Positions 1 to 64,000 of a DNA stretch of 64,000 nt are shown here, one piece after another. The first letter of the stretch is position 1. Each line of letters opens with the position of its first letter. The notes beneath the pieces were generated by a model. It made no database searches. It was not told the DNA's origin and saw only the letters and a program-made list of their open reading frames with translations. Position numbers and translations under genes: made by a program. The stretch is from an uncultured Flavobacteriales bacterium (GTDB lineage Bacteria; Bacteroidota; Bacteroidia; Flavobacteriales_D; Crocinitomicaceae): NCBI GenBank assembly GCA_913051935.1, contig CAJXCU010000001.1, forward strand, positions 1 through 64,000, in the 5' to 3' direction.

Positions 1-149
1 GCCGGATTCAGATAGATAGGGTTTGAGAAAAACTGCGTGAACGTAGGGTCTTGTGAGCGCACCGAATTAAGGCTTGATGTCGAGAGACAAGCGATCACAA
101 AAACACATAGGAATAAATGCTTTTTCTTCACACAATTGAGTTTATTCAC
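1..149 (-). CDS. PorP/SprF family type IX secretion membrane protein, N-terminal fragment cut by window edge
   Basis: Not in the ORF track. Manual reverse-strand translation from a GTG (149 or 131) gives (M)NKLNCVKKKHLFLCVFVIACLSTSSLNSVRSQDPTFTQFFSNPIYLNPA. This is a signal peptide followed by the QDPxFTQFxxNPxYLNPA start typical of PorP/SprF proteins. Start codon uncertain (no ATG). Confidence 0.72.
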   Translation of the reverse strand, partial: MNKLNCVKKKHLFLCVFVIACLSTSSLNSVRSQDPTFTQFFSNPIYLNP

Positions 150-263
150 GAACAATCTTAACGTGATTATAGTTTGTAAGGTTACAAATATCGTATATTA
201 ATTGTAATAATTTGAATAATTTGGCGTTTTTTAGACTATCAATTCAATTGTTTCATTCGAATT

Positions 264-3200
264 ATGAATAAGATTTTATTTTTCTCTTTATTTCTTCTTT
301 CAGTTAGTTTTTCATTTTGTCAAGAATTCACGGAGTATATAGAATGGAATAATTCAATTTCTTTGGACAACGGTGAACATTCGCTTTTGGCGCCAAATTT
401 TGAAAAAATACATTATGACAATGGTGCACCTCGGTATTACGCCAAAAAAGTTCTTAAAGAGAACGGTCTAAAGATTCAGTCTATTCAATATGTCACAGAG
501 GATGCCATTAAGACAGATGAAAAGTATTTTAATGACCTTGAAATCAAACTACCGAAAGCAACCCCTGTGCAGGTAAAGGTTTCCTATATTTCGCACAAGC
601 CCTTTATGGTTTTTTCTGGAATACCTTTTATCAGAGAGGAAGGACAACTCAAAAGAATTAAGAGTATAAAAGTAATTGCCTCGAAAGAAATAATTGCGCT
701 ACAAAAAGATTTTGCCGCTGAATCTGTATTGCAGCCAGGCTCTGGTGAATGGTTTAAGATAGCACTTCAGAATGATGGTATTTATAAAATTGATTACGAT
801 TTTCTTCTGTCAATGGGAATTGATATGACTAATCTTGATCCTCGAGATGTTCATATTTTCGGAAACGGTGATGGTAAATTGCCTGAATTAAATAGTATCC
901 CTCGAACCGATGATTTGGCACAGAATTCGGTAAAATATTTTGGTGCCACTGACAATATCTTTAATCAAAATGATTTTATTTTATTTTATGGCTGGGGTCC
1001 AAACAGATGGCGCCCAAACGGAAATTTAGAATTTAATCAGGTTAAGAGTATATACACAGATTACTCTTACTATTTTATCAATATTAATTCTGAGAGACCT
1101 TCTTTGGAAATTCAAACAGCCCCTTCTATAGAAGGTTCTCCTTCTGAAACAATAAGCACCTATGATTACAGGGATTGCTATGAAAACGATTTGATTTCCC
1201 TAATTGGTGGAGGACAGCGTTGGTATGGTGAACTTTTTGATATTGATTTAGAGCAAACCTTCAACTTTTCAATTCCTAATATTGCAAACAGCCCGGTTTT
1301 TTTTAAGACTTCTATTGCTACAAATGCTACAAGCGGTTTAGGTACGCAACAAACCTATTCGGTCAACGGTCTTACACTTTCCGCGAGTGTGCTTCCTCAC
1401 ACATCAATCGATTTTGTTAGGTCCTCTCAAATTTTTTCTTTATCCAATTCAACTTCAGGCTCAATACCATTGAAGATAACAATTCAGCGTAATAGTCCTA
1501 GTGTGATGACTTATTTAGACCGAATACAGCTAAATACCAAAAGAAAACTTGTTTTTTATGGAAGTCAGCTTGGGTTTAGGAACCTCACAGGGAATCAGGA
1601 AGGAATAGGGACTTTTGAACTCTTAAATTTTCCTAGTACAGGATTTATTTGGAGTCTTGCCGACAGGCATCATCCTAAAATAATTTCCGGAATGGCATCA
1701 GGAACGACCTATGAGTTTATTGATTCCTTGAGTTACAGAGAATACGTTGCTAGTAATGGTGGTACTTTTTTGAGTGCGGAGTATGTTGGGTCTGTTGATC
1801 ACCAAAACCTACATGCCTTATCCCAAGCAGATTATTTGATCGTAACACACCCCAATTTTATAACGCAAGCCGATCGTTTGGCCGATTTGCACCGTAACCA
1901 AGGGTTATCGGTACATGTAGTAACCACAAATCAAATCTATAATGAATTTAGTTCTGGGGCCCCAGATGCAGTAGCTATCAGATCTTTTGCGAAAATGTTT
2001 TATGACCGTGCTCAAGCCAATCCTGAAACTGCTCCAAAATACCTTTTGCTCTTTGGTGATGGTACTTATGATCCCAAAAACAGAGTTCCTGACAATAATA
2101 ATTTTGTACTTACATATCAGGTATCGGGTAGTGAAAATCATATTTCCGCCCTGGTAACAGACGATTTTTATGGAATGCTTGATGATGATGAGGCAATCAC
2201 AGGTGCGGATTTATTGGACATAGGTATCGGTCGTATTTTGGCCTCGACTGTAACCCAAGCTGAGCAGCAAGTTGATAAAATCGAACATTATATGAAGAAC
2301 GGCTCAGATTTATTTGCCAATGCCGGTGCATCTTGTTGTCTTGAAGACAATTCGTTAAATACTTTTGGAGATTGGCGACAGAAATACGTTCAAGTCGCGG
2401 ATGACGAGGAATCAGGTTATTTTATTAATAACGATACTGAGCCTCAATATCTCCATACCAAGGCCAATCACAATCAAATGAATTGCGATAAGCTTTATTT
2501 AGATGCTTATCCTCAGCAAACCAGCGCAGGGGGACAGAGGTATCCTGAGGTTGTATCAGCAATATCCGATCGAATCCAACGAGGTGCTCTTGTTTTCAAC
2601 TATGTTGGGCATGGAGGGGAGGTTGGACTTGCAGAAGAGCGTATTGTCACGATTCCACAAATTAATTCGTGGAACAACATCAATGCACTCACGCTTTTTG
2701 TTTCTGCCACCTGTGAATTCACGAAGTACGACGACCCAGCTCGAGTTTCTGCCGGGGAATGGGTTTCTTTGAATCCAAATGGAGGCGCCATAGCCTTAAT
2801 GACGACTACGCGGTCCGTTTATTTTGGTGTGAACACAACAACAGGAAATAAATTTTTTGAAAATGTATTCGACCGCAATCCTGATGGTACTCCATTGGCC
2901 TTTGGCGATATTGTAATGCGGACCAAAAATGAAACAGGTTCGAGTGATAATAAAAGAAGTTTCACATTGATTGGCGATCCTGCGCTGAAAATCGCATTGC
3001 CGAGTTTAAATGTAATCACAGATAGTATCAACGGGATTTCTCCAGAGGTTGCGGTAGACACAATTCGCGCATTAAGTAAGGTCGTGATGAAAGGACATAT
3101 TGAAGATCATTTTGGAAATACAATGACAGGGTTGAATGGTATTTTGACCCCGTCAATATTTGATAAAATAAAACTACAAACTACTTTAGGCCAAGATTTG

Positions 3201-4085
3201 TATTCTCCTGAAATTGAATATGAATTACAAAGAAACGTGATCTACAAAGGAAAGGTCTCCGTAACAAATGGTGTGTTTGAGTTTTCTTTTGTTGTCCCAA
3301 AAGATATTTCGTTAAACTATGGGAACGGTAAAATCAGCTATTACGGTTATTCAGAACAAGTAGATGCGGGAGGTTACGATACATCTGTCGTTATTGGAGG
3401 AATTGATCCAAACGGAATTTCAGATGCTGTCGGTCCTGAGGTGACTCTTTTTATGAATGATGAAAACTTTGTTTCAGGTGGTCAAACAGACTTTGAACCT
3501 ATTCTATTGGCAAGAATTTTTGACGAAAATGGCGTGAATACCGTTGGGAACGGCATTGGTCACGACATAACAGCAATCCTAGACGGAAACTCTTCTGAGC
3601 CATTTATACTGAATGATTTTTATGTAGCAGATCTTGATTCTTATCAATCTGGTGAAATTCGTTTTCAATTTGATGGATTGTCACCGGGTCCGCATTCATT
3701 AGAGTTTAAGGTCTGGGATGTAAACAATAACTCTACGAAACGCAATATTGAATTCGTTGTTGTTGATAATGAGAATTTAGTACTTCAAAACGTCCTAAAT
3801 TATCCGAATCCTTTTTCTACTTCAACTGAGTTTATGTTTGAGCACTCTTTTGCTTGTAACGAATTAGAGGTGCAGATACAAATATTTACTGTTTCAGGTA
3901 GATTGGTTCAAACACTTAACGATATTATTCCTACCCAAGGATTTCGGGTGAGTCAAATATTTTGGGATGGAAAAGACAATTATGGTGACCAATTGGCAAA
4001 AGGAGTTTATATTTACCGCGTGAAAGTAAAAGACACGAGTGGTCAAACCGCAGAAAAAACAGAAAAATTAGTCATATTGAAATAA
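264..4085 (+). CDS. porU: Type IX secretion system sortase PorU (C25 family peptidase)
   Basis: 1273 aa with signal peptide; C25 motifs LLLFGDGTYDPKNR, NYVGHGGE (His) and FVSATCEFTKYDDP (Cys); C-terminal NYPNPFS... sorting/FlgD-like domain; followed directly by porV. Confidence 0.93.
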   Translation: MNKILFFSLFLLSVSFSFCQEFTEYIEWNNSISLDNGEHSLLAPNFEKIHYDNGAPRYYAKKVLKENGLKIQSIQYVTEDAIKTDEKYFNDLEIKLPKATPVQVKVSYISHKPFMVFSGIPFIREEGQLKRIKSIKVIASKEIIALQKDFAAESVLQPGSGEWFKIALQNDGIYKIDYDFLLSMGIDMTNLDPRDVHIFGNGDGKLPELNSIPRTDDLAQNSVKYFGATDNIFNQNDFILFYGWGPNRWRPNGNLEFNQVKSIYTDYSYYFININSERPSLEIQTAPSIEGSPSETISTYDYRDCYENDLISLIGGGQRWYGELFDIDLEQTFNFSIPNIANSPVFFKTSIATNATSGLGTQQTYSVNGLTLSASVLPHTSIDFVRSSQIFSLSNSTSGSIPLKITIQRNSPSVMTYLDRIQLNTKRKLVFYGSQLGFRNLTGNQEGIGTFELLNFPSTGFIWSLADRHHPKIISGMASGTTYEFIDSLSYREYVASNGGTFLSAEYVGSVDHQNLHALSQADYLIVTHPNFITQADRLADLHRNQGLSVHVVTTNQIYNEFSSGAPDAVAIRSFAKMFYDRAQANPETAPKYLLLFGDGTYDPKNRVPDNNNFVLTYQVSGSENHISALVTDDFYGMLDDDEAITGADLLDIGIGRILASTVTQAEQQVDKIEHYMKNGSDLFANAGASCCLEDNSLNTFGDWRQKYVQVADDEESGYFINNDTEPQYLHTKANHNQMNCDKLYLDAYPQQTSAGGQRYPEVVSAISDRIQRGALVFNYVGHGGEVGLAEERIVTIPQINSWNNINALTLFVSATCEFTKYDDPARVSAGEWVSLNPNGGAIALMTTTRSVYFGVNTTTGNKFFENVFDRNPDGTPLAFGDIVMRTKNETGSSDNKRSFTLIGDPALKIALPSLNVITDSINGISPEVAVDTIRALSKVVMKGHIEDHFGNTMTGLNGILTPSIFDKIKLQTTLGQDLYSPEIEYELQRNVIYKGKVSVTNGVFEFSFVVPKDISLNYGNGKISYYGYSEQVDAGGYDTSVVIGGIDPNGISDAVGPEVTLFMNDENFVSGGQTDFEPILLARIFDENGVNTVGNGIGHDITAILDGNSSEPFILNDFYVADLDSYQSGEIRFQFDGLSPGPHSLEFKVWDVNNNSTKRNIEFVVVDNENLVLQNVLNYPNPFSTSTEFMFEHSFACNELEVQIQIFTVSGRLVQTLNDIIPTQGFRVSQIFWDGKDNYGDQLAKGVYIYRVKVKDTSGQTAEKTEKLVILK

Positions 4086-4141
4086 GCGCAACAATAAAAC
4101 TTCCCCTTTTGCGTATATTTACTACCGATTTTATAGAATTT

Positions 4142-5401
4142 ATGAAGAACCTATTTTTATCCATTATTTTGGTCTCCTTTTCTTTGACTGCGTTTGCTCA
4201 ACCAACTGGTGGTAGCGGGGTTACAGATGAGGATTTACAATTGAATACCATTACTACTGCCTTGCCTTTCATGTCGATAACGCCTGATTCAAGAGCCGGT
4301 GGTATGGGAGATGCAGGCACAGCATTAAGCCCTAACTCCACATCTGTCTATTGGAACACTTCAATTTTAAGTTTTTCTGAACAAACTTCCGAAGTTAGTT
4401 TATCTTACACACCATGGTTGCGTCAGCTGACCAATGATATTCATCTTTCATATTTATCTGGATATTACAAAATAAATAAGTCTCATACGATTGGGGGTGC
4501 GCTCCGCTATTTCAGTTTAGGAGAGATTACCTTTACAGATGCCTCTGGTAATGTGATTCGTGATGATAAGCCTAGTGAGTTTGAAATTACAGGTGCTTAT
4601 GCCTTTCGTCTTTCAAATAGATTAAGCCTAGGAATCAATGGGAAATTTGCATACTCTAATCTTACGGGAGGTCTTACTGTTGGAGGCGTGAATACGAAAC
4701 CTGGAGTCGTTGGTGCTGCAGATCTTTCTTTCTCCTATTATAATGATAACGCGAAAATCGGTAATCTTGATGGGGTATATACCTTTGCGACTACGATTAA
4801 CAATATCGGAAATAAGGTCGCCTATTCGGAGTTAGACACTAGAGATTTCATCCCTATGAATTTAAAGATTGGGAATAGCTTCCTAGCTAATTTCGATGCT
4901 TATAATAAAGTTACTTTTTCTTTAGATCTTCAAAAATTACTTGTTCCTACACCACCAAACTATTATTTTGATGGACAGGATTATATCATGACCTCGGGTA
5001 TGAATCCTGACGTGGGTGTAATCAACGGAATGATTCAATCTTTTTATGATGCTCCCGGCAATGTTGTTGTGGATGAGGACGAGGTTCCTATTGCAGATGC
5101 AGACGGAAATTACGAGGTTGTCAAAGGCACAAAGTTTAGAGAAGAGTTGTCAGAAATAAACATTGCATTTGGTACAGAATGGTGGTATAACGACGTATTT
5201 GCAGTTCGTGGTGGCGTTTTCTTTGAAAGTAAAAATAAAGGGAATAGACAATTTATGAATCTTGGCGCGAGCCTAAAGTACAACATGTTCGCAATTGATT
5301 TTTCATATCTAGCCTCTTTGAATGGTCGCCAAAGTCCATTGGCCAATACCTTAAGGTTTACCGTACGTTTGTATCTTGACCAAGCAGGCGCGTCAGAATA
5401 A
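4142..5401 (+). CDS. porV: Type IX secretion system outer membrane protein PorV
   Basis: ORF 4109..5401; signal peptide MKNLFLSIILVSFSLTAFAQ places the start at 4142. FMSITPDSRAGGMGDAGTALSPNSTSVYWN motif; adjacent to porU. Confidence 0.93.
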   Translation: MKNLFLSIILVSFSLTAFAQPTGGSGVTDEDLQLNTITTALPFMSITPDSRAGGMGDAGTALSPNSTSVYWNTSILSFSEQTSEVSLSYTPWLRQLTNDIHLSYLSGYYKINKSHTIGGALRYFSLGEITFTDASGNVIRDDKPSEFEITGAYAFRLSNRLSLGINGKFAYSNLTGGLTVGGVNTKPGVVGAADLSFSYYNDNAKIGNLDGVYTFATTINNIGNKVAYSELDTRDFIPMNLKIGNSFLANFDAYNKVTFSLDLQKLLVPTPPNYYFDGQDYIMTSGMNPDVGVINGMIQSFYDAPGNVVVDEDEVPIADADGNYEVVKGTKFREELSEINIAFGTEWWYNDVFAVRGGVFFESKNKGNRQFMNLGASLKYNMFAIDFSYLASLNGRQSPLANTLRFTVRLYLDQAGASE

Positions 5402-5473
5402 TTATATTTTTCTTCTTTAATTTTCTATCTTTCAGTGTTCGTAAATTGTTAGTTTTACCTAATCCACTTTATT

Positions 5474-5481
5474 TATATTTG
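5474..5481 (+). promoter_or_regulatory. Candidate -7 box (TATATTTG) upstream of bioB
   Basis: Exact TANNTTTG match, but only 4 nt before the ATG. The nearest TTG upstream has ~25 nt spacing, so it is weak. Confidence 0.3.
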
Positions 5482-5485
5482 TAAT

Positions 5486-6598
5486 ATGAAATGTAATCCT
5501 GAGTATTCTAGTAAAGAAAGTCTCCTTGAGTTATACCAAAAGCCACTTTTGGAGCTTGTTTTTGAGGCCGCAACTATTCACCGTAAATACCATAATCCGA
5601 GAGAAGTACAAATGTCTTCCTTGTTGAGTATAAAAACTGGTGGATGTCCTGAGGATTGTGGGTATTGTCCCCAGGCAGCTAGATACCATACGGATGTTGA
5701 TGCAGAGGGGATTATGAAGGTAGATGACGTATTGGAGCAAGCGAAGAATGCAAAAATTAATGGATCATCAAGACTTTGTATGGGTGCGGCTTGGAGAGAG
5801 GTTAAAGACAATCGTGACTTCGATAAAGTTGTAGAAATGGTTCAGGGTGTAAATGATATGGGTATGGAGGTGTGCTGCACGCTCGGGATGATGAATGAAA
5901 ACCAAGCCAAAAGACTGAAGAATGCAGGCTTATTTGCTTACAATCACAACTTAGATAGTTCTAAAGAATTCTATTCTGACGTTATCTCTACGCGGGAATA
6001 CGACCAAAGATTAGATACGATAGAAAATGCTAGAAAAGCCGGAATATCTGTATGTTCAGGAGGGATTATCGGTATGGGAGAGACTGAAGAGGATCGTATG
6101 GGACTTCTAATGAGTTATATGGAAATGGAAAACCCACCTGAATCTATACCAATAAACGCATTGGTTGCTGTTGAAGGTACGCCTTTAGAAGAACAAAAAC
6201 CGATTGAACAGTGGGAGCTGATTCGTATGGTTGCGACGACAAGGATTGCATTCCCCGAATCTGTAGTGCGTCTCTCTGCAGGCCGAACAAAGATGTCAAT
6301 GGAGGCGCAAGCATTGTGTTTTATGGCTGGTGCCGGATCTATATTTGCAGGAGACAAATTACTGACCACACCAAATCCAGAGTTTAATGAGGACAAAGAG
6401 ATGTTTTCGATTCTTGGTCTTATTGCAAAAGAGTCATTTGCAGACGGAGAACAACCTACAACAAACCCTGATCCTATTTTGATAGAAAAGAAAAGAATTG
6501 CCGCTGAAAGAGAAGCAGCATATGCAAAAGCGAAGTTGAATAAATCAAATAAAACTTTTAAACCGAGACTGGTTACCAAAGTTGAAACTTTAGAATGA
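5486..6598 (+). CDS. bioB: Biotin synthase
   Basis: Radical SAM motif GGCPEDCGYCPQAARYHTDV; conserved BioB sequence throughout. Confidence 0.97.
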   Translation: MKCNPEYSSKESLLELYQKPLLELVFEAATIHRKYHNPREVQMSSLLSIKTGGCPEDCGYCPQAARYHTDVDAEGIMKVDDVLEQAKNAKINGSSRLCMGAAWREVKDNRDFDKVVEMVQGVNDMGMEVCCTLGMMNENQAKRLKNAGLFAYNHNLDSSKEFYSDVISTREYDQRLDTIENARKAGISVCSGGIIGMGETEEDRMGLLMSYMEMENPPESIPINALVAVEGTPLEEQKPIEQWELIRMVATTRIAFPESVVRLSAGRTKMSMEAQALCFMAGAGSIFAGDKLLTTPNPEFNEDKEMFSILGLIAKESFADGEQPTTNPDPILIEKKRIAAEREAAYAKAKLNKSNKTFKPRLVTKVETLE

Positions 6599-7677
6599 AT
6601 GAGAGACTGCTAAAAAAGCTTCTCAAACGCAAAGAGTCGGGAAACCTCCGAACCCTGGAAATACCTGACCAGGGGATAGATTTTTTTTCAAACGATTACT
6701 TAGGACTTTCAAAACGAGCTAATTACAATTACGAGGCTTTACCGAATGGTTCAACAGGCTCTAGATTGCTCTCTGGTAATAGCATTATTGCAGAGGAATG
6801 TGAATCAATCCTTGCAAATCATTTTGATTCAAAATCCGCTTTAGTATACGGTTCGGGTTATGCTGCAAATTTGGGGCTTCTTTCTGCCATTTTGCAACGT
6901 GGAGATGTCGTTTTTTATGATCAATATATTCATGCAAGCTCAAGGGATGGTATTCGTCTATCTCTAGCAGATTCCGTATCATTTAAACATAATGATCTCA
7001 AAGATCTTTCAAATAAACTCTCTAAAAAAAGATTCCAGAATAATTATGTGCTTGTTGAATCCTTATACTCTATGGATGGTGATTTGGCTCCTTTGAAAGA
7101 AATAGCTTCAATATGTGATGAGTACAATGCTTATTTAATTGTTGACGAGGCACATGCAGCTGGTATATATGGAGAAATGGGTAAGGGCCTATGTTTTGAA
7201 AATAAAATTCTGTCAAAAGTTTTCGCACGCGTCATTACTTTTGGTAAGGCATATGGTATTCATGGCGCTACAGTTTTGGGTTCAGAGATTTTAAAAGAGT
7301 ATTTGATAAATTTCTCTCGTTCTTTTATTTATTCAACTGCATTACCACCTTCTGATTATAGAGCTATATCCGAACTTGTGCAACATAAAGAGCTGAATGA
7401 ATTGCGTGCTGGTTTGCAGAAGAATATATCTTTTTTTCGAGACCTGTGCGGGGTGAAATCATTTTTATCTGATCCCACATCGCCAATTCAAATACTAGAA
7501 TTTGAGGAATCTAAAGAACTTGAAGCTATCGTATCAGGCTTGAAAAAGCATTCTATTTACACGAAGGGCATATACCCCCCTACCGTCCCTGTTGGGAAAT
7601 CTAGGTTACGGCTTTGTCTGCACGCATTTAATTCACAGAAAGAAATCGAGATACTAGCGAACTGTCTATTAAAATAG
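6595..7677 (+). CDS. bioF: 8-amino-7-oxononanoate synthase-like PLP-dependent acyltransferase
   Basis: NDYLGLS, STGSRLLSGN, VDEAHAAGIYG and FGKAYGIHGA (PLP Lys) motifs; ATGA overlap with bioB. Confidence 0.88.
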   Translation: MNERLLKKLLKRKESGNLRTLEIPDQGIDFFSNDYLGLSKRANYNYEALPNGSTGSRLLSGNSIIAEECESILANHFDSKSALVYGSGYAANLGLLSAILQRGDVVFYDQYIHASSRDGIRLSLADSVSFKHNDLKDLSNKLSKKRFQNNYVLVESLYSMDGDLAPLKEIASICDEYNAYLIVDEAHAAGIYGEMGKGLCFENKILSKVFARVITFGKAYGIHGATVLGSEILKEYLINFSRSFIYSTALPPSDYRAISELVQHKELNELRAGLQKNISFFRDLCGVKSFLSDPTSPIQILEFEESKELEAIVSGLKKHSIYTKGIYPPTVPVGKSRLRLCLHAFNSQKEIEILANCLLK

Positions 7678-7700
7678 ACTTAGACAGACGTTGTTTAATA

Positions 7701-9005
7701 TTAACCTCCGAAGTCATCGAAACGCACATTCTCATCAGGAATTCCCCAATCATCGCACATTTTGATAACAGCTTGATTCATTAGTGGTGGTCCGCAGAAA
7801 TATACCTCTAAATCTTCTGGAGCCTCATGCTTTGATAAATACTGATCTATCACGACTTGATGAACAAATCCAGAAAACCCATCCCCACTTTCATCTTCAC
7901 AAGATTCTTTATTCACCCAATTGTCCTCGGGGAGCGCATCAGAAAGTACGAGGTAGAATTTAAAATTCGGAAAGTCTTTTTCCAAATCACGGAAATAGTG
8001 AATATAAAATAATTCCGCTCTTGATCGCCCTCCGTACCAATACGTTACCTTTCGTCCCGTTTTTAGGGTTTTGAATAGCTCATAAAGGTGTGAACGCATC
8101 GGGGCCATTCCTGCACCCCCACCGATATATAGCATTTCGGCATCAGAATCGTTAATGAAAAACTCACCGTAAGGACCGGATATCGTCACCTCATCACCCT
8201 CTTTAAGCCCGAATATATAGGAAGAGGCAATACCAGGATTGACATCCGCCCATTTATCATTAGCTCTATCCCATGGTGGCGCAGCAACCCGTACATTTAG
8301 CATCACCTTTCTTCCTTCAGCAGGATATGAAGCCATCGAATATGCTCGAACAACCTCTTCAGAATTATTCATGACCAGATCGCGTATCGCAAATTTCCCT
8401 TCGGACCAGTCTTTCTCAAACTTATTAGGTTCGCCTGGATGGTCTAATGGATGCGCAGTAATATCCATATCCGCATATTTCACCTGCGTTTCAGGTATAT
8501 TAATTTGAATATATCCCCCCGCTTTGTAATCCATGTCTTCAGGAATTTCAACGATAAATTCCTTGATATATGTCGCTACATTGTAATTTGAGGCAACTTT
8601 TGCTTTCCACTCTTTAATCCCAAGAATCTCCTCCTCGATATGGATTTTCATATTTTCTTTAACCTTCACTTGGCAACCAAGGCGGTGATTCGACGCAATC
8701 TCCTTCCGTGAGAAGTGAGGGGCTTCAGTCGGAAGGATTTCTCCTCCACCTTCATTTACTTGACAAACACATTGAACACAAGTACCACCTCCACCACAGG
8801 CAGAGGGTAAAAAAATTCCATTGCTACCCAGAGTTCCTAGTAAGGTACCACCTCCATCAACCTCTAATGTTTTTTCTCCGTCGTTAATGTCAATTACTAG
8901 CTTCCCTTTCGGAGATATTTTTGCTTTCACGAACAAAAGCATTGAGGTCAATAGTAAAATGACCGATAAAAACGCAATTAATGTTATGATCAGAATCGTT
9001 CCCAT
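7701..9005 (-). CDS. nqrF: Na+-translocating NADH:quinone reductase subunit F
   Basis: 2Fe-2S motif SACGGGGTCVQCVC, FAD/NAD reductase domain (YSMASYP, YIGGGAGMAPMRSH); last gene of nqrA-F. Confidence 0.97.
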   Translation of the reverse strand: MGTILIITLIAFLSVILLLTSMLLFVKAKISPKGKLVIDINDGEKTLEVDGGGTLLGTLGSNGIFLPSACGGGGTCVQCVCQVNEGGGEILPTEAPHFSRKEIASNHRLGCQVKVKENMKIHIEEEILGIKEWKAKVASNYNVATYIKEFIVEIPEDMDYKAGGYIQINIPETQVKYADMDITAHPLDHPGEPNKFEKDWSEGKFAIRDLVMNNSEEVVRAYSMASYPAEGRKVMLNVRVAAPPWDRANDKWADVNPGIASSYIFGLKEGDEVTISGPYGEFFINDSDAEMLYIGGGAGMAPMRSHLYELFKTLKTGRKVTYWYGGRSRAELFYIHYFRDLEKDFPNFKFYLVLSDALPEDNWVNKESCEDESGDGFSGFVHQVVIDQYLSKHEAPEDLEVYFCGPPLMNQAVIKMCDDWGIPDENVRFDDFGG

Positions 9006-9007
9006 AA

Positions 9008-9700
9008 TTAGTTGATATTGATTTCTTGGTTAGTATCAAGCATAGTTGTAATTGGCTCGGCCTCTTCGGAAGAAGCTTCTTTACCATATTTTATTCCCAT
9101 AAAACTCATGAATGCAATTCCCATTAAACCCGTTACAATAAAAGTAATTCCCAATCCTCGTAAAGGTCCTGGTACATTTGAATATCTCAATTTTTCTCGA
9201 ATGGCGGCAATAGCAACAATGGCAATAAACCATCCGATGCCTGATCCTATGGAAAACGCTGTGGCATCCAAAATAGTTGAGTATTGTCTTTCCGCCATAA
9301 ATAGTGCTCCCCCGAGAATTGAACAATTAACTGCGATTAGGGGTAAAAAGATACCCAATGCGCCGTATAAAGCAGGCGCAAACTTTTCAACTAGCATTTC
9401 TACCAATTGAACAATGGAGGCTACGACCGCAATAAACATAATGAACGATAAAAAGCTTAAATCCAATTCAGCATACTCTTCATCAATCCATCCCAATGCC
9501 CCTTCTTTTAAAACATAATTTTCAAGTAAATAATTTACGGGAACGGTAACTGTTAAAACAAAAATAACGGCCGCTCCAAGACCAACTGCAGTTTTAACAG
9601 TTTTGGATACAGCGAGGTATGAACACATACCTAAAAAATAGGCAAAAATCATATTTTCACTGAAAATGGCCTTAACGAATATATCTAATGTACTTTCCAT
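9008..9700 (-). CDS. nqrE: Na+-translocating NADH:quinone reductase subunit E
   Basis: Multi-TM NqrE family protein in nqr operon order. Confidence 0.96.
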   Translation of the reverse strand: MESTLDIFVKAIFSENMIFAYFLGMCSYLAVSKTVKTAVGLGAAVIFVLTVTVPVNYLLENYVLKEGALGWIDEEYAELDLSFLSFIMFIAVVASIVQLVEMLVEKFAPALYGALGIFLPLIAVNCSILGGALFMAERQYSTILDATAFSIGSGIGWFIAIVAIAAIREKLRYSNVPGPLRGLGITFIVTGLMGIAFMSFMGIKYGKEASSEEAEPITTMLDTNQEININ

Positions 9701-9710
9701 AGACTTTTTT

Positions 9711-10388
9711 TTAGTGTTCCTCGATTAAAGCTTTATTTCTTGCGCGTTGAACCCAAATTATAATTCCGGTAATAATCAAGGCCATGGGAGGTAAAATCAT
9801 TAAGTTATTATTTTGATATCCAATCGTATACAATCCGGATTCTTCTCCTGGGAGTGAATTTCCGAAAATTGGAATACCCATAAGGGTGCCGGATCCAAAT
9901 AATTCTCTAAAGACAGCAACGAGGATTAAAATCGCTCCATAACCTAAGCCATTACCTAATCCATCTAGAATTGATGGCCATGGTTTGTTTGCCATAGCAA
10001 AGGCTTCCAATCGTCCCATGATGATACAGTTGGTGATAATTAATCCAACAAAAACGGATAGTTTAGCAGATAAGTCGGGTTGAAAGGCAGCGAGAACTTG
10101 GTCAACAATAATGACTAAGGAGGCCACAACAAGAAGTTGAACAATAATTCTTATTCTTGATGGAATCAGATTTCTCAATAAAGATACGATCAGATTTCCC
10201 ATAATGATCACGAATAAAACGGATAATGACATCACAATTGCCTGACTGACCTGAACAGTAATTGCCAAGGCAGAACATATTCCTAGTACTTGTATGGTTA
10301 CTGGATTGTTGTCTGTCAGCGGATCTGTGATCAGCTTTTTATTCTTTTTCGAAAATAATGGCTCAGATGTTTTGTTATCAGCACTCAT
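9711..10388 (-). CDS. nqrD: Na+-translocating NADH:quinone reductase subunit D
   Basis: NqrD family; ITNCIIMGRLEAFAMANKPWPSILDGLGNGLGYG. Confidence 0.96.
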   Translation of the reverse strand: MSADNKTSEPLFSKKNKKLITDPLTDNNPVTIQVLGICSALAITVQVSQAIVMSLSVLFVIIMGNLIVSLLRNLIPSRIRIIVQLLVVASLVIIVDQVLAAFQPDLSAKLSVFVGLIITNCIIMGRLEAFAMANKPWPSILDGLGNGLGYGAILILVAVFRELFGSGTLMGIPIFGNSLPGEESGLYTIGYQNNNLMILPPMALIITGIIIWVQRARNKALIEEH

Positions 10389-10389
10389 T

Positions 10390-11145
10390 TTATTTTGAAT
10401 TTAGATTCCTAAAATAGTTCGAATATATCTTTAGACTACGGTTGACCATTTCTTCAACTCCCTTGGAAGTAATCGTTCCTCCCGTGATTCCATCTATTCT
10501 ACTATCGCCTTTTATTGCCCCAGAATTATCTTTTACAACCTCATATTTGACAAACGAGCCTTGTTGGTCCATGATCTTCGAATCTTTCCATCGATCCATA
10601 AAAAAAGCCTTATTGATTTCAGCACCTAATCCTGGTGTTTCTGTTTTGTGATCAAACGAAACTCCAAGTATTGTATTCATGTCTTCTTTAAGACATATGT
10701 AACCCCAAATAGGCCCCCATAATCCTTTACCTACCACAGGAATAATGTATTTCGTTTTATCTATTTTCTTTCCTTTAGCTATAAATAAAGGATAATTTTT
10801 GTCTTCATTGGAAAGCGTTTTATCTCTATTTTCTTTCTTAATGTCTACATCAAAAGCTTCAAGGTTCTCATCTGTTTTTTTCAACTCTCCTTTGTGATTT
10901 AGGATGATCGCATCCTCAAGATTGATATAATTTGGAAACTCTTCCTCCGCATTCGAACGGGTAATGCCTTCTTTTTCAACATCTATCATCGCTGAGAGGA
11001 TGTCGAGTTGTTTTTTTATTTTAACGTTATCCTCTGTACGTTTTTTTAAAGCCTCTGATAATGTAGCAAGAATTAATCCCAACACAACAACAAGGACGAT
11101 TGCAAATCCAAATGTAAAACTAGTTGATTCTTTGTTAATCGCCAT
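10390..11145 (-). CDS. nqrC: Na+-translocating NADH:quinone reductase subunit C
   Basis: FMN-binding domain, TPGLGAEI and ITGGTITSKGV; operon position. Confidence 0.95.
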   Translation of the reverse strand: MAINKESTSFTFGFAIVLVVVLGLILATLSEALKKRTEDNVKIKKQLDILSAMIDVEKEGITRSNAEEEFPNYINLEDAIILNHKGELKKTDENLEAFDVDIKKENRDKTLSNEDKNYPLFIAKGKKIDKTKYIIPVVGKGLWGPIWGYICLKEDMNTILGVSFDHKTETPGLGAEINKAFFMDRWKDSKIMDQQGSFVKYEVVKDNSGAIKGDSRIDGITGGTITSKGVEEMVNRSLKIYSNYFRNLNSK

Positions 11146-11146
11146 T

Positions 11147-12427
11147 TTATATTGTTTTTAGACGTTTCAGTCGTCTGTTTATATTCGCCTGAACTACGTA
11201 ATGATCAATGATCGGGGCCATTACATTCATAAATAAAATGGCAAGGAATACACCTTCGGGGTAGGCGGGATTTAATACGCGAATCATGATAGCCAAAAAT
11301 CCACCAAAAAAACCGTAAATAATTTTGCCCGTCGCAGTTTGTGATGCCGTTACAGGGTCTGTAGCCATGAAGACAGCCCCAAAAGCGAAGCCACCAATTA
11401 TCAAATGATAATAGGCAGGAAGGTCTAAATACGGATTTCCACCTACGAGGTTTAGGAGCAATCCCATGACAAAACCACCAATGAAAAAGGATAAAATGAT
11501 TCTTAAGGAACCAACGCCCGTAAATACTAGAAGAAGTGCACCGATCAAACAAGCCATTGTTGAAGTTTCACCAATAGACCCGGGGATCATCCCCATAAAT
11601 GCCTCCCAAGCACCATATTCGTTTGAGAAGCTTTGTACTGCGAGATTCGACTGGACTGCTTCACCTGCCACAGTTGCTTTGTCTGACATGAAAGAAGCTA
11701 AATCGCCCAAAGCAGTTGCTCCTGAAAACCCATCTAAATCAGCCGCATTTGTGTTCATTTTCTCTCCCAATCCGGACATCCAGACTTTATCTCCGGACAT
11801 CGATGTAGGGTATGCGAAAAACAAGAATGCTCTGGCGGTAAGGGCAATATTGACAACATTCATCCCAGTTCCTCCAAATATTTCTTTTCCGATAATAACC
11901 GCGAAGGCAGTAGCTAAACCGACCATCCACAAGGGAACGTCTGCTGGCATGGTCAATGGGATTAGCATTCCTGAAACGAGGAAACCTTCGTGGAGTGAAT
12001 GGCCTCTCAGCATACCGAAAATAAACTCAATGGTTAATCCTACTCCGTAAGAAACCACTACCACTGGTAAAACGATGGCTAAGCCCATTAAAAACTTGGA
12101 GAGCATTTCGGAAAAATAAGGGAGGTCTCTATTTCCTTCAACGACCGCCATTTCCCAATGACCAGTATTGTATATTCCAAAAATCAAGCAAGGAATAAGT
12201 GCAATTACCACCGTAAACATGGTACGTTTGAGGTCCACTCCGTCACGAATATGGGTTCCTTTATTGGTAACAAGTTTTGGTGTAAATGCGAAAGTTGCTA
12301 GCGTTTCAAATAATGGATTCCATTTTTCATATTTACCACCTTTGATAAAGTGTGGCTCCATTTTGTGTAAATATTTTTCTAAAAATTTCACTAAGTCTGT
12401 GTTAAGTTTACATGCATTCGCTAGCAA
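11147..12427 (-). CDS. nqrB: Na+-translocating NADH:quinone reductase subunit B
   Basis: NqrB family; GFSGATALGDLA flavinylation motif; FMATDPVTASQT; overlaps the nqrA 3' end by 20 bp. Confidence 0.96.
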   Translation of the reverse strand: MLANACKLNTDLVKFLEKYLHKMEPHFIKGGKYEKWNPLFETLATFAFTPKLVTNKGTHIRDGVDLKRTMFTVVIALIPCLIFGIYNTGHWEMAVVEGNRDLPYFSEMLSKFLMGLAIVLPVVVVSYGVGLTIEFIFGMLRGHSLHEGFLVSGMLIPLTMPADVPLWMVGLATAFAVIIGKEIFGGTGMNVVNIALTARAFLFFAYPTSMSGDKVWMSGLGEKMNTNAADLDGFSGATALGDLASFMSDKATVAGEAVQSNLAVQSFSNEYGAWEAFMGMIPGSIGETSTMACLIGALLLVFTGVGSLRIILSFFIGGFVMGLLLNLVGGNPYLDLPAYYHLIIGGFAFGAVFMATDPVTASQTATGKIIYGFFGGFLAIMIRVLNPAYPEGVFLAILFMNVMAPIIDHYVVQANINRRLKRLKTI

Positions 12428-13772
12428 TTAAATCTAGTCCTTGTCTTATTTTTTCTTGAATGTTAATTTTGGTTGTACAAACATATTCGCACAAAGCAAA
12501 ATCCTCAGGAGCTACCTCGTAGATCCCTAAATTTTCCATTCCATCAATATCATTTGTAATTGCCGCTTTTGTTAGCTGAACAGGAAGTATATCAAACGGA
12601 AATACGCGTTCTAGCTCACCCGACACCACGAAAGCTCTTTCTTCACCGTTCGTGTTGGTATCTAATCGGAACTTTTTACTTTTTGGCAACAAAAATGTAG
12701 GAAACAATCTTGAGTTTGAAAATTTATCAAATCCATGTCCAAGCCATCCGCTTGTCAGAAAAAATTTATATTCGTTACCTTCAGGGATTACAGTAATTTG
12801 ATTGTGATAGTGTCCTATATAATCCGTTAACTCTTTTTTGTCTCCGGTTAATACGTTTCCAGATATATATCTAACATTTGTTGCGTCAACAGCATTTTTG
12901 ACTAAAGGTTTTATTTGACTTCCTCGTGTAACATTGAGATAGGTTGTTGTCGTTACCTCAGAGCCTGTAAGGGCCATCTTTCTGGATGAGTTTATAGATC
13001 CTGAAGTAAGAAACTTTCCTATTTCTGCAACTTCCTGGATATTTATGGACCAAACAAACTCGCCTTTGTTTACAGGGTCTATGTGATGCATTTGTGTTCC
13101 AACATTACCTGCAGGGTGTAATCCGTCAAAACTATGGTGAATAACTCCTTGTATTTTAGAGAAATTCGAATTTGGTTTGCTGCTTAAGTGGACTTTTCCT
13201 TCCATCATTACCGACAATGCGTCAAATCCAATTTGAAGCACTTCCATTTCGTCCTTTAAAATAAATTCATAGTCCGGAGCGAGTGGGGCCGAATCAAAGG
13301 AAGAAACGAAAAGACCTTTGGCATTGTTGCTAGGGTCAGCAATAATATCTAGAGGTCTTTGTTTCATGGAGCTCCAAAATCCCGATTCTAAAAGTAAGTT
13401 TTTAACGTCTTCTGCGGTTTGATCCTTCATTGGTTTTATTGAGAACCCCTTTGCCTCTTGTTTACCATCAGACTCAACAAGGACACTGATGATTTTTCTT
13501 TTCTCTCCTCGAACAATTTGTTTGACAGAACCGCTAACGGGGCTCACGAATTTTATGGTCTCTTTCTTTTTGTCAAAAAACAATACATCACCGACTAAAA
13601 CAGTATCACCTTCTTTTACGGCCATTTTGGGTGTCAAACCGTGAAAGTCTAGCGGGGAAACCCCAAATATTCCCGACACGGGAACTTCTTTTATTTCTTT
13701 TGTCGCTTCCCCTACAAGCCTGATATTCAGGCCTTTTCTGATACTGATTGTATTGGACATGAAATTTGACAT
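12408..13772 (-). CDS. nqrA: Na+-translocating NADH:quinone reductase subunit A
   Basis: NqrA family; GVIHHSFDGLHPAGNVGTQMHHIDPV; first gene of the operon. Confidence 0.96.
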   Translation of the reverse strand: MSNFMSNTISIRKGLNIRLVGEATKEIKEVPVSGIFGVSPLDFHGLTPKMAVKEGDTVLVGDVLFFDKKKETIKFVSPVSGSVKQIVRGEKRKIISVLVESDGKQEAKGFSIKPMKDQTAEDVKNLLLESGFWSSMKQRPLDIIADPSNNAKGLFVSSFDSAPLAPDYEFILKDEMEVLQIGFDALSVMMEGKVHLSSKPNSNFSKIQGVIHHSFDGLHPAGNVGTQMHHIDPVNKGEFVWSINIQEVAEIGKFLTSGSINSSRKMALTGSEVTTTTYLNVTRGSQIKPLVKNAVDATNVRYISGNVLTGDKKELTDYIGHYHNQITVIPEGNEYKFFLTSGWLGHGFDKFSNSRLFPTFLLPKSKKFRLDTNTNGEERAFVVSGELERVFPFDILPVQLTKAAITNDIDGMENLGIYEVAPEDFALCEYVCTTKINIQEKIRQGLDLIASECM

Positions 13773-14037
13773 TATATTTAGTTGATAAAATTACGAAATT
13801 CCCTTCCGTAGTATGGTGTTGAGGGTATATTTTATGGCGCTAAACAATAATTTAGAACTATTCTAAATAATATTATTTTTTTAAAAAGAATAATTTTGGG
13901 TACCTGTCAAAAATAAATCAAATTTCGCCTCAATTTTAGGGTCAAATTTTAGTCAATTGTAGGCATTTTTTGAGTAATGTGATCGAATATTTTAATAATG
14001 ATGAGGATAATTCAAAAGAATCAAATAACTTTATTTC

Positions 14038-14424
14038 ATGACGCATATCCAAACGAAAGGTATAGAAATTTTAGTGTCCAATTGGTTTAGAGAAGATTTG
14101 TCCAACGAGTCTGACTCCAATTATTTCTACAACTATGAAATTACTATTCGAAATCGCCTGTCTTATTCTGTTCAACTTTTGTCTCGCGAATGGCATGTTG
14201 TGCATCTACTGCATGGAGTATCCACAGTTACTGGAGAGGGTGTGGTTGGGGAGAAACCTATCCTGATGCCGGGAGAAGAGTTTACCTATGTTAGTGGATG
14301 CGAATTGATCAATTCAATGGGTAAAATGTATGGAAAATTTTTTTTCAAAGACCTGACTTCGAAAAAGATATTTTATGCTGATATACCATCATTTAATTTG
14401 ATTTTTCCAGCACTTCTGAATTAG
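14038..14424 (+). CDS. apaG: ApaG family protein
   Basis: YNYEITIRNR...VQLLSREWHV...GVVGEKPILMPGEEFTYVSGC, characteristic ApaG/DUF525. Confidence 0.93.
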   Translation: MTHIQTKGIEILVSNWFREDLSNESDSNYFYNYEITIRNRLSYSVQLLSREWHVVHLLHGVSTVTGEGVVGEKPILMPGEEFTYVSGCELINSMGKMYGKFFFKDLTSKKIFYADIPSFNLIFPALLN

Positions 14425-15035
14425 CGACTAAGTTTAATTACCTTTTTAGTTTCGAAGAAATCTTCCTCAAAAATTTTTTTGAGTTCAAAAATTTCGTGGC
14501 TGAGCTTAATCCTATTCAATTCTTCATCAAAATCTCCTCCTTTTAAGTAATAAAGGGAAGAAAAATCTTTATTTTGTTTTCCACTCAAGTGTTGTATTAA
14601 GCTCATAAAATTTGGAAGATTGGTTACTGCTCTACTAATTAAATAATTATAGGTTCCATGATGTTGTTCGACGCGCTTGTGTATTGTCTTTACATTGGAT
14701 AAGCCTAGACTTTTTGAGACACCTTCGATTACTTTTAATTTTTTCCCTATTGAGTCCAATAGTACAAATGAGCATGTCGGATTTGCTATAGCAAGTGGAA
14801 TTCCTGGAAAACCTCCTCCTGTGCCGATGTCAAGAATTGTACTGCCCTCGGGAAATTGAATGATTTTAAAAATTGCCAAAGAATGAAGAACGTGCCTTTC
14901 TCGAAAATACTCCATGTCTTTTCTTGAAATCACATTTATTTTTGAATTCCAATTTGTATATAAGTGTGCCAGCTCATCCAACATTTTATGCTGAATTGCA
15001 GACAATTCAGGGAAGTAACGTCTAACCGCGTCCAT
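14421..15035 (-). CDS. rsmG: 16S rRNA (guanine527-N7)-methyltransferase
   Basis: INVISRKDMEYFRERHVLHSLAI, ILDIGTGGGFPGIPLAI. Confidence 0.95.
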   Translation of the reverse strand: MDAVRRYFPELSAIQHKMLDELAHLYTNWNSKINVISRKDMEYFRERHVLHSLAIFKIIQFPEGSTILDIGTGGGFPGIPLAIANPTCSFVLLDSIGKKLKVIEGVSKSLGLSNVKTIHKRVEQHHGTYNYLISRAVTNLPNFMSLIQHLSGKQNKDFSSLYYLKGGDFDEELNRIKLSHEIFELKKIFEEDFFETKKVIKLSR

Positions 15036-15641
15036 TTAGATCGTATCTTTCGTTTTTTCCGCCATACTTGACAAAAAATCGCGTGCACGAAACAATTGGG
15101 CCTTCACTGTGCCAAGAGGCAACTTCAATTCTGTTGCGATTTCTTCATAGCTCAACTCTTTGAAGTAACGCATTTCAACTAGGTCTCTATATTTTGGTTT
15201 GAGCTTACTTACTAAAAGACGCATATGAACGACTCGCTGGTCTTGCATGTAGGTTTCTTCTGGGTTGAGGGTATTTGATTTTGCATCAATTTTTAAAACA
15301 TCGCCATTGTCGGTTCTGATACCAGTATCCATTGAGGTTACTTTTATTCTTTTTTTACGAATAAAATCGATACAATTATTGGATGCTATTTTAAATAACC
15401 ATGTGCTAAATGCAAAACTAGGAGAGTATTGAGGTAGTCGATTAAAGGCTTTTCCAAACGCCTCTATGGTAAGATCATCCGCGTCGTCTGGATTTTTCAC
15501 CATTTTTAGCATCATATAGTAAATGGATTCTCTATATCTTTCCATGAGGTCGGCGTAGGCCAGTTGATCTCCCTTTATGGCAGCTTGAACAAGTGTCAAA
15601 TCATGCTTAGCTTTATCAGACAAATGATTTTTTTCTACCAT
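15036..15641 (-). CDS. Sigma-70 family RNA polymerase sigma factor (ECF-type)
   Basis: Sigma region 2 (DADDLTIEAFGKAFNRL...FSTWLFKIASNNCIDFIRKKR) and region 4 (YRDLVEMRYFKELSYEEIATELKLPLGTVKAQLFRAR). Confidence 0.92.
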   Translation of the reverse strand: MVEKNHLSDKAKHDLTLVQAAIKGDQLAYADLMERYRESIYYMMLKMVKNPDDADDLTIEAFGKAFNRLPQYSPSFAFSTWLFKIASNNCIDFIRKKRIKVTSMDTGIRTDNGDVLKIDAKSNTLNPEETYMQDQRVVHMRLLVSKLKPKYRDLVEMRYFKELSYEEIATELKLPLGTVKAQLFRARDFLSSMAEKTKDTI

Positions 15642-16771
15642 GTTGTGCTCTTTTTATTTTTTGCAATCAAAAACAATAATGGGACAAAAATCGCATAAAA
15701 TAAATCCCAAAATGGGAAGTATAATGCAAGCTTTTTCTCCTCAAGTTTTATAAGGCATCTTGCCCCAATCCACCACTTTAATGCGTACAATATCAACATT
15801 GATATTGTTAGATAAAGCTCTTGAAATGCCACTTGTACCAAAGAAACGAAACAAATCCAAGTGAGCACTAGAGAGATTGGGTATATTGCTAACAATAGTT
15901 TTTTAATAAAAGGGTATCTGTGTGTAGTTTGATAGTGTCGCGATTTTTGCTTGAACCAATCATTCATTGTTTTTTTGGCTGGTGAATACATAAAGGTATC
16001 AGGTGAAATTTCGATGGTATATCCGTTTTTTTTGACAGCTTCCTGAATAAATAAATCATCGTCCCCTGAGGATATTGAATAATGCGATTTAAATCCATCC
16101 ACAGAAAAGAATGCACTTTTCGTATACGCTAAGTTTCTTCCGACACCCATGTAGGGCTGATTATTAAGGGCCATTGATAAATAATTTATGCCAATCCATG
16201 CGGTATCAAACCTAATTAGCTTATTCAATAATCCTGCTGACTGGAGCATTGGTCCGTAACCGAGAACAATCTCTTTACCTCCATGGAACTTTGCGGATAT
16301 TTTTTCAATCCAGCGGTCTGAATTTGGGGTGCAATCTGCATCTGTAAATATAAGATGCTCATATTTAGCAGCTTTCACACCAATGGTCAAGGGAAGTTTT
16401 TTACCTGTACGAAGATGCTTATCTTCTGCAAGTTCAACAATTTTTAGATGTTCATTTTGCTTTGAGAAGGCCTCTAAAATATCTTTACTATTGTCAATTG
16501 ATTGATGATTGACAACAATCACTTCAAAAACATCATATTTTTGAGTAAGAATTTTAGGCAAATTACGGAAGAGTTTATCACTTTCATTTCTAGCTGCGAT
16601 TATAATGCTAACCGGAACCCTGATCTGTCCATTTTTTTTGGGAAGTTTTAAAAAAGCGAGCTTTCTTTGAATGATTATAATGAAATACAATTGAATCGAG
16701 AGCGTTATCAAATAGACTCCAAAAAACAGAGGTTCGATGTTCGGATTGATATACTGATGCAAAAAGTTCAT
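15635..16771 (-). CDS. Glycosyltransferase family 2, membrane-anchored
   Basis: N-terminal TM, VSIIIAARNES, LIFTDADCTP, C-terminal TM segments; 7-bp overlap with the sigma factor gene. Confidence 0.88.
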   Translation of the reverse strand: MNFLHQYINPNIEPLFFGVYLITLSIQLYFIIIIQRKLAFLKLPKKNGQIRVPVSIIIAARNESDKLFRNLPKILTQKYDVFEVIVVNHQSIDNSKDILEAFSKQNEHLKIVELAEDKHLRTGKKLPLTIGVKAAKYEHLIFTDADCTPNSDRWIEKISAKFHGGKEIVLGYGPMLQSAGLLNKLIRFDTAWIGINYLSMALNNQPYMGVGRNLAYTKSAFFSVDGFKSHYSISSGDDDLFIQEAVKKNGYTIEISPDTFMYSPAKKTMNDWFKQKSRHYQTTHRYPFIKKLLLAIYPISLVLTWICFVSLVQVAFQELYLTISMLILYALKWWIGARCLIKLEEKKLALYFPFWDLFYAIFVPLLFLIAKNKKSTTW

Positions 16772-16846
16772 TTATATTGCTTATACAAATATGACCTATG
16801 AATCGTTTTCAATGTATCTTTACCAGATATTGTTATCAACATTGTT

Positions 16847-17977
16847 ATGCACTTTGATATTTCCCATAAAGACAAAGATTCATCCGCAAGGGCGGGAGAG
16901 TTTCATACAGATCATGGTGTAGTCAAAACACCAATTTTCATGCCTGTTGGAACAGCTGGAACGGTAAAAGGTGTTCACCAACGCGAACTTAAGCAAGATA
17001 TAGAGGCAGAAATAATTTTAGGAAATACCTACCATTTATTTTTAAGACCCGGAATGGATATTATTGAAGGTGCTGGAGGCTTGCACCAATTCATCAATTG
17101 GGATAAACCTATTTTAACAGATAGCGGAGGTTATCAAGTTTATTCTCTTTCAGGATCCAGAAAAATCACGGAGGATGGTGTTAAATTTCAATCTCATATT
17201 GATGGAAGTTATCACTATTTTACACCGGAAAAAGCAATTGATATTCAGCGAAGTATTGGTGCGGACATTATCATGGCTTTTGATGAATGTACTCCATATC
17301 CATGTGATTATGCCTATGCGAAAAACTCAATGGGAATGACCCACAGATGGCTAAAAAGATGTTTGGAACAAATGGACAAAACCTCCTGTGCATATGGCTA
17401 CAGTCAAGCTTTATTTCCTATTGTTCAAGGAAGCACTTTTAAGGATCTCAGACAAGAATCTGCTAAAGTTATTTCGTCCTTTGATGCTGTGGGTAATGCC
17501 ATTGGTGGGCTATCGGTTGGTGAACCAGAAGAGGATCTATACGAAATGACGGCTCTGGTTACGGAAATTTTGCCAGCTGAAAAACCAAGGTATCTTATGG
17601 GAGTTGGAACACCATGGAATTTATTGGAGTGTATAGCGCTCGGGGTTGACATGTTCGATTGTGTTATGCCCTCAAGAAATGCCCGTCATGGTCTTTTGTT
17701 CACTGCCGAAGGAACCATAAATATAAAAAATCAAAAGTGGTCCAAAGATTTTTCTGCCATAGATGCTAAAAGTCCATGTTTTGTTGATCAAAATTATTCA
17801 AAGGCATATCTAAGGCACCTTCTAAAATCAGGTGAATATTTAGGAATGCAAATTGCAACAATTCACAACCTATCTTTTTATTTAAGAATCATGAAAGAAG
17901 CTCGAGCCCGTATTATTGATGGTTCGTTTATTTCTTGGAAAAATAAGATGGTGAAACAAATGAATCAGCGGCTCTGA
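16847..17977 (+). CDS. tgt: tRNA-guanine transglycosylase
   Basis: GNTYHLFLRPG, LTDSGGYQVYSL, MAFDECTPYP, MGVGTPWNLLECIALGVDMFDCVMPSRNARHG. Confidence 0.97.
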   Translation: MHFDISHKDKDSSARAGEFHTDHGVVKTPIFMPVGTAGTVKGVHQRELKQDIEAEIILGNTYHLFLRPGMDIIEGAGGLHQFINWDKPILTDSGGYQVYSLSGSRKITEDGVKFQSHIDGSYHYFTPEKAIDIQRSIGADIIMAFDECTPYPCDYAYAKNSMGMTHRWLKRCLEQMDKTSCAYGYSQALFPIVQGSTFKDLRQESAKVISSFDAVGNAIGGLSVGEPEEDLYEMTALVTEILPAEKPRYLMGVGTPWNLLECIALGVDMFDCVMPSRNARHGLLFTAEGTINIKNQKWSKDFSAIDAKSPCFVDQNYSKAYLRHLLKSGEYLGMQIATIHNLSFYLRIMKEARARIIDGSFISWKNKMVKQMNQRL

Positions 17978-19053
17978 TGTTGTCAATAATCGATAGATAT
18001 ATCATTAAGAAATTCCTTTCAACATTTTTTTTCATGTTGGGAATAATCATGATGTTTGCGATTGTTTTTGATGTTTCTGAAAAGCTGGGAGATTTTATTT
18101 CTAACCAAGCTCCAATAGAGAAAATCATCTTTGACTATTACGTTAATTTCATCATTCTCTACGGGAATATGTTTACCTCCATGATTGTTTTCCTTTCGGT
18201 CATTTGGTTTACGACAATTATGGCTAAGGATACTGAAATCATTCCCATATGGTTCAGCGGTAAACCCCTTTCACGTTATTTACGGCCTTATTTTATTTCG
18301 GCAACAATTCTGATGTTATTCTCCTTAGGGATTAACCATTTTATGGTTCCTCGTGCCAATAAGGTTCGTTTGGCTTTCGAAGAGCAATACTACAGAGATG
18401 CTATGATTGTGAGGGATTATCATGCAGAGTTTCCAAATAATGAGTCAGTTTATTTTTCAAATTACAATACCTCCGATGGGCGTGTGAATGATTTTACTTT
18501 TCAAAAGTGGTCCGAAAATCAAAAACCGAAATTTTTCTTGAAAACAAGATATGCTTTAAATGAACCGAACTCAAAAAATTGGGTGCTACATGATTTTTAT
18601 GAAAAACAGTTCTATCCAGATTCAATTTCCATTCGCCATATACAAGAATTAGATACTACTTTTGACTTCAGTATTTCTGATATGGCCCAGAGAGAGAATA
18701 CAGCAGAGACGATGACTTATTCAGAATTAAAATCATTTATCAGTCGGGAGCGATTGAAAGGATCAGCATTTGTACCATTGTATGAAATAGAGCTGCATCA
18801 GCGAACATCTTACCCATTTGCCGCATATATTTTAACGCTAATAGGAGTTTCGGTGGCTTCTCAAAAAAGAAGGGGAGGGATTGGTGTAAATATCGCGATA
18901 GGATTAGGAATTGTATTCGTATATATATTTGCTATGAAAATGTTAACTGTAGCTGCTTTAAATGTTGGTTTCCCGCCCCTTTTATCAGTTTGGATACCGA
19001 ACTTATTCTTCGCAATTGCCGCAGTTTTCTTGTTTCGATATTCTCAAAAGTAG
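17977..19053 (+). CDS. LptF/LptG family permease (YjgP/YjgQ)
   Basis: N-terminal IDRYIIKKFLSTFFFML; ELHQRTSYPFAAYILTLIGVSVA; TGATG overlap with tgt. Confidence 0.9.
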   Translation: MLSIIDRYIIKKFLSTFFFMLGIIMMFAIVFDVSEKLGDFISNQAPIEKIIFDYYVNFIILYGNMFTSMIVFLSVIWFTTIMAKDTEIIPIWFSGKPLSRYLRPYFISATILMLFSLGINHFMVPRANKVRLAFEEQYYRDAMIVRDYHAEFPNNESVYFSNYNTSDGRVNDFTFQKWSENQKPKFFLKTRYALNEPNSKNWVLHDFYEKQFYPDSISIRHIQELDTTFDFSISDMAQRENTAETMTYSELKSFISRERLKGSAFVPLYEIELHQRTSYPFAAYILTLIGVSVASQKRRGGIGVNIAIGLGIVFVYIFAMKMLTVAALNVGFPPLLSVWIPNLFFAIAAVFLFRYSQK

Positions 19054-19218
19054 CCGAAAAAGCCCCTGATTCAATAAGTAATACTACTTAAATTCCTTGA
19101 TAACATTACGTATTTATTCTTTCGTGGCCTCATGTATTTTTTCTTTTGAGCTGCTGTTTTTTTTTTGATGTCTTTAGAGTAACCGGAGATTTGTTTCAAC
19201 TATTAAAACAACTCAAAA

Positions 19219-21366
19219 ATGAACACTTTAAAATTACACAGAGCGTTATCATTTATAATTTTATTTCTTTCGATTCTCAATGCCAATGCCCAAGTTCAAC
19301 TTGAAGCAAAGGTTTGGGCAACAATATCTGACCCGACAGATGTTCCATTTATAGATGAAAATGGACAGTTATCTTCTAATGATTTAGATTTTAATCAGGC
19401 GATTTTAGAATTGGAAATCACCTCAGTTGAAAGAGCATTTCCTTCTGCAAGAAAAGCTTCATTAATGAATGTTTTTGAGTTAAGCTCAGTATCCACGAAT
19501 CCTGTGGATTTTTATGCCAAATTGGTAAATGACGTTTCTGCACTTTCTATGATTGAGTATGCTCCTCATTACCAAACCTTGTCTACCCCGAATGACTATA
19601 TCGATGACGGTGGACATTATGCTCTAGGATTAATCAATGCACAGGATGCTTGGGGATTTACTTTTGGTAGTGCAGACATTACAATCGCAATATCTGATCA
19701 AAGCGCTGATGTAGGTCATTCAGAATTACAAAGTGAGGTGATCTATTCTGCTCCAGGCAACACCCCCATCTCTTCTCATGGCACAGCCGTTTCCATTATT
19801 GCTGCTGGTGGAACGAATAATGATACCCTTCACAGCCATATCGGTTACAACAGTACACTTGCTATTTATAATATGAACTATAACGCATTACTTGATGCCT
19901 CTTACGCGGGTTATAAGGTCATAAATATGAGCTGGATATCAGGATGTGAGTTTAGTGCCTATGCACAAGATGTCATAAATACAGTTTATGAAAATGGATC
20001 TTTTCTGGTTGCAGCTGCTGGAAATGGATCAACGTGTGGAGGTGCTGAAAACCTTGTTTATCCTGCCTCATACGAGAATGTATTTTCAGTAACAAGCATC
20101 GGCCCTAATGATAATCATGAAAGAATCATTGGTGATTCTTCATCAACGCATCAGCACAATGTAGCGGTAGATCTATGCGCTCCAGGTTATGATGTATACA
20201 TTAGTCCTATTCAAGGCTGGGATTTGATTTCTTCGGGTACCTCTTATGCGACCCCGTTGGTTTCAGGCACGGTTGCTCTAATGCTCGCAGCAAACCCCTG
20301 CTTAAGTAATGATGATATAGAACATATACTAAAAAGTTCCTCGGTTTTTATTGATGACCTAAATCCTGATTATGCAGGTATAATAGGTGAGGGTAGATTG
20401 GATGCAGGTGCGGCTGTTGAGATGGCCTTTAATTTTAATACATTAGAAATCAATGCCGATATTTCCGTTGTTTGCGACGATTTCTGGGATGGGCATATAG
20501 ATTTGGAAATTGTTGGCGGCTATGCCCCATATTATGCCAATTGGTCTAATGGTGCTGAGGGTCTTAATTTAACGGTCCCTGCAGGTGAGTTTAGCGTGAG
20601 TATTTCTGATGCAATGGGTTGTAATTTGGATACTACATTTATTATCGAGGAATCTACGCCAATTTCATCAATTGAAGAAAGTATTCAGCATGTGAATTGT
20701 CACGGAGAAAATACTGGTTCAATAGATATTACAATATCGGGGGGTACACCGGATTTTTCATTCTCCTGGATGCATGGTGCTACCACAGAAGATTTAGTGA
20801 ATTTAGAAGCTGGCACCTACCAATTAGCGCTTACTGATGGGAATGGCTGTGTTTATTTTTCAAGCTATGAGGTGCTACAATCGGAAGAAATCCAGGCAAA
20901 TTTAGAAATTGAGGATCCGTTGATGGGTGCAACTTCCATCGATCTCAATCTCACTGTTGAGGGAGGAACTGCTCCTTACACTTTTATTTGGAACACAGGT
21001 GATGCTTCAGAGGATCTTTTCAGTGTGTCTGAGGGGTTTTATGAGGTAACTGTTATCGATATCAATGGTTGTGCTGCAATGGCAAATATTACGGTTTATC
21101 CTGCAGATTTTGCCCAATCAAATGAGCTTTCCTTTGCGGAGGTCAAAGTTTATCCGAATCCAACCTCTAAACCTGCTACTGTCACTTGGACAAATTATGA
21201 ATTCAATACTTTAACCATCTTGAATGCTCGTGGTCAAAAAATAGAGCAAAGGAATGTTAGGGAGCAAAATACATATCAAACCACAACATTAAAGCCAGGA
21301 GTATATTTCATCAATCTTTCAAATCAAAACCAATATACTACAACAAAAAAGCTTGTTGTTAAATAA
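19219..21366 (+). CDS. S8 subtilisin-like serine peptidase with SprB-like repeats and T9SS C-terminal sorting domain
   Basis: Signal peptide; SSHGTAVSIIAAG (His), SSGTSYATPLVSGTVALML (Ser); three ~65-aa repeats (GGYAPYYANWSNGAEGL..., GGTPDFSFSWMHGATTEDL..., GGTAPYTFIWNTGDASEDL...); VKVYPNPTS...GVYFINLSN...KKLVVK tail. Confidence 0.9.
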   Translation: MNTLKLHRALSFIILFLSILNANAQVQLEAKVWATISDPTDVPFIDENGQLSSNDLDFNQAILELEITSVERAFPSARKASLMNVFELSSVSTNPVDFYAKLVNDVSALSMIEYAPHYQTLSTPNDYIDDGGHYALGLINAQDAWGFTFGSADITIAISDQSADVGHSELQSEVIYSAPGNTPISSHGTAVSIIAAGGTNNDTLHSHIGYNSTLAIYNMNYNALLDASYAGYKVINMSWISGCEFSAYAQDVINTVYENGSFLVAAAGNGSTCGGAENLVYPASYENVFSVTSIGPNDNHERIIGDSSSTHQHNVAVDLCAPGYDVYISPIQGWDLISSGTSYATPLVSGTVALMLAANPCLSNDDIEHILKSSSVFIDDLNPDYAGIIGEGRLDAGAAVEMAFNFNTLEINADISVVCDDFWDGHIDLEIVGGYAPYYANWSNGAEGLNLTVPAGEFSVSISDAMGCNLDTTFIIEESTPISSIEESIQHVNCHGENTGSIDITISGGTPDFSFSWMHGATTEDLVNLEAGTYQLALTDGNGCVYFSSYEVLQSEEIQANLEIEDPLMGATSIDLNLTVEGGTAPYTFIWNTGDASEDLFSVSEGFYEVTVIDINGCAAMANITVYPADFAQSNELSFAEVKVYPNPTSKPATVTWTNYEFNTLTILNARGQKIEQRNVREQNTYQTTTLKPGVYFINLSNQNQYTTTKKLVVK

Positions 21367-21395
21367 GCACCTTCAATGTTTAAGTTTCTCTAATT

Positions 21396-21424
21396 AAAGC
21401 CTTCTTTCGAGAGGGCTTTTTTAT
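21396..21424 (+). terminator. Rho-independent terminator after the S8 peptidase
   Basis: AAAGCCTTCT-TTCG-AGAGGGCTTT 10-bp stem (one G-U) with TTCG loop, followed by a T-rich tract. Confidence 0.85.
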
Positions 21425-21706
21425 TTCATGATCATCACAATGCTATATGAACAACTTGTCAGGGTGTTATTGCATTTGTGATACAAAACTCATTTCGAAA
21501 AATTAAGCAATTTTATCAGGCTCGTGACTCGTTCAATTAGATTTTTTATACTTTTTCAAACGAACTAAGTGTTTTTGTGTAACCTTCACCGCATCAATAC
21601 TTAGCGCATGCTGTGTAGGCTTCTTTAATTTCGATTTTGACCTATTGGTTGAGGTGTTTTCTCTTAAGAGATAGGTCCATCTTTGTAAGCACAAACAAAC
21701 ACAGCA

Positions 21707-21913
21707 ATGAGACAATTACAACACAAATTAAATCATGAGATCATGAAACTATTTATTCTAGACAAAGTAGCTTTTCAAACGGCATCTCTTCACAAAAAAG
21801 AACAGATTGTGGTAGAAACAAAAAACAGGGTGGAGGCTACGGTATTATTTATTACAATTTTTGGAAGCTTTTTCTCAATTATGATGACTATTAAGTCTTT
21901 GATCATACTTTAG
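21707..21913 (+). CDS. Small hypothetical protein with one predicted TM segment
   Basis: 68-aa ORF ending in VLFITIFGSFFSIMMTIKSLIIL; overlaps the rnz 3' end by 11 bp on the opposite strand. ORF evidence only. Confidence 0.3.
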   Translation: MRQLQHKLNHEIMKLFILDKVAFQTASLHKKEQIVVETKNRVEATVLFITIFGSFFSIMMTIKSLIIL

Positions 21914-22823
21914 TCAAATCGATACACATTCCATCCTCGGCAACTTCACTATTTGAAAATATTTCCTTTAGCTCCTTTAGGTGTTCTTCATTCGTTTTGT
22001 ATCGGGAGGAAATATGACCAACAACGAGCTTTTCAACTTTTGCATCTATTGCTATTTCTGCGGCATCTTTGGTTGTTGAGTGAGTTGTTGAATTCGCTCT
22101 TTTTTGGTCTTTGATTAGGAATGTTGCCTCATGATACAATACAGTAGCACGAGTTATGTTTTTTGAAATAGCTAAACTTTTTTTTGTATCCGAACAATAA
22201 GCATAGCTTAGGGCTTTTTGTGGCGGTAGGGTAAGTTCTTGATATTTATATTTTTCTCCTGATTCAAGAATAATATCTCGAGCGTTTTGGAGTGCCTTGA
22301 AATGTTCAATTTTTAAATCGTATTCTTTTATTTTATGTGGATCAATTTTAAGTGGTTTTGGTTTCTCCTTAATTAAAAATCCACATGTTGGAATTTTATG
22401 GGCCATTGGAAAGCTATGAACCTCGACAATTTCATCCTCGTATATGGTTGTCTCTCCATTCATGTCTAACTTTACGAAGTGTATGTTAAAACTTAACCTT
22501 GATCCTCCGAACTGAAGCATCGGTTTGATGAGCGCTTCAAGTTCATTTGGTCCGTATACCGTCAGCTCCTTGTCTCTGCCTAACAAATTCATTGTGCTTA
22601 ATAGGCCGACCAACCCAAAATAATGGTCACCATGAAGATGCGATATGAATATATGGCTTATTTTCTGAAAATTGATTTTATATTTTCTTAGTTGAATTTG
22701 TGTTCCTTCTGCACAATCGATTAAAAAATGTCGACCATTGCAGTTGACATATTGTGCCGAAGGCATTCTATTTTTTGTAGGTAGAGCGGCACCACTTCCA
22801 AGAATGGTTACGGAGAAGTTCAC
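21903..22823 (-). CDS. rnz: Ribonuclease Z
   Basis: FISHLHGDHYFGLVGLLSTM, YCSDTKKS, LYHEATF, VGHISSRY; GTG start overlapping the upstream TAG by 1 nt. Confidence 0.95.
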   Translation of the reverse strand: MNFSVTILGSGAALPTKNRMPSAQYVNCNGRHFLIDCAEGTQIQLRKYKINFQKISHIFISHLHGDHYFGLVGLLSTMNLLGRDKELTVYGPNELEALIKPMLQFGGSRLSFNIHFVKLDMNGETTIYEDEIVEVHSFPMAHKIPTCGFLIKEKPKPLKIDPHKIKEYDLKIEHFKALQNARDIILESGEKYKYQELTLPPQKALSYAYCSDTKKSLAISKNITRATVLYHEATFLIKDQKRANSTTHSTTKDAAEIAIDAKVEKLVVGHISSRYKTNEEHLKELKEIFSNSEVAEDGMCIDLTKV

Positions 22824-23173
22824 TATTTTAGTGTGGCAAGTGCGCTGTCTAGATTTTCACTCAGGTTGAGTACTTTATCTAGTTGAGCAATTTGAACCAA
22901 TTTGAAAACGTCAGGTTGCAGTCCAGCGAGGTGAAAAGAACCACTCGTATCTTTACAAAGCCTATTCGCAATCAATATAGCACTAAGTCCAGATGAATCG
23001 CAATACTTCGTTTGGCTCATGTCAAGAACAATGAGGTTATTGGCGCTTTTGTTTAGATGAATAAACAAGCTTTTGAGTTCAGGTGCATTCGTTGAGTCTA
23101 GTTTATCAACTTGTGAGTAAACGACCGCAACATTTCCTTTATGTTCAGATGAAAAATTCTTCATTACCCTCAA
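22823..23173 (-). CDS. STAS domain protein (anti-sigma factor antagonist-like)
   Basis: VVYSQVDKLDSTNAPELKSLF and the YCDSSGLSAIL phosphoacceptor-type motif. Confidence 0.85.
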   Translation of the reverse strand: MRVMKNFSSEHKGNVAVVYSQVDKLDSTNAPELKSLFIHLNKSANNLIVLDMSQTKYCDSSGLSAILIANRLCKDTSGSFHLAGLQPDVFKLVQIAQLDKVLNLSENLDSALATLK

Positions 23174-23184
23174 AAATATAAAAT

Positions 23185-24114
23185 TTAGCGTTCAATTTGA
23201 GAGGCGAGTAAATAAATTACCGCCATTCGCACCGCAACACCATTTTCTACTTGCTGAAGAATGATACTTTGTTCACTGTCTGCGACATCAGATGTAATCT
23301 CAACGCCCCTATTGATAGGCCCTGGATGCATGACAACTATTTTTTTGGATAATGAATCTAAAATTTCTTTATTAAGACCAAATAACATTGAATATTCTCT
23401 CAAAGAAGGGAAATAAGTTTCGTCTTGTCTTTCTAGCTGTATGCGAAGCATATTTGCAACATCACACCATTCTAGAGCTTCTTTGAGGTTTGTGGATACT
23501 TTCACACCGAGGTCCTTAATATTTTTTGGAATCAAGTTTAATGGTCCGCAAACCATGACTTCAGCTCCAAGTTTTTGAAGGCAATAAATGTTGGATAATG
23601 CGACTCTTGAGTGAAGAATATCTCCTACGATTACAACTTTTTTCCCTTTTACACTGCCTAGCTTTTCTCTAATTGAATATGCATCAAGAAGTGCTTGGGT
23701 CGGATGCTCATGAGTTCCGTCTCCTGCATTTATGACTTTGGCGCCTATTTTCCTTGATAAGAAAGATGCGGCTCCTGGGTTGGGATGACGCATCACAACA
23801 AGATCCACCTTCATGGATAGGATATTGTTTACCGTATCTACAAGAGATTCCCCTTTTTTAACTGAGCTTCCCGACGCACTAAAGTTTACAATGTCTGCCG
23901 ATAATCTTTTTTCAGCTAACTCGAAAGACAATTTGGTTCTAGTTGAATTTTCAAAAAATAAATTGGCAATGGTAATGTCTCGTAAGGAGGGTACTTTTTT
24001 TATGGGACGATTGATTACTTCCTTAAAACTATCAGCTGTTTTGAAAATTAAATGGATGTCTTCAGTAGACAGCTCTTTAATTCCAACAAGGTGCTCAACG
24101 CTTAAATTATTCAT
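23185..24114 (-). CDS. pyrB: Aspartate carbamoyltransferase catalytic subunit
   Basis: FFENSTRTKLSFELAEKRL, VMRHPNPGAA, NAGDGTHEHPTQALLDAYSI, HPGPINRGVEI. Confidence 0.97.
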   Translation of the reverse strand: MNNLSVEHLVGIKELSTEDIHLIFKTADSFKEVINRPIKKVPSLRDITIANLFFENSTRTKLSFELAEKRLSADIVNFSASGSSVKKGESLVDTVNNILSMKVDLVVMRHPNPGAASFLSRKIGAKVINAGDGTHEHPTQALLDAYSIREKLGSVKGKKVVIVGDILHSRVALSNIYCLQKLGAEVMVCGPLNLIPKNIKDLGVKVSTNLKEALEWCDVANMLRIQLERQDETYFPSLREYSMLFGLNKEILDSLSKKIVVMHPGPINRGVEITSDVADSEQSIILQQVENGVAVRMAVIYLLASQIER

Positions 24115-24655
24115 TGTTTTCTTTACTATACAGTACTATTTTGTCTTGTCCTTCAATTTCTGTCCACTCTACCGATACCCGCTCTGACAGTAAGGTGTCT
24201 ACCGCTTTACCAACATAGTTCGCGTCAATTGGAAGGTCTCTTCTGAAGCGTCTATCGATAAGAACGAGTAGCTCAACACTTTTGGGTCTACCAAAGGAGA
24301 GCAGTGCATCTAGTCCTGAACGAATTGTTCTTCCTGTGAAGAGTACGTCATCTACGAGGACAATGTTCTTGTTTTCTATGCTAAAGTCAATATTTGTTAC
24401 ACTCGGGATTAGTGGAATCTCTCTTCTTCTAAAGTCATCTCTATAAAATGTAATGTCTAGAGAACCACACTTAATTTCCTTACTGAGAATATTTTCGAGC
24501 TGCTCTTTTAGCCTTTGGACCACGTGAATACCCCTTGGCTGTAGGCCAATGATCACAGTTTCACTAAAGTCGTTATGGGTTTCAATGAGCTCATGGCAAA
24601 GTCTTTTAAGAGTCAGTTCAAGGTGCTTCGCATTAAGGATGACCTGCTTTTCCAT
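24107..24655 (-). CDS. pyrR: Bifunctional pyr operon regulator/uracil phosphoribosyltransferase PyrR
   Basis: GLQPRGIHVVQRL, NIVLVDDVLFTGRTIRSGLDAL (PRPP loop); overlaps pyrB by 8 bp. Confidence 0.93.
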   Translation of the reverse strand: MEKQVILNAKHLELTLKRLCHELIETHNDFSETVIIGLQPRGIHVVQRLKEQLENILSKEIKCGSLDITFYRDDFRRREIPLIPSVTNIDFSIENKNIVLVDDVLFTGRTIRSGLDALLSFGRPKSVELLVLIDRRFRRDLPIDANYVGKAVDTLLSERVSVEWTEIEGQDKIVLYSKENNE

Positions 24656-24698
24656 TGGGGCAAAGATAAACCTATTTTGGGATTTACAAACGATTTAT

Positions 24699-25958
24699 TT
24701 ACCAAAAGGATGGTTTATAATCTGATATTAAAAAGAAGCTTCCTGTAATCAGAAGTGTATCTTCCTCACTCAATTTAGATTTGATTTGGGCTGTAGCTTC
24801 TCTCAAATTTGAGAAAACAGGAATTTCATTTTCTAAGAGTCTTATTACATTTTCCCAATCCTCTTTTGATTTCGATCTCGGGTTTGAAAACAAACAGAGG
24901 CTGGACTGAGTATTGTCAAGAACCTCTAATGTTCGGTCGCTATATACTTTGTCCTTTGCACCACCAAAAATAATATAGAGTTTCCCTTTTGTTTGGTTTT
25001 TTGCATATTCAATTGATTTTTGAATACCCACATCATTATGCGATACATCTAAATATAGTTTAGGGCTCTCAGCAACACACTCTAGTCTCAGGCCATAGCC
25101 TGTATTTTGCTCCAAATGTTGTAAAGCCTTTTCCACATTATCAGGATGAGATTTGCGTTTCGACAGAAAATCAAACAAGTCGAGTGCAAGATTAAAGTTC
25201 TCTTTTTGGTATTTGGGCAATCCTTCAAATGGGTATTGATTCTGATTTACATGTAGTATCGCATCCTTTTTCTTGGATTTGGACTCAAATATTGGAAAAC
25301 TGTGCGCTTCTTTTTTCCCTATAAAAAGAGGCGTATTTGCCTTGATTATGCCGGCTTTTTCCTTTGAAATAGCTTCTGGCGTATTTCCTAGAAACTCCGT
25401 GTGATCTCTGCTTATATTTGTAATTGCTGTTGCGACTGGTTGTAACACATTGGTTGCGTCTAAGCGTCCGCCCATACCCGTCTCAAATATGCAATAGTCA
25501 CAACCTTGGTCTAAGAAATGTTTTACGGCCAGAACAAAGGTAATTTCAAAAAATGAAGGTTTAAAATCGAGCTTTAGTGCCTGAACATCCTCTATGTAGT
25601 CCAATACCTCTGTTTGAGTAATCATCGCGCCATCTATCCTTATGCGTTCTCGAAAGTCAAAAATATGTGGTGATGTAAAAAGACCGACTTTATGATTTGC
25701 TTCTGTAAGCAAAGAAGATAGAAAACTACAGGTGCTGCCTTTTCCGTTGGTACCTGCGATATGCACGGCCTTCAGTTTTGTGATATCGAGATTAAAATGA
25801 TTTAGAAGTTTTTTTGTGTGGCTTAGGCCAGGTTTATAGGCAATACCTCCTTGTTTTTGAAAGGCAGGAAATTGATGGAATAACCAATCAATTTTAGATT
25901 TATACCTAGCCTGCGTCAATTTGAACCGTGTAAAAAGCTGTACGGATTGGTGCTCCAA
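24699..25958 (-). CDS. folC: Bifunctional folylpolyglutamate synthase/dihydrofolate synthase
   Basis: KAVHIAGTNGKGSTCSFLSSLL, GLFTSPHIFDFRERI, ETGMGGRLDATNV. Start uncertain: ATG 25958 overlaps tonB by 53 bp; TTG 25919 is an alternative. Confidence 0.92.
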   Translation of the reverse strand: MEHQSVQLFTRFKLTQARYKSKIDWLFHQFPAFQKQGGIAYKPGLSHTKKLLNHFNLDITKLKAVHIAGTNGKGSTCSFLSSLLTEANHKVGLFTSPHIFDFRERIRIDGAMITQTEVLDYIEDVQALKLDFKPSFFEITFVLAVKHFLDQGCDYCIFETGMGGRLDATNVLQPVATAITNISRDHTEFLGNTPEAISKEKAGIIKANTPLFIGKKEAHSFPIFESKSKKKDAILHVNQNQYPFEGLPKYQKENFNLALDLFDFLSKRKSHPDNVEKALQHLEQNTGYGLRLECVAESPKLYLDVSHNDVGIQKSIEYAKNQTKGKLYIIFGGAKDKVYSDRTLEVLDNTQSSLCLFSNPRSKSKEDWENVIRLLENEIPVFSNLREATAQIKSKLSEEDTLLITGSFFLISDYKPSFW

Positions 25959-26556
25959 GCTGTGCTTTGAATTTCACATTCTTTTTTACGTGATCAACAA
26001 CAAGCTTAATGACATTTTGATCTGGGTGGGTAGTTGCGCTTGTTGATTTGGCAGATATTACTACTCCCTTGTCATTTACAGTCAGTAGAATGGCTACTTG
26101 ACCGCTATAATCCGTATTCGGTTGATCTGGCACGGGAGCATTTAAACGAACGAGTTCGCCGTAACCGCCGCCACCTGTTCCACCATTATCTCCTCCTCCC
26201 GATCCATCTCCATCACTACCGCCGCCAAATTCTTGACCACCACCACTTCCACCAAACGGATTTGAGACGGCTTCATCCGGTTTATTATCCGTTAGTTCAT
26301 CGTTAGAGTTGTTCGTTGGATTTTTACTTTGGGCTGGCTTTTTGGATTTTGAGGGCTTTTTACTCTGGGCTTTGTGCGATTCAGCCACGAAGTTCTTGAT
26401 TTCTTGGGGTAGAGGAGGGGCAACCGTCACTAATGATTTGACTTCAATAGGAACGCTAAACTTGATGAAAGACAGGCAAATCAATACAATAAGCATAAAG
26501 CTTAGCGTGAAGACCATTGACTTCCTCTTATGTTTGTCTTTTTGTTCCTTTTTCAA
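25906..26556 (-). CDS. Energy transducer TonB family protein
   Basis: N-terminal TM, Gly-rich linker, C-terminal VAILLTVNDKGVVISAKSTSATTHPDQNVIKLV; located after exbB-exbD. Confidence 0.85.
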   Translation of the reverse strand: MKKEQKDKHKRKSMVFTLSFMLIVLICLSFIKFSVPIEVKSLVTVAPPLPQEIKNFVAESHKAQSKKPSKSKKPAQSKNPTNNSNDELTDNKPDEAVSNPFGGSGGGQEFGGGSDGDGSGGGDNGGTGGGGYGELVRLNAPVPDQPNTDYSGQVAILLTVNDKGVVISAKSTSATTHPDQNVIKLVVDHVKKNVKFKAQLGAPIRTAFYTVQIDAG

Positions 26557-26562
26557 TGCTTT

Positions 26563-26973
26563 TTATTTGTCGTAAGCAAGTACAGGGTCCCATCCATTGA
26601 ATTGAGATAAACCAAGGACCTTGAAAACAGATTCATAGTCGGCTTGCTTATGTCCCGCGATTCGTACTTTGGTCTTACCTGATTCTTCTACCGCAGCCGT
26701 AATCAATCCCTCCATATCGGTATAATTCACCTCCTCACTTTCTTTATCTCCTAACTTTACTATATAGTTGTTGTTTTCTAAGACGAGAACAGTAGGTTCA
26801 ACAGGTGTCTGGTCTGTCGGTAAATTTTGTTCTGCTTTTGGCAAATCAAGCGGTGTCTGATTGTTCGCCATCAAACTCATAATGATGAAGAAAATCAATA
26901 GCAAGAAAACCAGATCAGTCATACTGGCCATTCCTCCTTCAATTTTAATTTTATTTCTCTGGTTAAAGCTCAT
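26563..26973 (-). CDS. exbD: ExbD/TolR family biopolymer transporter
   Basis: MASMTDLVFLLLIFFIIMSLMANN single TM with conserved Asp; adjacent to exbB. Confidence 0.92.
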   Translation of the reverse strand: MSFNQRNKIKIEGGMASMTDLVFLLLIFFIIMSLMANNQTPLDLPKAEQNLPTDQTPVEPTVLVLENNNYIVKLGDKESEEVNYTDMEGLITAAVEESGKTKVRIAGHKQADYESVFKVLGLSQFNGWDPVLAYDK

Positions 26974-26984
26974 GATATAGTGGT

Positions 26985-27653
26985 TTATTGTTCCCCTTTC
27001 TTATCGTAGTTCTTCATTAAGTTGAATGAGATGTTTTCCATTTCAATGGCAATCTTTTCTAGCTTCATCACGAGGTGATTATAACCAACGTAGGCGACAA
27101 TACCAACGACCAATCCCGAAACAGTCGTGGTCATCGCTGTAAGAATACCTCCGGAGATAGTTTTGATTTCTAATGTGCCTGCGCCCTCTAGACCGATAAA
27201 TACCGAAACCATACCAAGTGTTGTGCCTAAGAAGCCAATCATCGGTGCAACACCGGAGCATGTAGCCAAAACGCCCAGCTTTTCTCCGAGCCTAGCCATT
27301 TCAAAATCGCCTTGATTTTTCAGCTGAGACTCAGCAATAGACTTTTTATTTCCGTCTTTGTGTGAAGAAATATATTTTGAAATAAGCTTTTTAAAGGGGT
27401 TTGTCGAATTTTCATATTTGCTGAGCATCATAGAATCATACTCTTCTTCTATTTTTCTGTTGATTGCACTATAGCTTTTCAGTATGCTATTGAAATCAAA
27501 ATACTTTTTTACAAAGATGAAAACAACATAACCTAAAATTAGCAATAGGGTAATATTGATCGTTAGACCAACAAGCTCATCAGTATTGACGAAAACCTCC
27601 CAAAATGTTTTGGTTGTTTCAATTGGGGCAGCAGTTAAAAAAAATGGATTCAT
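26985..27653 (-). CDS. exbB: MotA/TolQ/ExbB proton channel family protein
   Basis: GVAPMIGFLGTTLGMVSVFIGLE, ISGGILTAMTTTVSGLVVGIVAYVGYN. Confidence 0.93.
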   Translation of the reverse strand: MNPFFLTAAPIETTKTFWEVFVNTDELVGLTINITLLLILGYVVFIFVKKYFDFNSILKSYSAINRKIEEEYDSMMLSKYENSTNPFKKLISKYISSHKDGNKKSIAESQLKNQGDFEMARLGEKLGVLATCSGVAPMIGFLGTTLGMVSVFIGLEGAGTLEIKTISGGILTAMTTTVSGLVVGIVAYVGYNHLVMKLEKIAIEMENISFNLMKNYDKKGEQ

Positions 27654-27684
27654 AATGACAAAACGTTTAGTTGAAATATAGTTA

Positions 27685-29034
27685 CTATAAAATTAAAAAT
27701 ACACCAATACCAGCAAAATATCCTATAAGTGCCAATAAGGAAATTCTTTTCAGGTACCAGAAGAAAGAAATATTTTCCATGCCCATTGCTACAACTCCTG
27801 CAGCAGAGCCAATTATAAGCATTGATCCACCAGTACCTGCAGCATAAGCAATAAAATGCCAAACCTCGGCATCCATTGCGTCTTGGAACATTCCCATTGA
27901 TGCTGCCACAAGAGGCACGTTGTCTATAATAGCTGAGCCAATACCTAATAGTGCTACAAATACATTTTCAGGCATAATTCCGTTTACGGTATTTCCAAAG
28001 GTGAAAATCATTCCTAAAGATTCCAATGCAGCTACCGTCATTAGGATTCCAAGAAAGAACAGGATACTAGGCATTTCTATTTTGGTAAGTGCTTTGAATG
28101 TAGGTCCGTGCACGTGCTCTTGATGTTCTGACTTATTCAATGAGAACTCTCGATTTGTCATAATCTCAGCAACCATGGACATGATTCCTAAGGACAGCAT
28201 CATACCGATATATGGAGGCAAATGCGTTAGTGTCTTAAATATTGGTACAAATACAATGAGTAACAGCCCCAAAACAAGCATAAATGCACTATTGGTACTA
28301 TGCTCGTCTGTTGTTTTGTCGGCCTCAATTTCACCTTTAAATGCAGGTAAATAGGTAGCAATAATCGTCGGAATGAGCATACATACGATTGATGGAATCA
28401 AAAGTGTTTCAACAAGAACTAGTGCAGTGACTTTATCTTGCATCCATAACATTGTGGTTGTAACATCTCCAATTGGCGACCAGGCCCCTCCGGCATTTGC
28501 AGCTACAATAATCATCCCCGCAAACCACATTCTGAGCTCTTTTTCCTTAATGATTTTCCTGAGAATTGTAATCAATACAATTGTTGCGGTAAGGTTGTCT
28601 ATAATAGCAGATAAAATGAAGGCTAGAATACAGACAATCCACAAAAGCTTTGATTTCTTTCGCGTGCTAATCATTGCTTTAAACGTTTGGAAGCCATTGA
28701 AATGATCAATGATTTCAACAATGGTCATTGCACCTACAAGGAAAATTAATATTTCGCAGGTTTTTCCAAAGTGATGGAGCAATGTTTCTTCCATCCAATC
28801 CATTTTTGACATTTCACCGTGTGTGCCGTTTAATGGGAGATTTGAAAATCCCTCCACCAAATGGTGGCTTCCAGGGTCAAACCAACTTGTAAAAGAGTCT
28901 AATCCAAATGCAACTGCTGCCCATGCAACTGCCATCATGACAAGTGCTGGGATTAGCTTGTCTATTTTTAAGGAATGCTCTAAGGTGATTGCGAGATATC
29001 CAAGAATAAAAACAACTAGAATAAATACTTCCAT
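27685..29034 (-). CDS. nhaD: Sodium:proton antiporter NhaD
   Basis: SAIIDNLTATIVL, ANAGGAWSPIGDVTTTMLW, IDNVPLVAASMGMF, AAGTGGSMLIIGSAAGVV. Confidence 0.93.
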   Translation of the reverse strand: MEVFILVVFILGYLAITLEHSLKIDKLIPALVMMAVAWAAVAFGLDSFTSWFDPGSHHLVEGFSNLPLNGTHGEMSKMDWMEETLLHHFGKTCEILIFLVGAMTIVEIIDHFNGFQTFKAMISTRKKSKLLWIVCILAFILSAIIDNLTATIVLITILRKIIKEKELRMWFAGMIIVAANAGGAWSPIGDVTTTMLWMQDKVTALVLVETLLIPSIVCMLIPTIIATYLPAFKGEIEADKTTDEHSTNSAFMLVLGLLLIVFVPIFKTLTHLPPYIGMMLSLGIMSMVAEIMTNREFSLNKSEHQEHVHGPTFKALTKIEMPSILFFLGILMTVAALESLGMIFTFGNTVNGIMPENVFVALLGIGSAIIDNVPLVAASMGMFQDAMDAEVWHFIAYAAGTGGSMLIIGSAAGVVAMGMENISFFWYLKRISLLALIGYFAGIGVFLIL

Positions 29035-29037
29035 AGC

Positions 29038-30267
29038 TTAAATGAGTTGGTTAAGTGCGATTTCAAAGGCTGATTTTGCCAAGCCTGTTTTGGCACCATT
29101 TACTTTGTAGGTAGCTTCCAAAGCCTCTTTTATTGTATTACTCGTATCTTTAAAAATCTCATGATCATCAAGCTTTTTAAGGTCATTGGACATTAGGTAT
29201 GCAAAAACGCGTGCCATTCCACAATTCGCAATAAAGTCAGGAATGAGCGCTAAAGATTCATCGGCTTGCTCTGCGATGGATCCAAAAAATATTTCAGGAT
29301 CTGCAAATGGAACGTTTGCGCCCGCTGAGATAACCTCGACTCCTGCAGCTTTCATTCGGTCTAATTGTTCTTTAGAAATCATTCGTGATCCAGCACACGG
29401 AATAAATACATCCGCAGGTATATCCCAGATACTTGAATTTATATCAGTGTAGCTTATCATATTTTCCGCTACGAGTTCATTTCCATTTTTATTAAGGAAC
29501 AATTCTTTTATTTCATCTAGGCGATAACCTTCCGTATTGATCAATCCACCCACTCGATCTATAATTCCGACAATTTTAGCACCACTTTGAGCCAAATAAA
29601 ATGCTGCTGCGGAACCTACATTTCCCCATCCTTGAACAATAACCTTTTTGCCATTTAAAGATCCTCCCCAAATGGAATAATAGTGCTTAATGGATTCTGC
29701 AACGCCGTATCCCGTTATCATATCGGCAATCACATATTTTCTCGCTACAGATGGCGTGTAGCTATCGTCTTCAATAACTTTCAGAACACCCTGCCGAAGC
29801 TGGCCTATTCTATTAATTTTCTGAGCTTCCTTAGGCTGGAAATGGCCATTAAATACACCTTCCTGTGGATGCCATACACCACAATCTTCAGTAATCGGAA
29901 TTACCTCATGTATTTCATCGACATTTAAATCTCCACCTGTACCATAGTAGTGTTTGAGCAGGGGAGATACCGCTGCATACCATCTTCTTAAAACTGCCTC
30001 TTTTCTCGGGTCTTTCGGGTCAAAATTTATTCCTGATTTCGCACCACCTATAGGAGGACCAGCAACAGTAAATTTGATCTCCATAGTTTTTGCAAGAGAT
30101 TCTACCTCACGTTTATCTAATCCCTTTCTCATTCTTGTACCACCGCCAGCAGCACCTCCACGAAGTGAATTAATTACGACCCAACCCTGGGCATCGGTTT
30201 CAGCATCGCTCCATTCAAATACGATTTCCGGTTGCTTGTTTTCAAATTTTTCCAGTAATTCTTTCAT
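29038..30267 (-). CDS. Glu/Leu/Phe/Val dehydrogenase family protein
   Basis: GPPIGGAKSGINFDPKDP, GTGGDLNVDEIHEV, VIVQGWGNVGSAAAFYLAQSGAKIVGI. Confidence 0.93.
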   Translation of the reverse strand: MKELLEKFENKQPEIVFEWSDAETDAQGWVVINSLRGGAAGGGTRMRKGLDKREVESLAKTMEIKFTVAGPPIGGAKSGINFDPKDPRKEAVLRRWYAAVSPLLKHYYGTGGDLNVDEIHEVIPITEDCGVWHPQEGVFNGHFQPKEAQKINRIGQLRQGVLKVIEDDSYTPSVARKYVIADMITGYGVAESIKHYYSIWGGSLNGKKVIVQGWGNVGSAAAFYLAQSGAKIVGIIDRVGGLINTEGYRLDEIKELFLNKNGNELVAENMISYTDINSSIWDIPADVFIPCAGSRMISKEQLDRMKAAGVEVISAGANVPFADPEIFFGSIAEQADESLALIPDFIANCGMARVFAYLMSNDLKKLDDHEIFKDTSNTIKEALEATYKVNGAKTGLAKSAFEIALNQLI

Positions 30268-30345
30268 GCGCCGCGTTCAATCAAAGTGTGAACAAAAATA
30301 ATAAATCCCCAATGCAAACGATTTATTTTTTTTCAATTCGCTCTA

Positions 30346-31437
30346 TTAAGGTTGACTGTAGGTTGGGTATCCAGGTTTATGATAGACTCCCGTGCACAGA
30401 GAAAGTGCAGCTCCGGTAACCGTTTCAATTGTGGTTGATCGGTTCATGAGGTAACAATAACCAAGGAATGCAAAAATCAAAGCCTCTTTAAAATCAATTG
30501 TTTCAGTATCTGGAATAATAATATCCCCCTTGTAAATTTTTTGAAGTTCCTGCAAAATAAATTTATTCTTTGCGCCTCCTCCAGTAAAAAATACTGACTC
30601 GATTTCATATTGATTAAGTGTGGCCGCAATTTGAGTCGCGATGTGGGTAGAGACCGTTCTTAATATTGTTCTAGGCTCAAGTTCTTCGGAAATTAGAGGA
30701 TAAAAGTTTTTGTTAAGCCATTCTGTGCCCAGAGACTTGGGTGCATTTTCTGAATAATATTCGAGTTCATTGAGCTTTCGTAAAAGAATTTCGTTTACGG
30801 TGCCTGCTTGCGCGAAATCTCCATTTTTGTCAAAATCTGCATTTAATAATCGGGCATAATTGTTTAAAGGTAAATTGCTTGGGCAGATATCAAAAGCTTG
30901 AATTTTATTTTTGGTCTTAAAGCTAATATTGCAGAATCCCCCAATATTGATATATGCCTCGGCTTTGTTCTGAAAGAGATAGAAATCTCCTTTAGGAACG
31001 AGTGGTGCTCCCTGACCCCCTGCAATCACATCCAAAGATCTAAAATCATTGATCACCGGAATTCCCGTGTGATAGGAAAGTGTGCTTCCGCATCCCAATT
31101 GTAAGGTAAAGCCATTTTCTGGTTGGTGTAAAATGGTTTGACCGTGAGAGGCAATTGCTTCAATGTCATTTTGTTCAAGTTTATTTTTTTCAATAAAAGC
31201 ATTGACTTGAGCTGCAAAAAATAGACCAATGGCTTTATCTAAAACTTGAGCTTGGTCAATTTTTAATTCATGGGCATTTTTTATATTTTCTTCTAAATCA
31301 ATAGGATAGCTTACTGTTTCACAGCATATGATTTTGTGGTCAATTTTGCCAACATTTTCTTCAAATTGAACGAGCACTATATCAAGGCCATCTAAAGAAG
31401 TGCCACTCATTAATCCTATTAATTTTTTTATCACCAT
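30346..31437 (-). CDS. anmK: Anhydro-N-acetylmuramic acid kinase
   Basis: GLMSGTSLDGLDIV, ASHGQTILHQP, NIGGFCNISF, FFTGGGAKNKFI. Confidence 0.95.
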   Translation of the reverse strand: MVIKKLIGLMSGTSLDGLDIVLVQFEENVGKIDHKIICCETVSYPIDLEENIKNAHELKIDQAQVLDKAIGLFFAAQVNAFIEKNKLEQNDIEAIASHGQTILHQPENGFTLQLGCGSTLSYHTGIPVINDFRSLDVIAGGQGAPLVPKGDFYLFQNKAEAYINIGGFCNISFKTKNKIQAFDICPSNLPLNNYARLLNADFDKNGDFAQAGTVNEILLRKLNELEYYSENAPKSLGTEWLNKNFYPLISEELEPRTILRTVSTHIATQIAATLNQYEIESVFFTGGGAKNKFILQELQKIYKGDIIIPDTETIDFKEALIFAFLGYCYLMNRSTTIETVTGAALSLCTGVYHKPGYPTYSQP

Positions 31438-31500
31438 AAGCCTTTTATTTTCCCCTTAGAATTGAGTATTTTTGTCAAAAATAAATTAAATTTTACCAAT

Positions 31501-32643
31501 ATGAATTTTGAGCTATCCGAAGAGCACTTGTCTGTAAAAGAAGCCGCAAGAGATTTTGCGCAAAACGTTCTTAAGCCAGGAGTAATCGAAAGAGATGATA
31601 AACAAGAGTTTCCTACAGAACAGATCAAAGAGCTCGGTGAGCTTGGCTTTATGGGTATGATGGTTTCGCCAGAGTATGGCGGTAGTGGTATGGATACACT
31701 TTCCTATGTCCTTGCAATGGAGGAGATTTCAAAGGTAGATGCCTCAACTTCTGTTTGCATGTCCGTAAATAATTCTTTGGTTTGTTGGGGGATTGAAAAA
31801 TATGGAACCGAGGCACAAAAGCAAAAATATTTGATACCCTTAGCTTCGGGACAAAAGATTGGAGCCTTTTGTTTGTCGGAGCCTGAAGCTGGTTCTGACG
31901 CCACATCTCAAAAGACGAGTGCAATAGATATGGGGGACCACTATTTATTAAACGGAACGAAAAATTGGATTACCAATGGTTCTTCGGCAAGTACCTATAT
32001 TGTGATTGCTCAGACAAATGTTGAAGCAGGGCACAAGGGTATTAATGCTTTTATCATTGAAAGAGGGATGGAAGGATTCATTGTTGGTGCTAAAGAGGAC
32101 AAACTAGGTATCAGAGGTAGTGACACACATACACTTCTTTTTAATGACGTTAAAGTCCCGAAGGAAAATAGAATTGGTGAGGATGGATTTGGATTTACCT
32201 TCGCAATGAAGGTGCTTTCAGGCGGACGTATTGGTATTGCAGCACAAGCACTTGGTATCGCAGCAGGAGGACTTGAACTTTCTACCGCCTATTCCAAGGA
32301 GAGAAAAGCATTCGGAAAAGAAATATACAAGCACCAGGCGATTGCATTTAAGCTTGCAGATATGGCCACTGAAGTTGAAGCAGCACGTTTGTTGGTTTAC
32401 AAGTCTGCTGTGGATAAAGATCAAGGTAAAAATTTCGATCAGTCAAGTGCAATGGCTAAGCTATATGCATCTAAAGTAGCCATGGAGCAAACCGTCGAGG
32501 CTGTCCAAATACATGGTGGCTACGGTTTTGTTAAAGAATACCATGTGGAAAGATTGATGCGCGACGCGAAAATCACTCAAATCTACGAGGGTACGTCAGA
32601 GGTTCAAAAAATTGTTATTTCGAGAGGGATTCTGAAGGGTTAG
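31501..32643 (+). CDS. Acyl-CoA dehydrogenase
   Basis: AFCLSEPEAGSDATSQKTSA, GTKNWITNGSSAS, VQIHGGYGFVKEYHVERLMRDAKITQIYEGTSEVQKIVI. The track start at 31462 is a TTG; the ATG at 31501 is preferred. Confidence 0.95.
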   Translation: MNFELSEEHLSVKEAARDFAQNVLKPGVIERDDKQEFPTEQIKELGELGFMGMMVSPEYGGSGMDTLSYVLAMEEISKVDASTSVCMSVNNSLVCWGIEKYGTEAQKQKYLIPLASGQKIGAFCLSEPEAGSDATSQKTSAIDMGDHYLLNGTKNWITNGSSASTYIVIAQTNVEAGHKGINAFIIERGMEGFIVGAKEDKLGIRGSDTHTLLFNDVKVPKENRIGEDGFGFTFAMKVLSGGRIGIAAQALGIAAGGLELSTAYSKERKAFGKEIYKHQAIAFKLADMATEVEAARLLVYKSAVDKDQGKNFDQSSAMAKLYASKVAMEQTVEAVQIHGGYGFVKEYHVERLMRDAKITQIYEGTSEVQKIVISRGILKG

Positions 32644-32666
32644 TTTTCTTGTACATGCTTTTCAAT

Positions 32667-33122
32667 CTACAGGTTATTTTCTTTCAGACACTGCAGCGCA
32701 TATTTAATATGTCCGTTAGAATTGATCATTGAGTTGAAAATCCCTATGCATATTCCTTTTTTATTAATCACGAAGGTGACGCGTCCTGGTACCAAGCCAA
32801 ATAAATTTTTTGGGACATGGAATAACTTCCTTAATCTCTCTTTATGATCTGCAATCAAATGGTAATTGAGATTAAACGTATCAGAAAAAGAGCGGTGAGA
32901 TTTTTTTGAGTCTGAAGAAACGCCAATAACTTCACAATCAAATTGCTCAAAATCAGTGTATTTATCTCTAAATACACAGGCCTCTTTTGTACAACCTGGG
33001 GTAAAGTTTTTTGGATAAAAAAAGAAAATAATATTTTTGCTTCCTAAAATCTCTTTAAAAGGTATGGGTTTACCATGCTGATTGTCAAAAGCAATTTCTG
33101 GACATGGATCTCCAATTTTCAT
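32667..33122 (-). CDS. Peroxiredoxin, Bcp/AhpC-TSA family
   Basis: FFYPKNFTPGCTKEACVFRDKY motif. Confidence 0.93.
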   Translation of the reverse strand: MKIGDPCPEIAFDNQHGKPIPFKEILGSKNIIFFFYPKNFTPGCTKEACVFRDKYTDFEQFDCEVIGVSSDSKKSHRSFSDTFNLNYHLIADHKERLRKLFHVPKNLFGLVPGRVTFVINKKGICIGIFNSMINSNGHIKYALQCLKENNL

Positions 33123-34426
33123 AATTTACCGAGCCCTTTTTTAAACCGATGTAGTGCTCTTTCCCTTGCGAACTTGTGTTCGACAATTGGTTCAGGGTAA
33201 CGGTCTGTTCCAAATTCGGGAATCCACTTTTTGATATAGAGAAAATCTTTATCAAATTTTTGTTGCTGTGATGTTGGATTGAAAATTCTAAAATAGGGTG
33301 CAGCATCACAACCACATCCGGCAGCCCATTGCCATCCTCCTGTATTGCTTGCCAATTCAAAATCAAGCAGCTTTTCAGCGAAATAGGCAGCACCAAGTCT
33401 CCAGTCTAATAGTAGGTGTTTCGTAAAAAAGGAAGCCACCACCATACGCACTCGATTGTGCATAAATCCGGTCTCATTTAGCTCTCTCATTCCTGCATCG
33501 ACCATGGGGTATCCTGTTTTACCATGACACCAACGCTCGAAGTTTTCCGTGTTTCTTTCCCATTCAACTAGGTCATATTGCTTTCTGAATGAATTTTCAG
33601 CAGAATGTGGAAAATGATAAATAATCATTTGGTAAAAGTCTCGCCATATTAGCTCATTAAGATAACTTTCGCTAATCTTTAAACTTTTGTTGACTAGTGA
33701 ACGAATGCTAATTGTACCAAACCGTAAATGAACACTTAAACGCGAGGTTCCATTTGTGGCAGGGAAATTCCTTTTTTCTTGGTACTGATTTATGGTTTGC
33801 AGCTCAACTGTTTTTTTTGGGAATTTTATTTGACTTTCGACAAATCCCATCGACTCAAGAGATATTAGCTCCTCAGCTTGTTCAAATTTAAAGAGAGAGG
33901 CTGTATGATCTTCACTTGGATAAGCGGTAATGTAATTTTCATCAAAATAGGTTTTCCATTTTCTAGAATATGGTGTGAAAACAGTGTAGGGCAAACCATC
34001 GGCCTTCAACACCTCTTCTTTTTCAAATACAACGTGGTCCTTGGCACCAATGAATGCAATTCGTTGTTCTTTTAGTTTGGAAAGTAAATAGGCATCTCTT
34101 GACCGAGCGTAAGGTTCGTAATCCCGATTGGTAAAAACTGCATCTATATTATATTTTTTAGCTAATTCTGGGATAAGTTTTTTTGGATCTCCATGCGCAA
34201 CAATAAGGTCTGAATTTAGGCTTTGGTAGACCTCCTTAAGCTTTGTAATTTCCTTGTGTATAAATGAAATACGAGCGTCATTTTTAGGAAGTTTATGAAT
34301 TATGGTGGTATCAAAAATAAAAACCGCCCTGACTTGTTCGGAGTTTATTAAGGCTTTGTACAAACCTGCATTGTCGGCGATACGAATATCTCTTCTGTGC
34401 CAAAATAGTGCATTTTTAAATTCCAT
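33119..34426 (-). CDS. phr: Deoxyribodipyrimidine photolyase (cryptochrome/photolyase family)
   Basis: LFWHRRDIRIADNAGL; GKTGYPMVDAGMREL; TGFMHNRVRMVVASFFTKHLLLDWRLG; NTGGWQWAAGCGCDAAPYFRIFNP. Confidence 0.95.
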   Translation of the reverse strand: MEFKNALFWHRRDIRIADNAGLYKALINSEQVRAVFIFDTTIIHKLPKNDARISFIHKEITKLKEVYQSLNSDLIVAHGDPKKLIPELAKKYNIDAVFTNRDYEPYARSRDAYLLSKLKEQRIAFIGAKDHVVFEKEEVLKADGLPYTVFTPYSRKWKTYFDENYITAYPSEDHTASLFKFEQAEELISLESMGFVESQIKFPKKTVELQTINQYQEKRNFPATNGTSRLSVHLRFGTISIRSLVNKSLKISESYLNELIWRDFYQMIIYHFPHSAENSFRKQYDLVEWERNTENFERWCHGKTGYPMVDAGMRELNETGFMHNRVRMVVASFFTKHLLLDWRLGAAYFAEKLLDFELASNTGGWQWAAGCGCDAAPYFRIFNPTSQQQKFDKDFLYIKKWIPEFGTDRYPEPIVEHKFARERALHRFKKGLGKL

Positions 34427-34429
34427 AAT

Positions 34430-35053
34430 CTACTGTGGTTTGGCGTAATTTAGAGACTTCACCTTCGTGAGTTTGTAGTAATCAGAAAGCCCTGAAATAT
34501 TGAGACTTTTAAGCTCTTGGAAATTAAGACGATAGTTGTTTTCATCTAATGCTTCGGGTATTGAAACTGAGATTACTTTTCCTATAATCAGACGTGTTTT
34601 ATTTGATTTTATCTCAATATCGTCATCAAGCTCAAGCGCAATATGCAGTGGAGATTCTCCCACAAAAGGACATCTCATTTCTTTCTTGTGTATGGCAGTC
34701 AGTCCTACTTTTTTAAACTCATTTTGACCTTTTGAGTATCGTGCCGAGGTTTGGTGCGCTTTCTCAAAGAAGTTTTCGGTAATTAAATTAAAACTGTAAT
34801 GCTTGTATTTTAAAATATTCTGATAGGTATGTCTGTCTACTGTAGTAGGTCTTTGAATAAATCCGAGTAGAGGGGGATTGGCACCGATATGGGTTACTGA
34901 GTTGAAAATAGCTAGATTTTCATCTTCGCCCTGTCCTGAACCAATGAGATAACCCGGTTTTGCACCAGAGAGCGAATTAAAAAAAGCTGTAATTTCTTTA
35001 TTGTCTAAATTTTCAATTACTCCGTCTTTAATGGTCTCTATGGTATAGGTCAT
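34430..35053 (-). CDS. Flavin reductase (DIM6/NTAB) family protein
   Basis: NPPLLGFIQRPTTVDRHTYQNILKYKHYSFNLI; FMN-binding flavin-reductase-like fold signature. Confidence 0.8.
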   Translation of the reverse strand: MTYTIETIKDGVIENLDNKEITAFFNSLSGAKPGYLIGSGQGEDENLAIFNSVTHIGANPPLLGFIQRPTTVDRHTYQNILKYKHYSFNLITENFFEKAHQTSARYSKGQNEFKKVGLTAIHKKEMRCPFVGESPLHIALELDDDIEIKSNKTRLIIGKVISVSIPEALDENNYRLNFQELKSLNISGLSDYYKLTKVKSLNYAKPQ

Positions 35054-35064
35054 TACTCGGTAAT

Positions 35065-35469
35065 TTACGCGCCTTCGTATACTACAAGATTATTTTCAGT
35101 CTCCCATAGCTTAACGGATAGATCAAATTTTGCATCTAGCTTAGCGCGAAGAAGGTTATAACAAACCATACTGATATGCTCTGCGGTCGGAATGAGATTT
35201 TCAAACTCCGGACAGTCAATGTTGAGATTTCTGTGATCGAATCGTTCAATCACCTCCTCTTTGATAATCCCTTTTAAAATTTTGAGGTCTATGACATAAC
35301 CCGTTTCTGGATCAATGGGACCATCAATCCAAACCTCAAGTTTATAATTGTGTCCGTGGAAATTGTAATTGTTACATTTTCCGAAAACTTCATTATTTTT
35401 TTCATCAGACCAATCTGGTCTAAACAATCTGTGTGCAGCATTAAAGTTGGCTTTTCTACAAACTTTCAT
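35065..35469 (-). CDS. 6-pyruvoyl/6-carboxy-tetrahydropterin synthase family (COG0720), PTPS-I-type active-site motif
   Basis: FNAAHRL, GKCNNYNFHGHNY (CxxxxxHGH), ERFDHRNLN, PTAEHIS, LWET. Confidence 0.9.
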   Translation of the reverse strand: MKVCRKANFNAAHRLFRPDWSDEKNNEVFGKCNNYNFHGHNYKLEVWIDGPIDPETGYVIDLKILKGIIKEEVIERFDHRNLNIDCPEFENLIPTAEHISMVCYNLLRAKLDAKFDLSVKLWETENNLVVYEGA

Positions 35470-35987
35470 TATATGTAGGCTTTAAGTTTATTACGATAAT
35501 CTTGAATGATAATCTTGAACCAAAAGGTATAATCATTTGGATTTTTTTTCATGCTTTCCTCAAGGTTTTCAATTGAGACCCATGAAAAAGCCATTGCCTC
35601 ATCCGTATTTATATGCGGGGTGTCATCGGTTACACCTATAAAAACATGGTCTAGCTCGTGTTCGATTAGGCCGTTGTCGAAATCACATTTGTATTGAAAT
35701 TTGAATACAAAATTTAAATCGGCAGACATTCCCATTTCTTCTTGAAGGCGTCTTTTGGCGGCTTCAAACGAATCCTCACCTGGATATGGGTGGCTACAGC
35801 AAGTATTCGTCCACAGTCCAGGTGAATGATATTTGCCTAGTGCCCTCCTTTGAAGCAGTAATTCATTGTTTGAATTTAAAATAAGCACAGATAAAGCCCT
35901 GTGTAATTCACCTTTCTGGTGCGCAAGGATTTTTTCCATGACACCGATTGGATTGTCCTGGTTATCAACTAATTGAACCTCAATCAT
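35469..35987 (-). CDS. idi: Isopentenyl-diphosphate delta-isomerase (type 1)
   Basis: HRALSVLILN, LWTNTCCSHPYPGEDSFEAAKRRLQEEMG, EHELDHVFIG. Confidence 0.95.
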   Translation of the reverse strand: MIEVQLVDNQDNPIGVMEKILAHQKGELHRALSVLILNSNNELLLQRRALGKYHSPGLWTNTCCSHPYPGEDSFEAAKRRLQEEMGMSADLNFVFKFQYKCDFDNGLIEHELDHVFIGVTDDTPHINTDEAMAFSWVSIENLEESMKKNPNDYTFWFKIIIQDYRNKLKAYI

Positions 35988-35988
35988 T

Positions 35989-36825
35989 CTACAAAATGTT
36001 TAGATTATGCCTAACATATGAAGTCACAAGGATTCTTGCTTTTTTCCGATTTGGAATTCGCACCCTTTCTTCAAGAATTCTTTCGGCTTTAGTTCTTTTA
36101 ATTTTCTTGAATAATTTGAAGTAGTACTTATAAGCCATATAAACACCAAAACGCGCCCTTTTCGGCAACATTAAAATACCTTCATATCCAAGTCTAAAAT
36201 CTTTTTCAATATCTGCTTCAATTTCTTTTTTTACAATGTTGTTGAAGTCATTCATATTGATTCCTGGAAAATAAGTTCTACCCAACTCATTGAAGTCATC
36301 ATTTAGATCTCTTAAGAAGTTAATCTTTTGAAACGCCGAACCAAGCTTCATGGCATTCATTTTTAATTTTTGGTATTCACTATCGTCACCGCTAACAAAT
36401 ATTTTTAAGCACATAAGACCGACAACTTCTGCCGAACCTAGGATGTACTTCTCGTAAGTATCCTTATCATAGACCTTTTTATCTAAATCCATTTCCATAG
36501 AATTCATGAACGTTTCAATAAGATCTAACGGTACCTTATATTTGTTTACTGCCCATTGAAAGGAATGCAAAATTGGATTCAATGAGATTCCATTTTCAAT
36601 TGCATCATAAGTGTCTTTTTTAAAATCGGCAAGTAACGTTTCTTTATCGAATCCATCAAATGAGTCTACAATTTCGTCAGCAAAACGAACAAAACCATAA
36701 ATTGAGTAAATTGGTTTATGCAACTCTTTGTTTAGAAAACGAATTCCTAATGAAAAAGAGGTGCTGTAACGACGCGTAGTCATTTTACTCATGTCTTGGC
36801 TTAATTTATCAAAAATTGCTTTCAT
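35989..36825 (-). CDS. crtB: Phytoene synthase (squalene/phytoene synthase family)
   Basis: YSIYGFVRFADEIVDSFD, GSAFQKINFLRDLNDDFNELGRTYFP. Confidence 0.94.
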   Translation of the reverse strand: MKAIFDKLSQDMSKMTTRRYSTSFSLGIRFLNKELHKPIYSIYGFVRFADEIVDSFDGFDKETLLADFKKDTYDAIENGISLNPILHSFQWAVNKYKVPLDLIETFMNSMEMDLDKKVYDKDTYEKYILGSAEVVGLMCLKIFVSGDDSEYQKLKMNAMKLGSAFQKINFLRDLNDDFNELGRTYFPGINMNDFNNIVKKEIEADIEKDFRLGYEGILMLPKRARFGVYMAYKYYFKLFKKIKRTKAERILEERVRIPNRKKARILVTSYVRHNLNIL

Positions 36826-36826
36826 C

Positions 36827-38296
36827 CTATGAATGGTTTTTTAGTACGTATTTTGCAACAACCTCTCCTGAAACGATTGAGGGTGGTACACCCGGTCCCG
36901 GCACCGTCAATTGCCCGGTGTAATAGAAGTTGTCTAAATTTTTATTTCGTAACGACGGCTTTAAGATAGCAGTTTGGCGCAAAGTATTGGCCAAACCATA
37001 TGCATTTCCTTTAAAAGCGTTGTATTCATTTTTAAAATCTTCGATACAAAAACTTTTTTTGTATACAATATTTTCTTTGATATCATTGCCAGTTTTATCC
37101 TTGAAGCGTTGGAGTAAAATATCAAAATATTTTTCTCTTGTCTCCTCGCTATCATTTAAATCTGGTGCAATGGGAATAAGAAAAAATAAATTTTCACTCC
37201 CTTCAGGAGCCACACTGTCGTCTGTTACGGAAGGGGCGCAAACATAAAATAAAGGGGCACTAGGCCATTTTGGGTCCTTATAAATTTCTATTCCATGTTG
37301 CTCAAGGGATTCATCGAAAAAGAGATTATGATGTTGTATATTCTTCAGCTTTTTGTTAACCCCTACATAAAATAAAAGGCAAGAAGGGGCCATAACTCTT
37401 TTATCCCAATACTTTTTTGAGTAATTAGCATGACCATTAAGTAACTTTCTATCTGTGTGATGGTAGTCAGCACCTGATATAACAATGTCCGCAGTGTATT
37501 CTTTTTTATTTGTTACTACAGTTTTAACTTCTCGGTTTACTTTGTTGAATGAAATTACTTCTTCATCAGTTATAAACTTAACATTATTCTCTATAGATAT
37601 TTTTTCAAAGGCCTCAATAAATTTGTGCATTCCGCCTTTCGGATACCATGTTCCTAGCTTAATATCAGCATAATTCATGAGTGAGTAAAGAGCTGGAGTC
37701 TCATTGGGCATTGCTCCCAAAAACAGAACTGGAAATTCTAATAAACCGATTATTTTTTCATTGGAAAAGTAGTTGCGTATAAATTTTCCGAAAGAAGAAA
37801 ACAGATTCATGCTCAATAGACCTTTCAGCACTTTCGCATTGGCAAATTCTAAAACGCTCATGCTTGGCTTGTAGACCAAATCTTGCATACCTACTTGGTA
37901 TTTCACTTCAGCATCTTTCAGAAATGATCTTAATTTTACAGCACTACCCTTTTCATTGTCTTCAAACCACTGCTCGAGTGCCTTCATATCGGCAGGCACA
38001 TCAGTGTAAGAATTATCTTTCCAGTAAACTCGGTAGGAAGGATCTAGCCTTTCGAGGGAGTAAAAATCACTTGTAGTGTGGTTAAATTTTTTGTAAAAAT
38101 CTTCAAATACATCAGGCATCCAATACCAACTTGGGCCCATATCAAAGGTAAAGCCGTCAATTTCAAACTTTCTAGCACGGCCGCCAATCTGTTTATTTTT
38201 CTCAATTATCGTTACGTCATGGCCTTCTTTGGAAAGAAACGAGGCTGCCGACATACTAGAAATTCCAGAACCAATAACGATAATCTTTAGAGACAT
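36827..38296 (-). CDS. crtI: Phytoene desaturase (CrtI family)
   Basis: IIVIGSGISSMSAASFLSKEGHDVTIIEKN, GPSWYWMPDVFEDFY, FYYTGQLTVPGPGVPPSIVSGEVVA. Confidence 0.95.
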   Translation of the reverse strand: MSLKIIVIGSGISSMSAASFLSKEGHDVTIIEKNKQIGGRARKFEIDGFTFDMGPSWYWMPDVFEDFYKKFNHTTSDFYSLERLDPSYRVYWKDNSYTDVPADMKALEQWFEDNEKGSAVKLRSFLKDAEVKYQVGMQDLVYKPSMSVLEFANAKVLKGLLSMNLFSSFGKFIRNYFSNEKIIGLLEFPVLFLGAMPNETPALYSLMNYADIKLGTWYPKGGMHKFIEAFEKISIENNVKFITDEEVISFNKVNREVKTVVTNKKEYTADIVISGADYHHTDRKLLNGHANYSKKYWDKRVMAPSCLLFYVGVNKKLKNIQHHNLFFDESLEQHGIEIYKDPKWPSAPLFYVCAPSVTDDSVAPEGSENLFFLIPIAPDLNDSEETREKYFDILLQRFKDKTGNDIKENIVYKKSFCIEDFKNEYNAFKGNAYGLANTLRQTAILKPSLRNKNLDNFYYTGQLTVPGPGVPPSIVSGEVVAKYVLKNHS

Positions 38297-38299
38297 GTT

Positions 38300-38812
38300 T
38301 TAGTTTAATGTGTAAGCGTAATCTGGCAGTAAATCTATTAATTTTTTTCGTGCTATAAAGATTCTGCTTTTAACCGTACCTATAGGAATATCCAATTGGT
38401 CTGCAATCTCTTTGTACTTAAAACCTTTAAAATGTAAAATAAAAGGGTCTTTGTATTCATCGCTGAGGCTATCAATTTTTTCTTCAATGTCCTTTGTAGC
38501 AATTTGCGAAACCGGTGTTTGCTCGTGACCTTTACTGTTGGTAATTAAATATAGTTCCTTAGAATTATCAAAAATGGTACCTGATTTTACTTTTCTTCGA
38601 TATTGGTTGATGAAAATATTTCTCATTATAGTAAAAACCCATGCCTTAAAATTGGTCTGCGGCGTGTAATAGGTTTTGTAATTAATGGCCTTCAACATGG
38701 TGTCTTGCGTTAGGTCTTTAGCATCCTCCATATTTCTTGTAAAACCGAGGGCAAAAGATTTAAGATTACTCTCAATATCCATTAATGCTTCATTGAATTC
38801 GATGGTCGACAT
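38300..38812 (-). CDS. ECF-type RNA polymerase sigma factor heading the carotenoid/photolyase operon
   Basis: Sigma region 2 (DAKDLTQDTMLKAINYKTYYTPQTNFKAWVFTIMRNIFINQYRR) and region 4 (FILHFKGFKYKEIADQLDIPIGTVKSRIFIARKKL); stop is 3 nt from the crtI start. Confidence 0.93.
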   Translation of the reverse strand: MSTIEFNEALMDIESNLKSFALGFTRNMEDAKDLTQDTMLKAINYKTYYTPQTNFKAWVFTIMRNIFINQYRRKVKSGTIFDNSKELYLITNSKGHEQTPVSQIATKDIEEKIDSLSDEYKDPFILHFKGFKYKEIADQLDIPIGTVKSRIFIARKKLIDLLPDYAYTLN

Positions 38813-38815
38813 AAT

Positions 38816-38890
38816 ATTTTGTTTAATGTTTACGGTGTAAATGTAAACAAAAAATGTTTAACAAAACAAGTAAAACATTAAACAAAATTA
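38816..38890 (-). promoter_or_regulatory. Putative operator/promoter of the ECF sigma-crt-phr operon: array of TGTTTAM half-sites bounded by a perfect 16-nt inverted repeat
   Basis: ATTTTGTTTAATGTTT (38816-38831) is the exact reverse complement of AAACATTAAACAAAAT (38873-38888). Further half-sites: TGTTTAC 38827-38833, GTAAACA 38843-38849, TGTTTAA 38855-38861. Minus-strand -7-like box TAATTTTG at 38890-38883. Confidence 0.65.
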
Positions 38891-38930
38891 CATTTCAAAG
38901 GTGTTTTTGTCTCTACGATCCCCGTATTTA

Positions 38931-39866
38931 CTACGAAAAACCTGAAATCATTTTTTTCACAATTTCTTCAATTTCAATACGATTTTTCCAGTTCCAATCC
39001 GCTTTTGCTGCTGAATCGTTGATCGAATTTGGCCAAGTATCAGCGATTTCTTGTCTGAAGTCAGGTTTATAATCAATTTGAAAATCTTTGAATTTCTTTT
39101 TGATTTCAATAAATAAATCCTTCGGGCAGAGGCTTATACCTGCCAAATTATATGAACTACGCACCTTTATTTGCTCTTTCGATGCTTCCATGATTTCTAT
39201 AGTCGCGCGTATTGCGTCGGACATATACATCATTGGCAGCTTCGTATCCTTATTTAGATAGCATGTATATTTTTTTTCTTTGACTGCTTTATTGAAAATA
39301 TCAACCGCATAATCCGTAGTGCCTCCGCCTGGAGCACTTTTGTAGGAAATCAATCCTGGATATCTCAAGCTGCGAACATCTACATCGTATTTTTTAAAAT
39401 AATATTCACACCAACGCTCTCCTGCTAATTTCGAAATTCCATATACTGTGCTGGGCTCCATTATTGTATGCTGAGGTGTGTCATTCATTGGTGAATTCAT
39501 TCCAAAAACAGCAATTGAGCTCGGCCAGAAAACTTTATCTATTTTTTTATGCTTCGCCAGTTCAAGCACATTGAATAATCCTTGCATATTGAGATCCCAT
39601 GCAATAAGAGGTTTGTTCTCTGCTGTCGCTGACAGCATTGCAGCCAGAAGATAAACCTGTTTGATGTTGTTTTCGTTCACGATTTTGGCAAGAGCGTTGT
39701 GGTCCATTATGTCTAATTGTACATATTCCCCCTCCGCAATGGCTGGTGGGCAGTGCTCCTTTATATCAGAGGCCAATACATTTTTTATACCGAATAGTTT
39801 TCGCAGTTCCATTACAAGTTCTATACCTATTTGACCACATGCACCGACAACAAGAATATTTGACAT
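38931..39866 (-). CDS. NAD-dependent epimerase/dehydratase, SDR-type L-threonine 3-dehydrogenase-like
   Basis: ILVVGACGQIGIELVMELR, YGISKLAGERWCEYYFKKYDVDVRSLRYPGLIS, GGGTTDYAVDIFNKA, LPMMYMSDAIRATIE. Confidence 0.83.
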   Translation of the reverse strand: MSNILVVGACGQIGIELVMELRKLFGIKNVLASDIKEHCPPAIAEGEYVQLDIMDHNALAKIVNENNIKQVYLLAAMLSATAENKPLIAWDLNMQGLFNVLELAKHKKIDKVFWPSSIAVFGMNSPMNDTPQHTIMEPSTVYGISKLAGERWCEYYFKKYDVDVRSLRYPGLISYKSAPGGGTTDYAVDIFNKAVKEKKYTCYLNKDTKLPMMYMSDAIRATIEIMEASKEQIKVRSSYNLAGISLCPKDLFIEIKKKFKDFQIDYKPDFRQEIADTWPNSINDSAAKADWNWKNRIEIEEIVKKMISGFS

Positions 39867-39994
39867 AGCTCAGATTTGATACAAAAATAACTTTTGCAGC
39901 GAAATAATCATTAAAACTGATATTCGTCATTTTTTATTCTCTTAAAAGACCATTAATTTGTAAAAGGTGATTTTTTATTAACTTCAGTGATATT

Positions 39995-41152
39995 ATGCCA
40001 TTTTACAGAAAACTGGGTTCTATCCCACATAAAAGACATACTGTTTTCAGACAATCAGACGGTTCCCTCTATCATGAGCAGCTATTCGGAACCATTGGAT
40101 TTGACGGAATGTCATCGTTGTTATATCACGTTCATCCACCTACAAGGGTAAAAGAAATAAAAGGAGCGAAGGATATTAGTCCGAAAGTTGCAGTTAAAAA
40201 AAATATGCAAATGCGCGCCTTTAAAGGCTTTGATGTACCTGTTGTTCATGATCTTATTGATGCTAGAATACCTGTACTGACAAATACTGATCTTATCATC
40301 TATTTGTCCAGGCCCGCAAATATCAGTGAAGATTATTTTTATAAGAATGTGGATGCGGATGAGGTCATATTTATTCACGAAGGAAAAGGAACATTAAGAA
40401 CCCAGGTTGGAAATATTGATTTTTCTTATGGTGATTATTTAGTCGTTCCGCGAGGTATGATTTATCAGATGAATTTTGAGGATGACAAGAATAGACATTT
40501 TATTGTGGAATCAGTTCACCCAATATATACGCCGAAAAGATATCGTAATTGGTTTGGTCAATTGTTAGAACACTCGCCCTTTTGCGAGCGAGATATAAGA
40601 ACTCCAGAAAATCTTGAAACCCACCATGAGGATGGCGATTTTATAGTGAAAATTAAAAAAGAAGGAGTATTACATGAGTATGTGTATGGTTCGCATCCGT
40701 TTGATGTTGTAGGATGGGATGGGTATAATTTTCCATATGCCTTTTCAATACATAACTTTGAACCAATTACTGGCCGAGTTCATCAGCCACCTCCAGTGCA
40801 CCAAACTTTTGAAACCTCCGCCTTCGTCATATGTTCTTTCTGTCCGCGAATGTATGACTATCACCCTGAAGCGATTCCCGCACCATACAATCATAGTAAT
40901 ATAGATTCTGATGAGGTTCTTTATTATGTTGACGGTGATTTCATGAGTCGAAATGACATTTCAAAAGGGCAAATCACATTACATCCTTCAGGTATTCCGC
41001 ATGGCCCCCACCCCGGCGCATATGAGCGAAGCATAGGAAAGGTGAAAACCGAGGAGCTCGCTGTAATGGTGGATACTTTTAAACCTCTGCAGATCACAGA
41101 ACAAGCTGTTGCAATAGAAGCAAAAGATTATTATAAATCTTGGATTCATTAA
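39995..41152 (+). CDS. hmgA: Homogentisate 1,2-dioxygenase
   Basis: GWDGYNFPYAFSIHNFEPITGRVHQPPPVHQTFE, FVICSFCPRMYDYHPEAIPAPYNHSNIDSDEVLYYVDG. Confidence 0.93.
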   Translation: MPFYRKLGSIPHKRHTVFRQSDGSLYHEQLFGTIGFDGMSSLLYHVHPPTRVKEIKGAKDISPKVAVKKNMQMRAFKGFDVPVVHDLIDARIPVLTNTDLIIYLSRPANISEDYFYKNVDADEVIFIHEGKGTLRTQVGNIDFSYGDYLVVPRGMIYQMNFEDDKNRHFIVESVHPIYTPKRYRNWFGQLLEHSPFCERDIRTPENLETHHEDGDFIVKIKKEGVLHEYVYGSHPFDVVGWDGYNFPYAFSIHNFEPITGRVHQPPPVHQTFETSAFVICSFCPRMYDYHPEAIPAPYNHSNIDSDEVLYYVDGDFMSRNDISKGQITLHPSGIPHGPHPGAYERSIGKVKTEELAVMVDTFKPLQITEQAVAIEAKDYYKSWIH

Positions 41153-41169
41153 TTTTTTTAGAAAGGACC

Positions 41170-42327
41170 ATGAAAGAAGTAAAGAACGTAGATTACGGAT
41201 TAGAAAAAATATTCGAAGGGGCACAAGATTTCTTGCCTTTGCTGGGTACAGATTATGTTGAATTTTATGTAGGTAATGCGAAGCAATCTGCCCATTTTTA
41301 TAAAACAGCATTTGGTTTTCAATCATATGCCTATAAGGGACTAGAAACAGGAAGTAAGGATGCTGTTTCATATGTTTTGAAGCAAGATAAAATACGGCTG
41401 GTGTTGACGACCCCCTTGAATTCCAAATCTCCTATTAATGATCATATTGTCAAGCACGGAGATGGTGTTAAAGTTGTTGCTTTGTGGGTTGATGATGCAC
41501 GAAAAGCATACAAAGAGACCACCACAAGAGGGGCAAAATCTTACATGGAGCCGACCGTTGAAAAGGACGAATATGGTGAAGTCGTAAGAGCAGGTATTTA
41601 TACCTACGGCGAGACTGTACATATGTTTGTAGAGCGAAAGAATTACAGTGGAATATTTTTACCCGGGTTTAAAAAATGGGAATCTTCTTACAATCCAAAA
41701 TCTGTGGGGCTTAAATATATCGACCATATGGTGGGAAATGTAGGTTGGGGAGAAATGGACATTTGGGTAAAATGGTATGAGGATGTTATGGGCTTTGAAA
41801 ACTTTCTTTCTTTCGATGATAAGCAAATTCATACGGAATATTCTGCGTTGATGAGTAAGGTAATGTCAAATGGAAATGGGCGGATAAAATTTCCCATTAA
41901 TGAACCAGCAGAAGGGAAAAAGAGATCTCAGATCGAGGAATATCTCGACTTTTATGAGGGAGCAGGTGTTCAGCACGTAGCTGTAGCCACGAATGATATA
42001 ATTGCGACTGTCAAAGATATGCGTAAGCGAGGTGTTGAATTTTTAAGTACACCGCCAGATGAGTATTATAAAGCAGTTCCTGTTCGATTAGAGGAACATA
42101 ATCATGAGCTTCGTGAGGATATTGAAACTTTGAAAGGCCTTGGTATTATGATTGATGCAGATGAGGAAGGTTATTTGTTACAAATATTTACCAAACCAGT
42201 TGAGGATCGTCCCACATTATTTTTTGAAATCATTCAAAGAATGGGTGCCTTAGGTTTTGGCGCAGGTAATTTCAAAGCACTTTTTGAGTCTATTGAAAGG
42301 GAACAGGCTAGCAGAGGCACGTTGTAG
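41170..42327 (+). CDS. hppD: 4-hydroxyphenylpyruvate dioxygenase
   Basis: YIDHMVGNVGWGEMDIWVKWYEDVMGFENFLSFDD, GVQHVAVATNDI, YLLQIFTKPVEDRPTLFFEIIQRMGALGFGAGNFKALFESIEREQ. Confidence 0.96.
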   Translation: MKEVKNVDYGLEKIFEGAQDFLPLLGTDYVEFYVGNAKQSAHFYKTAFGFQSYAYKGLETGSKDAVSYVLKQDKIRLVLTTPLNSKSPINDHIVKHGDGVKVVALWVDDARKAYKETTTRGAKSYMEPTVEKDEYGEVVRAGIYTYGETVHMFVERKNYSGIFLPGFKKWESSYNPKSVGLKYIDHMVGNVGWGEMDIWVKWYEDVMGFENFLSFDDKQIHTEYSALMSKVMSNGNGRIKFPINEPAEGKKRSQIEEYLDFYEGAGVQHVAVATNDIIATVKDMRKRGVEFLSTPPDEYYKAVPVRLEEHNHELREDIETLKGLGIMIDADEEGYLLQIFTKPVEDRPTLFFEIIQRMGALGFGAGNFKALFESIEREQASRGTL

Positions 42328-42361
42328 TTAAAATTTTCTAAGATGCTGAAGGTCTAAAACC

Positions 42362-42925
42362 TTAAACAGTCATGATATCCTTCTCTTTGATTTCGAATAA
42401 GCCATCAACTTCTTTTGACGAACCATTTGTGATGTCCTGAATCTCAATTTCAGCATTTTTAAAATGGTCTTCTGACAGGCCATCGTTTTTCAACTCTTTG
42501 ACCATATCTAAGGCATCTTTTCTGTTATTTCGGATCCCTATTTTTGCATTTTCAGCTTCAGCTTTTGCCTTTTTTACAAGATCTCTGCGTCTTTCCTCTG
42601 TGAGTGGTGGGACTGTTATAAGTAGTTGTTCCCCGTTGTTTTGTGGATTTAGTCCGAGATTGGAATCAATAATTCCTTTGGAGATATCATTTAGCGTAGA
42701 CTTCTCCCAAGGTTGTACAATTAATGTTCGGGCATCCATAACACTTACGTTTGCGACCTGTTGCAATGGTGTCATTGCTTCATAATATTCGACCATTACA
42801 CCGGAAAGCATTGACGGAGAGGCTTTACCCGCTCTGATTTTTGCAAGTTCACTATCGAAATGTTCTATACTCTTTATATTCGAGGATTTAAGCTCGTCGT
42901 AGATCATCGTTAATTCTTCTGTCAT
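42362..42925 (-). CDS. frr: Ribosome recycling factor
   Basis: LAKIRAGKASPSMLSGVMVEYY, IVQPWEKSTLNDISKGI, PPLTEERRRDLVKKAKAEAENAKIGIRNNRKDA. Confidence 0.96.
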   Translation of the reverse strand: MTEELTMIYDELKSSNIKSIEHFDSELAKIRAGKASPSMLSGVMVEYYEAMTPLQQVANVSVMDARTLIVQPWEKSTLNDISKGIIDSNLGLNPQNNGEQLLITVPPLTEERRRDLVKKAKAEAENAKIGIRNNRKDALDMVKELKNDGLSEDHFKNAEIEIQDITNGSSKEVDGLFEIKEKDIMTV

Positions 42926-42934
42926 AATAAAAAT

Positions 42935-43642
42935 TTAATTGTGAACGACTGTTCCTATATTTTTGCCAGAGAGAACTTTTTCCAAGTTACCTGCGGTGTC
43001 CATATCAAAAACTATAATTGGAAGATTATTTTCTTTACACAAGGTAAATGCTGTAAGATCCATTACATTTAATCCTTTTTTGTATACCTCGTCAAAGGTA
43101 ATTGAGTCATATTTAGTCGCATTCTCATTTTTTTCAGGGTCCGCAGAGTAAATGCCATCTACCCGTGTTCCTTTCAAAATTACGTCTGCATTTATTTCAA
43201 TTGCTCGAAGCGAGGCTGCCGAGTCTGTTGTGAAAAATGGGTTACCGGTACCAGCACCAAATATCACTACTCTACCTTTCTCTAAATGTCTCACTGCTTT
43301 TCTTCGAATGAATGGCTCTGCGATTTCCTTCATTTCAATAGCGGATTGAAGTCGGGTGTGGACACCATTGGATTCTAAGGCTGACTGAAGCGCCATTGAA
43401 TTGATCATAGTTGCCAGCATGCCCATATAGTCTCCGTGAGTTCGGTCCATTCCTCCTTGCTCTGCCTGAACGCCTCTAAATATATTTCCTCCTCCAATAA
43501 CGATGGCTATCTGATAACCGCTATCTCTGATTTGTTTAATTTGTTTGGCATATGCATTGATTCTTTCATTGTCTATACCAAAATGTTTCGTCCCCATCAG
43601 AGATTCACCACTGAGCTTAAGTAAGATTCTTTTATATTTCAT
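42935..43642 (-). CDS. pyrH: UMP kinase
   Basis: [17 protein letters not shown] start (M12 of the track ORF); [31 protein letters not shown]. Confidence 0.96.
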
Positions 43643-43696
43643 AGATAATTCGTTGAACAAATATATATAAATCAAGTAGGTGAAAAAGTAATAATC

Positions 43697-43725
43697 AAAA
43701 AAAAAGCTATCCGAAGATAGCTTTT
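43697..43725 (-). terminator. Rho-independent terminator after tsf
   Basis: Minus strand AAAAGCTATC-TTCG-GATAGCTTTT perfect 10-bp stem, TTCG loop, T tract. Confidence 0.88.
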
Positions 43726-43744
43726 AAAATTAGTTTTAAGTTGA

Positions 43745-44575
43745 CTAGCTGAGCGAGAACCTCTTGAAGTCTGAAACGGTTAAACCTTTTTCTGAGTTAT
43801 TTAAAAATTGTTCTACCGTCACTTTATTGTCTCTCACAAATTGTTGGCTAAGGAGTGTATTTTCTTTGAAAAATTTATTCAATCTTCCCATCGCTATTTT
43901 TTCAGCCATTTCCACTGGTTTTCCTTCTTGAATCGCTTGATCCTTACCAACCTCAATTTCTCTTTCAATTGTTTTCGCATCAATACCATCCTTACTTACA
44001 GCTAAAGGATTCATTGCTGCGACTTGCATTGCCACTTGTTTCCCTGCATCTTCAGCGATATCGGAGCTACTATTTAATGCTACTAAGGTCGCCAACTGAT
44101 TTCCCGGGTGATTGTATGCCACAACCCGATCTGACTCAACCAAGGTATAGGCTGACAGGTCGAGTTTTTCACCTATTACACCAATTTGTTCTGTAATCTT
44201 TTCGCTTACAGAAAGTTTTTCGTTATACGCTAATGTTTTGAGTTCATCCAAGGATTTTGGAAGTTTATCCAAAGCCAAATCGACTAGAGATTGCACCAAC
44301 TCGACATAACCATCATTTTTTGCAACGAAGTCGGTTTCACAGTTTAAAGTTACAATTACTCCTGCCGTTGAATCGTTGCTCGATTGGGCTATAATGACGC
44401 CTTCTTTCGCATCGTTTCCTCCTCTTTTGGCAGCGATTTTTTGTCCTTTTTTGCGAAGCACATCAACTGCCGCTTCAAAATCGCCGTTGGTTTCTACAAG
44501 TGCATTCTTGCAGTCCATCATCCCGGCTCCGGTCTGTTGTCGAAGTTTATTAACTTCTGAAGCTTTAATTGCCAT
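43745..44575 (-). CDS. tsf: Translation elongation factor Ts
   Basis: VNKLRQQTGAGMMDCKNALVETNGDFEAAVDVLRKKG; NCETDFVAKND. Confidence 0.97.
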   Translation of the reverse strand: MAIKASEVNKLRQQTGAGMMDCKNALVETNGDFEAAVDVLRKKGQKIAAKRGGNDAKEGVIIAQSSNDSTAGVIVTLNCETDFVAKNDGYVELVQSLVDLALDKLPKSLDELKTLAYNEKLSVSEKITEQIGVIGEKLDLSAYTLVESDRVVAYNHPGNQLATLVALNSSSDIAEDAGKQVAMQVAAMNPLAVSKDGIDAKTIEREIEVGKDQAIQEGKPVEMAEKIAMGRLNKFFKENTLLSQQFVRDNKVTVEQFLNNSEKGLTVSDFKRFSLS

Positions 44576-44591
44576 TTTATTCAGTTTTGGG

Positions 44592-45656
44592 TTATTTATC
44601 TTCTTTTTCGGCTTTCGCTGCGCTTGCTTTTTTCGCTGCTGGTTTTTTCGCCGCAGCTTTTTTTGCTGGCGCTTTCTCCGCTTTTTCCTCTTTCTTTGTT
44701 GAGGTTGCTTTCTTTGCTGTAGCTTTTTCGGCCTTAGGCTCTTTCTTTGCTGAAGCAGCTTTTTTCGCTGAAGCGGGTTTTTTTGCTGGAGCCTTTTCAG
44801 CTTTTACTTCATCCTTCGCAGGGGCTTCATCCTTCGCAGTTTTCTCAGCAGCTGCTGGTTCAACTGTTTCTTTCTCCTCAACTTTAACCTCATTCACTTC
44901 TTCGGCTTCTGCATTTTCGGTGGATGCCTTTGCTTCTTGTTTTGCGGCCTCAGGATTATCCTTTAGGAATTTTCTTTCTTCTAATCCCTCTTGGATAGAT
45001 TTGCATATTTCATCGATGATGATCGTAATTGATTTGCTTGCATCATCATTCGCTGGGATAGGAAAGTCAACAAGTTTCGGATTTGAGTTCGTATCAACCA
45101 AGGCAAATGTTGGAATATTTAATCTTCTTGCTTCAGCCAATGCGATGTGCTCTTTTAAGATATCGACTATAAATATTGCAGCTGGCTGACGGGTCATATC
45201 TGAAATAGAACCAAACGTTTTTTCTAGTTTCTCTCTTTGACGCGTTTTGAATAATTTTTCTCGTTTATTAAGCGTATCCCATGTTCCGTCGGACTTCATT
45301 TTGTCGATTGAGGTCATTTTTCGGATGGACTTTCTCGTTGTTTGAAAGTTGGTTAACATACCACCTGACCATCTTTCTGTTACAAATGGCATATTTACGT
45401 TTTTGATACGTTCAGCGACGATATCTTTGGCTTGTTTCTTTGTAGCGACAAATAGGATTTTCTTACCTGATTTTGCGATTTGTTTCATTGCGGCATTTGC
45501 CTGATCTAAATGAACAATGGTTTTGTTCAGGTCGATAATGTGGATTCCCTTTTTCTCTTCGAAAATATATGGGGCCATTGCTGGATTCCACTTTCTTTTG
45601 AGGTGACCGAAATGTACACCTGCATCTAACAGTTCTTTAAAAGATAATTTTGACAT
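44592..45656 (-). CDS. rpsB: 30S ribosomal protein S2 with long Lys/Ala/Glu-rich C-terminal extension
   Basis: LLDAGVHFGHLKRKWNPAMAPYIFEEKKGIHIIDL core; about 120-aa low-complexity tail ...APAKKPASAKKAASAKKEPKAEKATAKK.... Confidence 0.95.
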   Translation of the reverse strand: MSKLSFKELLDAGVHFGHLKRKWNPAMAPYIFEEKKGIHIIDLNKTIVHLDQANAAMKQIAKSGKKILFVATKKQAKDIVAERIKNVNMPFVTERWSGGMLTNFQTTRKSIRKMTSIDKMKSDGTWDTLNKREKLFKTRQREKLEKTFGSISDMTRQPAAIFIVDILKEHIALAEARRLNIPTFALVDTNSNPKLVDFPIPANDDASKSITIIIDEICKSIQEGLEERKFLKDNPEAAKQEAKASTENAEAEEVNEVKVEEKETVEPAAAEKTAKDEAPAKDEVKAEKAPAKKPASAKKAASAKKEPKAEKATAKKATSTKKEEKAEKAPAKKAAAKKPAAKKASAAKAEKEDK

Positions 45657-45750
45657 ATATATATTTGTTTACGTTCCTAAATTCATCAGCAAAATTGGGG
45701 ACCATTGCCATTCCAATAGAGCTTGGATACTAAACCATTCCAGCCGGCGA

Positions 45751-46137
45751 TTAACGCTTTGAGAACTGGAATTTCTTTCTCGCTTTTGGTTGTCCTGGTT
45801 TTTTACGTTCAACCATTCTAGGATCACGAGTCATAAGACCCTCCTCCTTCAAGGCGATTTTATTGTCTTCGAGAACTTCTACCAAAGCCCTTGATATACC
45901 TAAACGTATGGCTTCAACTTGTCCGTTGATTCCACCTCCGCTTACGTTCACATTCACATTGTATTTACCCACAGTATCAGTTAGCGCGAATGGCTGAACT
46001 AATTTTGACTGCAAAACATCTGTTGGGAATACTTCCTGCGCTTTTTTATTGTTTACAGTAATTACTCCTTTTCCCTTGGTGAGGTAAACTCTAGCAACTG
46101 CTGTCTTTCTTCTTCCTAATGCGTTGATTACTTCCAT
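45751..46137 (-). CDS. rpsI: 30S ribosomal protein S9
   Basis: GRRKTAVARVYL ... DPRMVERKKPGQPKARKKFQFSKR. Confidence 0.97.
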   Translation of the reverse strand: MEVINALGRRKTAVARVYLTKGKGVITVNNKKAQEVFPTDVLQSKLVQPFALTDTVGKYNVNVNVSGGGINGQVEAIRLGISRALVEVLEDNKIALKEEGLMTRDPRMVERKKPGQPKARKKFQFSKR

Positions 46138-46142
46138 AATAC

Positions 46143-46607
46143 TTATTTGAGCGTATCTAGATTTAATACTGTCGGTTTCTGTGCTTCGTGATTATGCTCA
46201 GAACCAGTATAAACTTTTAAATTTCTGTATAATTGTCTACCAAGTGTGTTCTTTGGCAACATTCCTTTTACTGCTTTTTCAATAAGCCTTTCCGGGTGTT
46301 TTCTAAGAAGATCTTCTGCAGCAGTGAATCTTTGACCTCCTGGGTACCCTGAATAACGCACATACTCTTTGTCTTTAAGTTTTGCTCCAGAGAAAGAAAC
46401 TTTTTCTGCATTAATTACAATAATATTGTCACCGCAATCTGCGTGAGGTGTATAGTTGGTCTTATATTTACCACGAATAACCTTTGCAACTTTACTAGCA
46501 AGTCTTCCTACTGTTTGGTTTTCAGCATCTACAACAAACCACTTTTTGTCAGCGGTTGCGGCGTTTCCTGAAATCGTTTTATAACTTAATGTATCCACGT
46601 TCTTCAA
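46143..46607 (-). CDS. rplM: 50S ribosomal protein L13
   Basis: KKWFVVDAENQTVGRLASKVAKVIRGK ... AVKGMLPKNTLGRQLYRNLKVY. Confidence 0.97.
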   Translation of the reverse strand: MKNVDTLSYKTISGNAATADKKWFVVDAENQTVGRLASKVAKVIRGKYKTNYTPHADCGDNIIVINAEKVSFSGAKLKDKEYVRYSGYPGGQRFTAAEDLLRKHPERLIEKAVKGMLPKNTLGRQLYRNLKVYTGSEHNHEAQKPTVLNLDTLK

Positions 46608-46700
46608 TTTAAATGCTATTTAATAGCGTAAATTAGGGGTGCAAAGATACAATTAATATGAATATGAACAAACCAAAAGAAAAAAAAATGTGAAATGATT

Positions 46701-47462
46701 TTAAGTTTTTTTAAATGCCTCTATGGCATTACGTGTAAATTCACTTAAAACGAGTGCTCCACTGATTTCTGCACGCTCTGACAGCAGGTTGTCCCAATGG
46801 TCTGTTCCCTTCCAAAAAACTGTCTTCAGTTGTTCCATTGCCGCTGGATTGGATGAACAAAGTTTTTCAATAAGTTCAGAAATCCCTTGATCCATTTGCT
46901 CGATATCTTTGTAAACGTGAGCGTAAAGGCCTTTTTCTTCTGCCCACCTTGCACTTCTCCAAGCAGTTGCATTAATAGCAAGCTGACTCATAGCCGAGAG
47001 GCCAATTTTGCGTTCAACAGCTGGGCCAACTACAAAGGGTCCTATACCTACAGCGAGCTCTGATAATTTTACAGATGCCGCTTCGGTCGCAAAAGCATAA
47101 TCCATCGCTGAAGCAATTCCAACTCCTCCACCTACTGCTTTTCCGTGGATTCTGCCTATGATTAGTTTACTTGAGGTTCTGCATGCGTTGATTACTTTTG
47201 CAAATCCCGAAAAAAATGTCTTGCCATCTTCTATATTTTCAATTGCGATTAGCTCATCGAAACTCGCCCCGGCGCAAAACGCTCTATTTCCCGCCGATTT
47301 TAATAAAATTAATTTGCAGCTTGGATCACTACTGATTTCAGTTATTGCTTTTGCGAGCTTGCCAAGTATCTTGCCGGGTAGGGCATTGCTTGATGGATGT
47401 CCAAATTCAATAGTTGCAAGACCCCTTTGGTCGACATTACAGTTAACGTGTCCTTCTTCCAT
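46701..47462 (-). CDS. Enoyl-CoA hydratase/isomerase family protein
   Basis: GNRAFCAGASFDEL, IGRIHGKAVGGGVGIASAMDYAFAT. Confidence 0.9.
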   Translation of the reverse strand: MEEGHVNCNVDQRGLATIEFGHPSSNALPGKILGKLAKAITEISSDPSCKLILLKSAGNRAFCAGASFDELIAIENIEDGKTFFSGFAKVINACRTSSKLIIGRIHGKAVGGGVGIASAMDYAFATEAASVKLSELAVGIGPFVVGPAVERKIGLSAMSQLAINATAWRSARWAEEKGLYAHVYKDIEQMDQGISELIEKLCSSNPAAMEQLKTVFWKGTDHWDNLLSERAEISGALVLSEFTRNAIEAFKKT

Positions 47463-47463
47463 A

Positions 47464-48423
47464 TTACTTTAAGGTAAAACTATCGGAACCGATTAGGTTC
47501 TCGTCGCAATAAATATTCACTTTATAATTTCCTTTGGATAAACCTTCCTCCCGTACATCATAGTATATCGAAATATCAATGGCTTTATTTTGGTAGTCAA
47601 TTTCCTTCTTCTCAGTATACGAAATCGATTCTTTTCCTATTTGTGTCATATAGCTCGACATTCTTTGAAATATCTTACCCGACGGTCCTTTAATTTGCAT
47701 AAAGACCATTTTCTTTCCCGAGCGCGCTATTGGATTCTCTGAAATTGTAAAAGTCGATTGAAGCTGTGCCGCTTGGCGGGCTCGTGATGTAGGTTTTGCT
47801 TTCAAGGCTGATTTCAATGCGCCCGAGTTAAAACCATAGGCGCTAAGTTTAGAGCCTTTTTTCACTTGTTCTGTTTTCTCTGCTACCTCTTGTTTGAATT
47901 GATCTCTTTCTTCGGTAGTTCGGTTCAAATTATTGGTTGTTTCTGTCAGATTCAATTCTAGCTCGAGGTTCAAGGTATTCAAAGAGTCTATCTGCACAAC
48001 ATAGCTTCTCATGATTCCCCTCAGGCTTTCGTTTTCTTCTTTGAGTTTTAGCACCTGAGCAGCTGAGAAATTTCTGCTTCGTTGTAGTTTTTCAATTTTT
48101 TCAATTTGCGCCTGTATTTTTATTTTTTGTGCATTTAGGCTATCGGCTTTTGAAGCATCTTTTTCTAGCAGACGGTCGTATGTACTGAGCATTTTTTTGA
48201 AGTCAGATTTTAAATCAGTAGACATATCTCCAATATATCCTTTAAGCATTTTATTCATGCCTTGTAATGTGTCCTGATACCTGAGGCTTGTGTATGCACA
48301 TTCTTTGGCTTCATTGCGCATCTTCGACCAAAAAAAAGTCATCGTTCCTATTCCTAAAGCCAATACAAGGATTGCTCCTAGGTAAATGCTCTTGTAGTCA
48401 TTTGAATTTTCATTTTCTTCCAT
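47464..48423 (-). CDS. Hypothetical membrane-anchored coiled-coil protein
   Basis: 319-aa ORF: N-terminal TM, ~130-aa heptad-like coiled coil, C-terminal beta-rich domain. No family recognised. Confidence 0.75.
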   Translation of the reverse strand: MEENENSNDYKSIYLGAILVLALGIGTMTFFWSKMRNEAKECAYTSLRYQDTLQGMNKMLKGYIGDMSTDLKSDFKKMLSTYDRLLEKDASKADSLNAQKIKIQAQIEKIEKLQRSRNFSAAQVLKLKEENESLRGIMRSYVVQIDSLNTLNLELELNLTETTNNLNRTTEERDQFKQEVAEKTEQVKKGSKLSAYGFNSGALKSALKAKPTSRARQAAQLQSTFTISENPIARSGKKMVFMQIKGPSGKIFQRMSSYMTQIGKESISYTEKKEIDYQNKAIDISIYYDVREEGLSKGNYKVNIYCDENLIGSDSFTLK

Positions 48424-48456
48424 GAAGTCAAATTTTTTATAAAAGTAATCTTTTTA

Positions 48457-49902
48457 TCAAATGCTTAAATCTTGAAAGGTTACGCTTCTTTGAAATCTTG
48501 CAATGCTGTCTGTTCCTACGGCAGTATACCGGCTGTCCGAACTAGCGGGGTAGGGTCCACCATGTTGCATTGCCGAACTAACCTCAACACCCGTTGGTAA
48601 ATCATTCAGTATAACCCTTCCTGCTTTTTGGGTTCCCACAGAAATCAACTGTTCGATGATGGGACCATCCTTTTCTTTTGAGCCAAAAATTGAAAAGGTC
48701 AATTGACCATTTAAACCGTTCAGTATATCTATTAATTCTTCATGGTTTGAATAGCTAAAAACAGAGGTGTGTGGACCAAAAATTTCCTCTTGCAGAAAAG
48801 GGAACTCTAAAATTGAATCAGAGGCGAGATGTAAAACTGATTTTTTTGGGAAGTATTTAGGGGCGATAGATGCGCGGCTTCGAAAAAAACGTTTTGTACC
48901 GAAAGTTTCAAGTAAGCGTGCAGTCTTTTTTTCGAATTCTTTAAGAATGTTAGGATGAAGCATGGGCTCAGTTCGAAATGAAAATATAGATTGTTTAAGT
49001 TGCCCAACAAACTCATCCGTTTCATTTTTTGGGATAAAAAATAACCCTGGTTTGGTACAAAATTGGCCCGAATCCGTGCATACAGAATTGGTGATTTTAT
49101 CGATCAATATCTTTCTGTCTTCACTGAAAGCAGATTCCAAAAGTACAACGGGATTTGAGCTCCCCATTTCTGCGAACACTGGTATTGGAAACTTCCGCTT
49201 GCCTGCTATTTTTAGAAATGCTTCTCCTCCGTTTTGGCTTCCTGTGAAGCCAATTGCTTTGACGGATGAATGATTTGCAATGTGAGCACCTAATTCATAT
49301 CCATCATCAACGACATGGGAAAAAGTACCTATTGGGAAGTTAAGTGTATTCATTGCGTCTTGGATGGCACCGAATACAACAGAGCTAGTGCCAACATGAA
49401 AAGGATGAGCCTTTACGATTACAGGGTTTTTTGCAGCAAGTGCAGCTACGCTATCTCCACCTATGGTAGAATAGGCTAACGGAAAGTTACTAGCGCCTAC
49501 AACAAGTACGGGACCAATGCCTATTTTTTTTTTAGTTAAAGACTTGTTGTTTACATTTTTTGCTTGTTCAAGCGTAGAAATATACTCTGGAGCGATGACA
49601 TGTTTTGAAAACAGCTCAAGCTGAAAAATAGTCCTCTTGAATTCAGTATCAAAACGCTCCTTGGTTAATCCGCTTTCTTTACAGTATACGGTTGAAATCT
49701 TTCCCTTTATTGAGCGCAAATTTTCCTTGATTAAACAAAGTAGATTGTTTATCTCGTGATTCGATTTGCTGGAGATTACTGAGTATGCACTTGATGCTGA
49801 ATCAATTATTTGGTCGACTTCTTCAACTGTGTGACAAGCATACCTTTCGGTATTGAATTTATTTTCTTTGGGATTAAATGTGCAAAAAGTCCTTCGGGAC
49901 AT
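48457..49902 (-). CDS. NADP-type aldehyde dehydrogenase
   Basis: GPVLVVGASNFPLAYSTIGGDSVAALAAKNPVIVKAHP, FTGSQNGGEAF, FAEMGSSNPVV, GQFCTKPG. The track start at 50049 lies inside purS, so the ATG at 49902 (MSRRTFCTFNPKENKF) is preferred. Confidence 0.9.
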   Translation of the reverse strand: MSRRTFCTFNPKENKFNTERYACHTVEEVDQIIDSASSAYSVISSKSNHEINNLLCLIKENLRSIKGKISTVYCKESGLTKERFDTEFKRTIFQLELFSKHVIAPEYISTLEQAKNVNNKSLTKKKIGIGPVLVVGASNFPLAYSTIGGDSVAALAAKNPVIVKAHPFHVGTSSVVFGAIQDAMNTLNFPIGTFSHVVDDGYELGAHIANHSSVKAIGFTGSQNGGEAFLKIAGKRKFPIPVFAEMGSSNPVVLLESAFSEDRKILIDKITNSVCTDSGQFCTKPGLFFIPKNETDEFVGQLKQSIFSFRTEPMLHPNILKEFEKKTARLLETFGTKRFFRSRASIAPKYFPKKSVLHLASDSILEFPFLQEEIFGPHTSVFSYSNHEELIDILNGLNGQLTFSIFGSKEKDGPIIEQLISVGTQKAGRVILNDLPTGVEVSSAMQHGGPYPASSDSRYTAVGTDSIARFQRSVTFQDLSI

Positions 49903-49903
49903 T

Positions 49904-50155
49904 TTACGCCTTTGATAAACTAAACGTGTAGCTTTCCATAATCTGATTGGCAAGCATTTTTTTACAAGCCTCATCCACCTTTTCTTTGGCAATTTCTTGA
50001 GAGTCTGCTTCCACAAAAAGTCTGATGTGTCGACCAATTCGAACACCATCTATCTCCGGGAGACCTACATTGGCCATAGAGCTGCTTACTGCTTTTCCTT
50101 GAGGGTCGAGCAAAGCATCTAGTGGCATTACATCGATTTCGGCTTTAAATTTCAT
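49904..50155 (-). CDS. purS: Phosphoribosylformylglycinamidine synthase subunit PurS
   Basis: 83 aa: LLDPQGKAVSSSMANVG...VRIGRHIRLFVEA...CKKMLANQIMESY. Confidence 0.88.
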   Translation of the reverse strand: MKFKAEIDVMPLDALLDPQGKAVSSSMANVGLPEIDGVRIGRHIRLFVEADSQEIAKEKVDEACKKMLANQIMESYTFSLSKA

Positions 50156-50993
50156 CTTTGGTTATTTTGATTGAATGATAGATTGAAGCTATGAAATACA
50201 AAGTTAAAATAAATGGAATAGACAGCACCTTGAAAAACGGAATACTTATCGCTGAAATGAGAATTAAAAATAATTTTAGTTGATTTTCCCTTGTCTTGGA
50301 TTTTTTAATTTTTAACGACATCAAAGGAATTGGAAGGAGCATAAAGGCAGAAAACAATACAATAATTACCGCCAGCGAATAACAATCAAAACTAAGCTTG
50401 ACTATCTCAAGGACGCTGTTCCAACTTTTCATGTGGCTTGAAAAGTAAAGGGGAAAAAAACAAAATATGATCGCTGTTAGTGGGGTTGGGAATCCAATAA
50501 AATTTGAGGTCTGACGTGTATCAATATTGAATTTAGCCAGCCGAAACAAGGCGAAAAAGGGAATTAAAAATGCAATAAAGGGAAGGAATTTAATGCTTGC
50601 ATCAAATTTGTTAGGGATCTGATAAAACATCGCATTTACCCATGTAAAAAATTCTTGCAGAATATAATAATCATAGAAGGTTTGATCTTTTGAGACGTTT
50701 TCTAGTAAAATACGATCATCAATACCCAAAATAATCATAAAAAACATGAGAAAACCTGGCGCTACTCCGAATGTAATGAGGTCTGATAACGAATCCAGTT
50801 GTTTGCCTAAATCACTCATTAGACATAACTTACGAGCTACAAATCCATCTGCAAAATCAAACAAAGCGCCTAAAAAGATTGCATAAACCGCAAAGCTTAA
50901 TTGCCCACTAAAACAAAAAAGTATTGAAAGCATGCCGCAGATGAGGTTCATACTTGTGAGTAAATTTGCAATATTGAACATGGTCTTCTTCAA
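50145..50993 (-). CDS. pssA: CDP-diacylglycerol-serine O-phosphatidyltransferase-like
   Basis: NIANLLTSMNLICGMLSI; CDP-alcohol phosphotransferase-like GALFDFADGFVARKLCLMSDLGKQLDSLSDLITFGVAP. Confidence 0.92.
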   Translation of the reverse strand: MKKTMFNIANLLTSMNLICGMLSILFCFSGQLSFAVYAIFLGALFDFADGFVARKLCLMSDLGKQLDSLSDLITFGVAPGFLMFFMIILGIDDRILLENVSKDQTFYDYYILQEFFTWVNAMFYQIPNKFDASIKFLPFIAFLIPFFALFRLAKFNIDTRQTSNFIGFPTPLTAIIFCFFPLYFSSHMKSWNSVLEIVKLSFDCYSLAVIIVLFSAFMLLPIPLMSLKIKKSKTRENQLKLFLILISAISIPFFKVLSIPFILTLYFIASIYHSIKITKDEI

Positions 50994-51101
50994 AAAAACT
51001 GTAAAATCGATACTTCTTCTTTATCTTTGTCTACATATAAATCAGCTACAAAGAACACAATTTTTAACGAATTCTGTTGTTTTAAGTACTAAATTAGTTC
51101 T

Positions 51102-52199
51102 ATGTCTTCAAAAGTAATTTGCATACTTCTTTGTGTCTTTGCGGTTTCGATTGTTTATGTTCAAGATATTGCACCTAAATATTCTAATGAGTTTTTGAAT
51201 TTAGGAGTAGGAGCAGAGGCCTACGGAATGGGTAATAGTATTGTAGCCGATGTGGACGATGCGAATGCGCTCTACTGGAACCCCGCTGGTTTGGTTGGTG
51301 TGAATAAATGGGCAGAAGTTTCGTTCATGCATTCTGAATATTTTGCTGGCATTGCGAAATATGATTATTTAGCAGTTGCACATGCGATAGACGAGAATAG
51401 TGCCTTGGGAATTGGATTTATTCGATTTGGAGTAGATGATATTCCCAATACCACACAGCTTATTGATAACAATGGGGCTATAAATTATGACAACGTTAGC
51501 TCTTTTTCTGCTGGTGATTATGCTTTCTTTGGGAGCTATGCACGAAAACTGAAGGTTCCTGGATTAAGTTTGGGTGGAAGTGCAAAGGTTATTTACCGTA
51601 AGGTTGGGGATTTTGCCAAATCATGGGGCTTTGGTCTGGACGCCGGAATAAAGTATAAGAGAAATGAACACTTCACCTTCGGCTTAATGGCACGTGATGT
51701 TACCTCAACTTTCAATGCTTGGGTTTTTACTTTGGATGAGCAAACACAAAATATATTTCTTCAAACGGGTAATGAAATTCCTCAGAATGGTTTGGAATTG
51801 ACCTTGCCTAGAATTATTATGGCTGCCAGCACGCGATACAACCTTGGTTCAAAAGGGTTGTACGCAGGAGGTGAAATAGACATCGACGTAACCACCGACG
51901 GAAAGAGAAATACCCTCTTGAAACTGAATCCTTTTTCCTTAGATCCTCACTTCGGTATTAAAATCGGATTTAAAGATCTTGTTCAGGTCCGAGGCGGAAT
52001 CTCTAGTATCCAGCAATTTTCAAATATAGATGAAAGTCAATATTGGGGTATGCAGCCGAATTTAGGTCTCGGGATCGGCTTTAAAGGATTTTCTTTGGAT
52101 TATGCATTCACACGTCTTGGGGCAAGTGATGCGAACTACTACACACATATATTTTCGATTAAACTGCGTTTGGATAAACCTAAAAATGCTGAAAAATGA
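51102..52199 (+). CDS. PorV/PorQ family outer membrane protein
   Basis: FLNLGVGAEAYGMGNSIVADVDDANALYWNPAGLVG; beta-barrel pattern; paralogous to porV in this window. Confidence 0.88.
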   Translation: MSSKVICILLCVFAVSIVYVQDIAPKYSNEFLNLGVGAEAYGMGNSIVADVDDANALYWNPAGLVGVNKWAEVSFMHSEYFAGIAKYDYLAVAHAIDENSALGIGFIRFGVDDIPNTTQLIDNNGAINYDNVSSFSAGDYAFFGSYARKLKVPGLSLGGSAKVIYRKVGDFAKSWGFGLDAGIKYKRNEHFTFGLMARDVTSTFNAWVFTLDEQTQNIFLQTGNEIPQNGLELTLPRIIMAASTRYNLGSKGLYAGGEIDIDVTTDGKRNTLLKLNPFSLDPHFGIKIGFKDLVQVRGGISSIQQFSNIDESQYWGMQPNLGLGIGFKGFSLDYAFTRLGASDANYYTHIFSIKLRLDKPKNAEK

Positions 52200-55100
52200 A
52201 ATTCAGATTTCTTTTGGTAGTCTTTTTGCTCAGCACTTACGCTGAGGCACAGACCTACGGGAATGAATGGATTTCCTATGACCAGAAGTATTTTTCATTT
52301 CCCGTGGTGGAAGCGGGAATTTATAAAATTGATTATCCTACCTTAGTTAGTGCTGGAGTTCCACTTTCAGCATTGAGTTCTTCAAATTTTCAAATCTTTG
52401 GTAAAGAAAGAGAGATTCCTCTTTTTATTGAAGATGGTGGGGATCAAACCATAGAGAGTGGCGATTTTATTCTTTTCTATGCGGAGGGTAATGATGGCTG
52501 GTTAGATTCCTCTTTGTATGACAATACAGATTGGATAGGGAATCCAAAATACAGTCTATACAATGATACCCTGAATTATTTTTTAACCTGGAACTCTTCC
52601 TCAGATAATTTGCGTTTTAGTGAGGAGACAGCGGATGATTTTGAGAATTATTCTGCAGATGAATTCGTAATTGAAGAGAGTTTTAATTTTTATTCAAATA
52701 GTTACAATGAAGGCGAGAAATCTGCGGATGCCTCTAGTTCTTTTTTTATGCCGGGAGAAGGCTGGGGGAGCACCCCAAAAAACGGAAATAATGGATATAC
52801 ATGGGATTTTAGCGCATTGAATTTTACTGGAATTTACCAAGGTCAAAATGCACCTTTGATTGAATACGAATCTGTTGTGGTCGGTCGTTCAAATGCAGCA
52901 CAGCCAAATCCTGAAAGTGGTAACCACCATACAAAACATACGATAGGAAATAGTAATTATACTTTGGTCGACTCGGTCTTTACGGGTTATCAAAGTGTTT
53001 TTATAAACGGTTCATTTTCCGCAGACGTTATTTCATCGAATGGAAATTCTAATTTCAAGGTAAATATCATAGGCGATTTAAATGTTGCAACCGATTATCA
53101 ATCGATTAATTATTGGTCTTTTCATTACCCAAGATCTTTGTCTTTCTCATCCGAAGCAAGTGTAGATTTCGAGGTCATAAACTCAGCAGCGTTGAAATCG
53201 AAAATTGAAATTAATGGGGGGCAGTTTGTAAGTCCAGTAGCTCTCGTGATCGGTCCAGAACCCTATAAACTGAAAATTGTTGAAAGCAATGGAATTTATA
53301 AATTCTTGGTCCCAAATGCTGCCCTATCCGATCGGCAAAAGATTTTTGTAGAGAGCAATGCAGATATAACGAATATATCGGCTTTAAACGCTGTAAATCA
53401 AAATGGTTTCTTTACTGATTTCGCATCCAACGTTAATCTAGAAAGTGTATTGCTTTTTGTCTACAATGAAAAGTTAGGCAACGCAGTGAATGAATATGTA
53501 GCACACCGGTCATCTGAAAGTGGTGGGTCATACAATGTGCTCACGGCTGAGGTTTCAGAGCTTTATCAACAATACGGTGGGGGTGTTCCCAAGCATATTA
53601 ATGGGATTCGGAGGTTCGCTCACCATATGTTTGAATCGTCCACCTCGAAACCTGTTGGATTATTTCTTTTAGGAAAAGGTATCAGGGAAGCTAATATTAC
53701 TTCATTGACAAGTATAGGTCCTGGTTCAAGAACGAACAGTTTGGCTTATCAAAACTCACTCGTTCCTTCTTTTGGTCAGCCCTCATGCGATGCCTGTATT
53801 ACCTCGAACCTACCTGGAACAAATAAATGGACACCACTTATACCGACAGGAAGGATTTCCGTAAAAACTGAGGCAGAACTTGCGACCTACTTATCAAAAA
53901 TTGTAGCCTTTGATGCACAACAAAATCAAGATGACATATACAATACGAATACCAAGGATTGGCAGAAGCATATTTTACACTTTTCTGGTGGAGAGGATTT
54001 CCAGGAGCAGCAAGCTTTTCAAAATTACCTCAACACAATGGCAATCAAGGCGGAGGATTATTATTTTGGTGGAAAAGTTAATCTTGTCGCAAAAGAAAAT
54101 GACAATCCAATTAGCCCTACAGAATTACAGGGTATTACCGACCGCATTAGTGAGGGTGTTTCTCTGATGAATTTTTTCGGTCATTTTTCAACTACTGAAA
54201 GTGGTTTTGATATTAACCTAGATAACCCGGCAAATTGGAACAATGAGGGAAGGTATCCTTTGCTATTGGCAAATTCATGTTACAATGGTAATATTTTTCA
54301 TAATTCCACCTCAAATTCAGAAAGCTTTGTTTTGACACCTAATGCGGGAGTCATTGCCTATTTAGGGACATTAAATTACGGATTCACAGGAGCTTTACAA
54401 TCCTATTCCAATCATTTTTATGATCAGTTTTCTCGTTACAACTATGGAGGAACTATCGGTCAGCACATTAAAGCAACCATTGATTCTGTATTAGACGAAA
54501 ACGCTAGTCTGATATATGAGACTACGTTCTTACAAATGACGCTGCATGGCGACCCTATGATTCGTTTAAATTGGCATGAGCTCCCCGAAATTGAGCTTAC
54601 AGATTCTCGTGTTTCTTTCGGCCCAGAAGATATCTCTTTGGCGACTGATTCAATTGAGGTAAATGTGAAAATACGAAACCTTGGTAAAGCAATTACAGAT
54701 ACGTTTGATCTAACAATTAATCGAAACTTTCCTAATTCGGATATTGATTCAAATTATATATTTAATATTCCTGGGCTTAATTATGAAAAAGTTTTGAATC
54801 TGAAGTTGCCTTTTCAGTCAAGCCAAGGGGTTGGGGTTAATAAGTTCACTGTTAAGGTAGATCGTCCTGATTTCATTGAAGAGCAATATGATGAGCTTAT
54901 CAATAATCAGGTGGTCAAGAATTTTCAAATAAACGTTGATGGAGTAGAGCCGGTTTGGCCTGAAAACTTCGCAGTGGTTCCAATAGATTCAATAAGTGTT
55001 CGGGCATCCACCATTGATGCACTTGCAGCGCTAAATACCTATCGATTTGAGATCGATACGACACCGGACTTTAATAGTGAATTTGCGAGAACGCATACCA

Positions 55101-57358
55101 AAACTATTGAAGGGGGATTACTTACCGTTCATCCATCTGAATGGGTCTTTAAGTCAAGTGGCAATACTGCCGCATTGCAGCTATTGGATAGTGCTGTTTA
55201 TTTTTGGCGCGTGGCCCTGGAAGATAATGAACTCGTTTGGAAGCAAAGATCATTTCAATACATTTCAAATAAAAGAGGATGGGGACAAGATGTATATGGT
55301 CAATTTGTTTCGAATTCATTCAATGGTGTTGAATTAGATCCTTCGAATTTTTACAGAGAATTTACTCCCATTGAAGCAGATATTTCCTGTCTCTGTAAAT
55401 CAACCTCACAATCACCCGGGCATTATGACAATGCTTGGTATTTAAATAGCATTCAACAGGACTATAATATTTGCACGGCCACACCAAAATTTCATGTGGC
55501 GGTTATAGATAAGGCTACGCTCGAGCCATGGGGTACTCGCTATGTAAACGCAAATGGGTCCATTCAGAATCCTGACCACGACTTTGGAAACAATAATGAC
55601 AATGGGGGATGTGAAGACCGTGTAATGAAGTACTTTACCTTTAATCAAACCAATACAACGGATTTAAATTCATTTAAAAATTTTATTGAAAATGAAATAC
55701 CAGATGGGAATTATGTCTTGATTTATACGCCAATGACAACGCGTTATGACCTCTGGGATGCACTGAGTCCTGATTTGTATTCTACTTTTTCTTTGATGGG
55801 CTCTGACAGCATTGTTCCCGGGAGAGAAAATCGACCGTTTATCTTTTTGACTCGAAAGGGAGATTCCAATTTTGTTGTAGAAATTTTTTCTCAAAATAAT
55901 GAAGATATATATTTGGATACATTGATTAACGGTGCTGAGGTAGTTGGTTTTGAATCCTCTCCAGTCATCGGTCCTGTTCGGCAATGGAATTCAATACATT
56001 GGAAACAAAATCCATTAGAGTCTAATACGGCAGATACAACGTATTTAGAAATACAACTTTTAGATGAGCTCGGCAATTACCAGAGTTCGATTGATACCTT
56101 ATTCACCCTGCATGATTCGATCATCAATCTGCAGAATATAATCGATGCAGAGCTGAACCCAAAGATAAAATTAACGAGCAAATACAAAGACCTGGTCAGT
56201 CAAACGCCGGCTCAAATGGATTTTTGGCATGTTCTATATGACCCAATTCCGGAGGCAGCCATTGTGGGTAACGGCAATTTTCTTTGGGCACCCTCAGACA
56301 CCTTACAAGAAGGACAGCAGGGTTCATTTGCAATAGATGTGGCAAATATTAGTGATGTCTCTATGGACTCTTTACTGGTTTCATATTTTATTTTAGATGA
56401 AAATCAGGAAAAACATTTTATCCCTTATGATAGAACGGATTCTCTGCGTGTTGCAGGCACACTTTCGGATACTATTTCTTTTGGAACGGCCAATTTAGTG
56501 GGTTCAAACTTTTTCTGTATGGAGGTGAATCCTTATGTGGATTTATCATTAACACTTACAGACCAGCCTGAACAATCACATCTTAACAATATTCTTCAAT
56601 ACCCTTTTACAGTTGTTTCTGAGGATATTAACCCAATTTTGGATGTTACCTTTAATGGTATTCATATTTTAAATGAGGACATCGTCGCACCAACTTCAGA
56701 GATAAATATTTCTCTAAATGATGAGAACCCATATTTGCTTCTTGATACAGATGCCGATACCTCATTATTTGGAATTTTCATTACCGATCCTGAAGGTCTC
56801 GTCTCTCGAATTCCCTTTATAGATGCTGCCGGAAATATTGTGATGAATTGGATTCCTGGAGACGACAATCAAAATAAGTTTAAAATTAGCTATCCTGCTT
56901 ATTTTGAAAAGTCGGGAGTATATACGCTTCTTGTTCAAGGTTCGGATAAGTCAGGAAACGCCTCAGGTGATTTTGAGTATGAAATCGATTTTACGGTTGT
57001 ACACGAATCAAGGATTTCTCAGCTCATGAATTATCCAAATCCATTTTCGACACAGACTAGATTTGTTTTTACACTTACAGGCGATCTTGTTCCTGATGAT
57101 CTGTTGATTCAAATCATGACCATTAGTGGTCGAGTCGTAAGAGAGATATCTGAAGGTGAAATAGGCCCCATTCAGATTGGTCGAAACATTACCGAATTTG
57201 CCTGGGATGGAAGGGATCAATTTGGGGATATACTGGCAAATGGCGTTTATCTCTATCGCGTAAAAGCTAAGATAGATGGTAAAGACATCGAGCTACTAGA
57301 CTCGGAAGCTGACCAGTACTTTCACAAAGGATTGGGGAAAATGTATATTATTCGTTAG
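52196..57358 (+). CDS. Giant C25 family cysteine peptidase (PorU-like) with CARDB-like and T9SS C-terminal domains
   Basis: 1720 aa; FFGHFSTTESGF (His) and LLLANSCYNGNIF (Cys); C-terminal MNYPNPFSTQTRFVFTL...ANGVYLYRVKAK parallels the porU C-terminus. ATGA overlap with the PorV-like gene. Confidence 0.88.
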   Translation: MKFRFLLVVFLLSTYAEAQTYGNEWISYDQKYFSFPVVEAGIYKIDYPTLVSAGVPLSALSSSNFQIFGKEREIPLFIEDGGDQTIESGDFILFYAEGNDGWLDSSLYDNTDWIGNPKYSLYNDTLNYFLTWNSSSDNLRFSEETADDFENYSADEFVIEESFNFYSNSYNEGEKSADASSSFFMPGEGWGSTPKNGNNGYTWDFSALNFTGIYQGQNAPLIEYESVVVGRSNAAQPNPESGNHHTKHTIGNSNYTLVDSVFTGYQSVFINGSFSADVISSNGNSNFKVNIIGDLNVATDYQSINYWSFHYPRSLSFSSEASVDFEVINSAALKSKIEINGGQFVSPVALVIGPEPYKLKIVESNGIYKFLVPNAALSDRQKIFVESNADITNISALNAVNQNGFFTDFASNVNLESVLLFVYNEKLGNAVNEYVAHRSSESGGSYNVLTAEVSELYQQYGGGVPKHINGIRRFAHHMFESSTSKPVGLFLLGKGIREANITSLTSIGPGSRTNSLAYQNSLVPSFGQPSCDACITSNLPGTNKWTPLIPTGRISVKTEAELATYLSKIVAFDAQQNQDDIYNTNTKDWQKHILHFSGGEDFQEQQAFQNYLNTMAIKAEDYYFGGKVNLVAKENDNPISPTELQGITDRISEGVSLMNFFGHFSTTESGFDINLDNPANWNNEGRYPLLLANSCYNGNIFHNSTSNSESFVLTPNAGVIAYLGTLNYGFTGALQSYSNHFYDQFSRYNYGGTIGQHIKATIDSVLDENASLIYETTFLQMTLHGDPMIRLNWHELPEIELTDSRVSFGPEDISLATDSIEVNVKIRNLGKAITDTFDLTINRNFPNSDIDSNYIFNIPGLNYEKVLNLKLPFQSSQGVGVNKFTVKVDRPDFIEEQYDELINNQVVKNFQINVDGVEPVWPENFAVVPIDSISVRASTIDALAALNTYRFEIDTTPDFNSEFARTHTKTIEGGLLTVHPSEWVFKSSGNTAALQLLDSAVYFWRVALEDNELVWKQRSFQYISNKRGWGQDVYGQFVSNSFNGVELDPSNFYREFTPIEADISCLCKSTSQSPGHYDNAWYLNSIQQDYNICTATPKFHVAVIDKATLEPWGTRYVNANGSIQNPDHDFGNNNDNGGCEDRVMKYFTFNQTNTTDLNSFKNFIENEIPDGNYVLIYTPMTTRYDLWDALSPDLYSTFSLMGSDSIVPGRENRPFIFLTRKGDSNFVVEIFSQNNEDIYLDTLINGAEVVGFESSPVIGPVRQWNSIHWKQNPLESNTADTTYLEIQLLDELGNYQSSIDTLFTLHDSIINLQNIIDAELNPKIKLTSKYKDLVSQTPAQMDFWHVLYDPIPEAAIVGNGNFLWAPSDTLQEGQQGSFAIDVANISDVSMDSLLVSYFILDENQEKHFIPYDRTDSLRVAGTLSDTISFGTANLVGSNFFCMEVNPYVDLSLTLTDQPEQSHLNNILQYPFTVVSEDINPILDVTFNGIHILNEDIVAPTSEINISLNDENPYLLLDTDADTSLFGIFITDPEGLVSRIPFIDAAGNIVMNWIPGDDNQNKFKISYPAYFEKSGVYTLLVQGSDKSGNASGDFEYEIDFTVVHESRISQLMNYPNPFSTQTRFVFTLTGDLVPDDLLIQIMTISGRVVREISEGEIGPIQIGRNITEFAWDGRDQFGDILANGVYLYRVKAKIDGKDIELLDSEADQYFHKGLGKMYIIR

Positions 57359-58575
57359 AAGAATTTGCAGCTAAATATTGCTGTGTCATCTACGAAGCTA
57401 AGGTCTCCTCTCCAATCATCGAGCTTAGAAAAAATGATATTATTCATATCCTCCATTTTCAGTGGAGCATAGGATTGTGCAGCCTTCACGAGCTGGTTTA
57501 CCCCAAAGAGCTTTCCTTCATTATTTTCAAGTTCAATCAATCCATCCGTGTAGAGGACAAATGTCGAGTTAGGGTTAAGTTCAATCATACCTACATTTAT
57601 CTTCGGTATTTCGTCGAGCATACCAAGTCCAATGCAGCCCTTATCGAGCATGAATACTTTTCGTCCATGAAGTATGAATGGGTGGTTGTGCCCAGCATTA
57701 ACGTATTTCATCTGTCTCGTGTAGGCATTGTAGTGTGCGATAAAAAAGGTAATGAATTTTTCTCCTTTTGCACTCCTCATTACTTTTTTGTTGAGTTCCT
57801 CTATGAGGAAGGGCATCTCAAATCTTTGATACTTAAAAAGAGTTCTTATCGTAGCTTGAAAGTTAGCCATCAATAGTGCTGCACTGATTCCTTTACCTGA
57901 TACATCAGCTATACATATGATATACTCATCATCTCCAAGAGGTATAAAGTCATAATAATCGCCACCTATCGCATGTCTCGGGATGTATTTTGCTGACAGG
58001 TCCATTTTACTATTGGAAGGTAGCTCTGATGGGAATAAGAGCTTTTGCATTTCGGATGCAACCTCTAACTCTTTGGATATTCTTTCTTTAATGATGTTTT
58101 GCTTACCGAGCCTCTTGTTTTCGACTGCTACGGCAATAATATTTGTAAGTGTTTGAACAAATGAAAAATAACTTGTTTCACTTTCGCTATCTAGATTGCT
58201 AGAAAGTAATAAGAACGCAAGGGGTTTTTCAGAGTGGAATACTGGGATAATAACCTGGAATTGATGCAAAATTTTAGACTGAGAGGACTCAATGATGGTG
58301 ATTTCCCTGAACCGACTAAATTCATTGTCAATTTCTTTCAGATCAATTTTTCCTTTAAAACCAATTTTTATCGGATTCTCCCATTCTTTTTGGTTTAGAA
58401 GTAGTACAAATTTTGAGAACCCGAGTTGCTCTTTAAGGATAAACGTATATATTTTCATCAAATGCTGTACTGGAGCATTTTCGTTGATTGCATTTGTGAT
58501 TTCCAACAAAGACATAAGCTTGATCTCCTTCACCTCATTTTGGTACACTAAATCTTGCTCTCTCGTTGTATACAT
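57355..58575 (-). CDS. PP2C/SpoIIE family protein phosphatase with GAF-like N-terminal region
   Basis: AIGGDYYDFIPLGDDEYIICIADVSGKGISAALLMANFQATIR, YVNAGHNHPFI, FVLYTDGLIE. Confidence 0.92.
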   Translation of the reverse strand: MYTTREQDLVYQNEVKEIKLMSLLEITNAINENAPVQHLMKIYTFILKEQLGFSKFVLLLNQKEWENPIKIGFKGKIDLKEIDNEFSRFREITIIESSQSKILHQFQVIIPVFHSEKPLAFLLLSSNLDSESETSYFSFVQTLTNIIAVAVENKRLGKQNIIKERISKELEVASEMQKLLFPSELPSNSKMDLSAKYIPRHAIGGDYYDFIPLGDDEYIICIADVSGKGISAALLMANFQATIRTLFKYQRFEMPFLIEELNKKVMRSAKGEKFITFFIAHYNAYTRQMKYVNAGHNHPFILHGRKVFMLDKGCIGLGMLDEIPKINVGMIELNPNSTFVLYTDGLIELENNEGKLFGVNQLVKAAQSYAPLKMEDMNNIIFSKLDDWRGDLSFVDDTAIFSCKFF

Positions 58576-58577
58576 GA

Positions 58578-59495
58578 TTATTTTTTAAAAAGCGTTGGTA
58601 GATTTCTCAATGCTGCCAATTCTTTAAGTTTGTCTTTTGCCTCTATACAAGGTGTTCCGAAGTATGTCTTTCCTTCCTCGAGATCTTTTGTGATTCCCGA
58701 TTGCCCCAACACGGTTACATTATCTTGAATGGTAACTTTACTTGCACATCCTACTTGCCCCCAAATGGAGACATTATTTTTTATCGTAACACATCCGGCA
58801 ATTCCAGTTCCTGATGCGATTATACAATTGAGCCCAATTACAGTGTCATGCCCAATTTGAACAAGGTTGTCAATTTTAGTTCCCTCACCAATTGTTGTGA
58901 AGGATGATACCCCCGCATCAATGGTTGATGACGCTCCAATTTCAACATGACTTTCAATTTTCACCCCACCGATTGTATTCATGAGGGAATGTTTCTTGTT
59001 TTTTGTATTGTAGTAAAATGCGTGATGTCCAATCACTGCATTTGGACCTATAATTACGTGGTCTTTTATTTCTACATTATCCATTATTACTGCTCCTGGG
59101 AGTATTTTCGTATGTGCACCAATTTGAATATTGTTTCCAAGTGACACATTACCTGCAATAACCGCACTTGAGGATATTTCTTGCATTTTATTGCCTCCTA
59201 TTTCAGCTTGTGGGAAGTAGGTACTGCATAATTTATTGTAGTCATTAAAGGGGTCCTCAGAAAAGATGATGGCCTTGCCTAAAGGCACCTCCACTTCGTG
59301 ATTTATAATGATGGTATTGGCCTTTGAAGAAAGTGCGCTGGCGAAATATTTGGGATGGTCCACAAAAATCAAATCACCGGTCTCCACTCGATTTATTTCA
59401 CTTAATCCATTGACAATATGCTTTACAGGACCTTTAAAATCTCGTTTTAGCTCTGCTGCTATTTCTTCAATGTATTTTGGAGAAGTAAATCTCAT
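58578..59495 (-). CDS. LpxD-like UDP-3-O-acylglucosamine N-acyltransferase
   Basis: Left-handed beta-helix hexapeptide repeats; GEGTKIDNLVQIGHDTVIGLNCIIASGTGIAGC. Confidence 0.85.
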   Translation of the reverse strand: MRFTSPKYIEEIAAELKRDFKGPVKHIVNGLSEINRVETGDLIFVDHPKYFASALSSKANTIIINHEVEVPLGKAIIFSEDPFNDYNKLCSTYFPQAEIGGNKMQEISSSAVIAGNVSLGNNIQIGAHTKILPGAVIMDNVEIKDHVIIGPNAVIGHHAFYYNTKNKKHSLMNTIGGVKIESHVEIGASSTIDAGVSSFTTIGEGTKIDNLVQIGHDTVIGLNCIIASGTGIAGCVTIKNNVSIWGQVGCASKVTIQDNVTVLGQSGITKDLEEGKTYFGTPCIEAKDKLKELAALRNLPTLFKK

Positions 59496-59604
59496 TTGGT
59501 ACTTTTTTCAAAAATAAGGATTGAAAGAACATTATATAGCGGTCATAAAAAGACTTATCCCCTTTGCTATGTTCAAATAGGATATAGAATATTTAGTCAA
59601 AAGT

Positions 59605-59638
59605 TTTGATGTTATTAAAAAAGAATTTCCTATTTTTG
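59605..59638 (+). promoter_or_regulatory. Candidate Bacteroidota promoter of rpmE2 (TTTG-N22-TATTTTTG)
   Basis: TTTG at 59605-59608 and TATTTTTG at 59631-59638; spacing and leader (~24 nt to ATG) fit the TTG/TANNTTTG consensus. Confidence 0.65.
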
Positions 59639-59661
59639 CAATCCATTTTTGAACATTTATT

Positions 59662-59916
59662 ATGAAAAAAGAGATACACCCTGATGATTACAGACTTGTT
59701 GTCTTCAAAGACATGTCTAATGATTATGCATTTTTATGCCCATCATGTGCTCCGACTAAGGACACGATCAAATGGGAAGATGGTAATGATTACCCTCTAG
59801 TGAAGCTGGATATTTCTCATAAGTCGCATCCTTTCTTTACAGGAGTTGCCCAGTTTGTGGATACTGCTGGTAGAATTGATAAGTTCAAGAACCGTCACGG
59901 TCGTCACATGAAGTAA
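59662..59916 (+). CDS. rpmE2: 50S ribosomal protein L31 type B
   Basis: [25 protein letters not shown]...[27 protein letters not shown]...[14 protein letters not shown]. Confidence 0.95.
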
Positions 59917-59933
59917 ACAATATTGATATTCTT

Positions 59934-59957
59934 AAAGCCCTTTCGAGGGCTTTTTTT
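59934..59957 (+). terminator. Rho-independent terminator after rpmE2
   Basis: AAAGCCCT-TTCG-AGGGCTTT perfect 8-bp stem, TTCG loop, TTTT tract. Confidence 0.9.
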
Positions 59958-60936
59958 ATGAGTTATATTTTTGAATTGCTCTTTTAATTCTATCGTTTAC
60001 AGCTCTACCAATTCCAATTTCGGGCATGAACTCAATATAAATCGAAGAGAATTTTTTGGCATCCATAATGTGAAATGATCTGTAAAGCTCTTTTGCTGCA
60101 GCATCTATATTTCCATTTTCACTCAGCAAAAATTGATTTTCATTGGGAAAATCAGGGTGTAGCGTGTCAAAACCAATAAACCCGCAGTTTTCGATCTTAT
60201 TTCCTTCATGTTTTTGCGCTATAGAAAACATTGCCGTATTTGGAGCATAATGGTGCTTTACCATTCCGCTTGTAAGGACTTCTTGATTGCTTTCAAGCTT
60301 ATTTTTGAGACCGACTTTTTTTTGAATACAAGCCTCTATTTCTTCAATTGAAATACTCCCGAGTCTGTATACAATAACAGCTTCATTTTCAAAACCAATT
60401 ATTGTTGATTCTATGCCTTTTTCGCAGATGCCTCCATCTAAGATATATGGTATTCGTGTATTGAGTTGTTCTTTTACATGAGCAGGAGAGGTTGGACTAA
60501 TTCTGCCATATAGATTTGCACTCGGTGCAGCAAGAGGATAGGCCAATGTTTCCAAAAGAGCCAGACATAATTTGTGCTGAGGTACGCGCAAGGCAACGCA
60601 GTTTTTGCCCGCAGTGACCGAATCGGGTATTGTTTGCTTTTTTGGTAAGAGCATCGTCAGAGGTCCAGGCCAAAACTTTTCCGCTAGAGTTTCTGCATCT
60701 TTTGGAACAATCGTTACATCTTCAAAAGCTGATGATGTATCCTTGTAATGAAGGATGAGCGGATTGGACAAGGGTCTTTTTTTTGCTGCATAAATTTTGG
60801 CAATGGCTTGTGAATTATTTCCATTGGCAGCCAAACCATAGACCGTTTCGGTTGGAATAGAGATGATTTCTGAACTATCTAGTAAGCGCTTTGCTTTTTT
60901 TATACATGTACCTATCTCAGTCCTTTGCATAATCAA
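59956..60936 (-). CDS. L-threonylcarbamoyladenylate synthase (Sua5/YciO/YrdC family)
   Basis: ISIPTETVYGLAANGNN, KRPLSNPLILHY, FWPGPLTMLL, VALRVPQHKL, PLAAPSANLYGRISPTS; ~326 aa, Sua5-like C-terminal domain. Confidence 0.93.
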   Translation of the reverse strand: MIMQRTEIGTCIKKAKRLLDSSEIISIPTETVYGLAANGNNSQAIAKIYAAKKRPLSNPLILHYKDTSSAFEDVTIVPKDAETLAEKFWPGPLTMLLPKKQTIPDSVTAGKNCVALRVPQHKLCLALLETLAYPLAAPSANLYGRISPTSPAHVKEQLNTRIPYILDGGICEKGIESTIIGFENEAVIVYRLGSISIEEIEACIQKKVGLKNKLESNQEVLTSGMVKHHYAPNTAMFSIAQKHEGNKIENCGFIGFDTLHPDFPNENQFLLSENGNIDAAAKELYRSFHIMDAKKFSSIYIEFMPEIGIGRAVNDRIKRAIQKYNS

Positions 60937-61103
60937 AAGTAAGGATATCTATCCTGATTTCAGCTTGGATTGTTTGAACTTTATTTTTTAAAATTTGACT
61001 TAATTATGCATTATTGTCAGGGGCTCGCTCATCACAATATGTTCGTTTTAGAACAATATTACGTTGGATATGTTTACTTTTGTTTAGACACATTCTAAAT
61101 AAC

Positions 61104-61781
61104 ATGGGAGTTATTCTTGCAGATAGTAATGATATAGTACGCGCAGGCATGCGTTCTGTCCTTTCTATGCAAACTGATTTACCCATCACCTCTGAAGCAA
61201 CAAACAGTGAAGAGTTGTGTGAGCAAGTTCAATCGTTTAGTCCTTCGATGGTTATTTTAGACTTTACCTCTGAGGGATTTACCATTGATGTAATATCGAA
61301 AATAAAAAGTATAAATTCCGATATTCGTTTTATTGCGATAACTCCTGAGCAAAATGCGCAAACTTTAATTGATGCGCTTCGACTTGGTGTCAATAGTTAT
61401 GTAAAGAAGAACTGCGCATTGGATGAAATTGTAAATGCAGTTATTGAAACAAGTCGCGGAAATAAGTTCTTCTGTGGTCAGATATTAGAGACAATTCAAA
61501 GAGCGGAAATCGATGTCAATCACCTTGATTTTGATCCACTAAATTGTGAGCCAGTCATCTTAAGTGAACGAGAAAACGAAATTATAAAGTTGGTCGCCGA
61601 AGGGAATACAAACGGTAAAATAGCTGAGCTCCTATTTTTAAGTAATCATACTGTAAACACGCATCGCAAAAATATAATGGCCAAGCTCGGTGTTAAAAAT
61701 ACTGCTGGTATTGTTATGTATGCTGTTAAAATGAACATCGTCTCGCCAAATCGATTTTTATTTTCTCCAAGTAACGGCTAG
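61104..61781 (+). CDS. LuxR/NarL-type response regulator
   Basis: Receiver MGVILADSNDIVRAGM...VILDFTSEG...YVKKNC; HTH SERENEIIKLVAEGNTNGKIAELLFLSNHTVNTHRKNIMAKLGVKNTAGI. ATG at 61104 preferred over the track start at 61014. Confidence 0.9.
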   Translation: MGVILADSNDIVRAGMRSVLSMQTDLPITSEATNSEELCEQVQSFSPSMVILDFTSEGFTIDVISKIKSINSDIRFIAITPEQNAQTLIDALRLGVNSYVKKNCALDEIVNAVIETSRGNKFFCGQILETIQRAEIDVNHLDFDPLNCEPVILSERENEIIKLVAEGNTNGKIAELLFLSNHTVNTHRKNIMAKLGVKNTAGIVMYAVKMNIVSPNRFLFSPSNG

Positions 61782-64000
61782 AACCGTAAAATCATTTTAA
61801 GATTAAACCTTCGCTGCGTTAGGTAATTTGGGATTGAATAAAAACGTCCTCCAACGTCTTGAATCCATTGTTTTGATAGTACGTTGTTGATACCGAGTAA
61901 ATTAAATATTTCTATGGACAGAAGTGCTTGACTAAAGTTTTTCTTCCAGAACGAATTTTTTGCCGCCCTACCCATAAAATCATAGGACATACCTAAATCA
62001 ACTCTAAAGTAGGATTTCATTCTTAGGGTATCTTTATACCGCGTTGGGTCGGGTGGTCCGTAGGGTAGGCGGGTTCCAAATTGCATACCCATTTGAACAG
62101 TAAAACTCTCTAGTCCAGGCATTTGATCTTGTACCAATGCGCCAAAATTAAAAAGTTGATCTGTTGGTCTCGGGATGAAACCAGGATAAATCACTGCACT
62201 GTCCGTAACTACTTGGTCGTCGCTGAATCCAAAAATAATGCGTTCTCCAGACTCATTATAATACTCTGTATATTGATCATCGAGTATATCCTCTTTGGTC
62301 GCGAGTAAGCCAATTTTAAAAAAAGATTCAATGCCTTCAACAAACTCTCCGTGAACGTTTATGTCTAAACCGTAGGCATAGGCTACAGCATTATTTTCTG
62401 CATAGTACCTGGTTCGAACATTTTCAATTTGGTAAGGATTGACATCCCATAAATATTTGTAGTACAATTCACCTGAAAACTTGAAGGGCAGCTCTCTTTG
62501 CCACATGTTGAAATAAAAATCTGTACCGGCTACAATATGCAGAGATTTCTGAGATTGTACATTTGTTCTTAGTGTTCCGTCAAAGTATCTAAATTCTCTG
62601 TAGAAGGGAGGCTGATAATACATTCCTGAGGATAATCGGTAGGAAATATTTCTCTTTTTCAAGCTTTTGTTTTTTACCACAAAAGCACTGGGATAGTATA
62701 CCAAAGCAACTCTTGGTGTGAGGTAAAATTCATTATTGATAGTGGTATATCCCCCCCTTGTTCCAATGCGAAGTGCGAGCTTGGAGCTAGACTCTTTCAC
62801 GGTGTCGCTTAAAGTTAATTTTTGTTTTTCACCATGCTCTCCAACTTTATAGCTTCTGGTGATAAAAATATTTTTTCGCGTTTTGGACCAGATAGAATTG
62901 AGCTGTAGAAAACCTGTATAACGTTGATTACTTAATGATAATTGACCTTTTATCGTCTCGAATAGCTCTATTTCATTTGCGTTATTTTGTGGCACACTAT
63001 ATCCCGCAGAATCAATCATTCTCCATTCACTAAGAACATCTTGAAATTCGTCGGCTTGGAATGATAGGCCCCATTTTAAGGTTCTATTTCTATATTTTTC
63101 TCTTTTTTGGTCGATAAAACCATTGTGAAGTACTTGTTCACCGTTGTGGTAAATATTAATAATTGTCGCATCTAATCGATTTCTTGCATGGTTTAAAAAT
63201 GTCCCTATCCCTAATACAGCAATAGAGTCACCAAACTCTTTTTTGGAGGGGTCTGTTTCCAGCTCATTGATATAATATTGGCCTTGAATATCAAAGTATT
63301 CTCGCTCTGTTGTTTGAAATGCCGTTGCATACAGGTCGAGTTTTGTTTTGTCGCTTGGTTGCCAATTTAGAGAAACACCACCCATCATGGTTTCGAATTT
63401 TGTTTGTTCTTGTCCGTCAAAATAAATGCGAAACGAATATGCTTCATTTGCCGTTCCGAAATCTGTTTCAGATGTCTGAGGACTAAATCGATAATTATTC
63501 GAAGAGTAGTGGAGTAGGGTGTTTAAGTTTAATTTTTTTGAAAGTCTTGTCTTAGTTGCAATCTGCCCATCCATAAAAACTGGGTTATAGGCTCCTTTGG
63601 TTGGTAGCGAATTTAAAAAGTAGCCATTGGAGCGATAACGGGCTCCTGCTATGTAGCTAAAATGGTCATTTACTTTTTGCTCTGCATGAGCTTCAACACC
63701 CAATAATGATAACATAAGAGAGGATTTAAAGGCTTTCGGGTCGTTGTAGGATATGTCCAAAACAGAACTTAGTTTATCACCATATTGCGCATCAAACCCC
63801 CCTGCAGAAAATCGAACGGATTGAACAAGTGCAGAATGAATAAAGCTCATTCCTTCTTGTTGGCCACTTCGCGTTAAAAAAGGTCGATAGACGAGAAATC
63901 CATTGACATAAACAAGGTTCTCATCATAATTTCCACCTCTAACATTATAATTAGAGGTCAATTCATTATTGGAGGTAGCTGCAGTTGTAAGTACCAGTCC
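61778..64000 (-). CDS. TonB-dependent receptor, 5' end beyond window
   Basis: Plug motif NYNVRGGNYDENLVYVNGFLVYRPFL and C-terminal beta-barrel. The track start (63961) is an internal TTG; the frame stays open to 64000 (GLVLTTAATSNNELTSNYNVRGG). Confidence 0.92.
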   Translation of the reverse strand, partial: GLVLTTAATSNNELTSNYNVRGGNYDENLVYVNGFLVYRPFLTRSGQQEGMSFIHSALVQSVRFSAGGFDAQYGDKLSSVLDISYNDPKAFKSSLMLSLLGVEAHAEQKVNDHFSYIAGARYRSNGYFLNSLPTKGAYNPVFMDGQIATKTRLSKKLNLNTLLHYSSNNYRFSPQTSETDFGTANEAYSFRIYFDGQEQTKFETMMGGVSLNWQPSDKTKLDLYATAFQTTEREYFDIQGQYYINELETDPSKKEFGDSIAVLGIGTFLNHARNRLDATIINIYHNGEQVLHNGFIDQKREKYRNRTLKWGLSFQADEFQDVLSEWRMIDSAGYSVPQNNANEIELFETIKGQLSLSNQRYTGFLQLNSIWSKTRKNIFITRSYKVGEHGEKQKLTLSDTVKESSSKLALRIGTRGGYTTINNEFYLTPRVALVYYPSAFVVKNKSLKKRNISYRLSSGMYYQPPFYREFRYFDGTLRTNVQSQKSLHIVAGTDFYFNMWQRELPFKFSGELYYKYLWDVNPYQIENVRTRYYAENNAVAYAYGLDINVHGEFVEGIESFFKIGLLATKEDILDDQYTEYYNESGERIIFGFSDDQVVTDSAVIYPGFIPRPTDQLFNFGALVQDQMPGLESFTVQMGMQFGTRLPYGPPDPTRYKDTLRMKSYFRVDLGMSYDFMGRAAKNSFWKKNFSQALLSIEIFNLLGINNVLSKQWIQDVGGRFYSIPNYLTQRRFNLKMILRF

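Follow-up and report, generated by a model that had tools for sequence, protein, structure and literature searches.

Paired inverted dyads at a flavobacterial ECF-carotenoid-photolyase promoter as a predicted operator of a CarH-type repressor

Which regulator acts at the dense array of TGTTTAA-like half-sites in front of a carotenoid and photolyase operon of an uncultured Flavobacteriales bacterium, and to which signal might it respond? The operon is encoded on the minus strand of the window, i.e., the whole 64,000-nt stretch of DNA that was analysed. The genes of the operon are listed here with the basis of each assignment:

38300..38812, minus strand: ECF sigma factor, the operon's first gene (Sigma70_r2, Sigma70_r4_2)
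36827..38296, minus strand: crtI-like phytoene desaturase (amine oxidoreductase family and gene context)
35989..36825, minus strand: crtB phytoene synthase (SQS_PSY)
35469..35987, minus strand: NUDIX protein, probable isopentenyl diphosphate isomerase (NUDIX; the isomerase reading is from context)
35065..35469, minus strand: 6-pyruvoyl tetrahydropterin synthase family protein (PTPS)
34430..35053, minus strand: flavin reductase-like protein (Flavin_Reduct)
33119..34426, minus strand: DNA photolyase (DNA_photolyase, FAD_binding_7)

The edge of the array lies 3 nt from the ECF start codon, and the following elements were distinguished within it:

38820..38849, no strand: dyad 2 (TGTTTAA-N16-GTAAACA), the one closer to the ECF start; predicted to be a CarH-type operator that covers the -7 box and putative start site
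38855..38884, no strand: dyad 1, TGTTTAA-N16-TTAAACA; second predicted operator unit, 5 bp from dyad 2
38816..38831, no strand: left arm of a perfect 16-nt inverted repeat, comprising the outermost half-site and its flanks
38873..38888, no strand: right arm of this repeat, the exact reverse complement of the left arm
38838..38845, minus strand: predicted Bacteroidetes-type -7 box TACATTTA (consensus TAnnTTTG), inside dyad 2

An earlier note on this DNA had described the array as a set of half-sites bounded by the 16-nt inverted repeat. The arms at 38816-38831 and 38873-38888 are indeed exact reverse complements, and all the half-sites it listed were found again at their positions. The grouping has to be drawn differently, as conservation picks out two TGTTTAA-N16-TTAAACA dyads and not the 16-nt repeat. 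Each dyad spans 30 bp, and together they overlie the ECF-crtI-crtB-photolyase operon's promoter. The 7-bp tandem pairs TGTTTAA/TGTTTAC and TAAAACA/TTAAACA, which the note had also pointed out, are present here but only partly conserved in relatives, and so the 16-nt arms, taken over their whole length, are likewise only partly conserved. In the window's species the match between the flanks extends further than the conserved half-sites.

The array region is rich in A+T (≈75%) and carries long inverted repeats, which lends some weight to the idea that the repeats arose by chance from base composition or form an RNA structure, such as a hairpin in the leader of the operon's mRNA. Composition does not reproduce the pattern. 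When the 118-bp intergenic region was shuffled 1000 times with its dinucleotides preserved, no shuffle gave an inverted repeat as long as 16 nt and none contained two dyads (TGTTTAA-N16/17-TTAAACA, ≤1 mismatch), while 8 contained one dyad; permuted half-sites fail in the same way, as described below. Exact TGTTTA-N18-TAAACA occurs at only two sites in the organism's own 2.36-Mb assembly, and these are the two dyads described here, 35 bp apart. As for a hairpin, the half-sites do not covary but stay invariant, transcription from a start site immediately downstream of the -7 box would not include dyad 1, and no Rfam family was matched in the window. Chance and RNA structure are both disfavoured, and we regard them as extremely improbable.

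Conservation was assessed in 76 promoters of orthologous ECF genes from relatives, with ECF protein identities down to ≈66%. Dyad 2 is kept at the same place in all 76 (N16 or N17, at most 1-2 mismatches). The dyad pair is found in 71 of them with a gap of 4-5 bp, the second dyad having N17 in 17 of these 71, and the remaining five have dyad 2 only. Across the 76 promoters the TGTTTAA/TTAAACA columns are near invariant, while the spacers vary, as does the distance to the ATG. A separate set of twenty promoters from genomes of the genus, partly overlapping the set of 76, showed two dyads in 18 cases and one in 2. The dyad was also present with ≤1 mismatch in all 16 ECF promoters from 16 genomes of seven other Flavobacteriales families, for which permuted half-sites gave a best score of 0. 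The compared loci have common ancestry, so these counts, including those for rhodopsin promoters given below, are not independent events.

A different element was seen in five promoters (L095, L098, L100, L103, and L105), where dyad 2 is kept and TTGGCAY-N5/7-TGT replaces dyad 1 at ≈50 nt before the ECF start. This element is similar to a sigma-54 site, though its spacing is one base short of the consensus.

The position of dyad 2 suggests how the array may act. The motif TAnnTTT[GA] occurs at a fixed position within dyad 2 in 65 of the 76 promoters, and in the window it corresponds to TACATTTA. The overlap between operator and promoter boxes of carotenoid genes that is typical of CarH operators is thus seen here too. 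The -7-like box noted earlier, TAATTTTG at 38885-38892, consists mostly of the conserved outer half-site flank ATTTTG; it is not conserved as a box and was rejected in favour of the one in dyad 2. The assignment of a -33 box is uncertain. Dyad 2 would be expected to cover the -7 box and the putative start site, as for a repressor site.

A candidate for the repressor comes from gene linkage in the other families. A gene for a CarH-like MerR protein of ≈290 aa directly adjoins the ECF gene in 13 of the 16 genomes and lies one gene away in a fourteenth. The CarH-like proteins of the relatives combine a MerR helix-turn-helix with helical and Rossmann B12-binding domains: MerR_1 and B12-binding_2 score above the Pfam cut-off, and B12-binding (PF02310) is weak and mostly below it. 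The closest full-length solved structure is that of Thermus CarH, a light-dependent regulator (5c8d, 3whp). Residues W149, E159, H160, and H198 are invariant in all 14 aligned CarH-like proteins (alignment A1) and align with W131, E141, H142, and H177, the cofactor positions of Thermus CarH whose roles are known (PMC11796333). Since a cobalamin adenosyltransferase and B12-binding enzymes are also encoded, a B12 cofactor is plausible.

Within the window's genus, nearly all genomes encode a CarH-like protein, unlinked to the ECF operon. In the sister genome G020 carH lies between engB and leuS. Alignment of the window's assembly with this region showed that contigs C38 and C99 end on either side of it and that part of leuS is missing as well. 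Because the contigs end around the place of carH, its absence from the window's MAG is best read as an assembly gap, and loss of the regulator in this organism was rejected on the same grounds. The single MerR protein of the assembly (112 aa) was rejected as the regulator as it has no B12 domain; similar short MerR matches also occur in many genomes with a separate CarH-like gene. The proposal of the earlier note that a MerR regulator of the CarA/CarH/LitR type is encoded elsewhere agrees with these gene positions on both counts, and the predicted kind of regulator is well supported by the sequence comparisons.

Two observations fit less well. Both dyads are present in G004, a genome that is 93% complete and in which carH was not detected, and in the window's genus the carH promoter has no dyad. 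Both count against a CarH-type operator and would favour some other regulator on the dyads, for instance the ECF sigma factor regulating its own gene or some light or stress regulator. The dyad does precede the regulator's own gene (merR) in some families. Among the f13 g15 genomes searched, no close ECF ortholog was found, yet dyads are still there, in front of merR and crtI. The linkage between dyad and CarH-like gene also recurs in several families, the half-sites fit the TnnACA motif, and a palindromic repeat is not the layout of an ECF promoter. We consider control by such another regulator very unlikely.

The carH promoters of the window's genus have a conserved element of their own in place of the dyad, AACAA-N13-TTGTT, 46-49 nt upstream of carH (L182-L190).

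Known CarH operators consist of 11-bp direct repeats containing TnnACA (PMC9304148). The conserved half-sites of the array contain TAAACA and so hold this contact motif, but the promoter logos show no conserved series of 11-bp direct repeats. The half-sites are instead inverted, with N16 or N17 between them and one or two dyads per promoter, a geometry which counts against the CarH-type operator. Because the contact motif is there and the direct repeats are not, we describe the array as one that would work like a CarH operator and do not file it as a standard one.

The likeness to the B12-dependent CarH/LitR photoreceptor-repressors of Thermus thermophilus, Bacillus megaterium, and Myxococcus lies in the MerR helix-turn-helix with two B12-binding domains and the W/EH/H cofactor residues, in the TnnACA half-site, and in an operator that overlaps promoter elements of carotenoid genes. 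The differences are the tandem 11-bp direct repeats there against inverted N16-17 dyads here, a predicted target set that here includes rhodopsin, FAS1, folE, and dxs genes, and a carH gene that is unlinked in the window's genus. The CarA operator of Myxococcus xanthus is similar to the array in its length of ≈55 bp and in its initial description as a pair of inverted repeats to which two dimers bind (PMC9304148). It was later read as direct repeats, whereas here the inverted dyads are themselves conserved over several families. In Streptomyces, the CarH/LitR gene of the LitR/LitS system reportedly adjoins the gene of an ECF sigma factor that acts on carotenoid genes, a pairing similar to the one described above. 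The ECF gene here, in contrast, heads the crt-photolyase operon, and the regulator gene lies elsewhere in the window's genus.

A CarH-like protein might also bind the dyads with no B12 or light switch, responding to redox state, a partner protein, or a metabolite in the manner of CarA, or acting as a classical MerR activator. CarA of M. xanthus is such a B12-independent relative (PMC9304148), and the inverted geometry is nearer to classical MerR sites. That W, EH, and H at the cofactor positions do not vary among the 14 aligned proteins argues for a retained switch, as do the light-related targets (rhodopsin, carotenoid, photolyase). MerR activators moreover need a 19-20 bp spacer between the promoter boxes (PMC5045206), and the site here overlaps the -7 box rather than such a spacer. 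A protein that binds the dyads in this switchless way appears unlikely.

The earlier note had considered the array as an operator of the carotenoid operon; the set of promoters with dyads is wider and includes those of rhodopsin and other genes. A dyad (≤2 mismatches, within 200 bp upstream) was found at 42 of 51 rhodopsin genes, compared to 1.1 expected by shuffling. At ≤1 mismatch, 36 of the 51 had a dyad, whereas no permuted half-site exceeded 3, and enrichment was confined to spacers of 16-17. In the window's own genome, CGTTTAA-N17-TTAAACA ends a few nt before the ATG of the rhodopsin gene. Further recurrent targets, noted case by case and in some lineages, are carH, crtI, FAS1, folE, dxs, an SDR gene, and TonB receptors. 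In most individual genomes of the window's genus, genome-wide counts at 1 mismatch showed no enrichment of the dyad relative to the reversed pattern, and the regulon claim therefore rests on the promoter-by-promoter tests. On these, the dyad is predicted to mark a B12/light regulon that would include the rhodopsin gene and a FAS1 gene of the window's genome.

Secreted FAS1 (fasciclin) genes have a dyad just upstream of the start, in the organism's own genome (L213, 3043-3072; G000:C15:41942) and recurrently in relatives (L214-L216, L219, L223, L236, L241, and L242). Two genes for TonB-dependent receptors (L227 and L230), which could be a route for uptake of B12 or something else, are preceded by a perfect dyad, 4 nt before the start. 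Among the rhodopsin loci L245, L250, L262, L265, L270, and L273 of relatives, most leaders contain the Rfam cis-regulatory RNA DUF805b (RF02914), and that of L273 contains DUF805 (RF03081). These RNAs lie between the dyad and the rhodopsin start, and may constitute a second layer of control on rhodopsin.

The dyads, their conservation, the linkage to CarH genes elsewhere, the CarH residues, and the motif shared with rhodopsin promoters together lead us to read the array as the operator of a CarH-type (MerR helix-turn-helix plus B12-binding domains), dark-acting photoreceptor-repressor, with a probability of roughly 0.78. In darkness, the protein with AdoCbl bound would occupy both TGTTTAA-N16-TTAAACA dyads, covering the -7 box and start site at dyad 2 and the upstream promoter region at dyad 1, and RNA polymerase would be blocked. 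Cleavage of the Co-C bond by light would release the protein, so that the ECF sigma factor and the carotenoid, pterin, and photolyase genes would be turned on. We infer binding, stoichiometry, dark repression, and light release, and take light as the likely signal from the regulator's family and its targets.

One flavobacterial paper states that more work is needed on how proteorhodopsin expression is regulated (PMC3587595). Carotenoids of flavobacteria can be light-induced (PMC7064467), and flavobacterial MerR genes beside crt genes have been mentioned, as candidates only (PMC4732338, PMC11855829). We found no report of the dyad operator in the open-licence papers searched, and the inverted dyad geometry for CarH is without description in the literature found. 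For structural studies, the dyads would add a second geometry of CarH operators.

Much of the light response in many related aquatic bacteria is probably under the control of a single switch. The broader proposal, which we hold to be slightly favoured by the evidence, is that throughout the Flavobacteriales one CarH-type B12 photoreceptor-repressor has direct control, through inverted TGTTTAA-N16/17-TTAAACA dyads, of proteorhodopsin, carotenoid, photolyase, pterin, and isoprenoid-precursor genes. If true, phototrophy and photoprotection would be under one common light/B12 switch. An operator common to rhodopsin and carotenoid genes, with a likely receptor, would make proteorhodopsin regulation directly testable, and these aquatic bacteria are predicted to depend on their vitamin B12 supply for their responses to light.
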